Notes under the pieces: generated by a model
Told to the model about the DNA's origin: nothing
Seen by the model: only the letters and a program-made list of their open reading frames with translations
The model's database searches: none
Translations under genes and position numbers: made by a program
In this document: in pieces, positions 1-64,000 of the stretch
How the letters are laid out: every line of letters begins with the position of its first letter
Numbering within the stretch: the first letter of the stretch is position 1
Assembly: GCF_014842975.1 (NCBI RefSeq)
Contig: NZ_JACYXK010000021.1
Coordinates: 124,001 to 188,000 of the forward strand
Length of the DNA stretch: 64,000 nucleotides
Origin: Rhodanobacter sp. DHB23
Lineage (GTDB): Bacteria > Pseudomonadota > Gammaproteobacteria > Xanthomonadales > Rhodanobacteraceae
Reading direction: 5' to 3'

Positions 1-230
1 GGCTGTTCGATCACGCGGGCGCCAGTCGACATCTTGGCCATCCACTTCGACATGGCCAGCGAGATGAAGGCGCCGCCCATGCCGAACACCGCGGCGTAGA
101 TCAGCAGGCCCGTGCTGCCGCCGAAACCCTGGGCGGCCTGCATCTGGTCCACCCCGAGCAGGTGGCAGACGATGCTCAGCAGGAACAGGACGGCGAGGTT
201 GGTACCGAGGAACAGGAGGATGCGGCGCAT
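1..230 (-). CDS. htpX: Protease HtpX, N-terminal part (cut by window edge)
   Basis: First 76 codons of HtpX, the inner-membrane M48 zinc metalloprotease that helps degrade misfolded membrane proteins. Translation starts with [16 protein letters not shown], a typical HtpX first membrane helix (about residues 4-24). A second hydrophobic segment follows at about 46-62, then the [15 protein letters not shown] stretch that precedes the protease domain in this family. The HExxH zinc site lies beyond the window edge, so activity cannot be judged. The ATG at 228-230 is clear. The gene is divergent from gluQ, with 110 bp between the starts. The assignment rests on the conserved N-terminus only. Confidence 0.85.
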
Positions 231-340
231 GGCTGTCTCTATGTGGCAGTCAATCCTGGCGATGAGTGTAGGCACGGCCGGAGGTTTTCAAGCGCGTGCC
301 CCACTCGCCAGCGGGTTGGCGGACAGGCAGACTGCCGCGG

Positions 341-1204
341 ATGGACTACCGCGGACGCTTCGCCCCCTCGCCCACCGGCCTGCTGCATTTCGGCTCGCTG
401 GTCGCCGCCGTGGGCAGCTGGCTGTGCGCGCGGCACGCCGGCGGCCGCTGGCTGTTGCGCATGGAAGACATCGACCCGCCGCGCGAGGTTGCCGGCTCGG
501 CTGACGCCATCCTCGCCGCGCTGCCGGCGTTCGGCCTCGTCGCCGACGGGCCGGTGCTGCGGCAGTCGCAGCGCAGTGATGCCTACGCCGCCGCCTTCGC
601 CCGGCTGCGCGCACTCGACGCGGTCTTCCCTTGCTGGTGCAGCCGCAGCGGACTGGCCGCCAGCGGGCTGCATCGCGACGGCCGTTGCACCAGCCCGCCC
701 GACCCGGACCGCGAACCCGCGTGGCGGCTGCGCACGCCGGACATCGAGATCGCCTTCGACGACGTCTTGCAGGGGCCGCAACGACAGAACCTGCGCGAAA
801 CCGCCGGCGACTTCGTGATACGCCGCGTCGAGGGCCTGTATTCCTACCAGCTGGCCTGCGTGGTGGACGACGCCCACCAGGGCATCACCGAGGTGGTGCG
901 CGGCTGCGACCTGCTCGACTCCACGCCGCGGCAGATCCACCTGCAGCGCCTGCTCGGCCTGCCCACGCCGCGCTACCTGCACCTGCCGCTGGCGCTGGAC
1001 GCGCAGGGGCGCAAGCTGTCCAAGTCGGCGCAGGCCCTGCCGGTCGATCCCGCCGACCCGCTGCCGGCGCTGCGCCGCGCGCTGGATTTCCTCGGCCAGC
1101 CGGTGCCGACGGATGCCGCCGATGCGCCGGGAATGCTGGCTGCCGCCCTGCGCCGCTTCGATCCCGCGCGCATGCCGCAGCGCAGCGGTTGCTTTGTCAT
1201 CTGA
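341..1204 (+). CDS. gluQ: Glutamyl-Q tRNA(Asp) synthetase
   Basis: GluQ-RS attaches glutamate to the queuosine base at position 34 of tRNA-Asp. It is a truncated paralogue of glutamyl-tRNA synthetase that lacks the anticodon-binding domain. The 287-residue product fits the family (about 290). The class I signature FAPSPTGLLHFGS is at residues 7-19 (HFGS replaces HIGH), and KLSKS is at 225-229. Cys98, Cys100 and Cys116 match the zinc-binding insertion of GluQ-RS. I chose ATG 341 because the protein then opens directly with the nucleotide-binding strand; an in-frame GTG at 296 would add 15 unconserved residues. The next gene, phaB, follows after 82 bp in the same direction. Confidence 0.93.
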   Translation: MDYRGRFAPSPTGLLHFGSLVAAVGSWLCARHAGGRWLLRMEDIDPPREVAGSADAILAALPAFGLVADGPVLRQSQRSDAYAAAFARLRALDAVFPCWCSRSGLAASGLHRDGRCTSPPDPDREPAWRLRTPDIEIAFDDVLQGPQRQNLRETAGDFVIRRVEGLYSYQLACVVDDAHQGITEVVRGCDLLDSTPRQIHLQRLLGLPTPRYLHLPLALDAQGRKLSKSAQALPVDPADPLPALRRALDFLGQPVPTDAADAPGMLAAALRRFDPARMPQRSGCFVI

Positions 1205-1286
1205 ACCGTTATAAATCCCCGGTGGGCCAACGCCGGTCGCCGACCGTCGCGCCATGCGCCCGCCACCATCCCCAAGGAGACTCGAC

Positions 1287-2027
1287 ATGACGCAACGCAC
1301 GGCTTTGGTCACCGGCGGCACGGGCGGCATCGGCAGCGCCATCGTGCGCTACCTCGCCCGGCAGGGGCATCGGGTCGCCACCAACTACCGCAACGCGGAG
1401 AAGGCCGATGCCTGGTGCAAGGCCATGGCCGACGAAGGCATCGAGGTGTGCATGGTGGCCGGCGACGTCTCCGAGCCCGCCTCCTGCGAGGCGATGATCC
1501 AGGAGATCGCCGGCAAGATCGGCCCGGTGGACATCCTGGTCAACAACGCCGGCATCACCCGCGACACCACCTTCCACAAGATGAGCTACCAGCAGTGGAC
1601 GGACGTGATCAACACCAACCTCAACGCCTGCTTCAACGTCACCCGCCAGGTGATCGACGGCATGCGCGAGCGCAAGTGGGGCCGCATCGTGCAGATCAGC
1701 TCGATCAACGGCCAGAAGGGCCAGTACGGCCAGGCCAACTACGCCGCCGCCAAGGCCGGCATGCACGGTTTCACCATCTCGCTGGCGCAGGAAAACGCCA
1801 AGTTCGGCATCACCGTCAACACCGTCTCGCCCGGTTACGTGGGCACCGACATGGTGATGGCCGTGCCGGAGGACGTGCGCGCGAAGATCGTGGCGCAGAT
1901 CCCGGTGGGCCGCCTCGGCCGCCCCGACGAGATCGCCCACGCCGTGGCCTTCTTCACCGGCGACGAGGCGGCATGGATCACCGGCGCGAACCTCGCCATC
2001 AACGGCGGGCATTACATGGGTTGGTGA
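1287..2027 (+). CDS. phaB: Acetoacetyl-CoA reductase, PhaB type
   Basis: NADPH-dependent short-chain dehydrogenase predicted to reduce acetoacetyl-CoA to (R)-3-hydroxybutyryl-CoA for polyhydroxyalkanoate synthesis. The 246 residues equal the usual PhaB length. The cofactor loop TGGTGGIG is at 9-16 and NNAG is in the middle. The catalytic triad is Ser139, Tyr152 and Lys156 within ISSINGQKGQYGQANY. The C-terminal NGGHYMGW is typical of PhaB rather than FabG. An AAGGAG ribosome site at 1274-1279 fixes ATG 1287. No phaA or phaC lies next to it, so the substrate rests on sequence similarity. A FabG-like role in fatty acid synthesis is the main alternative. Confidence 0.85.
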   Translation: MTQRTALVTGGTGGIGSAIVRYLARQGHRVATNYRNAEKADAWCKAMADEGIEVCMVAGDVSEPASCEAMIQEIAGKIGPVDILVNNAGITRDTTFHKMSYQQWTDVINTNLNACFNVTRQVIDGMRERKWGRIVQISSINGQKGQYGQANYAAAKAGMHGFTISLAQENAKFGITVNTVSPGYVGTDMVMAVPEDVRAKIVAQIPVGRLGRPDEIAHAVAFFTGDEAAWITGANLAINGGHYMGW

Positions 2028-2045
2028 TGGCCGCGCTGCCGGCAC

Positions 2046-2071
2046 GGGGCAGGCCCGCTTCGGCCTGCCCC
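2046..2071 (+). terminator. Possible terminator hairpin after phaB
   Basis: A 9-bp GC stem (GGGGCAGGC with GCCTGCCCC) with a CTTCG-containing loop begins 18 bp after the phaB stop. It lacks a T tract on the + strand, so it may only stabilise the 3' end of the mRNA. Confidence 0.4.
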
Positions 2072-2150
2072 CGCCGCGATCCGGCGCCGGCCCGTGGCAC
2101 GCCCCGTGCTTTCCGTTTCCGACACGAACAGCGCGACGCGCCGGGACCTG

Positions 2151-3485
2151 ATGGAAACACCTGCCTCCACTCCACTGGACAAGATCCTCGACCTGCTGCT
2201 GGATGCCGTCTGCGTGGTTGACGCGGAGGGGCACTATGTCTTCGTCAGCGCCGCTTTCGAGCGCATCTTCGGCTACGCCCCCGCGGAGGTGATCGGCCGG
2301 CAGATGCTCGAGCTGGTGCACCCCGAGGACCGCGAGCTCACGCTGCGCACCGCCGCGGCGATCATGGACGGCAAGCACGCCTCCAACTTCCAGAACCGCT
2401 ACGTGCGCAAGGACGGGCAGGTCGTGCACATCATGTGGTCGGCGCGCTGGTCCGGGGAGGACCGGCTGCGGATCGCCGTCGCCCGCGACATCACCGAACT
2501 CAAGCGCGCCGAATCGATGCGGCTGGCGCTGCACGCAATCTCCGAGACGGCGCATGCGGCGCAGGATCTGTCGACCGTGTTCGGCCAGGTGCACCGGATC
2601 GTCGGCGACATCCTGCCCATGGCCAGCTTCGTCGTCGCCCTGCGCAATCCGGCGGATGGCCAGTTGGATGTCCCGTATGCGGCCTGCGGCGGCGGAGCGC
2701 CGCCCACCGCCGGCAGCCTTGCCGCCGAGGTGATCCGCGGCAACCAGGTGGTGCAATCGGCCACCGGCGGTTCGCACTGGCTGGGCGTGCCGCTGTACGC
2801 GAAGGAAAGCCCGATCGGGGCGCTGGTGGTGGAGCGCCAGGGCGACGCCGGCTACGGCAAGGCCGACACCGAGCTGCTGGAGTTCGTCGCCACCCAGCTG
2901 GGCGCGGTGATCGAACGCAAGCAGGACCAGGTCCAGCTGCACCACCTCGCCCTGCACGACCCGCTCACCGACCTGCCCAACCGCACCCTGTTCCGCAACC
3001 GCCTGCAGGCCACGCTGGGCAATGCCTCGCGCGCGAAGACGCTGGCGGCCCTGCTCTACATCGACCTGGACGGTTTCAAGCAGGTCAACGACCTGCACGG
3101 CCACGCCGTCGGCGACCTGCTGCTGTGCGAAGTGGCCGCCCGCATCCGCGGTTGCCTGCGCGAGCACGACACCGCGGCGCGCATCGGCGGCGACGAGTTC
3201 GTCGTGCTGCTCGACACGCTGGCGGCACCCGGGCACGCCGTGGAAATCGCGGAACGGATCCGCACCACGCTGACCCAGACCTTCCTGCTGCAGGGCCAGA
3301 TGATCCGCATCTCGGCCAGCATCGGCGTGGCCACGTTCCCGCTGGACGGCGAAACCAGCGAGCAACTGGGCAGGGCCGCCGACCGCGCCATGTACCAGGC
3401 CAAGAAGGCGGGCGGCAACCGCACTCGCGCCCCGGACAAGTCGGCCGGGGCCGACCTCCAGGAAGCGGACGCCCGACTGCCGTGA
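2151..3485 (+). CDS. PAS-GAF-GGDEF diguanylate cyclase
   Basis: Predicted cyclic-di-GMP synthase with two sensory domains. From the ATG at 2151 (444 residues) the order is: PAS at about 10-125 (VVDAEGHYVFVSAAFERIFGY at its start, VARDITELKRAE at its end), GAF-like at about 130-270 and GGDEF at about 280-430. The active-site motif is intact as RIGGDEF, and an RxxD inhibitory site (REHD) sits five residues before GGDEF, so product inhibition is expected. There is no membrane helix, so it should be cytosolic. An alternative GTG start at 2094 adds 19 residues. The stop overlaps the start of the following acetyltransferase, implying translational coupling. Confidence 0.88.
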   Translation: METPASTPLDKILDLLLDAVCVVDAEGHYVFVSAAFERIFGYAPAEVIGRQMLELVHPEDRELTLRTAAAIMDGKHASNFQNRYVRKDGQVVHIMWSARWSGEDRLRIAVARDITELKRAESMRLALHAISETAHAAQDLSTVFGQVHRIVGDILPMASFVVALRNPADGQLDVPYAACGGGAPPTAGSLAAEVIRGNQVVQSATGGSHWLGVPLYAKESPIGALVVERQGDAGYGKADTELLEFVATQLGAVIERKQDQVQLHHLALHDPLTDLPNRTLFRNRLQATLGNASRAKTLAALLYIDLDGFKQVNDLHGHAVGDLLLCEVAARIRGCLREHDTAARIGGDEFVVLLDTLAAPGHAVEIAERIRTTLTQTFLLQGQMIRISASIGVATFPLDGETSEQLGRAADRAMYQAKKAGGNRTRAPDKSAGADLQEADARLP

Positions 3486-3994
3486 CCGTATCGATCCGCC
3501 CTTTCGAGGCATCCGACTGGCCATCGCTATGGCCGTTGCTCCACGCTGTCTTCGCCAGGGGCGACACCTACACCTGCCCGCCCGATGCCGGCGAGGGCGA
3601 GGTCTTCGCCCTGTGGATCGAGGCGCCACGGTCCACCTTCGTGGCCTGCGACGGATCCGGCGCCATCGTCGGCTCGTACTACCTCAAGCCCAACCAGCCC
3701 GGCCAGGGCGCGCACGTGTGCAACTGCGGCTACCTGGTGCCGGAGGCGGCGCGCGGCCAGGGCATCGCCTCGCTGATGTGCGGACACTCCCAGGCCATGG
3801 CGCTGGCCATGGGCTTCCTGGCGATGCAGTTCAACTTCGTGGTCTCGACCAACCGCGGCGCCGTCCGCCTGTGGCAGAAGCACGGCTTCGACATCGTGGG
3901 CACGCTGCCGCGGGCATTCCGCCATCCGCAGGCCGGCCTGGTCGATGCCCACGTGATGTACAAGTGGCTGGCGGACGGGCGCGGCGACGCCTGA
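3482..3994 (+). CDS. GNAT family N-acetyltransferase
   Basis: 170-residue acetyltransferase of the GNAT fold. The acetyl-CoA-binding loop is recognisable near the middle as VPEAARGQGIASLMCGH, and the C-terminal strand motif is TNRGAVRLWQKHGFDIVG. The GTG start at 3482 overlaps the stop of the diguanylate cyclase in a GTGA arrangement, so the two are probably co-translated. The substrate is unknown; this subfamily includes enzymes acting on amino acids and small amines. The pairing with a GGDEF protein is not a known functional unit and may reflect operon economy only. Confidence 0.82.
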   Translation: MTVSIRPFEASDWPSLWPLLHAVFARGDTYTCPPDAGEGEVFALWIEAPRSTFVACDGSGAIVGSYYLKPNQPGQGAHVCNCGYLVPEAARGQGIASLMCGHSQAMALAMGFLAMQFNFVVSTNRGAVRLWQKHGFDIVGTLPRAFRHPQAGLVDAHVMYKWLADGRGDA

Positions 3995-4009
3995 CCCTGC
4001 CGGCGAAGA

Positions 4010-4804
4010 TCAGCCCTCGCGTTCCGCCAGCAGCTTCTCGATCACCTTGCCCACCGCCGCGAACGCGAACGCGCCGGTGACGTGCGTCGCCGCGCCCAGG
4101 CCGCCGCCGCAAGCGAGGTTCAAGGCGTCGCCGCCGGGCGGGCGGTTGCCGCACACGCTGCCGTCGGGCTGCGGGTACTGCACGTTCTGCAGCGAATAGA
4201 CCGCCGACACGCCGAAGTAGCGGTCCGGGTTGCGCGGAAAGTTGAAGTCCGTGCGGAGCTTCTTGCGGATCAGGCTGAACATCGCGTCGTGCTCGGTGCG
4301 CGACAGGTCGCGCACGCGGATCTGGGTGGGATCGGTGCGCCCGCCGGCCGAGCCCACGCTGACGATGGGCAGCTTGCGGCGGCGGCACCACGCGATCATC
4401 TCCAGCTTCACGCGGAACGCATCGCAGGCATCCAGCACCGCGTCGTAGCCGCGATCCAGCAGTTCGTCCAGGGTGGAGGTGGTGAGGAAACGCTCGATGC
4501 CCTCCAGCCGCAGGGCCGGGTTGATCGCGTGCAGCCGCGCCGCCATCACGCCCACCTTGGGCTTGCCGAACTCGCCGTCCAGTGCGTGCATCTGCCGGTT
4601 GGTGTTGGATACGCAGACCTCGTCGGCATCGATCAAGGTGAGTCGCCCCACTCCGGTGCGCGCCAGCGCCTCGGCCGCCCACGACCCCACGCCACCGACG
4701 CCCACCACGCAGACATGGCGCTGCGCCAGCTTCGCCACGCTGCCGATGCCGTACAGGCGCTCGACGCCGGCGAAGCGTTCGTGGGGGAATGCGATGTCGC
4801 TCAT
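4010..4804 (-). CDS. tcdA: tRNA threonylcarbamoyladenosine dehydratase
   Basis: TcdA (CsdL/YgdL) is an E1-like ATP-dependent enzyme that cyclises the t6A base at position 37 of ANN-decoding tRNAs into ct6A. The 264-residue protein begins with RFAGVERLYG. The nucleotide-binding motif VVGVGGVGSWAAEALAR is at about 33-49, then LTLIDADEVCVSNTNRQ and FGKPKVGVMAARL, all hallmarks of TcdA within the ThiF/MoeB superfamily. It is transcribed convergently to the upstream GNAT gene and divergently from the cytochrome-like gene. Family members end in a short hydrophobic segment for membrane association, and here residues near 240-258 (THVTGAFAFAAVGKVIEKL) fit that. Confidence 0.92.
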   Translation of the reverse strand: MSDIAFPHERFAGVERLYGIGSVAKLAQRHVCVVGVGGVGSWAAEALARTGVGRLTLIDADEVCVSNTNRQMHALDGEFGKPKVGVMAARLHAINPALRLEGIERFLTTSTLDELLDRGYDAVLDACDAFRVKLEMIAWCRRRKLPIVSVGSAGGRTDPTQIRVRDLSRTEHDAMFSLIRKKLRTDFNFPRNPDRYFGVSAVYSLQNVQYPQPDGSVCGNRPPGGDALNLACGGGLGAATHVTGAFAFAAVGKVIEKLLAEREG

Positions 4805-4885
4805 GGACGGTCACCTTGCTGCAGGACGCGGGATTCTATCGCCGGCCGGGTTATGCTCGCCCGTCTCCCCCATGGAATCACCGCA

Positions 4886-5275
4886 ATGCGTGCAGCGCTC
4901 CTGATCCTGCTCGGCCTCGCCATCGGCGTGATCGGCACGTCCCAAGTGATGAATGCGCTCGCCGCACGCAACCCCATGCCCAAGGCGGTGATGCACACGC
5001 TGGGCTACCACGCGGGCGAGCTGAAACGGGCGGTGAAGTCGCAGCAGTGCGACGTGGCGAAGATCCGGCAGCACCTGCTGCGCCTGCAGTCCACCGCCAC
5101 CGACATCGTGCCCACGTTCGGCATCGCCGAGCCGGGCTTCAGCGACGACGCGAACAAGCTGCAGACCGCCCTGCAGCAGGCCGTCGCCGCCGCGCCCGCC
5201 ACCTGTGCGGCACTGACCACGGCGCTCAAGCCCGTGGGCGAGGCTTGCCAGGACTGCCACCAGAAGTACCGCTGA
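4886..5275 (+). CDS. Cytochrome c'-like (class II) haem protein
   Basis: 129-residue exported protein with one c-type haem site, CQDCH, only five residues before the end (CQDCHQKYR). A C-terminal CxxCH in a small helical protein is the signature of class II cytochromes (c' and c556). Residues 4-24 form a single hydrophobic segment that could be a signal peptide or membrane anchor. Two further cysteines (CDVAK, ATCAAL) could form a disulfide. TTATGCT at 4851-4857 resembles a -10 box, which argues against the in-frame ATG at 4853 as the start. Cytochrome c' proteins bind NO or transfer electrons in the periplasm; the role here is unknown. Confidence 0.75.
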   Translation: MRAALLILLGLAIGVIGTSQVMNALAARNPMPKAVMHTLGYHAGELKRAVKSQQCDVAKIRQHLLRLQSTATDIVPTFGIAEPGFSDDANKLQTALQQAVAAAPATCAALTTALKPVGEACQDCHQKYR

Positions 5276-5427
5276 GGCGCTACGCGCAACGTGCCCGGGG
5301 CGCCGGCAAGCGCCCCAAGGCACTCCTCGCCTGCGAAAAGCCCCCGAAAGACTGAAGAAACCGCCTCCTGCCACCCTGTCCCGGTGAAGTGCCGCCACTG
5401 CGGCCTGATTTCCCCCGGGTACCCCAC

Positions 5428-6264
5428 GTGATCCAACAGACCGATTTCTTCTTCGAAGGCGGCCGCAGCGGCGTGCTGCTGATCCACGGCCTCACCGGCA
5501 CGCCGATGGAAATGAAGCTGCTCGGCAAGGGCCTGAACCGCGCCGGCTACACCGTGCACGGCATGCAGCTGGCCGGCCACTGCGGCAACGCCGACGACCT
5601 GCTCGCCACCGGCTGGCGCGACTGGTACGCCAGCGTGGAGCAGGCCGCCGACGCGCTGCGCGAAAAGGTGGACCACCTGTTCGTGGGCGGCCTGTCGATG
5701 GGCGCCCTGCTCTCGCTCAAGCTCGCCGCCGACCGCCCCGGCCAGATCGCCGGCGTGGGCGTGTACGGCGCCACCTTCCGCTACGACGGCTGGGGCATCC
5801 CGCGCATGGCGCGCATGTCCTTCATGCTGCCGCTGCTGAAGAAGCTAGGCATCGGCCGCCACCGCAGCTTCATGGAGCAGCCGCCCTACGGCATCCGCGA
5901 CGAGCGCCTGCGCGCGCAGGTCAGCGCCGCGATGCTGGGCGGCGACAGCGCCGCCGCCGGCCTGCCCGGCAACCCGTGGTATTCGCTGGCCGAGATGTAC
6001 GAACTGTCGGCCACGGTGCGCCGCCAGCTTTCACAGGTCACCGCGCCCTGCCTGGTGGCGCACGCCAGCGAGGACGACGTGGCCAGCGTGAAGAACGCCG
6101 AGCTGGTGATGCGCGAGGTGAGCGCCCCGGTCGAACTGCTGTTGCTGGACGACAGCTACCACATGATCACCATCGACAAGGAACGCCGCACCCTGATCGA
6201 GCGCTCCGCCGCGTTCTTCGACCGCGTCGCCGCGGCCGACATCTGCCAGCGCGTTGCCGCCTGA
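5428..6264 (+). CDS. Alpha/beta hydrolase, carboxylesterase type
   Basis: Predicted serine esterase. Numbering from the GTG at 5428 (278 residues), the oxyanion region is LLIHGLTGTP (17-26). The nucleophile elbow is GLSMG with Ser90. The acid is probably Asp216 or Asp217 in HASEDDVASV, and the base is His245 in DDSYHMITID. This layout matches the bacterial carboxylesterase/monoacylglycerol-lipase group related to Geobacillus Est30. No signal peptide is seen. A GTG at 5389 would extend the protein by 13 residues; neither start has a good ribosome site. The last base of its stop coincides with the first base of the palindromic element at 6264-6530. Confidence 0.8.
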   Translation: MIQQTDFFFEGGRSGVLLIHGLTGTPMEMKLLGKGLNRAGYTVHGMQLAGHCGNADDLLATGWRDWYASVEQAADALREKVDHLFVGGLSMGALLSLKLAADRPGQIAGVGVYGATFRYDGWGIPRMARMSFMLPLLKKLGIGRHRSFMEQPPYGIRDERLRAQVSAAMLGGDSAAAGLPGNPWYSLAEMYELSATVRRQLSQVTAPCLVAHASEDDVASVKNAELVMREVSAPVELLLLDDSYHMITIDKERRTLIERSAAFFDRVAAADICQRVAA

Positions 6265-6530
6265 GAGCCTGCCCATGGCTTCCAAGTGCATCGCGTTGTC
6301 ATCGAGTGGCCGTCAGGTGGTAGGGCGTGGCGCTGGCCTGACTGGCCGTCAGGTCAAGCCACGCGCTGCCGCATGGCGGCCACTCGGTGACAACCCGCAG
6401 GGCCGGGGCTGTTTGCCCGCATCCCTGCGTCATCACTCGGTCGTGGACAGACGTCCACTTCCTCGCTCTTCCTTGGCCTGCGCGCAAACAGCTCCCGGCG
6501 CGAAGCGCCTGGAAGCCATGGGCCGGCTCT
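6264..6530. repeat. 267-bp palindromic element with 26-bp terminal inverted repeats and two long hairpins
   Basis: The entire gap between the esterase and the transporter pair is one ordered structure. The ends (6264-6289 and 6505-6530) are inverted repeats matching at 23 of 26 positions; the core word is GCCCATGGCTTCCA. Inside are two large hairpins. In the first, 6295-6315 pairs with 6374-6394 (19 of 21), 6325-6331 with 6358-6364, and CCTGAC at 6337 with GTCAGG. In the second, 6402-6420 pairs with 6480-6499 around an inner GTGGAC-AGAC-GTCCAC stem at 6443-6458. No convincing ORF lies within it. A non-autonomous palindromic mobile element or a structured RNA or leader would both fit. Confidence 0.75.
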
Positions 6531-6531
6531 G

Positions 6532-6906
6532 ATGCCGACGGGTTCCATCACTCCGCTCGTCGCCCTGCTGTGGGTGTTGAACGTGGTGCTCGACACCGGC
6601 GGCCAGCTCGCCTTCAAGGCCGCTGCCGGCGATCCCGCGGCCGGCGACGGGTTGGCCCGCTGGCTGTACATGGCGCGGCGGCCGTGGATCTGGCTGGGCA
6701 TCGCCAGCTACGTGATCGAGTTCCTGATCTGGATCGCCTTCCTCTCGCTGCTGCACCTCTCCGAGGCGATCCTGCTCGGCTCGATCAACATCGTGGCGAT
6801 CATGGTGGCCGGGCATTTCCTGTTCGGCGAGAAGCTCACCCGCATGCGCGTGGCCGGCATCCTGCTGGTGACGCTGGGCGTGCTGATCGTGGGAGTCGGC
6901 GGATGA
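6532..6906 (+). CDS. Half-size DMT/EamA-type membrane transporter, subunit 1
   Basis: 124-residue membrane protein with four predicted helices (about 7-27, 48-70, 73-95, 103-122). It is the size of one SMR or ArnE/ArnF subunit and half an EamA protein. The second helix pair ends with SEAILLGSINIVAIMVAGHFLFGEK, the typical EamA pattern of a glycine-rich helix then an E-K pair. Its stop overlaps the start of the next gene, which encodes a similar but distinct half. The two probably form a heterodimer like the undecaprenyl-linked aminoarabinose flippase ArnE/ArnF, although sequence identity to ArnE/F is not obvious by eye. The whole 5' leader is supplied by the palindromic element, and no ribosome site is visible. 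Confidence 0.75.
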   Translation: MPTGSITPLVALLWVLNVVLDTGGQLAFKAAAGDPAAGDGLARWLYMARRPWIWLGIASYVIEFLIWIAFLSLLHLSEAILLGSINIVAIMVAGHFLFGEKLTRMRVAGILLVTLGVLIVGVGG

Positions 6907-7304
6907 AGCGCGGCTGGTTCTACCTGATCGGTTTCCTGATCCTGGTGATGTTCGACTCGGTCGGCGCGATCAGCTTCAAGTACGCCGGCATGCACGCGCT
7001 GCCGGTGGAATTCAACGTCGCATGGCTGCTGCGCCTGTTCGGCAAGCCGTGGGTCTACGGCGCCGTGATCGGCTACGTCGGCGCGTTCTTCACGTGGATG
7101 ACCCTGCTCAAGCACGCGCCGATCGGCCCCGCCTTCGCCGCCTCGCACCTGGAGGTGGTGTCGGTGATGCTGCTGTCGATCTGGCTGTTCAACGAGCCGC
7201 TCAGGTTGCCGCACGTGCTGGGCGCCATCGCCATCGTCGCCGGCATCGTCTGCCTCGGTTTCGCCGAGAGCCGCGAGCACGTGCCGGAAGCAGGCGAGAC
7301 CTGA
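6903..7304 (+). CDS. Half-size DMT/EamA-type membrane transporter, subunit 2
   Basis: 133-residue partner of the preceding gene, with ATGA overlap (ATG 6903). Four helices are predicted at about 6-22, 47-67, 76-97 and 105-124. The motif AFAASHLEVVSVMLLSIWLF followed by NEPL is the EamA family signature in the third helix and loop. The two halves differ in sequence, as expected for an obligate pair with opposite membrane orientation. The next gene is a DegT-type aminotransferase 23 bp downstream, which suggests transport of an amino-sugar-modified lipid carrier. That is inference from neighbours; drug efflux by an SMR-like pair is the alternative. Confidence 0.78.
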   Translation: MKRGWFYLIGFLILVMFDSVGAISFKYAGMHALPVEFNVAWLLRLFGKPWVYGAVIGYVGAFFTWMTLLKHAPIGPAFAASHLEVVSVMLLSIWLFNEPLRLPHVLGAIAIVAGIVCLGFAESREHVPEAGET

Positions 7305-7327
7305 GAGAGCCTGCTCCAGGCCCGCGC

Positions 7328-8539
7328 ATGCCGCCCAGTCGCCGCCACGAACTGCCCCCCACCGCCGGCCTGCCACTGACGCTGGCCGATCTGCGTCCCG
7401 GCAGGGCCTCGCTGGCCGCCGACGTCGCGGCGCAACTCGGCACGCCGCCGCTGGCGCTCACCTGCTCCGGCACCGCCGCGCTGCTGATCGCGCTGGCCGC
7501 GCTGCGCGAACTCAAGCCCGCGCGCCGCCGCGTGGTGATGCCCGCCTACACCTGCCCGCTGGTGCCGCTGGCCGTGCACCAGGCCGGATTGGAAGCCGTG
7601 CCGTGCGACCTGCGTCCCGGCCACTACGACATGGATCCGCACGCGCTGCGCGCAGCCTGCGACGAGCGCACGCTGGCGATCCTGCCCACCCACCTCGCCG
7701 GCCGCGTGGCCGACGTGGACGATGCGCTGGCCGTGGCCAACAACGTGGGCGCCCACGTCATCGAGGATGCCGCGCAGGCGCTGGGCGCGCGGCGCGACGG
7801 CGGCAGCGTGGGCCTGGCCGGCGACCTCGGCTTCTTCAGCCTCGCCGCGGGCAAGGGCCTGTCGATCTACGAGGGCGGCCTGCTCGTCGCGCGCGATCCC
7901 GGACTGCGCGACCGGCTGGCGCACACCGCCAGGCGCATCGCGCCGTTCAAGCCTGGCTGGGAACTCCGCCGCAGCACGGAACTGCTGGGCTACGCCGCGC
8001 TGTATCGCCCGCGCGGCCTGCGCCTCGCCTACGGCAACCCGCTGCGCAGCGCGCTGCGTCGTGGCGATCCGGTGGCCGCGGTAGGCGACGATTTCTCGCT
8101 GCCGCTGCCGCTGCATGCGGTGGGTCGCTGGCGGCAAGCCGTCGGCGCGCACGCGGCCGCGCGACTGCCCGCTTTCATCGAACAATGCACGGCGCGTGCG
8201 CAGCGCTACCTCCCGCGCCTGCGTGCCATCCCCGGCGTCGACGTGCTGGACGACCCCGCCGGCACGCACGGCACATGGCCGTTCTTCATGCTGCTGCTGC
8301 CCGACCAGCGCCGTCGCGACGCCGCGCTGGAACAGCTCTGGCAGGCTGGCCTGGGCGTGAGCCGCCTGTTCATCCACGCCCTGCCCGACTACGCCTACCT
8401 GCGCGGCATCGTGCCCGCCGCCGGCGTGCCGAACGCCCGCGACTTCGCCGCGCGCAGCCTCACCATCGGCAACAGCGCGTGGCTGACGGATGCGGACATG
8501 GATGCGGTCTGCGGCGTGCTGGAAGCCACCGCACGCTGA
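7328..8539 (+). CDS. DegT/DnrJ/EryC1/StrS-family PLP aminotransferase
   Basis: 403-residue fold-type I PLP enzyme. Family features in order: TCSGTAALLIALAAL (substrate and phosphate loop), VVMPAYTCPLVPLAV, ILPTHLAGRVADVDD, VIEDAAQALGARR (Asp that contacts the pyridine nitrogen), then FFSLAAGKGLSIYEGG with Lys176 as the likely internal aldimine lysine. DegT-family members transaminate keto-sugar nucleotides during synthesis of surface sugars or antibiotics. The spacing after Lys176 is compact, and the C-terminal third (about 200-403) is less family-like, so the substrate may not be a nucleotide sugar. It follows the transporter pair in the same direction and probably forms an operon with it. 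Confidence 0.8.
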   Translation: MPPSRRHELPPTAGLPLTLADLRPGRASLAADVAAQLGTPPLALTCSGTAALLIALAALRELKPARRRVVMPAYTCPLVPLAVHQAGLEAVPCDLRPGHYDMDPHALRAACDERTLAILPTHLAGRVADVDDALAVANNVGAHVIEDAAQALGARRDGGSVGLAGDLGFFSLAAGKGLSIYEGGLLVARDPGLRDRLAHTARRIAPFKPGWELRRSTELLGYAALYRPRGLRLAYGNPLRSALRRGDPVAAVGDDFSLPLPLHAVGRWRQAVGAHAAARLPAFIEQCTARAQRYLPRLRAIPGVDVLDDPAGTHGTWPFFMLLLPDQRRRDAALEQLWQAGLGVSRLFIHALPDYAYLRGIVPAAGVPNARDFAARSLTIGNSAWLTDADMDAVCGVLEATAR

Positions 8540-8564
8540 AACCACGCCGTACCGGATCGCGCGT

Positions 8565-9713
8565 TCAAGGCGGCGTAGGTATCAGCTCGACCTTGGCATC
8601 GTCGTACAACGTAGCCATCAAGGTACGTCCATCCGGCAGGAACGACACCTCGCGCGGGAACCCGGAAGCCGCCGCCGTCAGCATCTGCTTCGGCACGCCA
8701 TCCACCAGCGTGAGTCCGGCCACCTGTCCGGCCGCCGCGGCGCCGAAACGCGAAGACAGGGCCGCCCACACCTGCCTGCCATCCGGCCGCACCGCCACGC
8801 CCACCGGACTGGTGCCGATGGCGAAGCTCGCGTAAGCGGACCTGCCGGATGCCGACAGCAGGTCGCCGGCACGGAACTCCAGCAGCGCGCCGCTGCCGCG
8901 CGCGGTCACCCAGATGGTGTCACCCGCAGGAGCCACGGCCACCCGCACCGGATTGCAACCGGCCGCCACCACCGACTGCACGGCCTTGCGCGGCGCGCTG
9001 GCGACCTTGGCGACGTCGATGCGGAACAGCAAACCGGGCGGATGCATCCGCTCGTCCTTCGTCTCCGGCGTGCATGTCGCATCCAGGCCGGCGGTGCGCG
9101 GGGCGATTTCGCTGGTGGCGTACAACCATTGGCCATCCGGCGATTGCGCCAGGCCGACGGGCGCCGGCGCCAGCGGAATGCGCCCCGCCAGCGCGTCCCC
9201 GCGAAAGCCGCTGCCGGCCGCCTTCGCGAGATCGAACACGCTGATCGCATGCGCGAGTTCCTGGCTGACGAAGAGCAGGCGACCATCGTTGCTGACCAGT
9301 GCATAGACCGCCTGCGAACCCATGCCGTCGCTCAACTCGCCCAGCAGCGGATGGCCCTGCGCGTTTTCCAGCTGGGCCACGTCGAACACGTCCGCACCCT
9401 TGCGTTCGGCGACGGCCAGCAATCTGCCGTCGTGCGACAGCGATTCCCCGTAGGCCGGCGCGGGCATCGGCACGGTGTGATCCAGCTGGAACGTGCCACC
9501 CTGGTTGCGCAGCACGGCCACCGCGCCATGCTGGCGATCGATGGTGAGCGACACGAACGCCCAGCAACCATCGGCGCTGGACAAGGCCGAGAAAGGATGG
9601 CCCGGCACCGCCACCCGCGCCGCCTGCGTGGGCATCGTGCAGGCCGCGGCCTGCGCCGTCCCCGCAAAAGCCGGCACCAGCATCCCGAACAGCCAGAAAA
9701 GCACGTGTTTCAT
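8565..9713 (-). CDS. Secreted YVTN/YncE-type beta-propeller protein
   Basis: 382-residue exported protein. The start MKHVLFWLFGMLVPAF is a signal peptide with cleavage near AQA-AAC (about residue 23). The rest is a run of about seven 40-50-residue repeats built around SPDGQWLYAT, SNDGRLLFVS, RPDGRQVWAA and LPDGRTLMAT, the pattern of 7-bladed propellers of the YncE/lactonase superfamily. No catalytic residues can be assigned. Family members are periplasmic scaffolds or lactonases of unknown substrate. The gene converges on the aminotransferase and stands upstream of nothing in its own operon. Confidence 0.78.
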   Translation of the reverse strand: MKHVLFWLFGMLVPAFAGTAQAAACTMPTQAARVAVPGHPFSALSSADGCWAFVSLTIDRQHGAVAVLRNQGGTFQLDHTVPMPAPAYGESLSHDGRLLAVAERKGADVFDVAQLENAQGHPLLGELSDGMGSQAVYALVSNDGRLLFVSQELAHAISVFDLAKAAGSGFRGDALAGRIPLAPAPVGLAQSPDGQWLYATSEIAPRTAGLDATCTPETKDERMHPPGLLFRIDVAKVASAPRKAVQSVVAAGCNPVRVAVAPAGDTIWVTARGSGALLEFRAGDLLSASGRSAYASFAIGTSPVGVAVRPDGRQVWAALSSRFGAAAAGQVAGLTLVDGVPKQMLTAAASGFPREVSFLPDGRTLMATLYDDAKVELIPTPP

Positions 9714-9811
9714 GACTTTCCCCGAACGCCTGTCCATGGCCTCTCCATGGTCCGCGTACTTCAGCCAAACCCGGCGCGCCCGTCAACGCGCACGCCTTCG
9801 CGCAGGCGGAA

Positions 9812-10693
9812 TCAGCCGCCGCGCTCGGCGATGGCGCCAAGCAGCCCGAGGTTCAACGCATGCTGCTGCGCCTGCCAGCCGGCGACCAGCGCGGGATCGA
9901 TCTCGGGCTGCTCGTCCATCGCGGAGAGCCTGCGCTTCCACCACGTGCTGTAGCGGTAGTGCGAGACCTCGCCGTTGATGTCGCTGCCGGCCAGCCCGTT
10001 GCGCAGGCTGCCGATCAACGCCAGCGCGTGGTCGAGCTGCAGGCGGCCCTGGTCCCAGTTGGTGCGCGCCACCTCGGGCGCGAACGCGTCCTTGTCGATG
10101 GTGAGGTAGGTGGGCAGGGTTTGCGTGCGCTGGTGCCCGACGAAGGCATCGACCAGCGCGTCCGGCGTGTCGAAGCCGCGGAACGCGCGCGCGATGCCCA
10201 GCCGGCGCGACCAGGCGGTGTCCACGCCCATGCTCCAGTACGTGAGCTTGCCGCGCAGCAGCGGCGTGAGGTAGTTCTCCCACGCATGGCCGGCACCGAT
10301 GTCGTGCGAGGTGATGCCCAGCACGTGCACGTGGTCCACGAAGGGCAGCGCGGCCACGCGGCGTACCCAGGAGCCGCAGTGCACGCCGAACGGGAAGCGC
10401 ATGTTGTCGGGGTGGTTGTCCAGTACCACCACCTGGATGGACGTGGCCGGCTTGAGCCGCGCGATCAGCGGCCAGCTGAGGTGGTGGAAGTCGCCCGAGC
10501 CGGTGAACACGGTGCCGTACTGCGCGGGCAACTGCGCGTCCAGCAAGGCACGGAAGCGGCGCATGGTGGCGAGCGAACAACCGAAGCGGATCGCTTCCTG
10601 CCATTCGGCCAGCGGCAGCACGAGGCCGTCGGGCAGTGGGCCTACCGAGCTGTCGATGTCGAGCACTACCGGGCGATGCGCGGAGGCGTTCAT
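9812..10693 (-). CDS. Divergent arginase-fold (ureohydrolase-like) protein
   Basis: 293-residue protein that I place in the ureohydrolase superfamily from its metal motifs. GDFHH at 67-71 stands for the family GGDHS motif, DNHPD at 92-96 for DAHxD, and TIDKD at 198-202 for the SxDxDxxDP motif. Arginase, agmatinase and formiminoglutamase bind two Mn ions with these residues. The rest is unlike known arginases, and the start VVLDIDSSVGPLPDG is distinctive. ATG 10693 was chosen because upstream codons lie in an intergenic repeat. It is next to, and in the same direction as, the FemAB-like gene. Substrate unknown. Confidence 0.62.
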   Translation of the reverse strand: MNASAHRPVVLDIDSSVGPLPDGLVLPLAEWQEAIRFGCSLATMRRFRALLDAQLPAQYGTVFTGSGDFHHLSWPLIARLKPATSIQVVVLDNHPDNMRFPFGVHCGSWVRRVAALPFVDHVHVLGITSHDIGAGHAWENYLTPLLRGKLTYWSMGVDTAWSRRLGIARAFRGFDTPDALVDAFVGHQRTQTLPTYLTIDKDAFAPEVARTNWDQGRLQLDHALALIGSLRNGLAGSDINGEVSHYRYSTWWKRRLSAMDEQPEIDPALVAGWQAQQHALNLGLLGAIAERGG

Positions 10694-10710
10694 GGGCACC
10701 TCGATGCATA

Positions 10711-10903
10711 GCCCCTCTCCCGCCGGGAGAGGGGTTGGGGTGAGGGTTCGGCCAGTGCGGAATGCTGCGCTCTGCCCGAACCCTCGCCCGCCTGGATTCG
10801 CGCCATCCATGGCGACTCACCCCTGCGGGGCCGGCTTCGCCGTTCCGCCGGCGCTCCAGCGCCTGCAGGTCGGCACCCTCTCCCGGAGGGAGAGGGATTC
10901 ACC
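10711..10903. repeat. Dispersed CCTCTCCC/GGGAGAGG palindromic repeat cluster
   Basis: The intergenic stretch opens with CCCTCTCCCGCCGGGAGAGG and ends with CCCTCTCCCGGAGGGAGAGG, with GGTGAGGGTTCGG and CCGAACCCTCGCCCG facing each other in between. The same building blocks recur at 13619, 14622, 46777 and 50256, so this is a member of a dispersed REP-like family rather than a gene part. No ORF with coding character lies in it. Confidence 0.75.
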
Positions 10904-10939
10904 AGGAAAGGTCGGGGCAAGCAATGGGCGACAGGGAAA

Positions 10940-12010
10940 TCACTCATCGTCCTTCTCCGCGGATTCCTGCCAGCTGCGGTCGCTCTCGAAATGCCCGCCC
11001 AGCCTGCGCAGCAGCGCGCGCAGCAGGGGATTGCGTGCGTACACCGCATGGCGGGTGAAGGTCATGCTGGCGCCGAGGAAGGATTTCACTTCCGGGTCGG
11101 TCCAGCCGGCCACGTAGTGTGTCAGCCCGCGTTCGCTCGCATAGCCCAGGTTGTGCATCCAGCTCACGAAGTACAGGTTGTGCTCGCGCGCCTCGGGATA
11201 GGCGAAGCCGATGTATTTGTCGACCAGCTTGCCGCCGTGTTCGTAGCAGAGGTTCCAGCCGATCAGCCTGCCTTCGTGGCGGTAGACGAACACCACGCCG
11301 CCGCTGCCCGCGTCCTGCAGCAGCAGGCGGAAGTAATCCAGGCTCAGGCGATCGAAGTGGATCTCGCTTTGCGCGTACACGTTGTCGAACAGCGCGTAGT
11401 ACGCGGCCAGCACGGCCTCGTCGCGGAAGCGCACGTCGCCGGTGCGCACGACCTCGATGTCGAGGTCGGCGCGCGAACGCAGCTTGCGGCGGATGTTCTT
11501 CCGGCGGCTGTAGCTGAGCTTCGCCAGATACTCGTCGTCCGAGGCGAAGTCGATCGGCACCCAGGCCAGCGCCTGCCCCTCCAGCAGCACGAAGCCCTCG
11601 GCCGCGCAGGCCTCGGCGAAGGCGCGGGCGCAGGCGTTCTCCGCGTCGCTCAGCAGCGGCGAATCCTGCGCGATGTCCTTCACGATGAGCAGCTTGCACT
11701 CGCGACCCCAGGCGGCCTTCAAGCCTCGCGCCAACCCGGCCGGCGACACGTCCTGCGGCAGCGGCGCGTATTCGGTCACCGTGCTGCCGGCGAAGCGGGT
11801 GCGCCAGCGCAGCAGGCGGCTCCAGTACCGGTACAGCGGCAGCCCGGCCACGCGCCTGCGCAGTTCGTCGTCCGCCGTGGTCAGCAGGTCGAACGGCGCC
11901 ACGAAGCCCGGCATGCCCTGCGGCGAATACCCGGCCGTGAAGCCGATCGGCGGCTGCGCCATGAATGCCGCCAGCAGCGCGCCCGGTTCGAGTTGCGAAA
12001 TGAAAGGCAT
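10940..12010 (-). CDS. FemAB-like (GNAT-fold) acyltransferase
   Basis: 356-residue protein resembling the peptidoglycan biosynthesis/recognition FemAB-like family (tandem GNAT folds that use aminoacyl-tRNA or acyl donors). Recognisable parts are KLSYSRRKNIRRKLRSRADL (about 185-204), VYAQSEIHFDRLSLDYF, and GWNLCYEHGGKLVDKYIGF, the usual C-terminal GNAT strand. No signal peptide or membrane helix is seen. The ATG at 12010 is 93 bp from the divergent acyl carrier protein gene, so the two sets may share a control region. By analogy with FeeM-FeeL and NodA-NodF, it may take an acyl group from that carrier and transfer it to an amine. That is inference. Confidence 0.68.
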   Translation of the reverse strand: MPFISQLEPGALLAAFMAQPPIGFTAGYSPQGMPGFVAPFDLLTTADDELRRRVAGLPLYRYWSRLLRWRTRFAGSTVTEYAPLPQDVSPAGLARGLKAAWGRECKLLIVKDIAQDSPLLSDAENACARAFAEACAAEGFVLLEGQALAWVPIDFASDDEYLAKLSYSRRKNIRRKLRSRADLDIEVVRTGDVRFRDEAVLAAYYALFDNVYAQSEIHFDRLSLDYFRLLLQDAGSGGVVFVYRHEGRLIGWNLCYEHGGKLVDKYIGFAYPEAREHNLYFVSWMHNLGYASERGLTHYVAGWTDPEVKSFLGASMTFTRHAVYARNPLLRALLRRLGGHFESDRSWQESAEKDDE

Positions 12011-12103
12011 GAGTAAGCGAGTTTGCCTAGACTGTACGGGCCAAGCTTGGCCGGCACACCTTGCACCGGCCTTCCATTGTCGCCCGCCACCAAGGATCCC
12101 GTC

Positions 12104-12376
12104 ATGACCGGAACGACCCAGCAGCAAGTGTTCGAGATCATCGCCAAGCAGGCCAAGGTCGACGTGGCGAACGTCACGCCCGAGTCCACGCTGAAGGATC
12201 TGGGCGTCGCCTCGCTGGAGGCCATCGAGCTGATCTTCGACATCGAGGAGCACTTCGACATCCACTTCCCGGAACAGCAGGGCGCCAACTTCGACAGCGA
12301 CACCGCGCAGAGCCTGGTCGACGCCGTGCAGAAGGCGCTGGACGAGAAGGCCGCCGAAGGCGAAGGCGGCCAGTAA
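12104..12376 (+). CDS. Dedicated acyl carrier protein
   Basis: 90-residue acyl carrier protein separate from the housekeeping AcpP. It has the four-helix pattern and the phosphopantetheine serine at Ser37 in LGVASLEAIELIFDIEEHF. The usual DSL is ASL, so the Asp before the Ser is replaced by Ala, which may affect which transferase activates it. The C-terminus is charged (DEKAAEGEGGQ). AAGGA at 12091-12095 precedes ATG 12104. The stop TAA and the next ATG share one base (TAATG), coupling it to the ketosynthase. Such pairs serve specialised lipids, as NodF-NodE do for Nod factors. Confidence 0.88.
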   Translation: MTGTTQQQVFEIIAKQAKVDVANVTPESTLKDLGVASLEAIELIFDIEEHFDIHFPEQQGANFDSDTAQSLVDAVQKALDEKAAEGEGGQ

Positions 12377-13608
12377 TGCCCACCATCGAGACCCGCCGCG
12401 TCGTCATCACCGGCATGGGCGCGATCAGCCCGCAGGGCGTGGGCGCCCGGGCGCTGTGGCACGGCCTGAGCGAAGGACGCAGTGCGATCGGCCCGCTGCG
12501 CCACAAGGACAGCGAGGTGCTGCGCGTGAAGATCGCCGCGCAGGTGCCGGACAGCTTCGACCCGGCCACCGGCATCGACGAACGCACCCTGCCCCTGCTC
12601 GACCGCACCTCGGAATTCGCGCTGCACGCGGCGCGCGAGGCGATCGCGCATTCGGGCATCGACTTCAGCCGCGACGGCCTGGGCCTGCGCACCGCGGTGA
12701 TCGTGGGCACCGGCGTGGGCGGCGAGACCACCCAGGACGAACAGAGCCGCCGGCTTTACGCGGAAAAGGCCAGCCGCACCCATCCGCTCACCATCGTGCG
12801 GCTGATGACCAACGCCTCGGCCAGCCAGATCAGCATCGCCTACGGGCTGCGCGGCGCCACCTATGCGGTGGCCAGCGCCTGCGCCTCGGCCAACCACGCG
12901 GTGATCCAGGCGGCGCAGATGATCCGCTACGGCATGGTCGACGCGGCCGTCACCGGCGGCACCGAGGCCTGCCTCAGCTACGGCGCGCTGCGCGCCTGGG
13001 AAGCGATGCGCGTGCTGTCCGACGACACCTGCCGCCCATTCAGCGCGAACCGCCGCGGCCTGGTGCTGGGCGAAGGCGCCGGCATCTTCGTGCTGGAATC
13101 GCTGGAGCACGCGCGGGCGCGCGGCGCCACCATCCTCGCCGAACTCGCCGGCACCGGCATGAGCGCGGACGCCAGCGACATCGTGATGCCCAGCGCCGAC
13201 GGCGCCGCCTCCGCGATGCGCCAGGCGCTCGCCGAGGCCGGGCTGAATCCCGAGGACGTGGACTACATCAACGCCCACGGCACCGGCACCCAGGCCAACG
13301 ACAGCACCGAGACGCGCGCGATCCGCCTCGCCTTCGGCGCGCATGCCGACAAGCTCGCGGTGTCGTCCACCAAATCCATGCACGGCCATGCGCTGGGCGC
13401 CTCCGGTGCGCTGGAGCTGGTGGCCGCGATCGGCGCGCTGCGCGAGAACGTGGTGCCGCCCACCGCCAACCTGGACAAGCCCGATCCCGCCTGCGATCTC
13501 GATTACGTGCCGAACACGGCGCGCGAGATGCCGGTGCGGGCGGTGCTCAGCAATTCGTTCGCGTTTGGCGGGTTGAACGCCGTGCTGGCGTTGAAACGGG
13601 CTCCGTAA
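12376..13608 (+). CDS. FabF/NodE-type beta-ketoacyl-ACP synthase
   Basis: 410-residue condensing enzyme that extends an acyl chain by malonyl-ACP decarboxylation. All catalytic residues are present: Cys169 in ASACASANH, His301 in NAHGTGTQAND, Lys333 and His336 in TKSMHGHALGASG. The C-terminal NSFAFGGLNAVL is the usual family end. The length and full Cys-His-His set indicate an active elongating enzyme, not a chain-length factor. It is translationally coupled to the preceding ACP gene (one-base overlap) and has its own dedicated carrier, so it probably serves a special acyl product rather than bulk fatty acid synthesis. Confidence 0.9.
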   Translation: MPTIETRRVVITGMGAISPQGVGARALWHGLSEGRSAIGPLRHKDSEVLRVKIAAQVPDSFDPATGIDERTLPLLDRTSEFALHAAREAIAHSGIDFSRDGLGLRTAVIVGTGVGGETTQDEQSRRLYAEKASRTHPLTIVRLMTNASASQISIAYGLRGATYAVASACASANHAVIQAAQMIRYGMVDAAVTGGTEACLSYGALRAWEAMRVLSDDTCRPFSANRRGLVLGEGAGIFVLESLEHARARGATILAELAGTGMSADASDIVMPSADGAASAMRQALAEAGLNPEDVDYINAHGTGTQANDSTETRAIRLAFGAHADKLAVSSTKSMHGHALGASGALELVAAIGALRENVVPPTANLDKPDPACDLDYVPNTAREMPVRAVLSNSFAFGGLNAVLALKRAP

Positions 13609-13618
13609 TCCCGCCTTC

Positions 13619-13661
13619 CGCCCCTCTCCCGTACGCGGGAAAGGGGCTCGCGGAGAGGGGC
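13619..13661. repeat. Dispersed CCCTCTCCC/GGAGAGGGG repeat
   Basis: CCCCTCTCCCGTACGCGGGA followed by AAAGGGG and GGAGAGGGG forms a small imperfect palindrome 11 bp after the ketosynthase stop. It belongs to the family seen at 10711 and 50256. In the rest of the 13609-13980 gap I see no gene and no clear terminator. Confidence 0.6.
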
Positions 13662-13980
13662 TCCCACTCCGCGTTTTCGCAAGTTCCAAAGCGGTTTCGT
13701 GCACCTGCCGAGGTGCAACCCATGTCCTGGCACACCTGTTACCTATGTCTCCGGTCCATACAGTAGCCAAGAGAAAATAGCCAAAGCGAAACAGCAGCCC
13801 ACGGCTCGCTGCCTTTGAAACTTTTTCCCTGCACGCGAAGACTTTGCTCAAGCGCCGATCCTGCCGGCTGGAGCCGGCCACAGGATTGATCACGACGCGC
13901 CATCAGCCACGCTGATTGCTTGCGGCGAACTTTCCTGTTGGGCACACTCGGACGAGTGCGCCCCAGGGAGGAAGTGCGTG

Positions 13981-14451
13981 ATGAGAGCACCACTTGGATG
14001 GTTGGTCCTGGCACTCGGGCTGGCTTGCGTACCGACGGCAAGCGCTGGCGACATCTACAAATGCATGGTCAACGGAAGCGCGGTTTACCGCGATCAACCG
14101 TGCTCGACGGTCAAACCCGACGAGGGCAAGTTAGCCGTTCGCGATACCCAGTCGGACGACAGCGCAACGGGGAACAGCCCGGCGGCCTTGATGCAGGGCA
14201 TTCGCAGACTCACCGAACGAGAACGCCAACTGGATGCGCAACGCGACAGGGCGCAGGCCCTGCTCAGGGTACGCATGGCGAACGTCACCGACGATCACGC
14301 AAGGCAGCGGGAAATTGCCGCGTTCAAGAGTGACTGGCGGGATCGCTTCGCGGAAAACCGGCGTCAGCGCGAACTACTGCTTGATCAGCTAAGGAAACTT
14401 TGCCCGGGCGGCGCCTCAAGCCGTTCGGGTCGAACGACCTGCAACAAATAG
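13981..14451 (+). CDS. DUF4124-domain exported protein
   Basis: 156-residue protein with a signal peptide (residues 1-22, ending near ASA-GDIYKC). The DUF4124 signature DIYKCMVNGSAVYRDQPC follows directly at about 24-41; two cysteines there and two near the C-terminus (LCPGG, TTCNK) may form disulfides. The middle (about 65-130) is charged and helical, rich in Arg, Glu and Gln, and may be a coiled coil. GGAGGAA at 13967-13973 supports ATG 13981 over the GTG three bases earlier. The function of DUF4124 proteins is unknown; they are common periplasmic proteins in Xanthomonadales. The local base composition is slightly less GC-rich than its neighbours. Confidence 0.78.
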   Translation: MRAPLGWLVLALGLACVPTASAGDIYKCMVNGSAVYRDQPCSTVKPDEGKLAVRDTQSDDSATGNSPAALMQGIRRLTERERQLDAQRDRAQALLRVRMANVTDDHARQREIAAFKSDWRDRFAENRRQRELLLDQLRKLCPGGASSRSGRTTCNK

Positions 14452-14621
14452 CCCTTATTGCCGGAAAAGGGACGGGCAATTAAGCCTGACCCGCATCGTG
14501 ACGCTTTGCCTCTAGCGCGCAGGATGCGCGCCTGCTTTTCCGGAGCACCGGCGGTGGGACGTGGTCGACAAGGCCGCACGACGAAACCGCCCTGAGACTT
14601 GCGAGAGTACAGAAGCAAAAG

Positions 14622-14664
14622 CTCCTCTCCCCCAACCCCTCTCCCGCAAGCGGGCGAGGGGAGA
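14622..14664. repeat. Dispersed CTCTCCC repeat
   Basis: CTCCTCTCCCCCAACCCCTC continues into TCCCGCAAGCGGGCGAGGGG, the palindromic unit shared with 10711, 13619 and 50256. It lies in a 346-bp gap (14452-14797) that otherwise holds only the terminator of the downstream minus-strand gene; I see no coding sequence there. Confidence 0.6.
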
Positions 14665-14747
14665 TCGGGATCGTCTCGAGCACCGCTCCTCACTCCGCCC
14701 TTCTCCTCGGGGGGGCGAGGGAAAAAAGCAAAGAGCCGAAAAGCAAA

Positions 14748-14773
14748 AGGCCCGACGGTTTCCCATCGGGCCT
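14748..14773 (-). terminator. Rho-independent terminator of the class III aminotransferase gene
   Basis: On the minus strand AGGCCCGA and TCGGGCCT form an 8-bp stem around a 10-base loop, followed by TTTTGCTTTTC. It lies 25 bp beyond the stop of the aminotransferase. Confidence 0.8.
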
Positions 14774-14797
14774 TTCGTCCGCAAAGCGCGACGGGGG

Positions 14798-16198
14798 TCA
14801 GCCCTTCTTGGCCTTGGTCAGCAACTGGTCCAGCAGCGAGATCGCCAGGTCGATCTCTTCGTGCGTGATGTCCAGCGACGGCGCGAACGTGATCACGTTC
14901 TTGTACCAACCGCCCACGTCGAGGACGAGGCCGATCTTCTTGCCGTTGTGCTCCAGGTCGCCGGCGAGGCCGATGTCGACCATCTTGTCGAGCAGCGCCT
15001 TGTTCGGCGTGAAGCCGTCGTCGGTGCAGATCTCGGCGCGCAGCGCGAGGCCGAGGCCGTCGACGTCGCCGATTTCCTTGTGCTTCTTCTGCAGCTCGCG
15101 CAGACCTTCGAGGAAGTGCGCGCCCTTCTTCGGCACGGTGGTCTCGTAGTCCAGCTCGTAGCCCATCTTGATCACTTCCAGACCCAGCGAGGTGCCCAGC
15201 GGGTTGGAGTTGAAGGTGGAGTGGGTGGAGCCCGGCGGGAACAGGGTCGGGTTGATCAGCTCTTCGCGTGCCCACAGGCCGGACAGCGGGTTCAGACCGT
15301 TGGTCAGCGCCTTGCCGAACACGACGATGTCCGGCGTCACGCCGAAATTCTCGATCGACCACAGCTTGCCGGTGCGCCAGAAGCCCATCTGGATCTCGTC
15401 CGACACCATCAGGATGCCGTACTTGTCCAAGACCTTCTTCAAGCCCTTGAAGAAATTCATCGGCGGCAACACGTAGCCGCCGGTGCCCTGGATCGGCTCG
15501 ACGTAGAACGCGGCGTATTCGCACTGGCCGGTCTTGGGATCCCACACGCCGTTGTATTCGGTCTCGAACAGCCGCTCGAACTGGCGCACGCAGCTGTCGG
15601 AATACTCTTCAGCCGTCATGCCCTTGGGGCGGCGGAACGGATACGGGAACGGCAGGAACATCGCGCGCTCGCCGAAATGGCCGAAGCGGCGGCGATAGCG
15701 GTAGCTCGAAGTGATCGACGAGGCGCCCAGCGTGCGGCCGTGGTAGCCGCCCTCGAAGGCGAACATCAGGCTCTTGCCGTTGCTGGCGTTGCGCACCAGC
15801 TTCAGCGAATCCTCGATCGCCTGCGCGCCGCCGACGTTGAAGTGCACGCGGCCGTCGAGGCCGAACTTCTTCTTCGCGTCCAGCGCGATGGTCTTGGCCA
15901 GCTCGATGCGGGTCTGGTGCAGGTACTGGCTGGCGACCTGCGGCAGCACGTCGATCTGCTTCTTCAGCGCGTCGTTGAGGCGCTTGTTGCCGTAGCCGAA
16001 ATTGACCGCCGAGTACCACATCTGCAGGTCGAGGAACGGCGTGCCGGCCGTGTCGAACATGTAGCTGCCTTCGCCGTGGCGGAAGATCTTCGGCGGGTCC
16101 ACGTAATGCACGGTGTCGCCGAAGGAGCTGTACTTGGCCTCGTCGGCGAGCAGTTGCGCGTCGTCGATGAAACCGACGGCGTTCTTGTCGATGTTCAT
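14798..16198 (-). CDS. Class III PLP aminotransferase
   Basis: 466-residue fold-type I aminotransferase of the acetylornithine/diaminobutyrate class. Visible motifs are FNVGGAQAIEDSLKLVRNA, FEGGYHGRTLGASSIT, EPIQGTGGYVLPP, VSDEIQMGFWRTG (the Asp for the PLP nitrogen), and DIVVFGKALTNGLNPLSG with the Schiff-base lysine. The N-terminus (SSFGDTVHYVDPPKIFRHGEG) is longer than in ArgD. The first in-frame conserved start is ATG 16198. It follows a HAD phosphatase gene after 54 bp in the same direction, so a transaminase plus phosphatase pathway step is likely. The amine substrate cannot be read from the sequence. Confidence 0.82.
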   Translation of the reverse strand: MNIDKNAVGFIDDAQLLADEAKYSSFGDTVHYVDPPKIFRHGEGSYMFDTAGTPFLDLQMWYSAVNFGYGNKRLNDALKKQIDVLPQVASQYLHQTRIELAKTIALDAKKKFGLDGRVHFNVGGAQAIEDSLKLVRNASNGKSLMFAFEGGYHGRTLGASSITSSYRYRRRFGHFGERAMFLPFPYPFRRPKGMTAEEYSDSCVRQFERLFETEYNGVWDPKTGQCEYAAFYVEPIQGTGGYVLPPMNFFKGLKKVLDKYGILMVSDEIQMGFWRTGKLWSIENFGVTPDIVVFGKALTNGLNPLSGLWAREELINPTLFPPGSTHSTFNSNPLGTSLGLEVIKMGYELDYETTVPKKGAHFLEGLRELQKKHKEIGDVDGLGLALRAEICTDDGFTPNKALLDKMVDIGLAGDLEHNGKKIGLVLDVGGWYKNVITFAPSLDITHEEIDLAISLLDQLLTKAKKG

Positions 16199-16252
16199 GG
16201 TCGGGTTCCGGGGAACGGTCTTGAGGGATGCAGCAGACAGCAAGGCGGCCGA

Positions 16253-16951
16253 TCAGGCCGCCGCTGCTTCGTGATAGCGCGCGTGGTGCACCAGGCTGCC
16301 GTCGAGCAGGCGCGGCAGGTATTCCAGCGCGTCCTCGAAGCCGGTGATCGGCATGTACGGGATGCCGGCGGCGCGGCAGTGCTCGATCAGGCGGTGCTTG
16401 GCGAACACGAAGTCCACGCGGTCGGCCGCGCAGAAATCCGAGGCGCCGTCGCCGATCAGCAGGGTCTTGGCGCCCGTGGTGCGGGCCTGCGCCACGCAGG
16501 CGCACTTGCAGGTGCCGCTGCGGCAACCCTCGGCCTGGAACGGCGAGGTGAGCTGCCACTGCTTCGGCGGCGTGGCGGGCGAAAGATGGTTGGCGGCCAG
16601 CGGCAGGTCGTCCAGGCCGTAGCGGCCCAAGATCTGGTGGATCGCGTAGTCGAGGCCGTCGCTGACGATGCGGATCGGCACGTTGAGTTCGCGCGCCTTG
16701 GCCACGAAGCCCGGGAAGGCGTGGTCGATCCACAGCTCGCGCAGGTGCTCGTCCAGCTCGGCGCGCGTCATCTGCAGCAGCTCGACCTGGCCCGACATGC
16801 ACTCGCGCGAGCCGATGCGACCGGCGCGCCAATCCTGCTCCAGCACTTCCCAGCCGGGACGGCCGAAGCGGTCGAGCAGCGAGTCGATCACGTCTTCGAC
16901 GGAAATGGTGCCGTCGAAATCACACAGAATGGTCCAGCCGGACGGGGACAT
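16253..16951 (-). CDS. HAD-IB phosphatase, MtnX/PHOSPHO-like
   Basis: 232-residue haloacid-dehalogenase-type phosphatase. Motif I is DFDGTISVEDV (Asp11 nucleophile, Asp13 acid), motif II lies at VSDGLDYAI, and motif III/IV is LLIGDGASDFCAADRVDFVF. The cysteine cluster GCRSGTCKCACV at about 148-159 is characteristic of the MtnX and PHOSPHO branch, which removes phosphate from small metabolites such as diketo-methylthio-phosphopentane or phosphoethanolamine. No methionine-salvage genes are near, so an MtnX role is not supported by context. It is first in a two-gene unit with the class III aminotransferase. Confidence 0.8.
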   Translation of the reverse strand: MSPSGWTILCDFDGTISVEDVIDSLLDRFGRPGWEVLEQDWRAGRIGSRECMSGQVELLQMTRAELDEHLRELWIDHAFPGFVAKARELNVPIRIVSDGLDYAIHQILGRYGLDDLPLAANHLSPATPPKQWQLTSPFQAEGCRSGTCKCACVAQARTTGAKTLLIGDGASDFCAADRVDFVFAKHRLIEHCRAAGIPYMPITGFEDALEYLPRLLDGSLVHHARYHEAAAA

Positions 16952-17086
16952 CGGGAATCCATACCTATCAGCGATGACAGCGAGGGTAGAAACCCTGCCT
17001 TTCGGCGCCCTTTCCCCAACGGGGGCTAAGCCGGCAGCCCCGCACCACGGCAAATCGTACGCCCGGCCCCTTATGCTGCCGCCCCC

Positions 17087-17887
17087 ATGACCCGCCCATC
17101 CCTGCCTGCGGACCTGTTCCGTCGCCTTGCCCTGTCCGCCTGTCTGCTCATCGGCCTGCCGTGGGCGCGGCATTGCCGTGCCGACGACGGCGACCCGCCG
17201 ACCTACGCCTTCGGCGCCGGCATGGAGCGCATGCCGGCCTGGCCCGGCGCGCAAGGCTCGCGCAACCAGCCGATCCCCTACGTCGACATCGAGATCCCCG
17301 ACCATCTCAGCCTGTCCACGCTGGACGGACTGCAACTCGACCTGATCGGCGGCCCGGTGCTGCACGGCGGCTTCTACGGCGACTACCAGTGGGGCCGCGA
17401 CAGCGGCGACCTCGGCATGCTGCGCGGCAGGATCGCGCCGCTGTCGCCGCGCCTCACCGCGGGCGGCTACCTGGAGTGGCAGCTCACCAGGCAGATCGAC
17501 GTGGGTACCGACCTCAGCCACGACATCGATGGCGCCGGCGCCTATCTCGACGTCTACGGCGAGTGGGACCTGCCGCCAGTCTGGCTGCTGCAGCATTCGT
17601 TCGAGCTGCACTGGCAGGCGATGAACGGCGCGGCGATGAACCGCTTCTTCGGCATCAGCCCCGCCCAGGCGGGCGCACTGGCCGTGCCCGCATGGCACCC
17701 CGGCGCCGGCAGCCAGTCGGCCACGCTCGAATACGACCTGTTCGTGCCCACCAGCCAGCACACCGGCCTCGCGCTGGCGCTGGACTGGGAACGCCTGCTG
17801 GGCGATGCCGGCAACAGCCCGCTGGCGACACGGTTCGGCTCGCGCAACCAGCCATCCGAATCAGTGGCCTTCGTGTACCACTTTTGA
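17087..17887 (+). CDS. MipA/OmpV-family outer membrane beta-barrel protein
   Basis: 266-residue outer membrane protein. A signal peptide ends near HCRA-DDGD (about residue 32). The mature part consists of alternating short amphipathic strands. Typical MipA features are YAFGAGMERMPAWPGAQGSR, then GGPVLHGGFYGDYQWGRDSGD and a C-terminal ESVAFVYHF whose final Phe is the BAM recognition residue. MipA of E. coli bridges MltA and PBP1B, but most family members are of unknown role. The TTATGCT at 17071 resembles a -10 box just before the start. The gene is divergent from the HAD phosphatase. Confidence 0.8.
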   Translation: MTRPSLPADLFRRLALSACLLIGLPWARHCRADDGDPPTYAFGAGMERMPAWPGAQGSRNQPIPYVDIEIPDHLSLSTLDGLQLDLIGGPVLHGGFYGDYQWGRDSGDLGMLRGRIAPLSPRLTAGGYLEWQLTRQIDVGTDLSHDIDGAGAYLDVYGEWDLPPVWLLQHSFELHWQAMNGAAMNRFFGISPAQAGALAVPAWHPGAGSQSATLEYDLFVPTSQHTGLALALDWERLLGDAGNSPLATRFGSRNQPSESVAFVYHF

Positions 17888-17946
17888 AAAGTGCGGCCAG
17901 GGATGGCCGCCCGTTTGATTTCAGCGATCAAGGACGATCGCAAAAA
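17887..17946 (+). repeat. Copy A of the dispersed 60-bp palindromic repeat
   Basis: Starts GAAAAGTGCGGCC, continues through an imperfect head palindrome (GGCCAGGGATGGCC) and ends with a tail palindrome GCGATC-AAGGAC-GATCGC then CAAAAA. It sits between the convergent ends of the MipA-like and Rieske genes. It is the single-copy version of the tandem array at 22071-22310. Confidence 0.85.
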
Positions 17947-17953
17947 CAACCAT

Positions 17954-18280
17954 TCACCTGTCGTCGCGCGTCCAGATCGCGCCCTCTTCCACGCGCACGG
18001 GGAAGCAGGCAATCGGCTCGTACGCCGGCGGGCACGTCACCGCGCCCGTGCGCAGGTCGAAGCGCGCACCGTGGCGCGGGCATTCCACCTCGAAACCATG
18101 CACCTCGCCGCCGGCGAGGTCGCCGCCGTCGTGCGTGCAGACGTCCTCGACGGCGTAGAGGTCGCCGTCGATGTTGTACACGGCGATGGGCGTGTCGCCG
18201 TCGAACACCACCCTGAACTCGCCCGGCAGCAGTTCGCCGCGCGTACCCACGCGCACCCAGCCTTCGCTCGCCAGGCTCAT
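17954..18280 (-). CDS. Rieske-type [2Fe-2S] ferredoxin
   Basis: 108-residue soluble Rieske protein. The cluster ligands are Cys48 and His50 (CTHDGG) plus Cys67 and His70 (CPRHGARF). A small stand-alone Rieske protein of this length is the ferredoxin component type found with non-haem oxygenases, NirD and some suf clusters. No oxygenase is adjacent. The ATG at 18280 overlaps the stop of the upstream GNAT gene (ATGA), so the two are co-translated. It probably donates electrons to an unlinked oxygenase or serves in Fe-S metabolism. Confidence 0.88.
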   Translation of the reverse strand: MSLASEGWVRVGTRGELLPGEFRVVFDGDTPIAVYNIDGDLYAVEDVCTHDGGDLAGGEVHGFEVECPRHGARFDLRTGAVTCPPAYEPIACFPVRVEEGAIWTRDDR

Positions 18281-18813
18281 GCGAGCTCCTTGCGCAGCAC
18301 TTCGAAGCGCAGGTCGTCGCGCCGCGGGATGCCGAAACGCTCGTCGCCGTAGGGGAAAGGCTGGAATTCGCCGGTGCGGCGGTAGCCGCGGCGCTCGTAG
18401 AAGGCGATCAATTCGGCGCGCTGCACGATCGTCGTCATATGCATCGCGCGGCAGTCCCACGCGTCACGCACGATGCGCTCGGCCTCGGCCATCACGGCCT
18501 TGCCCAGCCCACCGCCCTGCTGCAAGGGATCCACTGCAAACAAACCGAAGTAGCCGGAGTCACCCTGCCGCTCGATGTGGCAACAAGCCAGCAGCACGCC
18601 ATCGCGCTCAGCCAGGAGAATCACGCTGTACGGCTGATCCAATCGCACTGAAACATCGGCGGCGTCCGTACGCTGGCCACCCAGCAAATCGGATTCGGTC
18701 GTCCAGCCGCGACGACCGGAATCGCCGCGATAAGCGGACTCGACCAGGGCCACGATGGCGGGAACATCGGCCGCGACGGCCGGGCGGAAGCGGAGAGTGG
18801 CAGGTTCGGACAT
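18277..18813 (-). CDS. GNAT family N-acetyltransferase
   Basis: 178-residue acetyltransferase with the GNAT pattern: LRFRPAVAADVPAIVALVESA at the N-terminus, the acetyl-CoA loop FAVDPLQQGGGLGKAVMAEA at about 105-124, and ELIAFYERRGYRRTGEFQPF at the C-terminal strand. ATG 18813 gives the best family start. It is the first gene of a pair with the Rieske ferredoxin through a four-base overlap. The substrate is unknown. Confidence 0.85.
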   Translation of the reverse strand: MSEPATLRFRPAVAADVPAIVALVESAYRGDSGRRGWTTESDLLGGQRTDAADVSVRLDQPYSVILLAERDGVLLACCHIERQGDSGYFGLFAVDPLQQGGGLGKAVMAEAERIVRDAWDCRAMHMTTIVQRAELIAFYERRGYRRTGEFQPFPYGDERFGIPRRDDLRFEVLRKELA

Positions 18814-18849
18814 GCGCGGCATGTTAGAGCCTGCGCCCCTTGCGCGCAT

Positions 18850-19152
18850 TCAGAAACTCACCTTCCCCCGCAGCATCTGCGCATACATCACCCAGTCGCC
18901 CATCAGGCTGTAGAGCGGGTGCCGGAAGGTGGCCGGCCGGTTCTTCTCGTGGGCGAAGTGGCCGATCCACGCGCAGCCGTAGCCGGCCACCGGCAGCAGC
19001 CACAACCACGCCAGCCGCCCGCTGGCGACCGCCAGCAGCAGGATCAGCAGCACCAGCGTGCTGCCGATGAAATGCCAGCGCCGGCACAGGCGGTTGGCGT
19101 GCTCACCCAGGTAGTAGGGATAGAACGCGCGGAAGCTGGCGAATTCGGCCAT
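18850..19152 (-). CDS. Mpo1-like (DUF962) membrane protein
   Basis: 100-residue membrane protein with the DUF962 signature FRAFYPYYLGEHANRLCRRW at 7-26 followed by HFIGST, and later WIGHFAHEKNRPATFRHPLY. Two helices lie between at about 30-45 and 48-63. Yeast Mpo1 is an iron-dependent dioxygenase that removes one carbon from 2-hydroxy fatty acids, and the conserved histidines (His18, His27, His65, His68, His78) here match that metal-binding set. A 2-hydroxy-lipid source is plausible, because the window also encodes an LpxO-like hydroxylase at 42988. It follows the pirin gene by 10 bp and is probably co-transcribed. Confidence 0.8.
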   Translation of the reverse strand: MAEFASFRAFYPYYLGEHANRLCRRWHFIGSTLVLLILLLAVASGRLAWLWLLPVAGYGCAWIGHFAHEKNRPATFRHPLYSLMGDWVMYAQMLRGKVSF

Positions 19153-19162
19153 CTCGGTCTCC

Positions 19163-20032
19163 TCAACCCGGCAGCGGGATGAATTCCTGCTCGTCGCCGG
19201 GCACGACGGGGAAGCGCCCCTCGCGCCAATCGGCCTTGGCCTGTTCGATGCGATCGGTCTCGGCGGCCACGAAGTTCCACCACAGGTGGCGCTCGCCGTC
19301 CAATGGCGCGCCGCCGAACAGCATCACGCGGCTGGCGCGGCTTGCCTTGATGGCCGGCGCCGCGCCGGACTGCACCGCCATCCGCCCTTCGGCCACGTCC
19401 AGCCCGCCCCACGACACCTCGCCCTCGACCACGTGCACGCCGTGCTCGGCATGCTCGGCCGGCAGGACAAGTCCGGCGCCGGCATCGAGCCGCGCCTCGG
19501 CGAAGAACATCGGCGCAAACACTTTCACCGGCGACGCCGCGCCCCAGCCCGTGCCGGCGATCAGCACCAGCTCGACGCCGGGCTGCCGGATGCACGGCAA
19601 CGCATCCGCCTCGTGATGGTGGAACTCCGGCGCGACCTCCGCCTGCCCGCGCGGCAGCGCCACCCACACCTGGATACCGTGCATGCGCTGGCCGGTGGCG
19701 CGCACGTCCGGCGGCGTGCGCTCGGAATGCACGATGCCGCGGCCGGCGGTCATCCAGTTCACCGCGCCGGGGCGGATGTCGGCGAGGCTGCCCAGGCTGT
19801 CGCGGTGGCGGATCGTGCCGTCGAACAGCCAGGTCACGGTGGCCAGGCCGATGTGCGGATGCGGCCGCACGTCCATGCCGCGGCCGGGCGCGAAATCCAC
19901 CGGCCCCATGTGGTCGTAGAACACGAACGGCCCCACGTGGCGCGCGGCCAGCACCGGCAGCAGGCGCCGCACGGTGAAGCCGTCGCCGAGATCGTGCAGG
20001 CGGCCGTCGATCAATGTCGGTTGCGCATTCAT
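19163..20032 (-). CDS. Pirin-family cupin protein
   Basis: 289-residue bicupin of the pirin family. The metal site in the N-terminal cupin is complete: His58 and His60 in RPHPHIGLAT, His102 and Glu104 in GRGIVHSERT. Bacterial pirins such as YhhW have quercetin 2,3-dioxygenase activity in vitro, while others modulate pyruvate dehydrogenase. The physiological role here is unknown. It lies 14 bp after the OYE-family gene and 10 bp before the Mpo1-like gene, making a likely three-gene unit of oxidative enzymes. Confidence 0.88.
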   Translation of the reverse strand: MNAQPTLIDGRLHDLGDGFTVRRLLPVLAARHVGPFVFYDHMGPVDFAPGRGMDVRPHPHIGLATVTWLFDGTIRHRDSLGSLADIRPGAVNWMTAGRGIVHSERTPPDVRATGQRMHGIQVWVALPRGQAEVAPEFHHHEADALPCIRQPGVELVLIAGTGWGAASPVKVFAPMFFAEARLDAGAGLVLPAEHAEHGVHVVEGEVSWGGLDVAEGRMAVQSGAAPAIKASRASRVMLFGGAPLDGERHLWWNFVAAETDRIEQAKADWREGRFPVVPGDEQEFIPLPG

Positions 20033-20046
20033 TAGTCCAGCCTCGC

Positions 20047-21105
20047 TCACCAAGCCCGCTGATATTGCATCGGCGCGACCAGCTGCGCACCCAGCTCCTG
20101 CGCGGCGCGGCGCGGGAAATACGGATCGCGCAGGCTCTCGCGGGCGATCAGCACCACGTCGGCCTCGCCGTTGTCCACGATGTCGGCCGACTGCTTCGCC
20201 CCGGTGATGAGACCCACCGCACCGGTGGCGATGCCAGCCTCGCGGCGCACGCGCGCGGCGAACGGCACCTGGTAGCCCGGCCCCAGCGGGATCTTCACGT
20301 GCGGCAGCAGGCCGCCGCTGGAAACATCGACGAGGTCCACGCCCAGCGCCTGCATCCCGCGCGCCAGCTGCACGCTCTGCTCCACGTCCCAGCCGCCCTC
20401 GGCCCAGTCGGTGGCGGAGATGCGCAGCCACAGCGGCAACTCCTCCGGCCACACCTCGCGCACGGCGGCGACCACTTCGCGCGCCAGTCGCGCGCGGTTC
20501 TCGAAGCTGCCGCCATAGGCGTCGTCGCGCCGGTTGCTCAGCGGCGACAGGAACTGGTGCAGCAGGTAGCCATGCGCGGCGTGCAGTTCGATCAGCCTGA
20601 AGCCGGCGGCCAGCGCACGCTGCGCGCCGGCGCGGAAATCGGCGACCACCTGGCGGATGCCTGCCGCGTCCAGCGCCACCGGCACGTGCCAGCCCGCGTC
20701 GAACGGCAGTGCCGATGGCGCCACCGTGGACCATGCGCCCTGCCCTGCCGCCAGCGCGCCGCCGCCCTCCCATGGCCGCTGCGCACTGGCCTTGCGGCCG
20801 GCATGCGCGAGCTGCACGCCGGGCACCGCCCCCTGCGCGGCGATGAAGGCGGCGATCGGTTGCCACGCCGCCACCTGGGCATCGTTCCAGATGCCGGTGT
20901 CGCCCAGCGAGATGCGACCCTGCGCCGACACCGCGCTGGCCTCGGCGATCACCGCACCCGCGCCACCCACCGCGCGGCTGCCCAGGTGCACCAGGTGCCA
21001 GTGGTCGGGCACGCCGTCGGTGGCCGAGTACTGGCACATCGGCGATACCACGATGCGGTTGCGCAGGCTCAGGCTGCGCTGCGGGAGGGATTCGAACAGT
21101 TTCAT
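20047..21105 (-). CDS. Old yellow enzyme family NADH:flavin oxidoreductase, YqjM-like
   Basis: 352-residue FMN-dependent ene-reductase of the thermophilic-like YqjM subgroup. Evidence in order: RNRIVVSPMCQYSA with redox-tuning Cys24, QLAHAGRKAS for FMN and substrate binding, ELHAAHGYLLHQFLSPLSN with the substrate-binding histidine pair and NRRDDAYGG, and the C-terminal VGLITGAKQSADIV and VLIARESLRDPYF phosphate-binding strands. YqjM-type enzymes reduce activated C=C bonds using NADPH and respond to oxidative or electrophile stress. It heads a minus-strand unit with the pirin and Mpo1-like genes. Confidence 0.92.
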   Translation of the reverse strand: MKLFESLPQRSLSLRNRIVVSPMCQYSATDGVPDHWHLVHLGSRAVGGAGAVIAEASAVSAQGRISLGDTGIWNDAQVAAWQPIAAFIAAQGAVPGVQLAHAGRKASAQRPWEGGGALAAGQGAWSTVAPSALPFDAGWHVPVALDAAGIRQVVADFRAGAQRALAAGFRLIELHAAHGYLLHQFLSPLSNRRDDAYGGSFENRARLAREVVAAVREVWPEELPLWLRISATDWAEGGWDVEQSVQLARGMQALGVDLVDVSSGGLLPHVKIPLGPGYQVPFAARVRREAGIATGAVGLITGAKQSADIVDNGEADVVLIARESLRDPYFPRRAAQELGAQLVAPMQYQRAW

Positions 21106-21160
21106 CGGGCGGTCGGCGCGGGGGAGGAAGTCCCTACAGTGCCGGCGCGATGCGCCCGCA

Positions 21161-22051
21161 TCAAGAGCCGGAACGGTGCGGGATCGTGGCCGTTGCGCCG
21201 TGCGCGGTGATCCAGGCGGCGATGTGCGCGGCGATGGCATCGGGCGTCTTCATCCAGCCGAAATGATCGGCCGGGCCGCCGCCGAGATCGTCCGGCGCGA
21301 CCTGTTCGTGCCGGCGCGAGGCCTGCGGCATCTTGCCCAGCAGCCAGTCCAGCGAGGCGGCCGGACCCAGCCAGTCGTCGCGCAGGCGTTGTGCCAGCAC
21401 GGGCAGCTCCAGCGCGGCCAGTGCCTGCTCGAGATCCACGGCCATGCCCTTCGCCGCGTAACGGCCGCTGCGCCCGCTGCGCGCCCAGTCGGCAATCACG
21501 CCGCGCGCCTCGTTGCCGCCGAAGCCGATGCGGCGGCCTGGCAGGTGCCCGCGCAGCGCAGCCAGCGCGGGCGCCAGCGCATAGGCCATGCCGACCAGCG
21601 CGCCATGGCGGAAGCGCCGCCAGTACGGTGCGCCGCTGGCCACCAGCGCGATGCCCGCCATGTCGCGCGGATGCAGCGCCGCGTACAGGCAGGCCAGTTG
21701 CCCGCCCAGGCTGTGCCCGCCGATCCACGCGCGCGCCTGCGGCCAATGCGTGCGCGACGCGGCCATGCCCGTGGGCAGGTCGAGTTGCAGCAACTCGCGG
21801 TAACCCCAGTTGCAGCGATGGCTGGCGCGCAGGCTGCTGGAACCGATGCCGCGCCATTCGTGCAAGGCCACCGCCACCCCGCGCGCCGCCAGCGCGGCGG
21901 CCAGCGGCAGGTAATGCTTCGCCGGCACGCCCATCGCCGGCAGCCAGTACACGACATCGCGCGGCTCGCCCTCCGGCGCCACGCACAGCAACTCCGCACG
22001 CGCATCATCGGCCATCGCCAGCTGCAGAACAGCGGGATCCGCAACGCTCAT
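21161..22051 (-). CDS. Alpha/beta hydrolase
   Basis: 296-residue serine hydrolase. The nucleophile elbow is GGHSLGGQLACLYAA. The N-terminal part WLPAMGVPAKHYLPLAAALA followed by VALHEWRGIGSS is the pattern of the YheT-like, DUF1749-type hydrolases, which act on lipids or acyl chains of unknown identity. A late His (ADHFGWMKTPDAI) may complete the triad. The chosen ATG at 22051 lies 12 bp before the tandem repeat array, and an in-frame ATG at 22060 would add three residues. No signal peptide is present. Confidence 0.75.
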   Translation of the reverse strand: MSVADPAVLQLAMADDARAELLCVAPEGEPRDVVYWLPAMGVPAKHYLPLAAALAARGVAVALHEWRGIGSSSLRASHRCNWGYRELLQLDLPTGMAASRTHWPQARAWIGGHSLGGQLACLYAALHPRDMAGIALVASGAPYWRRFRHGALVGMAYALAPALAALRGHLPGRRIGFGGNEARGVIADWARSGRSGRYAAKGMAVDLEQALAALELPVLAQRLRDDWLGPAASLDWLLGKMPQASRRHEQVAPDDLGGGPADHFGWMKTPDAIAAHIAAWITAHGATATIPHRSGS

Positions 22052-22061
22052 GAGGCCCATT

Positions 22062-22310
22062 GAAAAGTGCGGCCATGGATGGCCGCCCGTTTGATCTTCG
22101 CGATCAAGGACGATCGCAAAAGCAAGAGCCCGCCATGGATGGCCGCCCGTATGATTTTCGCGATCAAGGACGATCGCAAAGGCAAGAGCCCGCCATGGGT
22201 GGCCGCCCGTGTGATTTTCGCGATCAAGGACGATCGCAAAGGCAAGAGCCCACCATGGATGGCCGCCCGTTTGATCTCCGCGCTCATGGACGAACGCACG
22301 GATACACCCA
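22062..22310 (+). repeat. Four tandem 60-bp units of the dispersed palindromic repeat
   Basis: Starting at GAAAAGTGC (22062), four consecutive units of exactly 60 bp follow at 22071, 22131, 22191 and 22251. Each contains the head GCCATGGATGGCCGCCCGT and the tail GCGATCAAGGACGATCGC. Units 1-3 differ at only a few positions; unit 4 is diverged in its second half. Because 60 is a multiple of three, the array stays open in several frames on both strands and creates spurious ORFs. Related copies are at 17887, 56461 and 58094, with degenerate or half copies at 37151, 47728 and 50287. Confidence 0.92.
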
Positions 22311-22312
22311 AG

Positions 22313-22338
22313 AAAAAGGCCGGCTTGCGCCGGCCCTT
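22313..22338 (-). terminator. Terminator of the first cold-shock gene
   Basis: On the minus strand GGCCGGC-GCAA-GCCGGCC is followed by TTTTTC, a classic Rho-independent terminator 20 bp after the csp stop. Confidence 0.9.
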
Positions 22339-22357
22339 TCCGCTTGCAAGGCAGCGA

Positions 22358-22567
22358 TCAAGCCGGAGCGACTTCTTCGGCCTGCAGGCCCTTCTGGCCC
22401 TGCACCACCTTGAACGTCACCTTCTGGCCTTCCTGCAGGCTCTTGAAGCCCGTGCCGGTGATGGCACGGAAATGCACGAACACGTCAGGGCCATTCTCGC
22501 GGCTGATGAAGCCGAACCCCTTGGCGTCGTTGAACCACTTGACGGTACCCGTTTCACGATCCGACAT
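22358..22567 (-). CDS. Cold-shock domain protein
   Basis: 69-residue cold-shock domain protein, an RNA chaperone that melts secondary structure. RNP1 is KGFGFI (residues 16-21) and RNP2 is VFVHF (29-33). The start [14 protein letters not shown] and end [11 protein letters not shown] are standard for the family. It is a close paralogue of the gene at 22910, differing at about ten positions, and both have their own terminator and a spacer of more than 200 bp upstream. The long leaders suggest post-transcriptional cold regulation, as for E. coli cspA. Which of the paralogues is cold-inducible cannot be told. Confidence 0.93.
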
Positions 22568-22861
22568 GACTCACTCCGATCCAAATCCAGACGCTTGAGA
22601 CGAATCGACCTCCCCTGGGGCCGACGGCTTACTGGGCATGCCGGGGTCGGGTGTAACGACATGGAATCGAAACGGTTCCACACCGGGCACGCACGTGGCC
22701 AAGCAGACGCAGTGAACCAAGCATAACGGAAATTCAGGAATGCGAGGGAAGTGTCAAGCGGCATTCCAAAAAGACTGCCACGGACATGAAAAACCGCCGG
22801 AAGCGACTCCCGGGATCGCGTCGGCACAGCCACCCGGGGCACCCGCCGCTAACGGCGGGCA
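22568..22861 (-). other. Intergenic leader region between the two cold-shock genes
   Basis: About 290 bp without a convincing gene. The part next to 22567 would be the 5' leader of the first csp gene; on the minus strand GAGTGAGTC precedes its ATG. The distal end carries a hairpin CCCGCCG-CTAA-CGGCGGG (22841-22858) just outside the terminator of the second csp gene. GC content dips around 22700-22790, where a promoter is likely, but no hexamers are certain. Confidence 0.5.
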
Positions 22862-22862
22862 C

Positions 22863-22890
22863 AAAAAAACCGGGCATCGCTGCCCGGTTT
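22863..22890 (-). terminator. Terminator of the second cold-shock gene
   Basis: On the minus strand CCGGGCA-GCGA-TGCCCGG is followed by seven T residues. It lies 20 bp after the stop at 22910, the same spacing as for the paralogous gene. Confidence 0.92.
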
Positions 22891-22909
22891 CGTTTGACGC
22901 AAGCGGCAA

Positions 22910-23119
22910 TCAGGCGGCGCTGACTTCATCGGCCTGCAGGCCCTTCTGGCCCTGCACCACCTTGAAGCTGACCTTCTGGCCTTCCTGCAGGCTCTTGAAG
23001 CCGTTGCCGGTGATCGCGCGGAAATGCACGAACACGTCCGGGCCGTTGTCACGGGCGATGAAGCCGAAGCCCTTGGCGTCGTTGAACCACTTGACGGTAC
23101 CGATCTGACGATCAGACAT
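22910..23119 (-). CDS. Cold-shock domain protein (paralogue)
   Basis: 69-residue cold-shock protein with RNP1 KGFGFI and RNP2 VFVHF, nearly the same sequence as the gene at 22358 (ISREN there is IARDN here, and GTGF is GNGF). The start is ATG 23119; an in-frame ATG at 23161 would add 14 unconserved residues. Tandem duplication is the simplest explanation of the pair. About 230 bp upstream lack a gene (23120-23353) and probably hold its promoter, leader and the promoter of the divergent lipoprotein gene. Confidence 0.93.
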
Positions 23120-23353
23120 TTGAATCACTCCACATGGGTAAAAGAGACTCGACCGCCGCAAAAGGCGGCAGCCGGCTTACTGGTGTGCAAAGGAAAACAA
23201 CCCCGGGGTGAACTGATGAGGCAGATCGTGGATCGGCTGCATCGGGTCACCGGTGCTAGGCGACCCCGGCAAACGCAGTACCGCCATGATAGCCGATAAC
23301 CGCCCGATGCCGCCCGATGCGAGAATCAACCCTTCCACGCCGAGGATCGCCGC

Positions 23354-23710
23354 TTGAACATCCGCCCGCTGCTACCGTTGTGCGCCGGCCTGCTGCTGGC
23401 CGCCTGCGCCACAACCAGGCCGACGCGCCCCGCCACGCCACCCGCCCCGGCCGCGGTCACCGGCGTCGCCTCCTGCGATGCCTACCTCGCCAGCTACCTG
23501 GGTTGCCATCGCGCCGCGGCGATCTATCCGGTGGACCAGTTGCAGGCGCACTACCAGGCCATGCGCGACAGCCTGCTGCAGGCTTCGCAGGATCCGCGGA
23601 CCCGCCCTTACCTGGACGCACGCTGCCGTTTGCTGGCCAGCCAGATCGGCCAGCGTCTGCAGGGGCGCTCCTGCGATGCCCCGGCGCCTGCCGGTGCGGC
23701 GACGCGCTGA
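23354..23710 (+). CDS. Small cysteine-containing lipoprotein, function unknown
   Basis: 118-residue lipoprotein. The signal peptide ends in the lipobox LLAAC (Cys18), followed by a Pro-, Thr- and Ala-rich linker (to about residue 35) and a compact domain with Cys41, Cys50, Cys91 and Cys106 that could pair. The second residue after the lipidated Cys is Thr, so sorting to the outer membrane is expected. It uses a TTG start at 23354 with GAGGA at 23342-23346. I do not recognise the domain. Confidence 0.7.
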   Translation: MNIRPLLPLCAGLLLAACATTRPTRPATPPAPAAVTGVASCDAYLASYLGCHRAAAIYPVDQLQAHYQAMRDSLLQASQDPRTRPYLDARCRLLASQIGQRLQGRSCDAPAPAGAATR

Positions 23711-23808
23711 GCCGGCGCGACGGCCAGCCCCGGTTGGCGCGGGGCCCTCGAGGCCCTTGTGCTTCCGCAGGCGACGGCACGGGAGAAAACCCTCGCGGGC
23801 ATTCGAAC

Positions 23809-25062
23809 CTACTTCTTCCATCCGGCACGCAGCATCGACGCCAGCGCCGCCGGCCGGCAACGTCCCAGACGAACCGCCGGCGTCCCATGCCACTCCGCCG
23901 TGCGCTCGATCGCCGCAGCCAATTCGCCAGCCAGGCGCGGCGAAGGCTGCACGCCCGGCTCCAGGAACAGCGCCTTGATCTCGAACACCCCATCGGCCCG
24001 ATGCGCCTTCGCATCCAGCCGGCCAACCAGCGCGCCTCGATGCAGGATGGGCAACACGTAATAGCCATAACGCCGCTTCGGTGCAGGCACGTAGCACTCG
24101 ATCCGGTAATCGAAATCAAACATCGCCAACGCACGGGCGCGATCCCACACCAGCGGATCGAACGGCGACAGCAGCGTGGTATGCGTGGCACGCAGCCGAC
24201 CGGCACGCGCCAGCTCCAGCGCCTCGGCATGCCCGCGATGCACGTACCCGGGCACGTCCCAGCCGCGCACCGCCACCTCCAGCAATTCGCCTTCGGCCAG
24301 CAGCGGCGCCAGCTCGCGCGCCGTCACCGCGGGCTTGAGGCGGAAGTAGTCGGCGATCCAGCGCGCCTGCGCGATGCCCAGCGCATGCACGCCCTCGAGG
24401 ATGAAATGCCGGCGCAGCAGTTCCGTATCGAGTCCGCTGGGGACGAACGGCGGATCGAGCTTTGCCAACACGCGTCCGGCGAGGTCATAGACGCGCTGGA
24501 AGCGCTCGCGCCGCGCCACCATCAGGTCGCCCAGCGCGAACCACGCCTCCAGCCAGCGCTTCTCCGGCTTCCACTCCCACCAGCCGGAGACACCGCGATC
24601 CTCGCGCGGGAAATCCGCGGCCAATACCGGCCCGTGCTCGCGAACGCGCGCGAGCAGCGCATCCATCGACGGCTTGTGCTCGCGATGCATGCGCTCGGCA
24701 TGGCGATGCGCCCAATGACTGCCGCGCTCGCGCCACGCACGATGCGCGGCGAGGTCACGCGCGCCGACGAAACAGGCCTCGTGCGCCCAGCATTCGGCGA
24801 TGCGGCCGTCGGCCAGCGCCTCGTCCAGCCATGCCATCGGGTAGTCGCCGAGCCGCGAATGCAGCACCAGGTACGGGCTGCGCGCGACCACGTGGATGGA
24901 ATCGATCTGCAGCAGGCGCATGCGTTCGATGGCCGCCACCACGTCGTCGCGCCGCGGCTTGCGGCGCGGTGCCCGCAGCAGGCCCTGTGCATGCAATTGC
25001 AACGCACGCGCCTGCGACGGCTGCAAGGCGGCCGCATTCGCTGAAGCTGCGTTCAACGGCAT
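23809..25062 (-). CDS. Winged-helix DNA glycosylase, YcaQ/AlkX type
   Basis: 417-residue member of the HTH_42 family (winged-helix crosslink repair glycosylases). The catalytic motif Q-hydrophobic-D is Gln52-Ile-Asp54 in RMRLLQIDSIHVVARSP, matching the E. coli YcaQ (AlkX) form rather than the QxQ of AlkZ. Further family features are AECWAHEACFV, SGWWEWKPEKRWLEAWFALG, and near the end LLSPFDPLVWDRARA. YcaQ unhooks interstrand DNA crosslinks and excises bulky N7-alkylguanine. The gene stands alone; its ATG (25062) faces the small secreted protein gene. Confidence 0.86.
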   Translation of the reverse strand: MPLNAASANAAALQPSQARALQLHAQGLLRAPRRKPRRDDVVAAIERMRLLQIDSIHVVARSPYLVLHSRLGDYPMAWLDEALADGRIAECWAHEACFVGARDLAAHRAWRERGSHWAHRHAERMHREHKPSMDALLARVREHGPVLAADFPREDRGVSGWWEWKPEKRWLEAWFALGDLMVARRERFQRVYDLAGRVLAKLDPPFVPSGLDTELLRRHFILEGVHALGIAQARWIADYFRLKPAVTARELAPLLAEGELLEVAVRGWDVPGYVHRGHAEALELARAGRLRATHTTLLSPFDPLVWDRARALAMFDFDYRIECYVPAPKRRYGYYVLPILHRGALVGRLDAKAHRADGVFEIKALFLEPGVQPSPRLAGELAAAIERTAEWHGTPAVRLGRCRPAALASMLRAGWKK

Positions 25063-25211
25063 GCTGCTTTCACACCGAATCGACACGGATATTGCGGCGA
25101 CATTTAGACAGCCTTTGTTAGCGTCCTTTGCAGGCCTCGCCGGCAGCGGATTCCCCCTTCGCCGCTGCCCACAAGACCCACACCACGCAAACATTCTGGC
25201 ATGGAGTAACG

Positions 25212-25523
25212 ATGATGAAATCACGCAATGCGCTGTTGTCCGTACTCGCCGCCGGCACCCTGGCTTTTGCCGGAGCCTCGCTTGCCCAGGACACCGCCGG
25301 CCAGGCGCCGCCACCCATCGTGACCGTGCGCGGCGTACCGCCCACCGCGCCGCAAATCGCGCCGCCGCCGTCGTTCGAGCAGCTTTCCGGCGGCGGCAAA
25401 TGGATCACCCAGGAACAGGCCGATGCCTATCCGCCGCTGGCGAACGACTTCCTCAACGCCAGCCATGGCGCCGAACGCATCGGCAAGACGCAGTACGAAG
25501 CCTGGGTCAAGCATCTGCAGTGA
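25212..25523 (+). CDS. Small exported protein with a degenerate EF-hand-like end
   Basis: 103 residues. The signal peptide (residues 1-25) ends near SLA-QDTAG, followed by a Pro-rich stretch (27-55). The C-terminal half reads KWITQEQADAYPPLANDF and then GKTQYEAWVKHLQ. This resembles the helix-loop-helix layout of periplasmic EF-hand proteins of Xanthomonadales, but the acidic calcium ligands in the loop (NASHGAERI) are missing. The gene is monocistronic with a strong terminator. No function can be given. Confidence 0.68.
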   Translation: MMKSRNALLSVLAAGTLAFAGASLAQDTAGQAPPPIVTVRGVPPTAPQIAPPPSFEQLSGGGKWITQEQADAYPPLANDFLNASHGAERIGKTQYEAWVKHLQ

Positions 25524-25539
25524 GGCATGCAAACCGGAA

Positions 25540-25568
25540 ACGGCCGCATCGGCGATGCGGCCGTTTTT
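25540..25568 (+). terminator. Rho-independent terminator after the small exported protein
   Basis: ACGGCCGCATC-GGC-GATGCGGCCGT forms a strong 11-bp stem followed by TTTTTTT. Confidence 0.93.
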
Positions 25569-25696
25569 TTGTGTCCGCCATCCCTGGCGACCGATCGGCA
25601 CAGTGTCCGGAGCCGCTCCCGGCGAATCCCTTGGAAGCCAGGAACCGTCGCCATGCATGGCCTAGACTTCACGCACATCCGCGCGACGGAGTCGCC

Positions 25697-26764
25697 ATGA
25701 AACACCTTCGCCTGCTTCTGCTGGCCGGCGCCCTCACCGCCGGCACCTGTCACGCGCAGAACCCCGATCCGATGGACATCCGCGCCTGCACCGCCATCGA
25801 GAGCGATGCACAGCGACTGGCCTGTTACGACCGGGCCACCGGACGCGATCGCCTGCCCGCCGCACAGAAGCGCGCAGATCCGACCGCCGCGACGAATGCC
25901 GGCGTGTTCGCGTATGACGGGCAAGGCGGGCCCACCGGGGTCCCGGCGCCCCTGTCGCTGCTGGACAGTCGCTGGGAGCTGTCGCCCGAAAGCAAGCTGG
26001 GCACCTTCAACCTGCGCGGCTACCAGCCGGTGTACGCGATGCCGCTGTTCGCCACCAGCAACCAGAACAACCTGCCGCACAGCCCGAACCCCGACAACAC
26101 CGTGCAGACGCCGCAGCAGCTGCAGAACGTCGAGGGCAAGTTCCAGCTCAGCCTCAAGACCAAGGTGTGGCAAGGCGTGTTCGGCGACGTGGGCGACCTG
26201 TGGGTGGGCTACACCCAGAGCTCGCGCTGGCAGGTATACAACGCCGCGGTGTCGCGCCCGTTCCGCGAGACCGACTACGAGCCCGAAGCCCTGCTGGTGT
26301 TCGACACCAACTACTCATTGCTGGGCTGGGACGGCCACATGGCCGGCATTGGCGTCGACCACCAGTCCAATGGCCGCAGCAACCCGCTGTCGCGCAGCTG
26401 GAACCGCGTGATCGCCGACTTCGGCTTCGAGCGCCCCGGCTGGGTCGTCATCTTCCGCCCATGGTGGCGCATCCCCGAGGCGCGCAGCGACGACGACAAC
26501 CCGGACATCAGCCGCTACATGGGCCGTGGCGACATGCAGATCATCCACGAATGGAACGGCCAGGAATTCGGCCTGATGCTGCGCGACTCGCTGAGCCTGG
26601 GCGACAGCAACCATGGCGCTGCGCGCTTCACCTGGAGCTTCCCCGTCGCCGGCAACCTGCGCGGCTACATGGAACTGTTCAAGGGCTACGGCGAAAGCCT
26701 GATCGACTACAACCACAACGCCACGTATTTCGGCGTGGGCGTGTCGCTGCTCGACTGGTATTGA
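25697..26764 (+). CDS. pldA: Outer membrane phospholipase A
   Basis: 355-residue OMPLA, a 12-stranded outer membrane barrel that hydrolyses phospholipids mislocated to the outer leaflet and needs dimerisation plus calcium. The signal peptide ends at CHA-QNPDP (about 20). The catalytic His222 and Ser224 lie in GVDHQSNGRSNPLSRSWNR, an almost perfect copy of the family motif. Before the barrel (about residue 85 on) there is a soluble N-terminal extension with paired cysteines (ACTAIE, LACYDR) that is typical of the longer xanthomonad and pseudomonad forms. The C-terminal residues LLDWY end the last strand with an aromatic. TAGACT at 25664-25669 may be its -10 box. Confidence 0.93.
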   Translation: MKHLRLLLLAGALTAGTCHAQNPDPMDIRACTAIESDAQRLACYDRATGRDRLPAAQKRADPTAATNAGVFAYDGQGGPTGVPAPLSLLDSRWELSPESKLGTFNLRGYQPVYAMPLFATSNQNNLPHSPNPDNTVQTPQQLQNVEGKFQLSLKTKVWQGVFGDVGDLWVGYTQSSRWQVYNAAVSRPFRETDYEPEALLVFDTNYSLLGWDGHMAGIGVDHQSNGRSNPLSRSWNRVIADFGFERPGWVVIFRPWWRIPEARSDDDNPDISRYMGRGDMQIIHEWNGQEFGLMLRDSLSLGDSNHGAARFTWSFPVAGNLRGYMELFKGYGESLIDYNHNATYFGVGVSLLDWY

Positions 26765-26777
26765 AGCAAGGAGCACG

Positions 26778-27281
26778 ATGCGCGACACGCTTTCCCAGGA
26801 ACGCAACCGCGAGCAGCATGTGAACGACACGATTTCGATCCGTCCCGTGACGACCGCCGACTACGCCGCGTGGAAACCGCTGTGGGACGGCTACAACGCG
26901 TTCTACGGTCGCAGCGGCCCCACCGCCCTGCCGGAAGAGATCACCCGCAGCACCTGGGCGCGCTTCCACGACCCCGCCGAGCCGGTGCACGCGCTGGTGG
27001 CCGAACGCGACGGCGCGCTGCTCGGCCTGGCGCACTACCTGTTCCATCGCAGCACGATCCAGATCGCACCGAGCTGCTACCTGCAGGACCTGTTCACCAC
27101 GCCGGACGCGCGCGGCCTTGGCGTGGGCCGCGCCCTGATCGAGCGCGTCTACGAACTCGCGCAATCGGCGCGCGCGCCACGCGTGTACTGGCAGACCCAC
27201 GAGAGCAACGCCACCGCGATGCGGCTCTACGACCAGGTCGCGGAGAAATCGGGGTTTGTCGTCTATCGCAAGATGCTCTGA
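26778..27281 (+). CDS. GNAT family N-acetyltransferase
   Basis: 167-residue acetyltransferase. The motifs are ISIRPVTTADYAAWKPLWDGY, the acetyl-CoA loop LFTTPDARGLGVGRALIERV at about 98-117, and WQTHESNATAMRLYDQVAEKSG near the end. This resembles the diamine/amino-acid GNAT subgroup. AAGGAG at 26768-26773 supports ATG 26778; a GTG at 26820 would remove 14 residues and is possible. It follows pldA after 13 bp and may be co-transcribed. Substrate unknown. Confidence 0.83.
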   Translation: MRDTLSQERNREQHVNDTISIRPVTTADYAAWKPLWDGYNAFYGRSGPTALPEEITRSTWARFHDPAEPVHALVAERDGALLGLAHYLFHRSTIQIAPSCYLQDLFTTPDARGLGVGRALIERVYELAQSARAPRVYWQTHESNATAMRLYDQVAEKSGFVVYRKML

Positions 27282-27287
27282 CGACAA

Positions 27288-27312
27288 GGGCCCGGCAGTT
27301 CATGCCGGGCCC
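27288..27312. terminator. Hairpin between convergent GNAT and slyD genes
   Basis: GGGCCCGGCA and TGCCGGGCCC form a perfect 10-bp stem around GTTCA, 6 bp after the GNAT stop. There is no T tract on either side, so the assignment as a bidirectional terminator is tentative. Confidence 0.55.
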
Positions 27313-27352
27313 CCTGGGTATCGCGCATTGGCAACGCGCCGATGCGACGCGA

Positions 27353-27835
27353 TCAGTGGTGATGGCCACCCGCGCCGTGCACGTGGCCGTGCGACAGCTC
27401 TTCCTCGCTGGCCTCGCGCACGCCGGTCACCTCGATCGCGAAGTGCAGCGGCTTGCCGGCCAGCGGATGGTTGCCGTCGATGTGCACCTTGTCGTCCTCG
27501 ACCTTGGTCACGGTGACGTTGATGACGCCCTGCGGGCCGTGGCCCTGGAACTGCATGCCGGGCTGGATGTCGGCCACGCCCTGAAAGGCCTCGCGCGGCA
27601 CTTCCTGCACCAGTTCCTCGTGGCGCACGCCGTAGCCTTCTTCCGGCGCGACGTGGGCGTCGAACTTGTCGCCCGCCTGGCGGCCTTCCATCTGCTTCTC
27701 CAGGCCCGGCACGATGTGGCCGTGGCCGTGCAGGTAGCCCAGCGGCTCGCGACCGGCGGAGCTGTCGACGACCTGGCCGTCCTCGTCGGTGAGCGTGTAG
27801 TGGAAGGTGACGGCGGCGTTCTTGGCGATCTGCAT
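27353..27835 (-). CDS. slyD: FKBP-type peptidyl-prolyl isomerase SlyD
   Basis: 160-residue SlyD: an FKBP domain interrupted by an IF chaperone insert, with a metal-binding tail. VTFHYTLTDEDGQVVDSS opens the FKBP fold, GREPLGYLHGHGHIVPGLEKQM contains the flap and active site, and the insert spans about 65-120 (AHVAPEEGYGVRHEELVQEV). The tail SHGHVHGAGGHHH is histidine-rich and should bind nickel; it is shorter than in E. coli. The in-frame extension to 27880 is unconserved, so ATG 27835 is used. SlyD assists folding and delivers nickel to hydrogenase, but no hydrogenase is in this window. Confidence 0.93.
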   Translation of the reverse strand: MQIAKNAAVTFHYTLTDEDGQVVDSSAGREPLGYLHGHGHIVPGLEKQMEGRQAGDKFDAHVAPEEGYGVRHEELVQEVPREAFQGVADIQPGMQFQGHGPQGVINVTVTKVEDDKVHIDGNHPLAGKPLHFAIEVTGVREASEEELSHGHVHGAGGHHH

Positions 27836-27924
27836 GACGGTGTTCCGGTATCGGTGAAAGAGCCGGTTTTGCGCCGGCATGGGCGTGCAAGCCTAGCAGA
27901 TGGCGACTTTGCGATACTCCGCGC

Positions 27925-29460
27925 ATGAAAGCCGCCCCGTGGATCGCCTCGCTGCCGTGCCTGTTGATTTCGCTGTGTGCCGGACTGCCGGCAACGGCAT
28001 CTCCCGCAACAGCTGCAGCAGTGCAAAGCACGCGCCCGCTGGCCGCGCAGATCGACGCGATCATCCGCCAGCCGCGCTACGCCGCCGCCGACTGGGGCAT
28101 CGCCGTGGTATCGCTGGACAGTGGCCGCACGCTGTACGCGCACCAGTCCGACAAGCTGTTCCAGCCCGCCTCCACCGCCAAGCTGTTCACTGCGGCGCTG
28201 ACGATGGAAACGCTTGATCCGCAATCCCGCATCCCTACGCGCCTGCTCTCGGCCGCAGCCATCCGCCACGGCAAGCTGGATGGCCCACTGCTGCTGTACG
28301 GCATGGGCGACCCCACGCTGGGCACGCCCGGCGCGAATCCCGACTGGACGGACGATCTCGCCGCGCAACTGGCCGCGCATGGCATCCACGAAGTGCATGG
28401 CGACCTGATTGCCGACGCCACGTATTTTTCCGGCCCGCCGCTGGGCAAGGGCTGGGAGGCCAGCGACCTGCTGGGCTGGTTCGCCGCACCCGCTTCCGCG
28501 CTGAGCGTGCACGAGAACACCGTGGCCATCACGGTGACACCCGCCGCCGGTGCAGGCCAAGCAGCGGAGTTGAGCTTCAAACCCGACGTGGCGACACCGC
28601 CGCTTGCGAACACGCTGGCCACCACTCCGGCGCGCACACCCGACGACATCAACCTCTACCGCGCACCCGGCGATACGCTGCTGCACGCCTTCGGTGGCAT
28701 CGCCATCGGCACGCCTGCGCACACCTACCAGCTGGCCATTCCCGACCCGGCACGGCAAGCCGGCGAAGAGTTGCGCGCGGCGCTGGCGCGCCACGGAGTA
28801 CGACTGACCGGCAAACTGCGCGTGCTCGCGTGGCCGGAGCGCGACGACGCGCTGCGCGCCAACGCGCAGGTGCTGGCCGAGGTACTGTCGCCGCCGGTGC
28901 GCGACATCCTCGCCCAGGGACTCAAGCGCTCGCAGAACCTCTACCTGCAAAACCTGCTGCAACTCGACGGCGTCAGCGCGCAAGCCGCGGCGGCAAGCCA
29001 GCCCGGCGCGCCCACCGGTTTCCTCAGCAGCGAAGCGTGGGGCCTGCGCGCACTGCACGACCTGCTGGAACGCATCGGCATCGCGCCGTCGTCGGTGCTG
29101 GTGGAGGAAGGCAGCGGACTGTCGCGTGGCGACCTCGTGACGCCAGCGGCGATGGCGCAACTGCTGCAATACATCGCCACGCAACCGTGGGCGAACACTT
29201 TGCGCGACATGCTGCCAGTGGCCGGCGTGGACGGCACGCTGGAATGGCGCATGCGCGACGGCCCCGCCACCACCAAGGTGTACGCCAAGACCGGCAGCAT
29301 GGGCTACGTGCACTGCATCGCCGGCTACGCCACCGCGGCGGACGGCCAGCGGCTGGCCTTCGTCGTCATGCTCAACAACTACGACCGCAGCGGTGGCGAA
29401 CCGAGCGCCAACCGCGACATCGATGCCATCGTGCAGTTGCTGGCGGCCCAGCGCGGCTGA
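27925..29460 (+). CDS. dacB: D-alanyl-D-alanine carboxypeptidase/endopeptidase, PBP4 type
   Basis: 511-residue low-molecular-weight class C penicillin-binding protein. The signal peptide ends near ATA-SPAT (about 25). The three active-site motifs are present: SxxK at Ser83-Lys86 (QPASTAKLFTAAL), SxN as KRSQNLYLQNL, and KTG in VYAKTGSMGYVH. The large insert between SxxK and SxN, typical of DacB, is here (about 120-330). It trims peptide side chains and crosslinks in peptidoglycan. The gene starts 89 bp from divergent slyD and its stop is 6 bp from the convergent gpx gene, with no terminator visible. Confidence 0.92.
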   Translation: MKAAPWIASLPCLLISLCAGLPATASPATAAAVQSTRPLAAQIDAIIRQPRYAAADWGIAVVSLDSGRTLYAHQSDKLFQPASTAKLFTAALTMETLDPQSRIPTRLLSAAAIRHGKLDGPLLLYGMGDPTLGTPGANPDWTDDLAAQLAAHGIHEVHGDLIADATYFSGPPLGKGWEASDLLGWFAAPASALSVHENTVAITVTPAAGAGQAAELSFKPDVATPPLANTLATTPARTPDDINLYRAPGDTLLHAFGGIAIGTPAHTYQLAIPDPARQAGEELRAALARHGVRLTGKLRVLAWPERDDALRANAQVLAEVLSPPVRDILAQGLKRSQNLYLQNLLQLDGVSAQAAAASQPGAPTGFLSSEAWGLRALHDLLERIGIAPSSVLVEEGSGLSRGDLVTPAAMAQLLQYIATQPWANTLRDMLPVAGVDGTLEWRMRDGPATTKVYAKTGSMGYVHCIAGYATAADGQRLAFVVMLNNYDRSGGEPSANRDIDAIVQLLAAQRG

Positions 29461-29466
29461 AACGGG

Positions 29467-29952
29467 TCAGGCGCCCAGCACCCGCCCCAACTCCTTCCCG
29501 ATCTTCTCCGGCGTGTCGGTGGGCGCGTAGCGCTTCACCACCTGCCCCTGGGCATCGACCAGGAACTTGGTGAAGTTCCACTTGATCGCCTCGCTGCCGA
29601 GGATGCCCTTGCCTTCGCTCTTGAGCCACTTGTACAGCGGATGCGCGTCCGCGCCGTTCACCTCGACCTTGGCGAACATCGGGAAGCTCACGTCGTAGCT
29701 GGTGCTGCAGAAGTTGCGGATCTCCGCCTCGTCGCCCGGCTCCTGGTGGCCGAACTGGTCGCAGGGGAAGCCCAGCACCGCCAGGCCGCGCTCGCGCCCT
29801 TCCCGCCACAGCTTTTCCAGCCCGGCGTACTGCGGGGTGAAGCCGCATTTCGAGGCCACGTTGACGACCAGCAGGGTCTTGCCCCGCCATTCCGACAGCG
29901 GGCGTTCGTTGCCGTCGATGTCGCGTGCGCTGAAGTCGTAGATGTCGCTCAT
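29467..29952 (-). CDS. Glutathione peroxidase family (thioredoxin-dependent type)
   Basis: 161-residue thiol peroxidase of the glutathione peroxidase family. The peroxidatic Cys36 lies in VNVASKCGFTPQ, followed by LGFPCDQFGHQEPG (the Cys here is the usual resolving cysteine of thioredoxin-dependent members) and KWNFTKFLVD with the conserved Trp-Asn. Bacterial enzymes of this kind with Cys in place of selenocysteine usually use thioredoxin to reduce organic hydroperoxides. It is divergent from metN. Confidence 0.92.
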   Translation of the reverse strand: MSDIYDFSARDIDGNERPLSEWRGKTLLVVNVASKCGFTPQYAGLEKLWREGRERGLAVLGFPCDQFGHQEPGDEAEIRNFCSTSYDVSFPMFAKVEVNGADAHPLYKWLKSEGKGILGSEAIKWNFTKFLVDAQGQVVKRYAPTDTPEKIGKELGRVLGA

Positions 29953-30029
29953 GGCTTGGATTCCGCATATGGCCGTATGGAAGGCCGGGCAACGGCTAGA
30001 ATACTCGCCCGTATCGAAATCGTGCCGCC

Positions 30030-31034
30030 GTGATCCGCTTCCTCGACGTACACAAGTCCTACCGCGTGGATGGCCGGGAGATTCCCGCGCTGCAGCCGTT
30101 CAACCTCGACATCGTGGATGGCGAGGTGTTCGGCATCATCGGCCATTCCGGCGCGGGCAAGTCCACGCTGATCCGCCTGATCAACCTGCTGGAACGTCCC
30201 AGCGGCGGGCGCATCCTGATTGGCGATACCGAGATGACCGCGCTGGACGAGGCCGCGCTGCACGCGCAGCGCCGGCGCATCGGCATGATCTTCCAGCACT
30301 TCAACCTGCTCGCCTCGCAGACCGTGGCCGACAACGTGGCGTTTCCGCTGCGCCTGGCCGGCGAGCGCGATCAGGTGAACATCCGCGTCCGCGTGGCCGA
30401 ACTGCTGGAACGCGTGGGTCTGTCCGAGCATGCGAACAAATACCCCTCGCAGCTCTCCGGCGGCCAGAAGCAGCGCGTGGGCATCGCGCGCGCGCTGGCG
30501 AACCGGCCCGAGATCCTGCTGTGCGACGAAGCCACCAGCGCGCTCGACCCGCAGACCACGGCTTCCGTGCTCGACCTGCTGGCCGCGATCAACCGCGAGC
30601 TGAAGCTCACCATCGTGCTGATCACCCACGAGATGGACGTGGTGCGCCGCATCTGCGACCGCGTGGCGGTGCTCGACGCCGGCCGCATCGTGGAAAGCGG
30701 CACGGTGGCCGACGTGTTCCTGCATCCCCGGCATGCCACCACACGGCGTTTCGTGGAGGAGGCGCTGCCCGAGGAGGCTGCCACCGCGCAGGCACCGGGA
30801 GTCGCCGGCCGCGTGATGCGCCTGACCTTCCGCGGCGCCGCCACGCTGCAACCGGTGCTGAGCCGCGTGATGCGCGAGCACGGCGTGGATTTCAACCTGC
30901 TCGCCGGCCGCATCGACCGCATCAAGGAGCTGCCCTACGGCCAGCTCACCCTGGCGCTGGAAGGCGCGAACACCGACGCCGCGCTGGCCGCGCTGCGCGC
31001 AGCCGGCATCGAGATCGAAGAGGTGGCCGCATGA
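30030..31034 (+). CDS. metN: Methionine ABC transporter ATP-binding protein
   Basis: 334-residue ATPase of the MetNIQ D/L-methionine importer. Walker A is GHSGAGKST (about 37-45), the Q-loop follows in FQHFNLLAS, the signature is [15 protein letters not shown], and Walker B is [14 protein letters not shown]. Beyond residue 240 is the regulatory NIL (ACT-like) domain that binds methionine and causes trans-inhibition. It has a GTG start at 30030. TAGAAT at 29998-30003 may be a -10 box. The stop overlaps the metI start (ATGA). No SAM riboswitch is visible in the short leader. Confidence 0.95.
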
Positions 31035-31714
31035 TGGCCTCGCCGCTGCAAAGCCTGTTCCCCAACATCGACGACTGGGGCGAACTGGGCCGCGCCTGCA
31101 TCGACACCCTGCTGATGCTGGGCGGCTCGCTGGCGCTCACCGTGCTGATCGGCCTGCCGCTGGGCGTGCTGCTCTACCTCACCGGCCAGGGCCAGCTGCG
31201 CGCGATGCCGAAGTTCTACGGCATCGTCTCGCTGCTGGTGAACGTGCTGCGCTCGGTGCCCTTCATCATCCTGATGATCGTGCTGATGCCGGTCACCTAC
31301 GCGCTGGTGGGCACCAAGCTGGGCGTGCGCGGCGCGATCCCGCCGCTGGTGATCGGCGCCGCGCCGTTCTTCGCAAGGCTGGTGGAAACCACGCTGCGCG
31401 AGGTGCAGAAGGGCGTGATCGAGGCGGCGCAGGCGATGGGCGCCAGCACCTGGCAGATCGTGCGCCACGTGCTGCTGCCCGAGGCGCGCGCCGGCATCGC
31501 CGCCGGCATCACCGTCACCGCGATCGCGCTGGTGGGCTACACCGCGATGGGCGGCGCGATCGGTTCCGGCGGCCTCGGCGACCTGGCCTACCGCTACGGC
31601 TACCTCAGCTACAAGTCCGACTACATGGTGGTCACGGTGGCGCTGCTGGTGGTGCTGGTGCAGTTGCTGCAGATGCTGGGCGACCGCATCGTGGCGCGTT
31701 ATAAGCACCATTGA
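31031..31714 (+). CDS. metI: Methionine ABC transporter permease
   Basis: 227-residue permease with five to six helices. The EAA loop that docks onto MetN is at [20 protein letters not shown] (about 136-155). The end [19 protein letters not shown] is the final helix. The ATG at 31031 overlaps the metN stop by four bases, giving coupled translation; a second ATG directly follows. The metQ region starts 66 bp after its stop. Confidence 0.94.
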
Positions 31715-31780
31715 TCCGGTTATTTCCCCGCCAAGGTTTGGCCATCTAGTCTGGAACTCCCCTGGAAACCGCCATGATCC

Positions 31781-31855
31781 ATGCTGCTGCTCGCCGCCCT
31801 CTCCGCCGTCCTTTCGCTGCTGCTGCTCGCCGGCATCGCCCGCAAGCCGTCGTGA
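31781..31855 (+). CDS. Possible 24-residue hydrophobic peptide coupled to metQ
   Basis: A short ORF, ATG 31781 to TGA 31855, encodes MLLLAALSAVLSLLLLAG and then IARKPS: a Leu/Ala helix followed by a short basic tail. Its stop overlaps the GTG start of metQ as GTGA, the same overlap style used elsewhere in this window for co-translated genes. It could be a real small membrane peptide, a leader that brings ribosomes to metQ, or chance. No strong ribosome site is seen before it. Confidence 0.4.
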   Translation: MLLLAALSAVLSLLLLAGIARKPS

Positions 31856-32646
31856 AGTGGCTGCTGCGCGCCGCCGGCGCCGCAGCCTTTGCCCTGCTGG
31901 CCGGCTGCTCCGCGCCGAAGCAGGATGCCGACACGCTGGTCGTGGCCGCCACCGCGATACCGCACGCGGAGATCCTTAAGCAGGTGCAGCCCATCCTGGC
32001 GAAGGAAGGCGTGAAGCTGGAGATCAAGGTATTCGCCGACTACGTGCAGCCAAACACCCAGGTGGCCGAGAAGAACATCGACCTCAACTACTTCCAGACC
32101 AGGCCCTACCTGGACGCCTTCAACAAGGAGCACGGCACCGACCTGGTGCCCATCGTGGGCGTGCACATCGAGCCGTTCGGCGCCTACTCGCGCAAGATCA
32201 AGAGCATCGACCAACTGCCCGACGGCGCCACCGTGACGCTGCCGAACGACCCGAGCAACGACAGCCGCGCCCTGCTGCTGCTTGCGAAGAACGGCCTGAT
32301 CACGCTGAAGGACCCGGCCAACGCGCTGTCCACGGTCAAGGACATCACGGCGAACCCGAAGCACCTGCAGTTCAAGGAGCTGGAGGCGGCGATGCTGCCG
32401 CGCACGCTGGACGAGGTGGACCTGGCGCTGATCAACACCAACTATGCGCTGGCGGCGGGCCTGAATCCCACCAAGGATGCGCTGCTGATCGAGAGCAAGG
32501 ATTCGCCCTACGTGAACTACCTGGTGGGCCGCCCCGACAACCGGAACGACCCGCGCGTGCAGAAGCTGGCGCAGGCGCTGACCAGCCCGGCGATCAAGGC
32601 GTTCATCGAGCAGAAGTACCAGGGCGCGGTGCTGCCGGCGTTCTGA
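31852..32646 (+). CDS. metQ: Methionine ABC transporter substrate-binding lipoprotein
   Basis: 264-residue NlpA-family lipoprotein that captures methionine in the periplasm. From the GTG at 31852, the signal peptide KWLLRAAGAAAFALLAGC ends in the lipobox LAGC (Cys19). The mature part has the family motifs VVAATAIPHAEIL, FADYVQPNTQV, DLNYFQTRPYL, LPNDPSNDSRALLLL and the C-terminal LVGRPDNRNDPRVQKL. A longer start at 31774 would put an Arg-rich, unlikely segment before the signal peptide. It follows metN and metI, with a possible small coupled ORF between. Confidence 0.94.
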   Translation: MKWLLRAAGAAAFALLAGCSAPKQDADTLVVAATAIPHAEILKQVQPILAKEGVKLEIKVFADYVQPNTQVAEKNIDLNYFQTRPYLDAFNKEHGTDLVPIVGVHIEPFGAYSRKIKSIDQLPDGATVTLPNDPSNDSRALLLLAKNGLITLKDPANALSTVKDITANPKHLQFKELEAAMLPRTLDEVDLALINTNYALAAGLNPTKDALLIESKDSPYVNYLVGRPDNRNDPRVQKLAQALTSPAIKAFIEQKYQGAVLPAF

Positions 32647-32673
32647 GCATCGGCGTTACGCATCACGCCGGAC

Positions 32674-32751
32674 GTAGGAGCGCACCCTGTGCGCGATTGC
32701 CTTGTGCTTCGATCAGAGTGCGAGGCAATCGCGCACAGGGTGCGCTCCTAC
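32674..32751. repeat. REP-type perfect inverted repeat (GTAGGAGCGCACCCTGTGCG family)
   Basis: 29-bp arms (32674-32702 and 32723-32751) match perfectly as inverted repeats around a 20-base loop. The arm begins GTAGGAGCGCACCCTGTGCG. The same 23-bp core recurs as an inverted pair at 61086-61162, and a degenerate one is at 58056-58079. It lies between convergent metQ and panD, where it may also act as a terminator. Confidence 0.93.
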
Positions 32752-32767
32752 GGATTCAACCACCGGC

Positions 32768-33154
32768 TCAGGCGGCCGCCATCTGCTTCGGGATCGAGCG
32801 GTTGGTGTGGGTGATGCGATTCTTCTCGTCCACGTAGACGCAGGTGGGCTGGAACTGCGCCAGCTCTTTCTCGTCGATCTGCGCGAACGCGGCGATGATG
32901 ATGAGGTCGCCCACCTGCACGCTGCGCGCGGCGCTGCCGTTCACCGAGATGATGCCGGAGCCTTCCTCGGCGCGCAGCGCGTAGGTGACGAAGCGCTCGC
33001 CGTTGTCGATGTCCCAGGCATGGATCTGCTCGTACTCGCGGATGCCCGCGGCGTCGAGCAGGTTGCCGTCGATCGCGATCGAGCCCTCGTAGTGCAGCTC
33101 GGCGTGGCTGACGGTGGCGCGATGGATCTTCGCCTTGAACATGTTCAGTTGCAT
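32768..33154 (-). CDS. panD: Aspartate 1-decarboxylase (pyruvoyl enzyme)
   Basis: 128-residue PanD, which makes beta-alanine for pantothenate. The self-cleavage site is Gly24-Ser25 in [10 protein letters not shown]; Ser25 becomes the pyruvoyl group. Other conserved parts are [27 protein letters not shown] and [19 protein letters not shown]. Self-processing needs PanZ in enterobacteria but not in most other bacteria. It is the last gene of panB-panC-panD, with 100 bp after panC. Confidence 0.96.
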
Positions 33155-33254
33155 GACTTCGGTTTCCTGCGGGGACGGCCCGCGTGGGTGCGCATTATCG
33201 AACCGGCGACATTGCGCCGCAACATCGGCTGTTCAGCCAGGAAATGGGGGCGTT

Positions 33255-34100
33255 TCAGTCGAACGGCAAGTTGTCGATCAGGCGCGTCGAGCCCAGCCGC
33301 GCGGCGACCAGGGCCACCAGCCCTTCGCGCTCGCCATCGGCCGGCTCGGACAGGTCCTCGGCACGGCGGATCGCCGCGTAGTCCGGCACGAAGCCCGCAC
33401 GCTCCAGCTTCGAATGCGCGGCCTCCTCGATGATGCGCCGGGCGTGGCCCTTGTCCAGCAGCTCGCGCATCTGCTGCAGGGTCTGCCGGATCAACGGCGC
33501 CTGCGCCCGTTCCGCCCCGGTGAGGTACTGGTTGCGCGAGCTCAATGCCAGCCCGTCGTCGGCACGCAGGGTGGGCGCACCGATCACCTTCACCGGCAGC
33601 GCCAGGTCGCCGACCATCCGCTCGATCACCTTGAGCTGCTGGAAGTCCTTCTGGCCGAACACCGCCAGGTCCGGCTGCACCAGGTTGAACAGCTTGCACA
33701 CCACGGTGGCGACGCCGTCGAAATGGCCGGGACGGTGCGCGCCTTCCAGCGTGTCGGTGATACCGGGCACGTGGATGCTCACGCCCTGCTCCGCACCGAA
33801 CGGATACATCGTCGCCACTTCCGGGGCGAACAGCAGGTCGCAGCCATGTTCGGCGAGGCCGGCCTGGTCCTGCACCAGGGTGCGCGGGTAGCGCTCGAAG
33901 TCCTCGTTCGGCCCGAACTGGGTGGGATTGACGAACACCGTGGCCACCACGCGGTCGGCGCGCGCGCGCGCCAGCTTCAGCAGCGAATGGTGCCCGGCGT
34001 GCAGGTTGCCCATGGTGGGCACCAGCGCGACGATCTGGCCCTGGGAGCGCCAGCCGCGGATGGCGGCGCGCAGCGCCGGGGCGTCTTGCACGGTTTGCAT
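33255..34100 (-). CDS. panC: Pantothenate synthetase
   Basis: 281-residue PanC, which joins pantoate and beta-alanine using ATP. Motifs: VPTMGNLHAGHHSLLKLAR (HIGH-like), VFVNPTQFGPNEDFERYPR, FGQKDFQQLKVIERM, and LALSSRNQYL (KMSKS-like region). ATG 34100 gives the normal family start; the ORF extends upstream into the 23-bp gap after panB. It acts after PanB and PanD, both encoded alongside. Confidence 0.96.
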   Translation of the reverse strand: MQTVQDAPALRAAIRGWRSQGQIVALVPTMGNLHAGHHSLLKLARARADRVVATVFVNPTQFGPNEDFERYPRTLVQDQAGLAEHGCDLLFAPEVATMYPFGAEQGVSIHVPGITDTLEGAHRPGHFDGVATVVCKLFNLVQPDLAVFGQKDFQQLKVIERMVGDLALPVKVIGAPTLRADDGLALSSRNQYLTGAERAQAPLIRQTLQQMRELLDKGHARRIIEEAAHSKLERAGFVPDYAAIRRAEDLSEPADGEREGLVALVAARLGSTRLIDNLPFD

Positions 34101-34123
34101 GGAATGTTCTCGGTCAGTGAGGC

Positions 34124-34954
34124 TCAGTTGAAGCAATGCTCGGGCGCCGGGAACGCCCCGCTGCGCACGTCGGCCGCATAGGCGGCGAGCGCGGCCGCCA
34201 CAGAATCGCGGCCGGCAAGGAAATCCTTGCTGAACTTGGGCCGCTTGCCGGGCGTGATGCCGAGCATGTCGTGGATCACCAGGACCTGGCCGTCGCAGTG
34301 CGGGCCGGCGCCGATGCCGATCACCGGGATCTTCAGCGCCTGCGTCACCCGCTTGCCCAACGCTGTGGGCACGCCCTCCAGCACCAGCAGGTCCGCCCCC
34401 GCGGCCTGCACGGCCTGCGCCTCGGCGAAGATGCGGTCCGCCGTTTCCTGCTCACGGCCCTGGATGCGGAAGCCGCCGAACTTGTGCACCGATTGCGGCG
34501 TGAGGCCCAGGTGCGCGCAGACCGGGATCGCGCGCGCCACCAGTGCGGCGACCGCGTCGAGGATGTGCGGCGCCGCGCCTTCGATCTTCACCATCGCCGC
34601 GCCCGCCTCGCCCACCAGCCGCGCGCCGGCTTCCAGCGTATGTGGCACGTCGCGGTCGGCCATGAACGGCAGGTCGGCCACCAGCAGCGTGGCGGACAGC
34701 CCGCGCGCCACCGCCTGCGTGTGGTAGACCATGTGGTCCAACGTCACCGGCAGGGTGCTCTTGTGCCCCTGCACCACCATGCCCAGCGAATCGCCCACCA
34801 GCGCCACGTCGATGCCGGCCAGTTCCACCTGCGCGGCAAGGCTGTAGTCGTAGGCGGTGAGCACGGCGATGCGGCGGCCTTCGGCCTTCATGGCATGCAG
34901 GCCGGGCACGGTGACCGGCTTGCGCGCGGGAATGGTGGCGGGATCCACGTACAC
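34124..34954 (-). CDS. panB: 3-methyl-2-oxobutanoate hydroxymethyltransferase
   Basis: 276-residue PanB, which transfers a hydroxymethyl group from methylene-tetrahydrofolate to ketoisovalerate, the first step to pantothenate. Motifs: MLTAYDYS-like VLTAYDYSLAAQVELAGID, VGDSLGMVVQGHKSTLPVT (metal-binding Asp), VPVCAHLGLTPQ-like IPVCAHLGLTPQSV and IGIGAGPHCDGQVLVIHD. It starts with GTG at 34954. It heads panB-panC-panD and lies 46 bp after folK, so folate and pantothenate genes form one minus-strand run. Confidence 0.96.
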   Translation of the reverse strand: MYVDPATIPARKPVTVPGLHAMKAEGRRIAVLTAYDYSLAAQVELAGIDVALVGDSLGMVVQGHKSTLPVTLDHMVYHTQAVARGLSATLLVADLPFMADRDVPHTLEAGARLVGEAGAAMVKIEGAAPHILDAVAALVARAIPVCAHLGLTPQSVHKFGGFRIQGREQETADRIFAEAQAVQAAGADLLVLEGVPTALGKRVTQALKIPVIGIGAGPHCDGQVLVIHDMLGITPGKRPKFSKDFLAGRDSVAAALAAYAADVRSGAFPAPEHCFN

Positions 34955-35000
34955 GATGATGCCTCGAATCGGGAATCCGCCAATTATCCGCTGCGCCGCA

Positions 35001-35498
35001 TCATTCGGCCACCCGGCCCTCGGCCAGGCGCTCGCAACCCTGCGTATCCGTCGCGGCGAGCAGGTCGGCCACGCGGCCCTGCCCCGGCAGCACGAGGTCG
35101 GGCGACAGCTCGGCCAGCGGCAGCAGCACGAAGGCGCGTTCGGCGATGCGGGGATGCGGCAGGGTCAGGCGGGCGTCGTCCAGTTGCACGCCATCCATGT
35201 GCAGCAGGTCAAGGTCCAGCGTGCGCGGCCCGTTGCGCTCGGCGCGCACGCGGCCAGCGCGCTGCTCGATGGCCAGCAGCGCGTCGAGCAAGGCGTGCGG
35301 TTCCAGGCCGGTTTCCAGCAAGGCGGCGGCGTTGACGAACGGCGGCTGCGCCAGCACGCCCCACGGCGGGGTTCGATACAGCCGCGAACGGCGCAGCAAT
35401 CGGGTATGCGGCAAGCGCGCCAGCGCGTCCATGGCATCCAGCACCTGCAGGCACGGATCGCCGATATTGCCGCCCAGCGCGACGTAGGCCGCGGTCAC
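35001..35498 (-). CDS. folK: 2-amino-4-hydroxy-6-hydroxymethyldihydropteridine pyrophosphokinase
   Basis: 165-residue HPPK of folate synthesis. Conserved segments: AYVALGGNIGDPCLQV at the N-terminus, SRLYRTPPWGVLAQPPFVNAA in the middle, and GPRTLDLDLLHMDG with the two Asp that bind magnesium, followed by LPHPRIAERAFVLLPLAEL. It starts with GTG at 35498, overlapping the pcnB stop by four bases (GTGA). pcnB-folK-panB is a conserved order in gammaproteobacteria. Confidence 0.95.
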   Translation of the reverse strand: MTAAYVALGGNIGDPCLQVLDAMDALARLPHTRLLRRSRLYRTPPWGVLAQPPFVNAAALLETGLEPHALLDALLAIEQRAGRVRAERNGPRTLDLDLLHMDGVQLDDARLTLPHPRIAERAFVLLPLAELSPDLVLPGQGRVADLLAATDTQGCERLAEGRVAE

Positions 35499-36847
35499 GC
35501 CGGCTTCGATTTCGCCGCGGGTTTGCGCCGGCGGCGCTTGCGCACGGGGCTGGCCGCGGGCGCGCCGGGGTCGGCGTCATTGCCGCCGCCGTGCGTCGGC
35601 AACGCCGCCGCCAGCGTGTCGTGCGGCAACTGCTGCGCGTGGTCCCACCACAAGCCCAGCTCGCGGATCGCCGGCGACTCGTGCCCGCGCAGCAGCAGGA
35701 AGTCGAACGCGGCGCGGAAGCGCGGATGCGTCAGCAGGCGCAACACCTTCTTGCGCTGGATCTGCTCGAAGCGCGGCTGCAGCGACCAGATCTCTTCCAT
35801 GGTGAGGGTGAAACGCCGCGGGATCGCCACGCGCTGGCACTGCTCGGCCACCACCTGCATCGCGGCGTGCGCCCAGGCGTCGTTGGCGTCCTTGCCGCGG
35901 GCGATCTGGTGGTGCGCCAGGTCGCGCACCTCGCCCCACAGCAGTACGGCGAACAGGAAGGCCGGCGTCACCGACTTGCCCTCGGCCACGCGCTCGTCGG
36001 TGTTCGCCAGGCCCTGCTCGACCAGTGCGCGCAGGGCTTCGTCGCCACGCTTCAGCGCACGCGCCGTGGCCGGGAACAGGAACTGCAGCAGGCCACACTG
36101 CTCGAGCATGCGGAAGCTCTTCAGCCCGTGCCCGGCGAGGAACATCTTCAACGACTCATCGAACAGCCGCGCCGGCGACGCCTCCAGCAACAGCGAGCCC
36201 AGCTCCGCGAACGGCGCAGCGGCGGCCGCGTCGATGCTGAAGCCGAGCTTGGCGGCCAGCCGCGCCGCGCGCAGCATGCGCACCGGATCCTCGCGGTAGC
36301 GCGTGGCCGGCTCGCCGATCAGGCGCAGCACGTGGTCCTGCAGGTCCTGCATGCCGCCCACGTAGTCGCGCACCGAGAAATCGCTGATGTCGTAGTACAT
36401 CGCGTTGACGCGGAAGTCGCGGCGAATGGCATCTTCCTCGATCGAGCCCCACACGTTGTCGCGCACGATGCGGCCGTCGACGATGTGACGCTCGCCCTCC
36501 GCGCCCTCCTCCTCGCCGGTGCCGCGGAAGGTCGCCACCTCGATGATCTCCGGCCCGAACACCACGTGGGCCAGCCGGAAGCGGCGGCCGATCAGGCGGC
36601 AGTTGCGGAACAGCTTCTTCACCTCGTCCGGCGTGGCACTGGTGGCCACGTCGAAATCCTTGGGCCGGCCGCCCAGCAGCAGGTCGCGCACCGCGCCGCC
36701 GACCAGGAAGGCGTCGTAGCCGGCCTCGTTGAGGCGGTACAGCACGCGCAGCGCGGCCTTGCTGATGTTCTTGCGGGAAATCGTGTGCTGCTCGCGCGGG
36801 ATGATGCGCAGCGCGGGCCTGACGTCGTTCCTGGCTTCGGGATTCAA
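35495..36847 (-). CDS. pcnB: Poly(A) polymerase I
   Basis: 450-residue PcnB, which adds A tails to RNA 3' ends and promotes decay. The nucleotidyltransferase motif is AFLVGGAVRDLLLGGRPKDF followed by DVATSATP (catalytic Asp pair). The flexible loop RRFRLAHVVFG and the RDFRVNAMYYDI motif follow. The C-terminus is the basic tail VRKRRRRKPAAKSK seen in PcnB. The usual start region LRIIPREQHTISRKNISKAA is preceded by a TTG at 36847; no ATG or GTG lies nearer in frame. The gene diverges from tRNA-Glu. Confidence 0.95.
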   Translation of the reverse strand: MNPEARNDVRPALRIIPREQHTISRKNISKAALRVLYRLNEAGYDAFLVGGAVRDLLLGGRPKDFDVATSATPDEVKKLFRNCRLIGRRFRLAHVVFGPEIIEVATFRGTGEEEGAEGERHIVDGRIVRDNVWGSIEEDAIRRDFRVNAMYYDISDFSVRDYVGGMQDLQDHVLRLIGEPATRYREDPVRMLRAARLAAKLGFSIDAAAAAPFAELGSLLLEASPARLFDESLKMFLAGHGLKSFRMLEQCGLLQFLFPATARALKRGDEALRALVEQGLANTDERVAEGKSVTPAFLFAVLLWGEVRDLAHHQIARGKDANDAWAHAAMQVVAEQCQRVAIPRRFTLTMEEIWSLQPRFEQIQRKKVLRLLTHPRFRAAFDFLLLRGHESPAIRELGLWWDHAQQLPHDTLAAALPTHGGGNDADPGAPAASPVRKRRRRKPAAKSKPA

Positions 36848-36943
36848 GCGGCTGGGATTCCTGGCGGGTACTTGTCCGGCACGCCGCCTCGCGACGGCGC
36901 GACGGCCTGCAAGCCGTGCATGATACCCGCCATCGCCGCGGCA

Positions 36944-36971
36944 TTGCCGAACGGAACAATTCCGCTATACT
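36944..36971 (+). promoter_or_regulatory. Sigma-70 promoter of tRNA-Glu
   Basis: TTGCCG (36944-36949), a 16-base spacer and TATACT (36966-36971) form a near-consensus promoter 20 bp before the tRNA. The following ACCGCGCTC is a GC-rich discriminator as in stringently controlled stable RNA promoters. Confidence 0.8.
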
Positions 36972-36991
36972 ACCGCGCTCTGCAAGACTCC

Positions 36992-37067
36992 GCTCCCATC
37001 GTCTAGCGGTCCAGGACACCGCCCTCTCAAGGCGGGAACACGAGTTCGAACCTCGTTGGGAGCGCCA
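36992..37067 (+). tRNA. tRNA-Glu (anticodon CUC)
   Basis: 76-nt cloverleaf. The acceptor stem is GCTCCCA with TGGGAGC, and the 3' GCCA end is encoded. The anticodon stem is CCGCC (37019-37023) with GGCGG, and the loop CTCTCAA gives anticodon CUC, reading GAG. The T arm has GTTCGAA. A strong promoter lies directly upstream. In a GC-rich genome GAG is a main Glu codon, so this isoacceptor matters. Confidence 0.96.
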
Positions 37068-37150
37068 TTTGCTTGTGCGATTCGTCCGGAATCGCCGCAC
37101 GGCGCGGGAATACGGCAAGCTTCGAGTGCTTGCCTTGTCCGAGCGCCACC

Positions 37151-37178
37151 AGCGGCCATCCATGGCCGCACTCCTCAG
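37151..37178 (-). repeat. Half copy of the dispersed palindromic repeat (head only)
   Basis: On the minus strand CTGAGGAGTGCGGCCATGGA continues into TGGCCGCTG, matching the 5' edge and head palindrome of the 60-bp family; the tail is missing. It lies in the 338-bp gap between tRNA-Glu and fdxA, which holds no gene. Confidence 0.75.
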
Positions 37179-37185
37179 AAACAGC

Positions 37186-37217
37186 CGGCACGATCAAGCG
37201 ATCGTGCCGCTTGTTTT
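37186..37217 (+). terminator. Terminator downstream of tRNA-Glu
   Basis: CGGCACGATC-AAGC-GATCGTGCCG is a perfect 10-bp stem followed by CTTGTTTTT. It is the only clear terminator for the tRNA transcript, about 120 bp after the mature 3' end. Confidence 0.8.
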
Positions 37218-37405
37218 TGGGCGACGGCCCAGGCGGCAGTCGCTTGCCCCGGCTCCCGGGTAAGGCGCGGCCACCTTGCACGCTCCCGCCCCAGCCCCGC
37301 TTCCGCAGGCGGGCAAAATGACCATGCCGGGTCGCGCCTGCGACTTCTCAGCCGGCGCGCATTGCAGTCATACTTGCCAACGCCCCAACGCAAGAGCCCC
37401 GTCCC

Positions 37406-37729
37406 ATGACCTTCGTCGTCACCGACAACTGCATCAAGTGCAAGTACACCGACTGCGTGGAAGTCTGCCCGGTCGATGCCTTCCACGAAGGACCGAATTT
37501 CCTGGTGATCGACCCGGACGAGTGCATCGACTGCACGTTGTGCGAGCCGGAGTGCCCGATCAATGCGATCTACCCGGAGGACGACGTGCCCGGCGGCCAG
37601 GAAGGTTTCGTGGCGCTGAACGCGGAGTTGGCGAAGGCCTGGCCGGTGATCACCGAGCGCAAGGACGGCCTGGCCGACGCGAAGGAGTGGGAAGGCAAGC
37701 CGGACAAGCTCAAGCTGCTGCAGCGCTGA
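37406..37729 (+). CDS. fdxA: 7Fe ferredoxin FdxA
   Basis: 107-residue ferredoxin with one [3Fe-4S] and one [4Fe-4S] cluster. N-terminal cysteines: [20 protein letters not shown] (Cys9, 12, 17, 21). Second set: [17 protein letters not shown]. The C-terminal extension after about residue 60 ([20 protein letters not shown]) is the standard part that packs against the clusters in the Azotobacter FdI type. It is a monocistronic gene with its own terminator. FdxA proteins take part in redox regulation and Fe-S metabolism. Confidence 0.95.
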
Positions 37730-37752
37730 ACCTTGAGCCCACGATACAAAAC

Positions 37753-37783
37753 AAAAATGCCGCCTCATCGGGCGGCATTTTCG
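37753..37783. terminator. Bidirectional terminator between fdxA and bamC
   Basis: AAAATGCCGCC-TCAT-CGGGCGGCATTTT has T tracts on both strands, so it can end both the fdxA transcript and the convergent dapA-bamC transcript. Confidence 0.9.
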
Positions 37784-37803
37784 TTGGCGTGGACGGAATG
37801 GGA

Positions 37804-38364
37804 TCAGCCGCCCATGCCCTTCTTCAACGCATCGATGAGCTTGGCGACCGCGCCTTCGTCGCCCTGCGCACGCACTTCGCTGGCACTGTCCCCGCTGGGG
37901 TTCACGGTGACCTGCACCGAGTGCGTGGCGGTGTCGGCGGAACTCTTGTCGTGGTGGAACATGCGGCCGAAGAAGCCGCGCTTCTTCGCCACCGTCGCAC
38001 CGCCCACCACGCTCACCGTGTAGCTGTGCGCGCTGTCGTCATGGCTGGTCACCTGGCCCGCGCTGCCGGTGGCCGCCAGCAACTGGCCCACCTTCTGGTA
38101 GGCGGCGTCGACGGAACCGGACACCACGAAGGCATCGGAGATCACGCCGGGCACGGGAGCGGCCTGGGCCTGGCCCGAGCCGGGCGGCGGGATCACCAGC
38201 GCCGCCGTCGCCGGCGGCGTGTCCAGGCCCGGCGGGATTTCCAGCGGAGCCTCCTGCTTGGCCGTCTCCCACGCCTTCGTGGATCGGAACATGCCGCAAC
38301 CGGAAAGCAGCAAGCCTGCAAGGGCCAGCGCCGGCAGGGTCACGAGTAGCGAGGATTTCTTCAT
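37804..38364 (-). CDS. bamC: BamC-like lipoprotein
   Basis: 186-residue lipoprotein with lipobox LLSGC (about Cys23). The N-terminal unstructured segment has ETAKQEAPLEIPPGLDTPP, the lasso motif of BamC (NlpB) that binds BamD. A single helix-grip-like domain follows (about 75-185: VSGSVDAAYQKVGQLLAATG and SVQVTVNPSGD), whereas E. coli BamC (344 residues) has two, so this is the short xanthomonad form. It lies directly after dapA, the same order as dapA-bamC in E. coli. It is a component of the outer membrane barrel assembly machine. Confidence 0.85.
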   Translation of the reverse strand: MKKSSLLVTLPALALAGLLLSGCGMFRSTKAWETAKQEAPLEIPPGLDTPPATAALVIPPPGSGQAQAAPVPGVISDAFVVSGSVDAAYQKVGQLLAATGSAGQVTSHDDSAHSYTVSVVGGATVAKKRGFFGRMFHHDKSSADTATHSVQVTVNPSGDSASEVRAQGDEGAVAKLIDALKKGMGG

Positions 38365-38415
38365 GCAAGGGTTTTCCGTGGAAGGTTCGTTGATGGCCGC
38401 CGGGGCGGCTTTCTA

Positions 38416-39342
38416 TCAGGCAGCTTGCGCCAAGGATGCCAGACTGGACAGCGCTTCGCGCAAACGGGCGCGCTCCGGGCCTTCGGCCAGTTCCACCAGC
38501 GGCAGCCGCGGCGATGCCGAGCCCAGCCCCAGTTCCGGCAGGCCGGCCTTGACCGCGATCGGGTTCGGCGCGCAGTTCAGCGCCTGCACCAGCGGCGCCA
38601 ACGCATCGTCGCAACGCGTCGTGGCAGTCCGGTCGCCGCCGGTGGCCGCGTCGCACAGCGCGCGGAACATCTTCGGCACCAGGTTCGCCACCACCGAGAT
38701 GGTACCGGCCGCGCCCGCCAGCATGGCCTGCCCGGCCGTACCGTCGTCGCCGGAGAGATAGACGAAATCCGGGCGCGCAAGTTCCGCCAGCGCGGCAATG
38801 CGCCCGGCGTCGGCGCGCGCTTCCTTGATGCCGACGATGGCCGGGTGACCGGCAAGCTGGGCCACCGTCTCCGGCAGCAGGTCGCAGGCGGTGCGCGCGG
38901 GCACGTTGTAGAGCAGCACTGGCAGGCCGCCGTGCTCGGCGACTTCGAGGAAGTGGCGGCACATGCCTTCCTGCGTGGGGCGCACGTAATAGGGCGTCAC
39001 CACCAGCGCGGCATCGGCGCCCAGCGCCCTGGCGCGGCGCGTGAGCGCCACGGTCTTCGCGGTGCCCGCCTCGCCGGTGCCGGCGATCACCGGTACGCGG
39101 CCGGCGACGTGCTCCAGCGCGAACGCGAGCAGGCGGTCGAACTCGTCGTGTTCGAGCATGTGCGCTTCGCCGGTGGAGCCGGCCACCACCAGCGCCTGCG
39201 TGCCGCCGGCGAGCTGGTGGTCGAGCAGGCGCGCGAACGCCGGCAGGTCGAGCGCGCCGTCGGGCGCGAACGGCGTGGCCAGCGCGCAGATGCTTCCGCG
39301 AATGTCCAAGGTCGGATACCACTTGATAAACCAGCCTTGCAT
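38416..39342 (-). CDS. dapA: 4-hydroxy-tetrahydrodipicolinate synthase
   Basis: DapA condenses pyruvate with aspartate semialdehyde in lysine and diaminopimelate synthesis. Motifs: GSICALATPFAPDGALDL, VVAGSTGEAHMLEHDEF, VTPYYVRPTQEGMCRHF (catalytic Tyr), LYNVPARTACDL, and IVGIKEARADAGRIAAL with the Schiff-base lysine in GIKEA. From ATG 39342 it is 308 residues; a TTG at 39309 would give 297, closer to the family average of 292, and is a real alternative. It is followed by bamC in the same direction and divergent from gcvR. Confidence 0.93.
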   Translation of the reverse strand: MQGWFIKWYPTLDIRGSICALATPFAPDGALDLPAFARLLDHQLAGGTQALVVAGSTGEAHMLEHDEFDRLLAFALEHVAGRVPVIAGTGEAGTAKTVALTRRARALGADAALVVTPYYVRPTQEGMCRHFLEVAEHGGLPVLLYNVPARTACDLLPETVAQLAGHPAIVGIKEARADAGRIAALAELARPDFVYLSGDDGTAGQAMLAGAAGTISVVANLVPKMFRALCDAATGGDRTATTRCDDALAPLVQALNCAPNPIAVKAGLPELGLGSASPRLPLVELAEGPERARLREALSSLASLAQAA

Positions 39343-39425
39343 GTTACTTGCGGGCTTGCGGGAGCGGCAAGTAAGCTGGCCTGCGCGATTCCCGCGCCGC
39401 GCGGGTTCCGGCACAGGCCATTCCA

Positions 39426-39986
39426 TTGAAATCGACGTCTCCCGCCCGTTCGGGCAGCGACAATCAGCTGCTGATCCACGCACTGACCTCGGCCGCCCAT
39501 TCGCCGCTCACCGCACTGACCCGCCGCATCGCCGACGCCGGCTGCAGCCTGGCCGAGTCGCGCGTGGCCACGATAGGCAACGAGGTGTCGGTCATGCTGC
39601 TGGCCAACGGCGCCTGGGACGCGCTGGCCAAGCTGGAAACCGCGCTGAACAAGCTGGCGCGCGACGAGAACCTGCGCCTCGCCCACTACCGCACCACGCC
39701 GCGCGAGCCGAATTCGCACCTGCTGCCGTACATGGTGGAGATCATCTCCGCCGACCGCCCCGGCATCGTGGCGCGCATCGTGGAGTTCTTCAGCCAGCAG
39801 GGCATCAGCGTCGAGCAACTGCACTCCACCCGCTACCTGGCGATGCAGACCGGCGCGGAGATGTTCCAGGCGCAGTTCACGATCGGCATCCCGGCCGACA
39901 TCCACATCGCCGCCTTGCGCGACGATTTCCTGGAGCTGTGCGACGGGCTGAACCTGGATGCCATCATGGATCCGGTGAAATTCTAG
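39426..39986 (+). CDS. gcvR: Glycine cleavage system repressor-type ACT protein
   Basis: 186-residue protein with two ACT domains: residues about 14-88 (LLIHALTSAAHSPLTALTRR) and about 102-182 (VEIISADRPGIVARIVEFFS). The second has the classic DRPGIV ligand turn. There is no DNA-binding domain, in line with GcvR, which works by binding GcvA. The order dapA-bamC divergent from gcvR-bcp matches E. coli, which supports the name. TTG 39426 is the start; no ATG or GTG is near the conserved part. Confidence 0.88.
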   Translation: MKSTSPARSGSDNQLLIHALTSAAHSPLTALTRRIADAGCSLAESRVATIGNEVSVMLLANGAWDALAKLETALNKLARDENLRLAHYRTTPREPNSHLLPYMVEIISADRPGIVARIVEFFSQQGISVEQLHSTRYLAMQTGAEMFQAQFTIGIPADIHIAALRDDFLELCDGLNLDAIMDPVKF

Positions 39987-40107
39987 GATCCGGCGGATTT
40001 CTAGGATGCGCCTGCGCGGGATGCCTGACAAGGCTGTCTCCGTCACATTCATCGCGCTAGTCTCTCCCCGCACAACAGCGAAACCCCGCCGGGTTTCCGG
40101 AGAGACC

Positions 40108-40569
40108 ATGCCAGACATCGGAAAGAAGGCCCCCGCCCTCAGCGGCACCACCGGCGACGGCAGCACGCTCAGGCTCGCCGACCTCAAGGGCCAATGGGTG
40201 GTGGTGTATTTCTATCCCAAGGATTCCACCCCGGGTTGCACCAACGAGGCGAAGGACTTCCGCGACCTCTACCCGAAGTTCAAGAAGCGCAACGCCGAGG
40301 TCGTCGGCGTCTCGCGCGACTCGGCGAAATCCCACGCCAACTTCGCCGCGAAGCAGGAACTGCCGTTCCCGCTGGTGTCCGACCCGGACGAAACCTGGTG
40401 CAAGGCCTTCGACGTGATCCACGAGAAGGTGCTCTACGGCAAGCGCTACATGGGCGTGGTGCGCAGCACCTTCCTGATAGCTCCGGACGGCAGGCTCGCC
40501 GCCGAGTGGCTCGGCGTGAAGGTGCCGGGCCACGCGCAGGCCGTGCTCGACGCCATCCCCGCCAAGTGA
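40108..40569 (+). CDS. bcp: Peroxiredoxin, Bcp/PrxQ family
   Basis: 153-residue PrxQ-type peroxidase that uses thioredoxin or glutaredoxin to reduce hydroperoxides. Peroxidatic Cys44 is in YFYPKDSTPGCTNEAKDFRD. The resolving cysteine of E. coli Bcp, five residues later (Cys50), is replaced by Lys49, so this enzyme should be a 1-Cys type or use another cysteine such as Cys99 (ETWCKAFDV). ATG 40108 has GGAGAG upstream; the in-frame extension to 40006 is unconserved. TAGTCT at 40061 may be its -10 box. It follows gcvR as in E. coli. Confidence 0.93.
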   Translation: MPDIGKKAPALSGTTGDGSTLRLADLKGQWVVVYFYPKDSTPGCTNEAKDFRDLYPKFKKRNAEVVGVSRDSAKSHANFAAKQELPFPLVSDPDETWCKAFDVIHEKVLYGKRYMGVVRSTFLIAPDGRLAAEWLGVKVPGHAQAVLDAIPAK

Positions 40570-40651
40570 CCGCCCCATTCCACGTCGTCATCGCCGCGGC
40601 ATCCGCCATGCCGCGCTCCCTTCGTCCTGTCCCACGCGAGGTTCCTGCCGC

Positions 40652-42031
40652 ATGACCGCAAGCAAGCGCATCTACGTCCTGGACACCAACGTGCTGTTGC
40701 ACGACCCCACCTCGCTGTTCCGCTTCGAGGAACACGACGTGTTCATCCCGATGACGGTGCTGGAGGAGCTGGACGAGAAGAAGAAAGGCGGCTCGGAAGT
40801 CTCGCGCAACGGCCGCCAGGTCAGCCGCTTCCTCAACGAGCTGATCGTGCGCGGCAACGGCCACGGCATCAGCAACGGCCTGGAGCTGGCCAACCCGCAG
40901 GGCGTCAACCTCAAGCGCGGCGGCGCGGTGGGCCGGCTGTATTTCCAGCAGCGCACCACCGCCAACCACGGCAAGGCGGACAACCTGATCCTCGCCGCGG
41001 TGATCGAGCTGCGCGACCAGAATCCCGAGCGCTCGGTGATCCTGGTCAGCAAGGACATCAACCTGCGCATCAAGGCCAAGATCTACGGCATCGACGCGGA
41101 GGACTACGAGAACGACCGCGCGCTGGACGACTTCGCCCTGCTCTATACCGGCTCCACCGCGCTGCCCGAGAACTTCTGGGACGCGCACCCGGAAGTGGAG
41201 TCCTGGAACGAACGCGGCCGCACCTTCTACAAGCTGAGCCGCCGCGGGGACGAGGACTGGCACCCCAACCAGTGCCTGTACCTGCCCGGCGAGGGCGGCG
41301 TGGAACTGCGCGTGCTCAAGGTGGATGACGACAAGGCCACCCTCGCGCTGATGGACGACCACAGCCACGCCAACCATTCGGTATGGGGCATCGCCGCGCG
41401 CAACCGCGAGCAGAACTTCGCGCTCAACGTGCTGATGGACCCCGACGTGGATTTCGTCACCCTGCTCGGCACCGCCGGCACCGGCAAGACCCTGCTCGCG
41501 CTCGCGGCCGGCCTGGCGCAGGTGATGGACCAGCAGCGCTACCGCGAGATCATCATGACCCGCGCCACGGTCAGCGTGGGCGAGGACATCGGCTTCCTGC
41601 CCGGCACCGAGGAAGAGAAGATGACGCCGTGGATGGGCGCGCTCACCGACAACCTCGAAGTGCTCGCCAATCCCGAGGAAGGCGGCTCGTGGGGCCGCCA
41701 GGCCACCAACGACCTGCTCGCCTCGCGCATCAAGATCCGCTCGCTGAACTTCATGCGCGGCCGCACCTTCCTGTCGCGCTACCTGATCATCGACGAGGCG
41801 CAGAACCTCACGCCCAAGCAGATGAAGACCCTGATCACCCGCGCCGGCCCCGGCACCAAGATCGTCTGCCTCGGCAACGTGGAACAGATCGACACGCCCT
41901 ACCTCACCGAAACCACCTCCGGCCTCACCTACGCGGTGGATCGCTTCAAGCAGTGGGAGCATTCGGCCCACGTCACCCTGCGTCGCGGCGAGCGTTCGCG
42001 GCTGGCGGATTTCGCGTCGGAGGCGTTATAG
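40652..42031 (+). CDS. PIN-PhoH (PhoH2/YlaK) RNase-helicase-type protein
   Basis: 459-residue fusion. The N-terminal PIN domain (about 5-150) has acidic residues in YVLDTNVLLHD, LEELDEKKKG and VSKDINLRIKA. The C-terminal PhoH ATPase has Walker A GTAGTGKT (about 273-280), RATVSVGEDIGFLPGTEEEK and Walker B RYLIIDEAQNLTPKQMK. PhoH2 proteins of mycobacteria unwind and cleave RNA in a sequence-specific way; in many bacteria this fusion is a single chromosomal gene. Despite the name, a link to phosphate starvation is not shown here. Confidence 0.92.
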   Translation: MTASKRIYVLDTNVLLHDPTSLFRFEEHDVFIPMTVLEELDEKKKGGSEVSRNGRQVSRFLNELIVRGNGHGISNGLELANPQGVNLKRGGAVGRLYFQQRTTANHGKADNLILAAVIELRDQNPERSVILVSKDINLRIKAKIYGIDAEDYENDRALDDFALLYTGSTALPENFWDAHPEVESWNERGRTFYKLSRRGDEDWHPNQCLYLPGEGGVELRVLKVDDDKATLALMDDHSHANHSVWGIAARNREQNFALNVLMDPDVDFVTLLGTAGTGKTLLALAAGLAQVMDQQRYREIIMTRATVSVGEDIGFLPGTEEEKMTPWMGALTDNLEVLANPEEGGSWGRQATNDLLASRIKIRSLNFMRGRTFLSRYLIIDEAQNLTPKQMKTLITRAGPGTKIVCLGNVEQIDTPYLTETTSGLTYAVDRFKQWEHSAHVTLRRGERSRLADFASEAL

Positions 42032-42033
42032 CC

Positions 42034-42150
42034 GGGATTCGAGATTGGGGATTCGGGATTCGGAAAAGCCGGCGCCTGAAACCATCGCAACCACACCGAA
42101 GCACAGACTGCCTTGCCGAATCCCGAATCCCGAATCCCGAATCCCTGCAC
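42034..42150. repeat. GGGATTC/GAATCCC inverted tandem repeat abutting thiD
   Basis: Left arm 42034-42064 is built of GGGATTC units. Right arm 42115-42145 is a run of four CCGAATC units. The two arms are inverted with respect to each other, with about 50 bp between. The right arm ends 7 bp before the likely thiD start, so translation through it would give a Pro-Glu-Ser-Arg-Ile-Pro type peptide. This ATTCGGG-type element is common in Xanthomonadales intergenic DNA. Confidence 0.85.
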
Positions 42151-42151
42151 T

Positions 42152-42910
42152 TTGACCATCGCCGGCTCCGACTCGGGCGGCGGCGCAGGTATCCAGGCCG
42201 ACCTGAAGACCTTCCACGCGCGTGGCGTACACGGCTTGTCCGCCATCACCGCGATCACCTCGCAGAACACGCGCGGCGTGACCGCGGTACATCCAGTGCC
42301 GCTCACGCACATCCGCAGCCAGATCGCCGCGGTGTTCGACGACTTCCCCATCGCCGCGGTGAAGACCGGCATGCTGGGCAGCGCGGCCATCGTGCGGCTG
42401 GTGGCGCGCGAGATGGCGGCGCGCAAGCCGACGTGGCTGGTGGTCGATCCGGTGATGATCGCCACCAGCGGTGCGCGCCTGCTCGACGAGGGCGCCATCG
42501 CGGTGCTGGTGGACGAATTGATTCCTCTGGCCGACGTGCTCACGCCGAACCTGCCCGAGGCCGAGGCGCTGCTGGGCTACCCGATCCGCAACGCGAAGGA
42601 TTGCGCCCGTGCCGGCCACGAACTGCGCGAACTGGGCGCAAAGGCCGTGCTGCTCAAGGGCGGCCACGGCAGCGGCCGCGAAGTGGTGGACCGCTTTTTC
42701 GATGCGCGAGGCGTGCTGGAACTGCGCCATCCGCGCCTGAAACTGGAGGCCCACGGCACCGGCTGCACGCTGGCCTCGGCGGTGGCCTCCGAACTGGCCA
42801 GGGGCCAGGCGCCGCGCCATGCCGTGCGACGCGCCGTGGCCTACGTGCAGCGCGCATTGGCGCATGGCTACCAGCCTGGCGGCGCGCCCTTGCGCGTGTT
42901 GTCGCACTGA
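42152..42910 (+). CDS. thiD: Hydroxymethylpyrimidine/phosphomethylpyrimidine kinase
   Basis: ThiD phosphorylates HMP and HMP-P for thiamine synthesis. From the TTG at 42152 (252 residues), the protein begins TIAGSDSGGGAGIQADLKT, the usual ThiD N-terminus. Other motifs are GVHGLSAITAITSQNT, VVDPVMIATSGARLL, LTPNLPEAEALLG and the anion hole EAHGTGCTLASAVAS. The only earlier in-frame start is a TTG at 42113, inside the repeat. Either the true start is 42152 or the repeat has been recruited as the first 13 codons. No ribosome site is evident. Confidence 0.9.
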   Translation: MTIAGSDSGGGAGIQADLKTFHARGVHGLSAITAITSQNTRGVTAVHPVPLTHIRSQIAAVFDDFPIAAVKTGMLGSAAIVRLVAREMAARKPTWLVVDPVMIATSGARLLDEGAIAVLVDELIPLADVLTPNLPEAEALLGYPIRNAKDCARAGHELRELGAKAVLLKGGHGSGREVVDRFFDARGVLELRHPRLKLEAHGTGCTLASAVASELARGQAPRHAVRRAVAYVQRALAHGYQPGGAPLRVLSH

Positions 42911-42987
42911 AGCCCTTGCCCTGCGGCGATTCACGGCGCGGGCGGTAGAATGACGCGTCGCCCCGCCGCCCTCCCCTGCCCACGCCG

Positions 42988-43926
42988 ATGACACCACGCC
43001 TCGTCCTGCTGACCCTGATCCTGCTGTTCGTGCTGTGCGTGCTGCTGGTGCACCTGCGCGGTCGCGCACGGTTGCGTTTCGACCGCCAGCTGGTGGACCA
43101 CTCGGCGATCTTCGCGCCGTACAACCTGCTGATGTACGCGTTCTCCGCGGTGCCGGCGCGGCCCATCCTCGACCGCCGCGGCTTTCCGCAACTGGATCTG
43201 CTGCAGGCGAACTGGCAAACCATCCGCGAGGAGGCGCTGTCGCTGTTCGACGAAGGCCACATCCGCGCGGCCCAGGGCGGCAACGACGCCAGCTTCAACA
43301 GCTTCTTCAAGCAGGGCTGGAAGCGCTTCTACCTGAAGTGGTACGGCGAGCCGCTGGCCTCGGCCGAGGCGCTGTGCCCGCAGACCGTGGCGCTGCTGAA
43401 ATCCATCCCCAGCATCAAGGCGGCGATGTTCGCCACGCTGGCGCCGAACAGCCGGCTCAACCCGCACCGCGACCCGTTCGCCGGCTCGCTGCGCTACCAC
43501 CTGGGCCTGATCACGCCGAACTCGCGCGACTGCCGCATCTTCGTCGACGGCGAGGAGCACGCCTGGGGCGACGGCAAGGACGTGGTGTTCGACGAGACCT
43601 ACGTGCACTGGGTGGAGAACAAGACCGACCAGACCCGGGTGATCCTGTTCGCCGACGTGGAGCGCCCGCTGCGCACGCGCTGGATGGGCGCGGTCAACCA
43701 CCGCGTGGGGGCCTTCATGGGCAAGATCACCGCTTCGCCGAACACCGAGTCGCCGGAAGAGAAGACCGGCTTCGTCAACCGCGTGTTCGCGCTCAACCAG
43801 CGCAACCGCGAACGCAACCGCGCGTTCAAGAAGAAGCACCCGAAGCTGTTCCGCACACTGAAATACTTGGGCATGCTGCTGCTGGCATGGCTGATCGTCT
43901 GCGCGCCGTGGCCCTTCGTCCGCTGA
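42988..43926 (+). CDS. LpxO-like aspartyl/asparaginyl beta-hydroxylase domain protein
   Basis: 312-residue inner-membrane dioxygenase. An N-terminal helix (4-24) and a C-terminal helix (about 293-310) flank the catalytic domain. Fe(II)/2-oxoglutarate ligands are the His and Asp of RLNPHRDPFAG and the His of FDETYVHWVENKT, with the Arg of QTRVILFADVERP for 2-oxoglutarate. This is the layout of LpxO, which 2-hydroxylates lipid A acyl chains, and length and topology agree. TAGAAT at 42946 may be its -10 box. The Mpo1-like enzyme at 18850 could process 2-hydroxy acids released from such lipid A. Confidence 0.85.
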   Translation: MTPRLVLLTLILLFVLCVLLVHLRGRARLRFDRQLVDHSAIFAPYNLLMYAFSAVPARPILDRRGFPQLDLLQANWQTIREEALSLFDEGHIRAAQGGNDASFNSFFKQGWKRFYLKWYGEPLASAEALCPQTVALLKSIPSIKAAMFATLAPNSRLNPHRDPFAGSLRYHLGLITPNSRDCRIFVDGEEHAWGDGKDVVFDETYVHWVENKTDQTRVILFADVERPLRTRWMGAVNHRVGAFMGKITASPNTESPEEKTGFVNRVFALNQRNRERNRAFKKKHPKLFRTLKYLGMLLLAWLIVCAPWPFVR

Positions 43927-43984
43927 AGCCGTAACGCCGGACCCCGGCCGCGCGTCCTTGCTGCGATCCTCCCAGGAGAACGCC

Positions 43985-44902
43985 GTGGATACGCAAACCG
44001 CCCTGTTCCAGCAGCACCGCCAGCGCCTGTTCGGGCTGGCCTACCGCATGCTCGGCACACCGGTCGATGCCGAGGACGTGCTGCACGATGCCTGGCTGCG
44101 CTGGCACGCGCAGGACACCGCCGCGCTGGACGACCCGGAAGCCTGGCTGGTCACGGTGACCACGCGCCTGGCGCTGGACCGCCTGCGCCGCGCCAGGACC
44201 GAACGCGCACGCTACCCCGGCCCATGGCTGCCCGAGCCACTGGTGGACGAGGACACGCAGCCGGCCGCCGAAACGCCCGAGTCGTTGCTCGAACGCGACC
44301 AGACCCTCACGCTCTCCTTCCTCACCCTGCTGGAACGGCTGGGCCCGGACGAGCGCGCCGCCTTCCTGCTCAACGAAGTGTTCGACTACAGCCACGCCGA
44401 GGCGGCGGCCATCCTGGGTATCGCCGAGAACGCCTGCCGCCAGCGCGTGCATCGCGCCAAGGCGCGCCTGCGCGAGGATCGCCCGCGCTTCCAGGTGGAT
44501 GCGCGAGCGCAGCAACGCCTGCTGCAACGCTTCGTGGCGGCGATGGAAAAGCCCACGCTGGAATCGCTGCGCGCGCTGTTCGCCGAGGACGCCGTGCATG
44601 TCAGCGACGGCGGCGGCGTGGTCACCGCCACCCTGCGTCCGCTGCACGGCGCCGAGCGGCTGGCGCGGCTGTACCTGCAGATCGCGCGCAACACGCGCCT
44701 GCAACCGCAACGCCACGTGCTGGCCACGCTCAACGGCGAAAGCGTGCTGCTGATCTTCAGCGGCGACCGCCTCGCCACCGCGATGTGGGTCGAGGTGCGG
44801 GACGAGCGCATCGCCGCCGTCCATGCCCTGCGCCATCCCGGCAAGCTCGCCCGGCTGGCGGCGGCGGTAACGGATCCGCCGGCCGGCACGTCCTTGCATT
44901 GA
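43985..44902 (+). CDS. ECF41-family RNA polymerase sigma factor
   Basis: 305-residue sigma factor (SigJ-like). Region 2 is LFGLAYRMLGTPVDAEDVLHD (about 14-34). Region 4 is LGPDERAAFLLNEVFDYSHA followed by EAAAILGIAENACRQRVHRA. Beyond residue 175 is the SnoaL-like extension with the DGGG motif (AVHVSDGGGVV) that distinguishes ECF41 and controls its activity in place of an anti-sigma factor. AGGAG at 43973-43977 supports the GTG at 43985. The next gene is a carboxymuconolactone-decarboxylase-like protein, the known usual partner and target of ECF41. Confidence 0.93.
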   Translation: MDTQTALFQQHRQRLFGLAYRMLGTPVDAEDVLHDAWLRWHAQDTAALDDPEAWLVTVTTRLALDRLRRARTERARYPGPWLPEPLVDEDTQPAAETPESLLERDQTLTLSFLTLLERLGPDERAAFLLNEVFDYSHAEAAAILGIAENACRQRVHRAKARLREDRPRFQVDARAQQRLLQRFVAAMEKPTLESLRALFAEDAVHVSDGGGVVTATLRPLHGAERLARLYLQIARNTRLQPQRHVLATLNGESVLLIFSGDRLATAMWVEVRDERIAAVHALRHPGKLARLAAAVTDPPAGTSLH

Positions 44903-44948
44903 ACGGCCCATCCCGGCCGTCACCGCCCACCGACACCGGAGCCACCCC

Positions 44949-45407
44949 ATGACCCGCATTGCCATCCAACGCCACTACGCCGCCATGCAGCCGCTGGTCA
45001 AACTCGGCCAGGAAATCCGCGAACGCGGCCACCTGGACGCCAGCCTGGTCGAACTGGTGCTGATGCGCTGTTCGCAAATCAACGGCTGCGCCTTCTGCCT
45101 CGACATGCACAGCAAGGATGCCCGCGCCGCCGGCGAAACCGAGCAACGCCTGTACCTGCTGCCCGCCTGGCGCGAAACCACTCTGTACAGCGAAAGCGAA
45201 CAGGCCGCGCTGGCCCTGGCCGAGGAACTCACCGAGCTGCCCTCGCACGAATCGGTGTCCGACGCGTTGTACGAACGGGTCCGCCAACACTTCGAGGACG
45301 CGGCCGTGATCGACCTGGTGCTGCTGATCGGCCTGATCAACACCTGGAACCGGCTCAACATCGCCGTGCGCACGGAAGGCGGCCACTACAAGCCCGCCGC
45401 GCACTGA
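44949..45407 (+). CDS. AhpD/carboxymuconolactone-decarboxylase-like protein (ECF41 partner)
   Basis: 152-residue all-helical protein of the AhpD-like fold. The redox site is CAFCLDMHSKDAR, matching the CxxC(x3)H of AhpD. The end IDLVLLIGLINTWNRLNIAV is the family's last helix. In ECF41 systems the gene next to the sigma factor encodes an oxidoreductase or CMD-like protein whose promoter is recognised by that sigma factor; the 46-bp gap here (44903-44948) is short for a separate promoter but not excluded. Alkylhydroperoxidase-like redox activity is likely; the substrate is unknown. Confidence 0.9.
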   Translation: MTRIAIQRHYAAMQPLVKLGQEIRERGHLDASLVELVLMRCSQINGCAFCLDMHSKDARAAGETEQRLYLLPAWRETTLYSESEQAALALAEELTELPSHESVSDALYERVRQHFEDAAVIDLVLLIGLINTWNRLNIAVRTEGGHYKPAAH

Positions 45408-45429
45408 AGGCGTGGATGACGCCCACGAC

Positions 45430-45451
45430 AAAACGGCAGGATTGCCGTTTT
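45430..45451 (+). terminator. Terminator of the ECF41 operon
   Basis: AAAACGGCA-GGAT-TGCCGTTTT hairpin with its own T run, 23 bp after the stop. Confidence 0.8.
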
Positions 45452-45489
45452 GCACGCCCGCAGGGTGGCGCACATGGATGTGCGCCATG

Positions 45490-45517
45490 AAAAAGCCGCG
45501 GTTTCCCGCGGCTTTTT
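45490..45517. terminator. Bidirectional terminator before the isocitrate dehydrogenase end
   Basis: AAAAAGCCGCG-GTTTCC-CGCGGCTTTTT has T tracts on both strands. It mainly serves the convergent minus-strand gene that ends at 45536. Confidence 0.88.
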
Positions 45518-45535
45518 CATGGCGAACGAAGCGGG

Positions 45536-46549
45536 TCAGGCCGCGACGCGCCTGGCGATCGCCGCGCCAAAGCTTTCGGTCGACCCCTTGCCGCCGAGGT
45601 CCGGCGTCACGCTGTCGCGGTCGTTCGTCATGGTGTCGCGGATCGCGGCGCGCAGCTTGTCGCCCTTCTCCACCATGCCGAGGTGGTCGAGCATGTCGGC
45701 CGCAGCCAGCAGCAGGGCGCAGGGGTTGGCGATGCCCTTGCCGGCGATGTCGGGCGCCGAGCCGTGCACGGCCTCGAAAATCGCCGCGCCCTCGCCGATG
45801 TTGTCACCGGGCGCCAGGCCCAGGCCGCCGACCAGGCCGGCGCACAAGTCGGACAGGATGTCGCCGAACAGGTTGGTGGTGACGATCACGTCGAACTGCT
45901 CGGGCTTCATCACCAGCTGCATGCAGGTGTTGTCCACGATCATCTCGTTGAACTCGATCTGCGGGTATTCCTTGGCGACTTCGCGCGCCACGTTGAGGAA
46001 CAGGCCCGAGGCGGTCTTGATGATGTTGGCCTTGTGCACGGCGGTGACCTTCTTGCGGCCCTTCTTCACGGCCAGCTCGAAGGCGTAGCGCACGATGCGC
46101 TCGCTGCCCTTGCGGGTGTTGCGGATCATCGACACGGCGGTCTGGCCGTCCTCGGACAGCGACTGGCCTTCGGCCAGGTAGGCGCCCTCGGTGTTCTCGC
46201 GCACCGTGATGATGTCGATGTTGTCGAAGCGCGCCTTGGTGCCGGGGAAGCTGATCGCCGGGCGCACGTTGGCGTACAGGTCGAAGTGGCGGCGCAGGGT
46301 GACGTTGATCGAGGTGAAGCCGCCGCCGATCGGCGTGGTCAGCGGGCCCTTCAGCGCCACCTTGTGCTCGGCGATCTTGTCCAGCGTGGCCTTGGGCAGC
46401 AGGTCGCCGTGCTTCTCCAGCGCCACCATGCCGGCGTCGGCGAAGTCGTAGGCGAGGCCGCAATCCAGCGCGTCGAGCACGCGCAGCGTGGCGGTCATGA
46501 TCTCCGGGCCGATGCCGTCGCCCGGGATCACCGCGATGGTCTTGCTCAT
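45536..46549 (-). CDS. NAD-type isocitrate dehydrogenase
   Basis: 337-residue decarboxylating dehydrogenase of the IDH/IMDH family. The start is KTIAVIPGDGIGPEI. The substrate signature TSINVTLRRHFDLYANVRP agrees with NAD-dependent isocitrate dehydrogenases and differs from LeuB. It continues with TVRENTEGAYLAEG, VHKANIIKTASGLF, DNTCMQLVMKPEQFDVIVTT and HGSAPDIAGKGIANP. Its compact length (about 335) is that of the NAD enzyme known from Xanthomonas rather than the 416-residue NADP enzyme. ATG 46549 has AAGGAG upstream. Homoisocitrate dehydrogenase is a less likely alternative. Confidence 0.87.
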   Translation of the reverse strand: MSKTIAVIPGDGIGPEIMTATLRVLDALDCGLAYDFADAGMVALEKHGDLLPKATLDKIAEHKVALKGPLTTPIGGGFTSINVTLRRHFDLYANVRPAISFPGTKARFDNIDIITVRENTEGAYLAEGQSLSEDGQTAVSMIRNTRKGSERIVRYAFELAVKKGRKKVTAVHKANIIKTASGLFLNVAREVAKEYPQIEFNEMIVDNTCMQLVMKPEQFDVIVTTNLFGDILSDLCAGLVGGLGLAPGDNIGEGAAIFEAVHGSAPDIAGKGIANPCALLLAAADMLDHLGMVEKGDKLRAAIRDTMTNDRDSVTPDLGGKGSTESFGAAIARRVAA

Positions 46550-46776
46550 GGGGGAAACTCCTTGGGGAATGAAACCGTCGACCGGCGCCTTGGGGAGCGG
46601 CGCGCAAGGATCGATAACCCCGTAATTATCGCCCATCCGTACGGCACCGAACAGTCGAGGGCCGACGCGTGGCGTTGAAAATCCTCGCATGGAGCGTTGC
46701 GGGAAATGGCATGGCAGCTTTACTCGACTCTCCCCGACGGACGTGATTGGCGTCGAGCCTCAGCGGTGAGCCGATT

Positions 46777-46905
46777 GGCTCCTCCCCCTGCTTGCAGGAG
46801 GAGGTCGGGAGGGGGTGAAACCTTGCGAAAGACCCTCATGGATGGCTTTCGCAAGCGCTTGACCCCACCCCGGCCCTCCCCTGCGCGCAGGGGAGGGAGA
46901 CAGAA
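46777..46905. repeat. Dispersed CTCCCC/GGGGAG repeat pair
   Basis: CTCCTCCCCCTGCTTGCAGG with AGGAGG, then CCCTCCCCTGCGCGCAGGGG with AGGGAG, form two palindromes about 90 bp apart in the 412-bp gap 46550-46961. Between them CTTGCGAAAG and CTTTCGCAAG are inverted around CATGGATGG. The gap otherwise holds only the promoter area of isocitrate dehydrogenase; I see no gene. Confidence 0.7.
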
Positions 46906-46961
46906 CATTGCGCGACTGAGACTCGACGCTGACCAAGCGGCCGGGAGTGCGAAGCATGCCG

Positions 46962-47363
46962 TCAGCCGTGATCGGCACAGGCCCCGTCGGTCGCGGCCTC
47001 GCCCTCTTCCAGCTTGTCGAGGAAATCCACCGCTCGGCGCAGGTGCGGGATCACGATGGAGCCGCCCACCACCAGGCCCACGCTGAACGTCTCGAAGAAT
47101 TCCTCGCGGGTGACGCCGGCCTCCTTGCACTGCGCCACGTGGTAGCTGATGCAGTCGTCGCAGCGCAGCACCATCGAGGCGACCAGGCCCAGCAGTTCCT
47201 TGGTCTTCACGTCCAGCGCGCCGGGCTTGTAGGTCTGCGTGTCCAGCGCGAAGAAGCGCCGCACCACCTGGTTGTCCTCGGCCAGGATGCGCTCGTTCAT
47301 GCGCTGGCGGAACGCGGTGAACTCGGCCACGCGGTCCTTCCCGCCACCCTGTCCGCCGCTCAT
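46962..47363 (-). CDS. AhpD-like carboxymuconolactone decarboxylase family protein
   Basis: 133-residue AhpD-like protein. The redox motif is MVLRCDDCISYHVAQCKEAG (CxxC then His), followed by FFETFSVGLVVGGSIVIPHLRRA. It is shorter and only distantly similar to the ECF41 partner at 44949. The C-terminal tail is acidic with one Cys. Its ATG overlaps the stop of grxC (ATGA), so glutaredoxin 3 and this protein are made together. A thiol-based peroxidase or disulfide reductase role fits the pairing. Confidence 0.87.
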   Translation of the reverse strand: MSGGQGGGKDRVAEFTAFRQRMNERILAEDNQVVRRFFALDTQTYKPGALDVKTKELLGLVASMVLRCDDCISYHVAQCKEAGVTREEFFETFSVGLVVGGSIVIPHLRRAVDFLDKLEEGEAATDGACADHG

Positions 47364-47623
47364 GCGCTGGCCCCCAGCAGTTGGGCCAGCTTGCCGCTGC
47401 GGTCAGCCGCGACGAGGTCGTCATAGCCGCCCACGAGCTGGCCGTCGATGAAGATCTGCGGCACGGTGCGGCGGCCGCCACTGCGCGCCAGCATGGCGTC
47501 GCGCTGCGCGGGATCGGTATCCACGCGCACTTCGCTCCACTCCAGCCCCTTGGACTTGAGCAGGTTCTTGGCCGCCACGCAGTACGGGCATACCGCGGTG
47601 GAATAGACTTCGATCTTGGACAT
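47360..47623 (-). CDS. grxC: Glutaredoxin 3
   Basis: 87-residue dithiol glutaredoxin. The active site is Cys12-Pro-Tyr-Cys15 in VYSTAVCPYCVAAKNLL. The glutathione site is RRTVPQIFIDGQLVGGYDDL (cis-Pro in TVP). Length and motifs match GrxC. It is co-translated with the AhpD-like gene through a four-base overlap. It reduces glutathione-mixed disulfides and can serve ribonucleotide reductase. Confidence 0.94.
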   Translation of the reverse strand: MSKIEVYSTAVCPYCVAAKNLLKSKGLEWSEVRVDTDPAQRDAMLARSGGRRTVPQIFIDGQLVGGYDDLVAADRSGKLAQLLGASA

Positions 47624-47727
47624 CACGCAACTCCGGTTACCTGCGCACAATGTGGGGGGCAAGCCCCCTTGGAACAAGCCTCCACACGGGCGGTCAATCA
47701 AACATTCACGGGCTGTCGCCCACTGGG

Positions 47728-47816
47728 CCTCCGCGATCATGGATGATCGCAGGATCTCCTTGAAGCGCAGCCATGGATGCCTGACCGCCTGACCTTCGCG
47801 ACCACGGATGATCGCA
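47728..47816 (+). repeat. Degenerate copies of the dispersed palindromic repeat
   Basis: Two tails (CGCGATCATGGATGATCGCA and CGCGACCACGGATGATCGCA) flank one head (GCAGCCATGGATGCC). Spacing and order match tandem units of the family at 22071, but with many substitutions, so these are older copies. They occupy the leader of bepA. Confidence 0.65.
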
Positions 47817-47851
47817 ACAGTCCACCCCACATTATCCGCCGATACCCGCCC

Positions 47852-49477
47852 ATGGCACCACGCCGTCCCGCCAAGCGCCTGCCCACCGCCCTGCTCCTCG
47901 CCGGCCTCGCCTTCACCGCCGGCGCGCAGGACAACTCGCGACTGCCGGACCTCGGCAGCTCGGCGGACGCGCTGATCTCGCCGCAGGAGGCGCAGGACTA
48001 CGGCGCCGCGATGCTGCGCCAGATGCGCGCGCTGGACATGGTGGTGGACGATCCGCTGCTGGACGACTACGTCAACGACCTCGGCTTCCGGCTGGTCGCC
48101 GCCTGCGCCAAGCCGCGCGACCACTTCCAGTTCTTCATCGTGAAGGACGAAACGATCAACGCCTTCGCCATGCCCGGCGGCTACATCGGCGTGAACTCCG
48201 GCCTCATCGCCATCACCCGCAACGAGGACGAGCTGGCCGGCGTGCTGGCGCACGAGATCGGCCACATCACGCAGAATCACCTGCAGCGGGCGTTCGAGGA
48301 CTCGAAGAAGGACGCGCCGCTGATGGCCCTGGTGGTGCTGGGCGCGATCGCCGCCGGCGCCGCGGGCCGCAGCGCCGGCGACGCGCCGATCGCGGTGCTG
48401 GCCGGCGGCCAGGGCCTGCTGGCGCAGAAGGAGATCAACTTCACCCGCAAGGACGAGACCGAGGCCGACCGCGCCGGCATCAAGACGCTGGCCAACGCCG
48501 GCTTCGACCCCAACGCGATGGCCGCGTTCTTCCAGCACATGGAGGACGTGCTGAGCACGGGCGCCGGCGGCCAGGTGCCGTCCTTCCTGCAGGACCACCC
48601 GGTCACCAGCGACCGCATCGCCGATGCGAAATCCCGCGCCGACGCGCTGGTCGCCGCGCAGAAACAGCGGCCCGGCGGCGACACCCTGCTCAACGGCCAG
48701 TGGGAAAAGATCAGCACGCCGATGGCCTTCGTGCACGGACCGATCCGGCTCGACGCGAACACCGCCAACCCGGCCGGCCTCGACACCTACGAACTGATGC
48801 GCGAACGCGCGCGCGTGCTGAGCGGCAATGCCATGCGGCTGGTCGAATACTACGCGGGCAACCTCAAGGACAAGGGCGGCTTCGACACCCCGGCCAACCG
48901 CTACGGCTACGCGCTGGCGCTCACCCGCAGCGACCGTGGCGCGCAGGCCGTGGCACAGCTCGAACCGCTGCTGCAGGCGCATGCGGGCAGCCTGATCCTC
49001 ACCCTGGCGCTGGCCGACGCCCGGCTGCAGGCCGGCCAGCGCGATGCCGCGCTGGCGCTGTACCAGCCGCTCAACCGGCAGTCGCCGCGCAACCGCGCGG
49101 TGGCCCTGGCCTATGCCAACGCGCTCTCCGACCGCGGCGACAGGCAGCAGGCCGCCACCGCCGCCGGCCTGCTGCGCCCGCTGCTGGAAAACAGCGACGA
49201 TCCCGCGCTGTATACCGCCTACGCCCGCGCCAGCGACAAGGCCGGCGACGGCGAACGCGCCGGCGAGGCCTGGGCCGACGCCAGCTACTACGCCGGGCGC
49301 CCGTTCGATGCGATGGAACAGCTCAAGCGCCTGCTCAAGCGCGACGACCTCAGCTACTACTCCCGCGCGCGCATCCAGGCGCGCATCGCCGAACTGACGC
49401 CGCTGGTGCTGGAACTGCAGAAACGCAGGATCGACACCCCGGACAACCCGGCCACCCCGAACGGCTCGCAACAATAA
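47852..49477 (+). CDS. bepA: Periplasmic M48 metalloprotease/chaperone BepA
   Basis: 541-residue BepA (YfgC), which helps assemble or degrades outer membrane proteins such as LptD with the BAM complex. The signal peptide ends at AGA-QDNSR. The zinc site is HEIGH at 134-138 with Glu204 in KDETEADRAGIKTLA as third ligand. The region AFAMPGGYIGVNSGLIA precedes it. From about residue 330 to the end are TPR-like helical repeats (LEPLLQAHAGSLILTLALAD, LAYANALSDRGDRQQAATAA). A longer start at 47777 would place repeat-derived residues before the signal peptide. Confidence 0.92.
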   Translation: MAPRRPAKRLPTALLLAGLAFTAGAQDNSRLPDLGSSADALISPQEAQDYGAAMLRQMRALDMVVDDPLLDDYVNDLGFRLVAACAKPRDHFQFFIVKDETINAFAMPGGYIGVNSGLIAITRNEDELAGVLAHEIGHITQNHLQRAFEDSKKDAPLMALVVLGAIAAGAAGRSAGDAPIAVLAGGQGLLAQKEINFTRKDETEADRAGIKTLANAGFDPNAMAAFFQHMEDVLSTGAGGQVPSFLQDHPVTSDRIADAKSRADALVAAQKQRPGGDTLLNGQWEKISTPMAFVHGPIRLDANTANPAGLDTYELMRERARVLSGNAMRLVEYYAGNLKDKGGFDTPANRYGYALALTRSDRGAQAVAQLEPLLQAHAGSLILTLALADARLQAGQRDAALALYQPLNRQSPRNRAVALAYANALSDRGDRQQAATAAGLLRPLLENSDDPALYTAYARASDKAGDGERAGEAWADASYYAGRPFDAMEQLKRLLKRDDLSYYSRARIQARIAELTPLVLELQKRRIDTPDNPATPNGSQQ

Positions 49478-49481
49478 CCCC

Positions 49482-49510
49482 GTGTCATCGCCGCGTAACA
49501 TTCCTGCATT
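49482..49510 (+). promoter_or_regulatory. Possible Pho box upstream of phoB
   Basis: Three 7-mers at 11-bp steps (GTGTCAT at 49482, GCGTAAC at 49493, CTGCATT at 49504) resemble tandem CTGTCAT half-sites of the PhoB box, 37 bp before the phoB start. The match is imperfect, but the location fits autoregulation. Confidence 0.42.
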
Positions 49511-49546
49511 GCAATATCCCGGTCACAGGCCACGGACTTTGCCCGC

Positions 49547-50236
49547 GTGCACAAACGCATCCTGATTGTCGAAGACGAAACCTCGATCCGCGAGATGATC
49601 GCCTTCGCCCTGCGCAAGGCCGACATGGAGGCGATGCAGGCCGCCGACGCCCGCGCCGCGCAACTCGCGATTTCCGAGCAGGTACCCGACCTGATCCTGC
49701 TGGACTGGATGCTGCCGGGCATGAGCGGGCTGGAGCTGGCGCGCCGCCTGCGCAAGGAGGAGCTGAGCCGCGAGATCCCCATCATCATGCTCACCGCGCG
49801 CGGCGAGGAGATGGACCGCGTCAACGGCCTCGAGGCCGGCGTGGACGACTATGTGGTCAAGCCCTTCTCCACCCGCGAGCTGCTGGCGCGGATCAAGGCG
49901 GTGCTGCGCCGCACCCACGGCGACGACGGCGACGGCATGGTGGAGCTGGGCCGGCTGCGCATCGACGGCCCCGCGCACCGCGTGTTCGCCGGCGACGAGC
50001 CGGTGACCATCGGCCCCACCGAATACCGCCTGCTGCACTTCTTCATGACCCACCCCGAGCGCGTGTACTCGCGCGCGCAGCTGCTGGACCACGTGTGGGG
50101 CGGCAGCGTGTACGTGGAGGAGCGCACGGTGGACGTGCACATCCGCCGCCTGCGCAAGACGCTGGAACCGTGGAAGCTGGAAGACATGGTGCAGACCGTG
50201 CGCGGCAGCGGGTATCGCTTCTCGGCAAGCGTCTGA
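49547..50236 (+). CDS. phoB: Phosphate regulon response regulator PhoB
   Basis: 229-residue OmpR-family regulator. The receiver has Asp10-Glu11, phospho-acceptor Asp53 in [10 protein letters not shown] and Lys near 105 in [11 protein letters not shown]. The winged-helix domain follows with [20 protein letters not shown] and [20 protein letters not shown] then GSGYRFS. The PhoB-specific [15 protein letters not shown] is present. It uses a GTG start. phoR follows in the same direction but 327 bp away because of an inserted repeat. It activates phosphate-starvation genes; ppk1 and ppx just downstream are typical targets. Confidence 0.94.
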
Positions 50237-50255
50237 CCCACCGGAAATCCGCCTC

Positions 50256-50452
50256 TCGTCTCCCCTCTCCCTCCGGACGCGGGGAGCGGCCATGGATGGC
50301 CGCGCTTTGAGGAGCGAGGAAGAGGGGTTGGGGGAGAGGGTTCGGGCGAAGCGCGTTGCCGACATCTTCCGCAAGTCGCCATCACCGCGCTTCGCCCGAA
50401 CCCTCACCCGCCTGTCGGCACCCTCTCCCGGAGGGAGAGGGAGTCACCCGCA
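50256..50452. repeat. Dispersed repeat cluster inserted between phoB and phoR
   Basis: CCCCTCTCCCTCCGGACGCG starts the block and CCCTCTCCCGGAGGGAGAGG ends it. GAGAGGGTTCGGGCGAAGCG near 50335 and CGCTTCGCCCGAACCCTC near 50388 are inverted. A head-only copy of the other family (CGGCCATGGATGGCCGCG) lies at 50289-50306. The 327-bp gap 50237-50563 has no gene. Confidence 0.8.
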
Positions 50453-50563
50453 CTGCTCACGCGGAATCCAAGCCTCCCGTTCCATCGCCGGAACGACGAG
50501 CAGGAAGCGCGGCGGGCACGCCTGTAAGCTCTGCATCCAGCCCGCCAACCATCGCGCTCTCCG

Positions 50564-51823
50564 ATGCCCACTCCCCACCGCTGGAAACTGCCCGCCATTT
50601 GCTTCGCCGGCCTGCTCGCGGGGGCGTTCTTCGGCTGGCTGGCCGGTAACCGCACCGCGGCAGGCGTGGCCATCGTCGCCGTGGCTGAAATCGTCTTGCT
50701 ACTGACGCGGGACGGTCACACGACGCGTCACATCATGTCGCCGACCACCCTCGCCGCGAAACACGACCGCCTCGTCATGCGTACCCACCGCCTCGCCTCC
50801 AGCCTGCGCGACCTGCGCCGCACCGCCAGCCAGTTGCCCGACGCCGTGGTACTGCTCGACCCCGACCAGCGCGTGCGCTGGTTCAACCACGCGGCGGAGA
50901 ACCTGCTCGGGCTGCGTTCGCCGCACGACCGCGGCGCGCCGCTGGAGCAGCGCCTGCAGGCTTCGGAACTCGCCGACTGGCTGCGCCAGGAGGAACACGA
51001 ACCGCTGCACGACACCGTGGCGCCGGGCCGCCCGGACAGCCAGATCAGCGTGAGCCTGCTGCCGTTCGGCCGCCGCCAGCAGGTGCTGCTGGCGCGCGAC
51101 ACCAGCCACGTCACCCGGCTGGAACAGATGCGCCGCGACTTCGTGGCCAACGTCTCGCACGAGTTGCGCACGCCGCTCACCGTGATCCACGGCTACCTGG
51201 AACTGCTCGATCCCGAGGACGCCCCCGCGCTGGCGCCGGTGCTCGGCGAGATGCGCGCGCAGTCGCGCCGCATGGGCCAGATCGTGGAAGACCTGCTGAC
51301 CCTGTCGCGACTGGAAACCCAGCACCACGTCGAGGACGAGCGCGTGCCGATGGCGCCGCTGCTGGCCACGCTGCGCAAGGAGGCCGAGGCGCTCAGCCAG
51401 GGCCGGCACCACGTCACGATGGAGGCCGATACCGACCTCGATCTGCTCGGCTCGCCCAAGGACCTGCACAGCGCGCTCTCCAACCTGGTCAGCAACGCGG
51501 TGCGCTACACCCCCGCCGGCGGCAGCATCACGATACGCTGGCGGCGCACCCCGGAAGGCGCCACCTATTCGGTCAGCGACACCGGCTACGGCATCCCCGC
51601 CAGCCATCTCGCCCGCCTCACCGAACGCTTCTACCGCGTGTCCTCCAGCCGCTCGCGCGGCACCGGCGGCACCGGGCTGGGGCTGTCCATCGTCAAGCAC
51701 GTGCTGAACCTGCACCAGGCGCGGCTGGGCATCGAAAGCGAACCGGGCCGCGGCTCCACCTTCTCCTGCCACTTCGCGACCGAGCGCCTGCTCGCGGCCG
51801 CGCGCAGCCGCGACGAAAGCTGA
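50564..51823 (+). CDS. phoR: Phosphate regulon sensor kinase PhoR
   Basis: 419-residue histidine kinase. Two N-terminal helices (about 9-28 and 30-47) anchor it without a large periplasmic domain, as in PhoR. A PAS domain follows (about 85-185, LPDAVVLLDPDQRVRWFNHA). The phospho-acceptor His199 is in FVANVSHELRTPLTVIHGYL. ATP-binding boxes are N (LSNLVSNAVRYT), G1 (VSDTGYGIP) and G2 (GTGGTGLGLSIVKHV). It pairs with PhoB upstream; the 327-bp gap may give it a separate or attenuated expression. Confidence 0.94.
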   Translation: MPTPHRWKLPAICFAGLLAGAFFGWLAGNRTAAGVAIVAVAEIVLLLTRDGHTTRHIMSPTTLAAKHDRLVMRTHRLASSLRDLRRTASQLPDAVVLLDPDQRVRWFNHAAENLLGLRSPHDRGAPLEQRLQASELADWLRQEEHEPLHDTVAPGRPDSQISVSLLPFGRRQQVLLARDTSHVTRLEQMRRDFVANVSHELRTPLTVIHGYLELLDPEDAPALAPVLGEMRAQSRRMGQIVEDLLTLSRLETQHHVEDERVPMAPLLATLRKEAEALSQGRHHVTMEADTDLDLLGSPKDLHSALSNLVSNAVRYTPAGGSITIRWRRTPEGATYSVSDTGYGIPASHLARLTERFYRVSSSRSRGTGGTGLGLSIVKHVLNLHQARLGIESEPGRGSTFSCHFATERLLAAARSRDES

Positions 51824-51877
51824 AGCGGCGCGCGCCACGGCGCGCACCGGGCGCCACGCATGCGCCAGAATGCACGG

Positions 51878-53971
51878 ATGCGACGCATCGACGCCCAGCC
51901 CCCCAAGCCCATCGACCTCTCCGCCCCCGAGCTCTACCTGAGCCGCGAGCTGGCCGCGCTGGAATTCAACTTCCGCGTGCTGGCGATGGCGCGCGACGCC
52001 TCGGTGCCGCTGCTGGAACGGCTGCGCTTCCTCAGCATCGTGGCGAACAACCTCGACGAGTTCTTCGAGGTGCGCGTGGCGATGCTCAAGCACCACCACG
52101 CCTACGGCTCCGCCGCGCCGGGGCCGGACGGCCTGTCGCCACCGGAGCTGCTCGCGCGCATCCGCAGCCGCGTGCTGGAACTGGTCGCCGAGCAGTACGC
52201 GATCTGGCAGCAGGAGCTGCGCCCGCAGCTGGATGCCGAACGCATCCACATCCTCACCCGCACGCAGTGGAGCACGCGCCAGAAGCGCTGGCTGCAGGGC
52301 TATTTCGAGCACGAGGTGCTGCCCGTGCTGTCGCCGCTGGGGCTGGACCCGGCGCACCCGTTCCCGCGCATCCTCAACAAGACCCTGAACATCGCGGTGG
52401 TGCTGAAGGGTCGCGACGCCTTCGGCCACGAGGGCCACATGGCGCTGGTGCGCGCGCCGCGCTCGCTGCCGCGCATCATCCGCGTGCCCGCCGAGGTGTG
52501 CGGCGAGGGCGACCACTTCGTGTTCCTCGCCGAGCTGCTGCACGCCTTCGTGGACCTGATGTTCCCCGGCTTCAAGGTAGTCGGCTCCTGGCAGTTCCGC
52601 GTCACCCGCAACAGCGAGCTGATCGTGGAAGAGGCCGAGGTGGAGAACCTCGCCCGCGCGCTCAGCGAGGAACTGCTGGGGCGCGGCTACGCGCGGCCGG
52701 TGCGGCTGGAGATCGCCACCGACTGCCCGCAGTCCATCACCGCGATGCTGACCCACAACTTCCAGCTGGAAGAAGCCGACGTCTACCGCTGCGATGGCCC
52801 GGTCAACATCATCCGCGCCGGGCTGATCTGCGACTGGCTGGACCGCCCCGAGCTGAAGTACCCGCGCTTCACCCCGCAGCTGCCCACCGGGCTGGAGGCG
52901 AGCCGCGACAAGTTCGAGCAGATCGCCCAGCGCGACGTGCTGCTGCACCATCCCTACCAGAGCTTCGCCGCCGTGGTGGACCTGCTGCGCCAGGCCAGCA
53001 CCGACCCCAACGTGCTGGCGATCAAGCAGACCCTGTACCGCGCCGGCGAGGACACCCCGCTGGTGGACCTGCTGGTGGAGGCGGCGCGCCACGGCAAGGA
53101 CGTCACCGTGGTGATCGAGCTGCGCGCGCGTTTCGACGAGGAGGCCAACATCCGCCTCGCCACGCGCCTGCAGGAGGCCGGCGTGCAGGTGGTGTACGGC
53201 GTGGTGGGCTTCAAGACCCACGCCAAGATGATGCTGATCGTGCGCCGCGAGGGCGGCACGCTGCGCCGCTACGCCCACCTGTCCACCGGCAACTACCACC
53301 AGATCAACAGCCGCACCTACACCGACATCGGCCTGATGACCGCCGACCCCGAGATCGGCGAGGACCTGCACAAGGTGTTCCAGCAGCTCTCCGGGCTGGG
53401 CCCGCGCATCGCGCTGAAGCGGCTGCTGCATTCGCCGTTCACGCTCTACGCCGGCGTGATGGAACGCATCGAGCGCGAAACGGAACTCGCCCGCGCCGGC
53501 CGTCCCGCGCGCATCGTGGCCAAGCTCAACGCGCTGAACGAGGCGCACGTGATCGAGGCGCTGTACCGCGCCTCGCAGGCCGGCGTGGAGATCGACCTGA
53601 TCGTGCGCGGCGCCTGCACCCTGCGCCCCGGCCTGCCCGGCATCTCCGAGCGCATCCGCGTGCGCTCCATCGTGGGCCGCTTCCTGGAACACAGCCGCGT
53701 GTACTGGTTCGGCAACGACGGATCGCCCGAGCTGTACTGCGCCAGCGCCGACTGGATGGAACGCAACCTGATGCGCCGCATCGAGATCGCCTTCCCGATC
53801 CGCGACCCCGAGCTCGCCGCGCGCATCCACGAGGAAACCCTCGCCGACAGCCTCGCCGACAACACCCAGGCCTGGCTGCTCGACGGCAATGGCCGTTACA
53901 CCCGCGCCACGCCGGGCAAACATGCGCCGTACAGCATGCAGCAGGCCTTGCTGGAAAAACTGTGTCCGTGA
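51878..53971 (+). CDS. ppk1: Polyphosphate kinase 1
   Basis: 697-residue PPK1 that polymerises the gamma phosphate of ATP to polyphosphate. The autophosphorylated His448 is in GFKTHAKMMLIVRREG, matching E. coli His435. The second catalytic histidine is in FLEHSRVYWFGNDG. The N-terminal domain ELYLSRELAALEFNFRVLAM and VANNLDEFFEVRVAMLK are standard, as is DPNVLAIKQTLYR. ATG 51878 was chosen over ATG 51860 by family alignment; both are possible. It follows phoR by 54 bp and is part of the phosphate block. Confidence 0.96.
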   Translation: MRRIDAQPPKPIDLSAPELYLSRELAALEFNFRVLAMARDASVPLLERLRFLSIVANNLDEFFEVRVAMLKHHHAYGSAAPGPDGLSPPELLARIRSRVLELVAEQYAIWQQELRPQLDAERIHILTRTQWSTRQKRWLQGYFEHEVLPVLSPLGLDPAHPFPRILNKTLNIAVVLKGRDAFGHEGHMALVRAPRSLPRIIRVPAEVCGEGDHFVFLAELLHAFVDLMFPGFKVVGSWQFRVTRNSELIVEEAEVENLARALSEELLGRGYARPVRLEIATDCPQSITAMLTHNFQLEEADVYRCDGPVNIIRAGLICDWLDRPELKYPRFTPQLPTGLEASRDKFEQIAQRDVLLHHPYQSFAAVVDLLRQASTDPNVLAIKQTLYRAGEDTPLVDLLVEAARHGKDVTVVIELRARFDEEANIRLATRLQEAGVQVVYGVVGFKTHAKMMLIVRREGGTLRRYAHLSTGNYHQINSRTYTDIGLMTADPEIGEDLHKVFQQLSGLGPRIALKRLLHSPFTLYAGVMERIERETELARAGRPARIVAKLNALNEAHVIEALYRASQAGVEIDLIVRGACTLRPGLPGISERIRVRSIVGRFLEHSRVYWFGNDGSPELYCASADWMERNLMRRIEIAFPIRDPELAARIHEETLADSLADNTQAWLLDGNGRYTRATPGKHAPYSMQQALLEKLCP

Positions 53972-54057
53972 GGCGAAGACGTGGCGGGCGAAGCATCGCG
54001 TTGAAATACCTGTCGACAGGCATCCACCAGACCAACGCACCGAACAAGGAACCGGAC

Positions 54058-54828
54058 ATGTACGGGTCGAGCGGAAAAACGAAGCTGCGCATGCTTGGGT
54101 ATTGCGCATGCCTGGCCGCCATCGCCGGCATGCCGGCGATGGCCAGCGACGCGGCCACGACACCCGCCGCCGCCAGCTCGGCGCCGAGCGATGCCGACCT
54201 GGCCAATGCCGCCTGCGCGATCGGCGAGGAACAGTTCCTGCCGGGCGATTACTACTACTGCCTGGCCACCCAGAGCTACGGCCTGCAGCACTACGCCCAG
54301 GCACGGAAATTCTTCACCACGGCAGCCAGCTGGGCCAGCAAGCCCGCGCAGTACGTGCTCGGCATCATGGCGCTCGATGGCGACCACCAGCCGGTGGACC
54401 GTCCGCTGGCGGCGGCGTGGTTGGCGCTCGCGGCGGAGCGGCCGCAATCGAACTTCGCCAGTGCATCCGCCAGGCTCCATGCCGCCCTCGCCCCGGCCGA
54501 GCAGGAGGCGGCCGACCGGCTGCTCGCCAAGATGCGGCCCACCTACGGCGACGCCACCGCGGCGGTGCGCGCCGAGAAGCGCTACGAGCAGGGCATGGCC
54601 CGGCTGGCCAGGCTGGCCGGCGCCGGTGGCCATTACTGCATGGCCGGGATCACGACGCCTGCCGACCCGAGCGCGGCGAGCGACCCTGGGCAATGCCCGC
54701 CGGTGCAGGTGATGACCAGGGCCATCGACCAGGCCGCCGCGAAGGTGTTCGATGGCTGGACCGGCCATGTCAACGTGGGGCCGCTGCAGCAGGTGAATGC
54801 GGCGGCCGCCACGCACCATCCCGGCTGA
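54058..54828 (+). CDS. Exported protein of unknown function between ppk1 and ppx, SEL1-like
   Basis: 256 residues with a signal peptide ending near AMA-SDAA (about 29). The central part reads GDYYYCLATQSYGLQHYAQA, ARKFFTTAASWASKPAQYVL and PLAAAWLALAAERPQ, which has the spacing of SEL1/TPR-like helical repeats. Cys residues at CAIGEE, YYCLATQ, HYCMAG and GQCPP may form disulfides. AAGGA precedes ATG 54058. Its place between ppk1 and ppx suggests a link to phosphate metabolism, but nothing in the sequence proves it. The periplasmic location sets it apart from both neighbours. Confidence 0.72.
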   Translation: MYGSSGKTKLRMLGYCACLAAIAGMPAMASDAATTPAAASSAPSDADLANAACAIGEEQFLPGDYYYCLATQSYGLQHYAQARKFFTTAASWASKPAQYVLGIMALDGDHQPVDRPLAAAWLALAAERPQSNFASASARLHAALAPAEQEAADRLLAKMRPTYGDATAAVRAEKRYEQGMARLARLAGAGGHYCMAGITTPADPSAASDPGQCPPVQVMTRAIDQAAAKVFDGWTGHVNVGPLQQVNAAAATHHPG

Positions 54829-54934
54829 GTCGCCCGCGTCGCCCCGCCACCACGCACATGCGCGAGCAAAGCCGCGCGCGAATGCGGCATGATGCGCACT
54901 GCGTTGCACACCCGCGCCGACCAGGAGCCCACGC

Positions 54935-56452
54935 TTGAGCCAGGCCGAACACACCCCGATCCGCGATGGCGAGTTGCTGGCCGCGGTGGACATGGGCTCC
55001 AACAGTTTCCACCTGATCGTGGCGCGCATGGAACATGGCGAGCCGCGGGTGATCGACCGCCTGCGCGACAGCGTGCGCATGGCCGCCGGCCTGCGCAGCG
55101 ACGGCTCGCTGGACGCCGACCGCCGCGCCCGCGCGATGGACTGCCTGGCCCGCTTCGGCCAGCGCATCGCCGGCCTGCCTTCGCAGCGCGTGCGCGCGGT
55201 GGCCACCAACACGGTGCGCCGGCTGGCCGCGCCGCAGACTTTCCTCGCCGCGGCCGAGGCCGTGCTCGGCCATCCGATCGAGGTGGTGTCCGGCCGCGAG
55301 GAAGGCCGCCTGATCTTCCTCGGCGCCGCGCACGGCCTGCCCGCCTCGCGCGAACCGCGACTGATCATGGACGTGGGCGGCGGCAGCACCGAATTCATCA
55401 TCGGCCGCGGCCTCGCGCCGCTGCACACCGAGAGCGTGCAGGCCGGCTGCATCGCCTCCACGCTGCGCTTCTTCCCCGGCGGCAAGCTCAACCGCAAGCG
55501 CTGGCAGCGCGCATGCGGCGAGATCGGCGTGCTGCTGCAGCAGTTCGCCGAGGACTACCGCGAATCCGGCTGGCAGGAGGCGTTCGGCTCTTCCGGCAGC
55601 GCCAAGGCGATCGGCGCGGTGGTACAGGCGATGAAGCTCAGCGACGACGGCATCACCCCGGCGTCGCTGGCCGGGCTGCGCGACGCGATCCTCGCGCAAG
55701 GCTCGATCGCCGCGCTGAAACTGCCCGGCCTGGCCGAGGAACGCGCGCCGGTGCTCGCCGGCGCCGTGGTGATCTTCGAGGCCGCGTTCGAGGCGCTGGG
55801 CATCGCGCGCATGCGCGTGTGCGAAAGCTCGATGCGCGAAGGCCTGATGTGGGACCTGCTCGGCCGCGCCGCCGGCAGCGACCCGCGCACCGGCAGCATC
55901 GACGCACTGGCCAGCCGCTACGGCGTGGACCGCGCGCAGGCACGGCGGGTGGAATCCACCGCGCTGCAGCTGTTCGACCAGGCCGCCAAGGCGTGGAAGC
56001 TGGACGGCGAGGCGCGCGAGTGGCTCTCGTGGGCCTCCCGCGTGCACGAGATCGGCCTCGCCATCGCGCACAGCCAGCACCACCACCACGGCGCCTACAT
56101 CCTGCGCCATGCCGACCTCGCCGGCTTCTCGCGGCAGGAGCAGCAACTGCTCGCCGCCGTGGTCGAGATGCACCGGCGCAAGCCGGACAAGGCGGTGATC
56201 GCCACCCTGCCGCAGCGCTATCGCCAGCTCGTCCGCTACACCACGGCACTGCTGCGGCTCGCGGTACTGTTCCGCCGCGGCCGCCGCGCCGAATCGCTGC
56301 CGCCGATGAAACTCTCCGCCACGCGCCAGCGGCTGCGCCTCGCCCTGCCCGCCGCCTGGCTGGAACAGCACCCGCTCAGCGAGGCGGACCTGCACCAGGA
56401 ACAGGCGCCGATGGCCGAACTGGGGCTGGAGCTGGAGCTGTCGACGAGTTGA
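54935..56452 (+). CDS. ppx: Exopolyphosphatase
   Basis: 505-residue Ppx/GppA phosphatase. Motifs: AAVDMGSNSFHLIVARME (phosphate 1), RAVATNTVRRLAAPQTFL, VVSGREEGRLIFLGAAHGL, and LIMDVGGGSTEFIIGRG (phosphate 2). The C-terminal HD-like domain has HEIGLAIAHSQHHHHGAYIL. Compared with GppA, the length and tail favour Ppx, and it stands near ppk1. The TTG start at 54935 has AGGAG at 54922-54926. It degrades polyphosphate from the ends, opposing ppk1. A dual (p)ppGpp phosphatase role cannot be excluded. Confidence 0.93.
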   Translation: MSQAEHTPIRDGELLAAVDMGSNSFHLIVARMEHGEPRVIDRLRDSVRMAAGLRSDGSLDADRRARAMDCLARFGQRIAGLPSQRVRAVATNTVRRLAAPQTFLAAAEAVLGHPIEVVSGREEGRLIFLGAAHGLPASREPRLIMDVGGGSTEFIIGRGLAPLHTESVQAGCIASTLRFFPGGKLNRKRWQRACGEIGVLLQQFAEDYRESGWQEAFGSSGSAKAIGAVVQAMKLSDDGITPASLAGLRDAILAQGSIAALKLPGLAEERAPVLAGAVVIFEAAFEALGIARMRVCESSMREGLMWDLLGRAAGSDPRTGSIDALASRYGVDRAQARRVESTALQLFDQAAKAWKLDGEAREWLSWASRVHEIGLAIAHSQHHHHGAYILRHADLAGFSRQEQQLLAAVVEMHRRKPDKAVIATLPQRYRQLVRYTTALLRLAVLFRRGRRAESLPPMKLSATRQRLRLALPAAWLEQHPLSEADLHQEQAPMAELGLELELSTS

Positions 56453-56460
56453 TGGGGGAT

Positions 56461-56577
56461 TTTTGCGATCGTCCCTGATCGCGAAGGTCAAACGGGCGGC
56501 CATCCATGGTGGAATTTTTGCGATCCTCCCTGATCGCGAAGGTCAAATGGGCGGTCATCCATGGCCGCACTTCTCAA
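56461..56577 (-). repeat. Two copies of the dispersed palindromic repeat, inverted orientation
   Basis: On the minus strand the block starts GAGAAGTGCGGCCATGGATG and holds two units about 55 bp apart, each ending with GCGATCAGGGAxGATCGCAA (x is G or C). They lie between ppx and ppiA. The unit is 5 bp shorter than the 60-bp form at 22071, so tandem copying happened independently. Confidence 0.88.
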
Positions 56578-56656
56578 AACAGCTCCTGAACTCCGAAAGG
56601 CACATGCGGCCGTGGGGCCGCGTATCATGGGCGGATACTTCGAACGGCCTGCCTCC

Positions 56657-57310
56657 ATGTCCAAGCCCAAGCTCGCCCTGCTGCTCCTGTCCGCCGCCCT
56701 GTTCGCACCCGCGCTGTGGGCGCAGAACGCCAAGCCGGCGGACGCGGGCGACCCCGAGGTGGTGCTGCACACGTCGCTGGGCGACATCACGCTGGAGCTG
56801 TTCCCGGACAAGGCGCCCAAGAGCGTGGCGAACTTCCTGCAATACGTGCGCGAGGGCTTCTACGCCGGCACGGTGTTCCACCGCGCCATTCCCGGCTACC
56901 TCGTGCAGGGCGGCCTGTACACGCGCGACCTGCAACCCAAGCGCACGCACCCGGCCATCGCCAGCGAGGCGGACAATGGCCTGTCGAACCTGCGTGGCAC
57001 GATCGCGGTGGCGCGCGGCGCGGATCCGAACTCGGGCACCTCGCAGTTCTTCGTCAACCTGGTGGACGACCGCCGGCTGGATTTCACCGGCAACCAGAGC
57101 GGCCTGACCTGGGGTTACGCGGTGTTCGGCAAGGTCGTCAAGGGCATGGACGTGGTGGACAGGATCGCCGCCACGCCCACCCACGGCATCGGCCCGTTCA
57201 CCGCCGACGTGCCCAACCCGCTGGTGGTGATCGAGGGCGCGCAGGTGGTCGGCGAAGCCGCGCCCGCGGCCGCCTCCAGCGCCGCCGCGCGCCAGCCCGA
57301 CGGCGGCTGA
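56657..57310 (+). CDS. ppiA: Periplasmic peptidyl-prolyl cis-trans isomerase, cyclophilin type
   Basis: 217-residue cyclophilin with a signal peptide ending at LWA-QNAKP (about 20). The cyclophilin core has TSLGDITLELFPDKAPKSV, FYAGTVFHRAIPGYLVQGG (catalytic Arg in FHR), GTSQFFVNLVDDRRLDF (Gln and Phe of the site), and YAVFGKVVKGMDVVDRIA. A low-complexity Ala-rich tail ends the protein. ATG 56657 is used; a longer frame from 56561 begins inside the repeat. The lpxH start is 8 bp downstream, so the two are likely co-transcribed. Confidence 0.92.
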   Translation: MSKPKLALLLLSAALFAPALWAQNAKPADAGDPEVVLHTSLGDITLELFPDKAPKSVANFLQYVREGFYAGTVFHRAIPGYLVQGGLYTRDLQPKRTHPAIASEADNGLSNLRGTIAVARGADPNSGTSQFFVNLVDDRRLDFTGNQSGLTWGYAVFGKVVKGMDVVDRIAATPTHGIGPFTADVPNPLVVIEGAQVVGEAAPAAASSAAARQPDGG

Positions 57311-57317
57311 GTCCACG

Positions 57318-58046
57318 ATGGCCAGCCTGTTCATTGCCGACCTGCACCTGGACGACAGCCGTCCGCGCATCACCGACCTGTTCGAACGCTACCTCGCCGG
57401 CGACGAAGTACGCCGCGCCGACGCGCTGTACATCCTCGGCGACCTGGTCGAGGCCTGGGTCGGCGACGACGACGACGCGGAACTGCCGCGGCGCATCGCG
57501 CGTGCCACCCGCGCCGTGCGCGACGCCGGCGTGCCGGTCTACTTCATGGCCGGCAACCGCGACTTCCTGCTGGGCGAGGACTTCGCCCGCCGCGCCGGTT
57601 TCGAGCTGCTGGAGGACGGCACGGTGCACACGCTGCACGGCCGCCCCACCCTGCTGATGCACGGCGACGTGCTGTGCACCGGCGACGTGGCCTACCAGGC
57701 CGTGCGCAGGCAGGTGCGCACGCCGGAGTGGAAGGCGCAGATCCTCGCGATGCCGCTGGAAGCGCGCCGCGCCTTTGCCGCCAAGTCGCGCGCGGAAAGC
57801 CGCGCGCACACCGGCAGCGCGATGGAAACCATCATGGACGCCGAGGCCGGCGCCGTGGCGCAGGCCATGCGCGATGGCGGCGTCACGCGACTGATCCATG
57901 GCCACACCCACCGCCCCGCCATCCACCGCTTCGAGCTGGACGGCAAGCCCGCCGAACGCATCGTGGTGGGCGACTGGTACGAACAGGGTTCGGTGCTGCG
58001 CGTGGACGCCGACGGCGTCGAGCTGCGCGGCTTGCCATTGGGCTGA
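57318..58046 (+). CDS. lpxH: UDP-2,3-diacylglucosamine pyrophosphatase
   Basis: 242-residue LpxH, the Mn-dependent enzyme that makes lipid X in lipid A synthesis. Calcineurin-like metal motifs: FIADLHLDDSRP (Asp8, His10), ILGDLVEAWVGDDD, MAGNRDFLLGEDFA (GNRD), LMHGDVLCTGD, and the late LIHGHTHRPAIH. The insertion typical of LpxH lies between residues about 120 and 170. Pairing with ppiA is common in gammaproteobacteria (ppiB-lpxH in E. coli), which supports the name. Confidence 0.95.
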   Translation: MASLFIADLHLDDSRPRITDLFERYLAGDEVRRADALYILGDLVEAWVGDDDDAELPRRIARATRAVRDAGVPVYFMAGNRDFLLGEDFARRAGFELLEDGTVHTLHGRPTLLMHGDVLCTGDVAYQAVRRQVRTPEWKAQILAMPLEARRAFAAKSRAESRAHTGSAMETIMDAEAGAVAQAMRDGGVTRLIHGHTHRPAIHRFELDGKPAERIVVGDWYEQGSVLRVDADGVELRGLPLG

Positions 58047-58055
58047 GAACCACCT

Positions 58056-58153
58056 GTAGAGCGCACAGGTTGCGCCTACAAGGCGCGCTTCTCTGAAAAG
58101 GGCGGCCATGGATGGCCGCCCGTGTGATCTTCGCGATCAGGGATGATCGCAAA
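58056..58153. repeat. Degenerate REP hairpin plus copy D of the 60-bp palindromic repeat
   Basis: GTAGAGCGCACAGGTTGCGCC with TAC (58056-58079) is a weak member of the GTAGGAGCGCACC family. GAAAAGGGCGGCCATGGATG from 58094, through GCGATCAGGGATGATCGC and AAAAA, is a full unit of the 60-bp family. Both lie between the convergent ends of lpxH and the hydroxylase gene. Confidence 0.85.
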
Positions 58154-58155
58154 AA

Positions 58156-58776
58156 TCACCTGACCTTGCTCTTGGACACGTACCACGTGCCCAGCAGGAA
58201 ATCCCACAGCGGCGAGGTGACGCCGTAGTTCTTGTCGGGGTGGTGGTGGTGCACGTGGTGCACCGCCGCCCACTTGCGCGCCAACGGGTGGTTGAAGCGG
58301 CCGCGGCGGTGGATGACGAGGTGGCTGAAGCCGTACAGCGCATAGCCCAGCGCGATCGCGCCGGCGAGCAGCAGCGCGGTCGCCGCGGGCAGCGCCAGCG
58401 CCAGCGCCGCCGCGAGCAGCAGCACCACCGCGGGCGGGAAGAAGAACGGCAACGAGTCGTAGCCCAACGGCTGTTCGTGGTGGACGGTGTGGCCGCGCTC
58501 GAACAAGGGCAGCGCACCGTGGAACAGCCAGCGGTGGAAGGCGTATTCGATGAAGCTGAAGATGAACAGGCCGAGCAGGAACACCAGCGCGGACAGCAAC
58601 GGCCGGCTGTGGTCCAGCCAGAACGCCCCCCCCAGCAGGGCGAGGCTGACGAGGAAGTCGGTGGCGTGCCCGACCCAGTAGTTCGTCCGCGTGGACGACA
58701 TGCGCGCAATGGCCTGCAACACGCCTGCAGCGTGCGCGCCACCCGATTCCGCCGGTGCGTGCTTCGCTTCACTCAT
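58156..58776 (-). CDS. Sterol desaturase/fatty acid hydroxylase family membrane protein
   Basis: 206-residue integral membrane di-iron oxygenase. The three histidine boxes are EYAFHRWLFHGALPLF, GHTVHHEQPLGYD and HHVHHHHPDKNYGVTSPLWD, the usual HxxxH, HxxHH-like set of this superfamily. Four helices are predicted between them. ATG 58776 was chosen because the preceding ORF extension is unconserved. Family members hydroxylate or desaturate lipids such as carotenoids, sterols, ceramide or alkylglycerol. The substrate is unknown. Convergent to lpxH. Confidence 0.85.
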   Translation of the reverse strand: MSEAKHAPAESGGAHAAGVLQAIARMSSTRTNYWVGHATDFLVSLALLGGAFWLDHSRPLLSALVFLLGLFIFSFIEYAFHRWLFHGALPLFERGHTVHHEQPLGYDSLPFFFPPAVVLLLAAALALALPAATALLLAGAIALGYALYGFSHLVIHRRGRFNHPLARKWAAVHHVHHHHPDKNYGVTSPLWDFLLGTWYVSKSKVR

Positions 58777-58909
58777 GGTGTGTATTGCTCCATCGCCATC
58801 CTCGTCCCCCGTTTTCCGCCTGCATGTCCGCATGGCGGCTTCGCCGCCCAGTCTACCGCGACACCCTGCGGAGGCGAACGGCGGGTCGCCATTCCGCCTC
58901 ACGCGGTAT

Positions 58910-59800
58910 TCAGGCACCCAGCAAACGTGCCATGCGCGCATCCTGCTCCTGCCAGAGCCCGTTGACCCAGGCCTGGAAGCGCTGGCGGAAGGCCTCGTCG
59001 CGCTCGTAGTCCCCGCGCAATTCCGGCGTGATCGCCCGCTGCAGCAGGCTCACCCGCACCTCGCGCAGGCGCCCGGCGATCAGGTCCAGCATGCTGCAGG
59101 GACCGCCCGGGTAGGCGATGGCGACCTCGAGGATGGCGTCCAGCCCCTCGCCCATCGCATCCAGCACGAAGGCCACGCCACCGGCGCGCGGCTTCAGCAG
59201 GTGGCGGTAGGGCGAACCCTGCGCATCGTGCTTGGCCGGCGTGAAGCGCGTGCCCTCCACGAAGTTCATCACCGACACCGGCAACTGGCGGAACTTGGCG
59301 CAGGCACGGCGGGTGGCCTCCATGTCGCGGCCCGCCAGCTCCGGGTGCCTGGCCAGCGTCTCCTTCGAATAGCGCTTCATGAAAGGGAAATCCAGCGCCC
59401 ACCACGCCGGCCCCATCAGCGGCACCCAGATCAGCTGGCTCTTCAGGAAGAAGCGCAGGAACGGGATGCGCCGGTTCAGCAGCTTCTGCAGCACCGGGAT
59501 GTCCACCCAGCTCTGGTGGTTGGCCAGCACCAGGTAGTTGGCGTCGCGGCGCAGGCCGTCCAGCCCCTCCACCTGCCAGTGGATGCGCGTGAACAGCGCG
59601 AACAGCGCGTTGTTCACGGCGATCCAGCTCTCTGCGATCGCCACCAGCACGCGCGAGCAACCGCGGCGGAAGCCGGCCAGCGGCACCAGCAGCTTCAGCA
59701 GGGCCAGGGCGAACAGCGGCAGCACGTGCGCCAGCACGTTGAGCGCGAGCAGCAGCACGACCAGCGGCACGCGGACCAGGGCGGGGAGGAAGGCGAGCAT
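58910..59800 (-). CDS. PlsC-family acyltransferase, YihG-like
   Basis: 296-residue membrane acyltransferase with the LPLAT signature: YLVLANHQSWVDIPVLQ (HX4D), RIPFLRFFLKSQLIWVPLMG, and VMNFVEGTRFTPAKHD (EGTR motif). Two N-terminal helices (about 5-25, 28-46) anchor it. The length and WALDFPFMKRYS motif resemble E. coli YihG, a lysophosphatidic acid acyltransferase that tunes membrane acyl composition. The gap to sufS downstream is 9 bp in the same direction, but it is probably in the tail of the suf transcript. Confidence 0.88.
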   Translation of the reverse strand: MLAFLPALVRVPLVVLLLALNVLAHVLPLFALALLKLLVPLAGFRRGCSRVLVAIAESWIAVNNALFALFTRIHWQVEGLDGLRRDANYLVLANHQSWVDIPVLQKLLNRRIPFLRFFLKSQLIWVPLMGPAWWALDFPFMKRYSKETLARHPELAGRDMEATRRACAKFRQLPVSVMNFVEGTRFTPAKHDAQGSPYRHLLKPRAGGVAFVLDAMGEGLDAILEVAIAYPGGPCSMLDLIAGRLREVRVSLLQRAITPELRGDYERDEAFRQRFQAWVNGLWQEQDARMARLLGA

Positions 59801-59809
59801 CTGGACCCT

Positions 59810-61054
59810 TCAGCGGAGCAATCGCCGCACCTTGAGCAGGGCCGCCACGAAGGCGTCGACCTCCTCGTGCGTGTTGTAGAACGCCAGCGAGGCGCGCAGC
59901 GTGGCCGGCACGCCGTAGAACTGCATCAGCGGATGCGCGCAGTGGTGGCCGGAACGCACCGCCACGCCTTCCAGGTCCAGCAGGGTGGCCAGGTCGGTGG
60001 CTTGCGCGCCCTCGACCAGGAAGGAGATCACCGGCTCCTTGTCGCGCGCCTCGCCGAAGATGCGCAGGCCGGGAATGTCGCGCAATTGCGCCGTCGCGTG
60101 TTCGAGCAAGGCGTGTTCGTGGGCGCGGATCGCATCGAAACCCAACGCTTCGACATAGCCGATCGCCGCACCCACGCCGGCGAAACCGGCGATGTTCGGC
60201 GTGCCCGCTTCGAAACGGTGCGGCGGCGCGGCGAAGGTGGTGCCGGAGAACTTCACCTCGCGGATCATCTCGCCACCGCCGAAGAACGGCGGCATGGCCT
60301 CCAGGTGTTCCTTCTTCGCCCACAGCGCGCCGGTGCCGGTGGGCGCCAGCATCTTGTGGCCGGTGAGCGCATAGAAATCGCAGCCCAGCGCCTGCACGTC
60401 CACCGGACGGTGCGGCACCGCCTGCGAACCGTCCACGAACAGCGGGATGCCGCGCTCGCGGCAGGCCTTCGCCAGCTCGCGCACCGGGTTCACCGTGCCC
60501 AGCACGTTGGAGACGTGGCCCACGCAGGCCAGCTTCACCTCGGGGGTGAGCAGTTCGACGAACTGCTCCACGATCAGTTCGCCGCGCTCGTCGATCGGCG
60601 CCGCCTTCACCGTGGCGCCGGCGCGCGCCGCCACGATCTGCCACGGCACGATGTTGGCGTGGTGCTCCATCGTGGTGGTGAGGATGGCGTCGCCGGGCTG
60701 CAACCGCGGCAGCGCGAAGCTGTAGGCGACCAGGTTGGCCGCCTGCGTGGTGCCCGAGGTGAGCACCATTTCGTCGCGCGAAGCCGCGTGGATGAAGCGC
60801 GCCAGCGCATCGCGCGCGCCCTCGTAGGACGCCGTGGCTTCCTCGCCCAGCAGGTGCACGGCGCGCGACACGTTGGCGTTGTGCTCGCGGTAATGGCGGT
60901 CCACCGCCTCGATCACCGCGCGCGGCTTCTGGCTGGTGTTGGCGTTGTCGAAGTACACCAGCGGCTTGCCGTGCACCGTGCGCGCCAGCAGCGGGAAGTC
61001 CGCGCGGATGCGCTGGATGTCGAAGGGAGCGTGCGTGTTGGTCGGTGCGTTCAT
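59810..61054 (-). CDS. sufS: Cysteine desulfurase SufS
   Basis: 414-residue group II cysteine desulfurase. PLP Lys234 is in YALTGHKMLAPTGTGALW, and the persulfide Cys372 is in VRSGHHCAHPLMQFYG. Other motifs: DNANTSQKPRAVIEAV, LTSGTTQAANLVAYSF, TTTMEHHANIVPWQ, FVDGSQAVPHRPVDVQ. It mobilises sulfur for SUF-type Fe-S cluster assembly. Order on the minus strand is sufC-sufD-(REP)-sufS, then the acyltransferase. SufE or SufU is not in the window; a SufU-free group II enzyme would use SufE elsewhere. Confidence 0.96.
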   Translation of the reverse strand: MNAPTNTHAPFDIQRIRADFPLLARTVHGKPLVYFDNANTSQKPRAVIEAVDRHYREHNANVSRAVHLLGEEATASYEGARDALARFIHAASRDEMVLTSGTTQAANLVAYSFALPRLQPGDAILTTTMEHHANIVPWQIVAARAGATVKAAPIDERGELIVEQFVELLTPEVKLACVGHVSNVLGTVNPVRELAKACRERGIPLFVDGSQAVPHRPVDVQALGCDFYALTGHKMLAPTGTGALWAKKEHLEAMPPFFGGGEMIREVKFSGTTFAAPPHRFEAGTPNIAGFAGVGAAIGYVEALGFDAIRAHEHALLEHATAQLRDIPGLRIFGEARDKEPVISFLVEGAQATDLATLLDLEGVAVRSGHHCAHPLMQFYGVPATLRASLAFYNTHEEVDAFVAALLKVRRLLR

Positions 61055-61085
61055 CTCGAATATTCCCGTGTCGGGGCGCGTCTTT

Positions 61086-61162
61086 GTAGGAGCGCACCCT
61101 GTGCGCGAATGCTTTTGCTCCGGTCGAGGCATGCGGCCATCGCGCACAGGGTGCGCTCCTAC
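61086..61162. repeat. REP-type inverted repeat between sufD and sufS
   Basis: Arms of 23 bp (61086-61108 and 61140-61162) pair perfectly; each arm begins GTAGGAGCGCACCCTGTGCG. The same sequence as at 32674, 28 kb away. It sits inside the suf gene run and may process or stabilise the mRNA there. Confidence 0.92.
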
Positions 61163-61184
61163 AGTGCGGCCAGCCTCGTCGGCA

Positions 61185-62479
61185 TCATGCCGGTAGTTCG
61201 ACCGCCAGCAACGCGGCAAGGTGTTCGCGCAGCGCCGCGTTCGGCAAATCGTCCAGCACCGCGCGGCAGAACGCGGCGGTGAGCAGGGCGCGTGCCTCGG
61301 CGAGCGGGATGCCGCGCGAGCGCAGGTAGAACAGCGCGCGCTCGTCGAGCTGGCCCACGGTGGCGCCGTGCGCGGCCTTCACCTCGTCGGCATGGATTTC
61401 CAGTTCCGGCTTGGTGTCGATCTCGGCGCTGGGCGACAGCAGCAGGTTCTTGTTGCTGAGGCTGGCGTCGCCGCCGTCGGCGCCCGGCGCCACCAGGATC
61501 GCGCCGCGGAACACGCCGCGCCCGCGCTGGTCGGCCACGCCGCGCCAGACCGAGTCGGACGCCGTGTTCAAGGCCCGATGCCGTATCGCCAGCTGGGTGT
61601 CGATGTGCTGGCGGCCGCGCGGCATGAACACGCCACGCGTGGCGAAGCGCGCGCCATCGCCTGCCAGCTCGGCACGCAGGTCATGGCGCGCCAGGGCGCC
61701 GCCAAGCTCCAGCACGTGTGCCGTGGCCTGCGCCTGCTTGCCCAACTGCAATTTGCTGCGCCGGACCAGGCTGCTGCCGGTGGCCGCCTGCTGCAGCACT
61801 ACCTGCCGCAGCACCGCGCCGTCGCGCAACACGATGTCATTCACCACCGTGGCCAGGTGCTGCTGTTCGCCACTGGTGGCATGGTGCTCCACCAGGGTGA
61901 GTTCGGCGCCTTCGCCCAGCTCGACGAGATTGCGCAGGTGCCAGGCCAGCTCGCCCTCGGCCGGCGCGCCCAGGAAGACGAGGTGCACCGGCGCGACAGG
62001 CTTCGCGCCGGCCGCCAGCTTCAGCACCACGCCATCGGCGGCGAATGCGGCATTCAGTCGCACGAAGGCATCGCCCGGCTCCGCCTCGTTGCGCGACAGC
62101 ACGAAGCGCAGCGGCTCGGCGTCCTGCCGCAGGGCCTGCGACAGCGGTTGCAGCGTCAGGCCGGCAGGCAGCGTGTCCAGCGCGGAGAGATCGGCACGGA
62201 ACACGCCGTTGACGAAGACCAGCCGCGGCCCGTCCACGCCGGGCAAGGCAAATATGGCGGAGTCGACCGCATGCGTCGCCGCCTGCGCATCGCCGGCCAC
62301 GAAACGGCGCTGGCCAAGCGCGCGCAACGCGGTGTACTTCCACGCCTCCATGCGCGTCTCCGGCAAGCCGGCGGCAACGAAGGCGTCGAGGTTTTCGCGA
62401 CGCAGCGCGTCCAGCCATTCGATGCCGCTGGCCGGCAACGGCGTCGCGCGCAGCGCATCGACGAAGGGTGCCGGCTGGC

Positions 62480-62483
<4 letters not shown>
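61185..62483 (-). CDS. sufD: Fe-S cluster assembly protein SufD
   Basis: 432-residue SufD, a scaffold partner of SufB in the SufBC2D complex. Recognisable stretches: TRMEAWKYTALRALGQRRFV (the common N-terminal motif), LVFLGAPAEGELAWHLRNLV, and the C-terminal beta-helix part with SNKNLLLSPSAEIDTKPELE, IHADEVKAAHGATVGQLDER, LFYLRSRGI. The histidine in KAAHGATVG is the conserved SufD His that coordinates the cluster interface. ATG 62483 overlaps the sufC stop by four bases, giving coupled translation. Confidence 0.95.
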
Positions 62484-63247
<764 letters not shown>

Positions 63248-63252
63248 GCTCG

Positions 63253-63744
63253 TCACTTCCTGGTCTTCCCGATCAGTTGCAGTAGGCACGGGCCCTTGCC
63301 CATGACCTGGTTGTCGCCGGCGATCGCGCTGGTCTTGCTGTCCACCGCGAGATCGCACATGGCCGAAATGGGCGCTTCGGGCACCACGCCCAGCATGGTC
63401 GGGTCCGACAGCCAGCCGGCATGCCAGGTCTTGTCGTCGACGGAGAGGCGCAGGCCCCACGGCACGGTGTGCAGGTCCACCCGCTTCGCCTTGCGATACA
63501 GCGGGCCCACGGTGAAGTGGCCCTGGTCGTCGGTCAGCACCTCGTCCTTCTCCGCGTCGGGCAGCGGTGCGCCGGCCTCGTCGAACGCCTCGACCAGTTG
63601 CACGTGCACGCCCGCCACCGGCACGCCGGCGCGGGTCACGGTGCCGCTGACCTGCGGCGCCACCGGGTCGGTGTGCCTGACCTGGACGCAGCCGGCAAGC
63701 ATCACGGCCGCGGCGCTCGCCAGCAGGAGGGAAAGCGATTTCAT
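63253..63744 (-). CDS. Lipoprotein with carboxypeptidase-regulatory-like (Ig-type) fold
   Basis: 163 residues. Signal peptide with lipobox MLAGC (Cys19). The stretch VSGTVTRAGVPVAGVHVQLV followed by DDQGHFTVGPLY is the CarboxypepD_reg/transthyretin-like beta-sandwich pattern (G-x-V-x-D-x-x-G-x-F). Two further Cys (MCDLAV, PCLLQ) may pair. It ends 5 bp before sufC in the same direction. No known link with Fe-S assembly; function unknown. The second residue after the lipid Cys is Gln, favouring the outer membrane. Confidence 0.72.
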   Translation of the reverse strand: MKSLSLLLASAAAVMLAGCVQVRHTDPVAPQVSGTVTRAGVPVAGVHVQLVEAFDEAGAPLPDAEKDEVLTDDQGHFTVGPLYRKAKRVDLHTVPWGLRLSVDDKTWHAGWLSDPTMLGVVPEAPISAMCDLAVDSKTSAIAGDNQVMGKGPCLLQLIGKTRK

Positions 63745-63793
63745 GGAGTGCTCCTCGAATCGACCAGTAATACCGTGCATGGGCATGGCGATG

Positions 63794-64000
63794 TCATGCG
63801 TCCACGCCATCGCCGCAACGCTGCAGCACGACGTAGGTGAAGGCTTGTTCATTGCCGGACGGCGTGCGGTGCACGTCGCGGCTGCGGGATACCAGCCGGA
63901 AGCCGGGCGCGAAGACCGCCGCCAGCGCCGGCGCGTCATAGCGCGTCACGGCAAGACCGCTGCAACGCTCCGGACCATCGGCGGCAAACGTGCCGATGAC
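63794..64000 (-). CDS. SAM-dependent methyltransferase, C-terminal part (cut by window edge)
   Basis: The last 68 codons of a minus-strand gene, ending at TGA 63794-63796. The sequence VIGTFAADGPERCSGLAVTR, then PGFRLVSRSRDVHRTPSGNE and QAFTYVVLQR, matches the C-terminal end of class I SAM methyltransferases that share the GTFAxDGPxxCSGLxVxRY block. The catalytic domain lies outside the window. The lipoprotein start is 49 bp downstream, so it may be in the same operon. Together these two genes separate sufC from any upstream sufB. Confidence 0.72.
   Translation of the reverse strand, partial: VIGTFAADGPERCSGLAVTRYDAPALAAVFAPGFRLVSRSRDVHRTPSGNEQAFTYVVLQRCGDGVDA

Follow-up and report, generated by a model that had tools for sequence, protein, structure and literature searches.

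A widely shared gene locus in Rhodanobacter with a NodE-type ketosynthase, probably for an unusual fatty-acid-amine compound of the cell envelope

Four neighbouring genes and the locus around them

Four neighbouring genes of Rhodanobacter sp. DHB23, encoding an acyl carrier protein (ACP), a ketosynthase (KS), a FemAB-like protein (Fem) and an arginase-fold protein (Arg), raise the question of whether they form a unit dedicated to acyl transfer. The original prediction for the window, by which we mean the whole stretch of 64,000 nucleotides analysed here, was that the four may build a special acyl chain and move it onto an amino or guanidino compound. We find that they are part of a larger conserved locus, widely shared among bacteria, and our results point to an unusual fatty-acid-amine compound of the cell envelope as its probable product.

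A check of the open reading frames located all four genes as predicted, and the gene set and its layout are borne out by coordinates and Pfam matches. Arg (9812-10693, minus strand) comes after Fem (10940-12010, minus strand), and 93 bp (12011-12103) separate the ATG of Fem from that of the ACP (12104-12376, plus strand; Pfam PP-binding, 38.6 bits). The ACP is a putative dedicated carrier of 90 amino acids in a NodF-like position before the KS; its Ser37, within 'ASL', is kept in all 82 homologous stretches aligned. Its TAA overlaps the ATG of the KS (12376-13608, plus strand; Pfam ketoacyl-synt, 175 bits) by one base at 12376. Two members of the catalytic triad, Cys169 and His301, had been correctly assigned, but the third is His338, in the motif KSMHGHALGA, and not His336; its placement follows what we take to be the residue numbering of FabF.

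The four genes are not, as had been proposed, the unit: Fem and Arg form a tight pair while the ACP and KS form a replaceable module, and a closed quartet is rejected by loci with Fem-Arg and no ACP-KS, and by the reverse. The core of the locus is a class III PLP enzyme (AT3), an MtnX-like HAD phosphatase and an alpha/beta hydrolase (ABH), often with two EamA-type transporters; neither these nor DegT had figured in the original prediction. AT3 (14798-16243, minus strand; the first residues of the frame may be non-coding) scores 236 bits against Pfam Aminotran_3 and has counterparts of 75-94% identity in 21 further genomes of the order. The adjoining HAD-IB phosphatase (16253-16951, minus strand, with an inferred start codon) has Pfam HAD and Put_Phosphatase matches on 16253-16996 and a 64-bit match to MtnX (PDB 2fea). 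ABH (5389-6264, plus strand, start codon uncertain; Pfam Hydrolase_4, 76 bits) is of the monoacylglycerol-lipase/carboxylesterase type, with monoacylglycerol lipases and LipS as its closest PDB relatives, and is possibly an acyltransferase. In relatives' loci it adjoins EamA, EamB and DegT in a conserved arrangement. EamA (6532-6906, plus strand; Pfam EamA, 29.9 bits, with weak ArnE/ArnF matches) and EamB (6903-7304, plus strand; Pfam EamA, 32 bits, and Multi_Drug_Res at 19 bits, below its cut-off) are small transporter subunits, the first ArnE-like. DegT, starting at the ATG at 7328 (7328-8539, plus strand), is a DegT/DnrJ-type PLP aminotransferase (Pfam DegT_DnrJ_EryC1, 153.5 bits) whose PLP lysine is kept in all 88 homologous stretches aligned. 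Further genes found in relatives are DegT, desaturase or CFA-synthase-like genes, genes of two-component systems, and HlyD-ABC-TolC.

A MipA/OmpV outer-membrane protein gene (17087-17887, plus strand; Pfam MipA, 88 bits) is a common neighbour of uncertain membership, found in 23 of 80 relatives' loci. The beta-propeller gene at 8565-9737 and the gene at 13978-14451 were rejected as parts, both being absent from a tblastn tally of the 80 loci at E 1e-4.

Linkage and the ketosynthase

The association of Fem, Arg and ACP-KS with the locus is more than chance. Among 121 genomes of the order, Arg occurs in 22, AT3 in 22 (21 shared with Arg) and KS in 16 (15 shared), giving Fisher p values below 1e-12 with relatedness ignored, and Fem lies close to Arg in the identical 22 genomes. 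Among 398 Pseudomonadota genomes, 16 have a clear Arg match and all 16 have AT3; this leaves out G175, with a partial Arg match at E 5e-4 and no AT3 match, whose inclusion would give 16 of 17. Arg relatives were confirmed at at least 545 of 590 pattern matches in contigs of the genome collection, and from these the 80 relatives' loci were kept. In each of the 101 loci examined, all of them chosen for the Arg gene, Fem and Arg share a strand and lie less than 400 bp apart. These locus counts are not independent because loci overlap in genomes (L035/L099, L038/L108 and L027/L085 are likely one genome each), and the module presences in the 80- and 101-locus tallies are lower bounds because some loci are short (17 of the 101 are below 15 kb). 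Gene calls in the fetched loci came from a GC-frame heuristic that misses genes, for example the KS in L029. The neighbourhood check thus speaks for a non-coincidental grouping, but not for four families as a fixed unit.

The relationships of the KS bear on what the module is for. In a tree of 35 rows of chosen sequences including NodE, a branch with 100/100 support, apart from FabF, holds 4 NodE-like KSs, 2 from Rhodobacterales and 17 of the cluster, among them that of the window; both KS trees were built from chosen subsets of loci. S. meliloti pSymA NodE is in this group, and the window KS falls outside the NodE subgroup. Its identity is 51.5-54.8% to NodE-like KSs and 40.6-43.5% to FabF. 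The grouping and these identities uphold the likeness to NodF-NodE that had been suggested for the ACP-KS pair. Against the FabF equivalog TIGR03150 the KS scores 457 bits, below the cut-off of 493.75, and, like S. meliloti NodE, it passes the broader subfamily NF005589. The same genome has a separate housekeeping FabF (665.6 against TIGR03150), which is 44% identical to the KS. A spare FabF is therefore rejected by the trees and by this separate gene. That a FabF-like pair merely happens to lie beside unrelated genes is very improbable: a KS below threshold in 7 of the 22 Arg genomes of the order would fit such a coincidence, but linkage in 101 loci, co-occurrence in 121 genomes and the separation of the KS group from FabF lead us to reject it.

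Adjacent ACP and KS genes are common to the window and to the rhizobial Nod factor module, in which NodF-NodE acts with NodA, an N-acyltransferase, and with a chitooligosaccharide acceptor made by NodB and NodC. The window differs in its neighbours, namely AT3, HAD, ABH, the EamA pair and the arginase-fold protein, and Fem, which matches PF13480 and PF04339, has no NodA family match in Pfam or NCBIfam. NodF is described as a specialized ACP in passages of PMC9386255. One of the two Rhodobacterales KSs in the group adjoins LpxD. In Paracoccus ferrooxidans, an ACP and a KS of the same group, in the same order as in the window, directly follow the N-acyltransferase gene lpxD. There a lipid A enzyme stands in place of Fem, and the annotated features shown include no AT3, HAD or arginase-like gene. 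LpxD is annotated as an N-acyltransferase, and the grouping of the KS with NodE and an LpxD-linked KS counts for the amine-lipid scheme proposed below.

The ACP-KS pair is nonetheless an optional, replaceable module of the locus. KS and ACP are each present in 64 of the 80 relatives' loci and occur together in 77 of the 101 Fem-Arg loci; 24 of the 101, some of them short, have neither, and hence the pair cannot be a requirement of Fem in every case. On some Rhizobiaceae plasmids the locus lacks ACP-KS and contains a fatty acid desaturase gene, a CFA-synthase-like gene or both, which would be expected if the tailoring of the acyl chain is what varies; both of these genes are missing from two other copies in Agrobacterium. 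The original prediction had held that the grouping would be coincidental if genomes kept ACP-KS without Fem and Arg. Such cases exist in part, in genome G060 and in four loci (L173, L174, L175 and L179) where a related KS accompanies HAD, AT3 and ABH with no Fem or Arg match, but 15 of the 16 order genomes with this KS also have Fem and Arg, G060 being the exception. The distant KSs of loci lacking Fem and Arg group with the window KS at only 85/94 support, and NodE is closer to it than are two of these KSs, at 47.4 and 49.3% identity.

The transferase and the arginase-fold protein

Fem scores above the cut-offs of Pfam Acetyltransf_6 (PF13480, 49.1 bits) and FemAB_like (PF04339, 42.4 bits), and its AlphaFold model (pLDDT 90) has a double-GNAT fold with Foldseek E values down to 1.3e-11, among them matches to MprF, L-PGS and FemX. 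It is also possible, if unlikely, that Fem is a transferase that depends on aminoacyl-tRNA, as MprF and FemX do, and adds an amino acid to a lipid or amine; Arg would then edit that residue (for example arginyl), and ACP-KS would serve a different step, such as that of ABH. Among the Foldseek matches, the best 27 are FemX, MprF, lysyl- and alanyl-PG synthases (one set putative) and aminoacyl-tRNA-dependent peptide synthases, and a basic stretch around residues 169-178 is conserved. The constant Arg neighbour and the loci lacking ACP and KS would also suit this role. Yet Fem, known here from sequence and model, shares the double-GNAT fold of the FemABX/MprF enzymes at an identity of just 10-19%, and a NodE-type KS lies within 2.5 kb of Fem in 71 of the 101 loci. 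Moreover, the passages of PMC5362036 on HfsK give it an equal tandem-GNAT likeness to FemX and discuss it as an N-acyltransferase of unknown role.

Arg scores 20.8 bits against Pfam Arginase, just below the cut-off of 22, so that its assignment rests also on the fold match and the kept His/Asp positions; a Rhizobium relative is above the cut-off. The best PDB fold matches of its AlphaFold model are agmatinases, an agmatinase being the best of all, and other ureohydrolases. Eight His/Asp positions do not vary across the 134 homologous stretches aligned, some of which come from the same genome. Arg is therefore predicted, by fold and metal-ligand set, to belong to the ureohydrolase superfamily, sharing both with agmatinase, guanidinobutyrase and metformin hydrolase; it differs from these in its score below the Pfam cut-off, in finding no sequence match in the PDB, and at position 242, occupied by Glu in 103 of the 134 stretches and by Asp in the other 31.

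A proposed amine-lipid pathway

Starting from the observed gene families, linkage, KS group, metal-ligand positions and fold matches, we propose a six-step scheme, all of its chemistry inferred, by which the locus would make and export a dedicated amine lipid; we consider it plausible, while stopping a little short of calling it probable. The NodE-type KS would extend an acyl chain on its own ACP to give a special chain, as its phylogeny and the gene pairing suggest. AT3 and HAD, with DegT where present, may start from a phosphorylated or keto precursor and build the amine head group, judging from their families. Fem would couple the chain to the head-group amine (fold, family and linkage point this way), and Arg, with its metal site and ureohydrolase fold, could hydrolyse a guanidino, amidino or similar C-N bond, either in the acceptor or in the product. 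ABH may attach a second acyl group or trim one, and EamA-EamB would export the product through the inner membrane; in many relatives HlyD-ABC-TolC and a two-component system are present as well. The product would thus be an exported N-acylated, perhaps O-acylated, amine lipid with an acyl chain from a NodFE-type pair.

This scheme is favoured because of the unbroken Fem-Arg linkage, the co-occurrence with AT3 and the grouping of the KS with NodE. It is weakened by the aminoacyl-tRNA-dependent transferases among the best PDB matches of Fem, by the Fem-Arg loci without ACP-KS and the KSs without Fem and Arg, and by two further cases: in G053, which has both Fem-Arg and ACP-KS, a search at E 1e-100 gave no AT3, and L171 has AT3-HAD-ABH-EamA/B without Fem-Arg and without ACP-KS. 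A residue of AT3 also counts against it. The PLP residue Lys311 and Thr452 are both kept in 94 of 94 stretches, and the column of Thr452 holds Arg in three of four aligned relatives (7vno, 9wqz and 9wrf) and Gly in 3fcr, 2eo5 being unaligned there; this Arg is presumably the binder of the substrate carboxylate in class III aminotransferases. Thr254 is common to AT3 and 3fcr. A GABA or ornithine aminotransferase is less likely because of Thr254 and Thr452, given the functional roles that we assume for these positions.

The same locus could hand its acyl chain to ABH instead, or by way of ABH to the amine made by AT3, with Fem-Arg as a later, separate decoration and no direct transfer from ACP to Fem. 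AT3, HAD and ABH do occur with a KS and no Fem or Arg match in L173, L174, L175 and L179, and the ABH nucleophile is Cys instead of Ser in 9 of 103 stretches. However, another GNAT-domain protein is encoded in L173 (5085-6287), some 2 kb past ABH, and the contigs of L174 and L175 are short, so that these three loci do not prove the absence of an N-acyltransferase. With KS and Fem also co-directional and within 2.5 kb in 14 of the 101 loci, we regard this route as rather improbable. The shared open frame of ABH and a GNAT start in L172 and L177 fits it and counts for the amine-lipid scheme as well.

An acyltransferase role for ABH finds a precedent in the ornithine-lipid pathways (OlsBA, OlsF, OlsH-OlsI), where, according to passages of PMC12493201 and PMC11631085, N-acylation of an amine is followed by O-acylation, as proposed here. 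OlsI is an alpha/beta hydrolase and, in the account of PMC12493201, a proven O-acyltransferase for ornithine lipid, which counts for the scheme; a profile scan matched ABH to OlsI only weakly (E 0.12). The window differs in its extra PLP enzymes, phosphatase, arginase-fold protein and transporters, and no OlsB/OlsA, OlsF or OlsH was above cut-off among the matches shown for nine window proteins scanned. A sphingolipid-type route found no serine palmitoyltransferase family above cut-off among the window proteins scanned. A sugar-nucleotide pathway of the ArnBEF kind is not favoured: DegT and the EamA pair resemble ArnB, ArnE and ArnF, but the scanned proteins gave no other Arn-type match.

The destination of the product allows another reading. 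HlyD, ABC and TolC matches adjoin several copies, and copies are plasmid-borne in Agrobacterium, Rhizobium, Bartonella and X. sacchari, as might suit a small natural product that is secreted, namely a signal or antibiotic of the fatty-amide or lipo-polyamine type, in place of a membrane lipid. We think this doubtful, since placement in the envelope is suggested by the small EamA pair and by MipA/OmpV, the proteins scanned in the window locus include neither an NRPS nor a type I PKS nor an acyl ligase, and a gene annotated as a phosphoethanolamine-lipid A transferase adjoins one copy.

An open-access literature search, with most subscription papers outside its scope, found no published description of this gene cluster, which is weak evidence of novelty. 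More tentatively than the six-step scheme, the locus may define an undescribed class of envelope amine lipid across the Pseudomonadota, with an AT3-HAD-ABH core, lineage-specific acyl-chain builders, Fem-Arg finishing the head group, and NodFE as one branch of an older acyl module linked to N-acyltransferases. The builder would be ACP-KS in many Rhodanobacteraceae and X. sacchari, while some Rhizobiaceae would use a desaturase, a CFA-synthase-like enzyme or both. That the head group is serinol or aminopropanediol, formed by AT3 and the phosphatase from a triose phosphate, is only an idea. If the proposal is true, Rhodanobacter, Dyella, Luteibacter, X. sacchari, Comamonas and plasmids of Rhizobium and Agrobacterium would have in common an overlooked lipid or lipid-like compound. 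The nodulation pair NodFE would then belong, with other acyl modules linked to N-acyltransferases, to a wider family, and the origin of the acyl specificity of Nod factors would become testable.

The four genes and their linkage

All four genes of the acyl-transfer system proposed in the original prediction are present in the window, whose genome (G000, contig C27) measures 3.97 Mb: an acyl carrier protein (ACP, 12104-12376, forward strand), a ketosynthase (KS, 12376-13608, forward), a FemAB-like protein (Fem, 10940-12010, reverse) and an arginase-fold protein (Arg, 9812-10693, reverse). The one-base overlap of ACP and KS and the 93 bp gap are as described, and the observation is confirmed as real. 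By FabF reference numbering, KS residues Cys169 and His301 are right, but the other active-site histidine is His338 instead of His336.

Among 121 genomes sampled from the order, Arg occurs in 22, and close relatives of Fem (E below 1e-120) occur in the same 22; weaker GNAT matches to Fem were observed in 22 further genomes. A class III PLP gene (AT3; 14798-16243 in the window; E up to 1e-100) is present in 22 of the 121, 21 of them shared with Arg, the discordant genomes being G053 (Arg without AT3 at this threshold) and G060 (AT3 without Fem or Arg). KS of the window type (E up to 1e-120) is found in 16 genomes, 15 in common with Arg, the exception again being G060. We also compared 101 loci, every one selected for Arg: 21 neighbourhoods from the order sample and 80 named loci from a genome scan. 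Fem and Arg share a strand in all 101 and are at most 400 bp apart; ACP and KS matches are present in 77 and both are absent from 24. KS lies no more than 2.5 kb from Fem in 71 loci, on opposite strands, as in the window, in 57 and co-directionally in 14.

A recurring core with separable modules

In the window, the larger locus runs from an alpha/beta hydrolase (ABH, 5389-6264, forward) through two small transporter subunits (EamA and EamB) and a PLP aminotransferase (DegT) to Arg-Fem, ACP-KS, AT3 with an MtnX-like phosphatase (HAD, 16253-16951, reverse), and MipA, and it recurs in relatives with altered order and orientation. Among the 80 named loci, several of which are short, the genes were detected as follows: KS 64, ACP 64, DegT 63, EamB 61, EamA 59, ABH 59, AT3 50, HAD 46 and MipA 23. 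The MipA/OmpV gene (17087-17887) and a small GNAT gene (18277-18849) flank the locus in 23/80 and 19/80 relatives, respectively. A beta-propeller gene (8565-9737) lies between DegT and Arg; it had no match in the loci of the 80 relatives (tblastn, E 1e-4). GC-rich imperfect repeats such as ctctcccgccgggagagggg, seen by eye between locus genes (10710-10755, 10878-10900 and 13612-13665), are possibly REP-like elements.

Across 398 Pseudomonadota genomes, the Arg profile matched 17, one of them weakly (G175, E 5e-4, partial), and AT3 (E up to 1e-100) was present in 26, including all 16 clear Arg genomes and not G175. AT3 neighbourhoods were inspected in all ten AT3-only genomes. Two contain an ACP-like gene and KS alongside HAD, AT3 and ABH (L173, L174); two contain KS, HAD, AT3 and ABH (L175, L179); two contain HAD, AT3 and an ABH whose open frame also encodes the beginning of a GNAT (L172, L177); and one has HAD, AT3, ABH and two-component matches (L176). 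G123 (L171) has matches to AT3, EamB, EamA, ABH, HAD, HlyD, ABC, TolC and two-component genes, a cut locus (L181) has HAD, a partial AT3 and two-component matches, and L178 has AT3 alone, at 54% identity. These neighbourhoods indicate that HAD-AT3-ABH is a recurring core to which both halves of the quartet are add-on modules. The shared hydrolase-GNAT frames (L172:6863-8464; L177 from 2742) have a Cys nucleophile (GLCAG); the former stops before the remainder of the GNAT and the latter at the contig end.

The original prediction is partly supported: the grouping is not coincidental and ACP-KS is of the NodE type, but ACP-KS and Fem-Arg are separable modules on this core. Some loci carry Fem-Arg but lack ACP-KS, others have KS and no Fem-Arg, and a third kind has the core but neither module, all of which counts against the amine-lipid reading of the product given below. 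KS without Fem or Arg was found in G060 and in four distant loci; such cases are, in part, what the original prediction named as a sign of coincidence. The same core is nevertheless retained there, at one place in the four and split over two in G060 (L163, L164), so the genes form a modular and not a chance grouping. In a Pseudomonas-like genome (G352; the genus is a guess) the genes are divided between two sites, Fem-Arg-EamA-EamB at L153 and HAD-AT3-ABH plus a second type of GNAT at L180.

A plasmid of X. sacchari (NZ_CP010410) carries HAD, AT3, KS, ACP, GNAT, arginase, DegT, two EamA and an alpha/beta hydrolase; next come HlyD, ABC, TolC and a two-component system. On plasmids of Rhizobium CIAT894, Phyllobacterium, Sinorhizobium B11 and Agrobacterium, the locus comprises two-component genes together with HAD, AT3, a distant arginase, ABH, GNAT and two EamA; the displayed stretch contains neither ACP-KS nor DegT. 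A fatty acid desaturase is present in four of these six copies, accompanied in three by a CFA-synthase-like gene; both are missing from two Agrobacterium copies. In Delftia/Comamonas (L124, L126), a CFA-synthase-like gene adjoins Arg, and DegT is present without ACP-KS. On a Bartonella HY406 plasmid (L128:12888-15410), AT3-GNAT-arginase is retained and precedes AlgX-like and MBOAT genes, which may provide an alternative partner for acylation. In Roseomonas, HAD, arginase, ABH, GNAT, one DegT and an EamA pair accompany a class III enzyme of another kind (23% identity). In A. fabrum 2788, genes annotated as phosphoethanolamine-lipid A transferase and diacylglycerol kinase follow the locus (L162:20357-22392), hinting at an envelope-stress setting.

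Relationship of the ketosynthase to NodE

At 457 bits the window KS falls short of the NCBIfam FabF equivalog cut-off (493.75) but clears the threshold of a wider subfamily, NF005589; S. meliloti NodE shows the same pattern. In a tree of 35 rows, the window KS groups with 16 cluster KSs (support 85/94), and a 100/100 branch unites these 17 with six further KSs, four NodE-like and two from Rhodobacterales, to the exclusion of eight FabF and four other KSs. The L173 and L179 KSs are only tentatively placed next to the window KS, as their identities to it (49.3% and 47.4%) are lower than those of NodE (51.5-54.8%). Among the NodE rows is S. meliloti pSymA 469919-471115, where the open frames around KS (sulfotransferase, ACP, KS, SDR and two sulfate-activation proteins, in a record displayed without annotation) are presumably nodH-nodF-nodE-nodG-nodP-nodQ; another NodE-like row lies within 2 kb of NodZ. 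On a Paracoccus ferrooxidans plasmid (L213:7458-10206), LpxD is directly followed by ACP and a NodE-group KS, which suggests that lipid A there carries a special acyl chain. NodA is an N-acyltransferase, as is LpxD by annotation. That two other settings of this KS group serve an N-acyltransferase supports a putative N-acylation role for the window's KS module. G313 has a locus without ACP-KS (L156) and, on another contig, a NodE-like ACP-KS pair (L195/L212).

Predicted folds and chemistry

The predicted fold of Fem (pLDDT 90) is a double GNAT, resembling FemX, MprF and lysyl/alanyl-PG synthases (Foldseek, E down to 1.3e-11) at 10-19% identity in the best 27 rows. These closest folds use aminoacyl-tRNA, which counts against the amine-lipid reading given below. 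The Arg model (pLDDT 89) resembles agmatinase, arginase, guanidinobutyrase and metformin hydrolase (E 1.5e-6 and weaker, TM about 0.5); a PDB sequence search (E up to 10) gave no match for Fem or Arg. Eight Asp/His positions of Arg, expected to include the metal ligands, do not vary across the 134 homologous stretches compared, some of which share a genome.

In all 94 AT3 stretches, residues 254 and 452 are both Thr. Position 452 is Arg in three and Gly in one of the four aligned PDB relatives reaching it; at position 254, the five PDB relatives have Glu, Asp or Thr. Judged by these residues, AT3 may catalyze a reaction other than ordinary transamination of an alpha-amino acid. HAD resembles MtnX and phosphatases of PF06888/PF12710. 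ABH falls among the monoacylglycerol lipases and carboxylesterases; of 103 stretches, 94 have Ser as the nucleophile and 9 have Cys. The example of OlsI demonstrates that O-acyltransferase activity can reside in an alpha/beta hydrolase (PMC12493201).

In summary, ACP-KS is a variant of known dedicated-ACP/KS acyl systems within a widespread locus that is apparently undescribed, as far as searches of open-access literature reveal. The best reading of its putative product is an exported N-acyl amine lipid.
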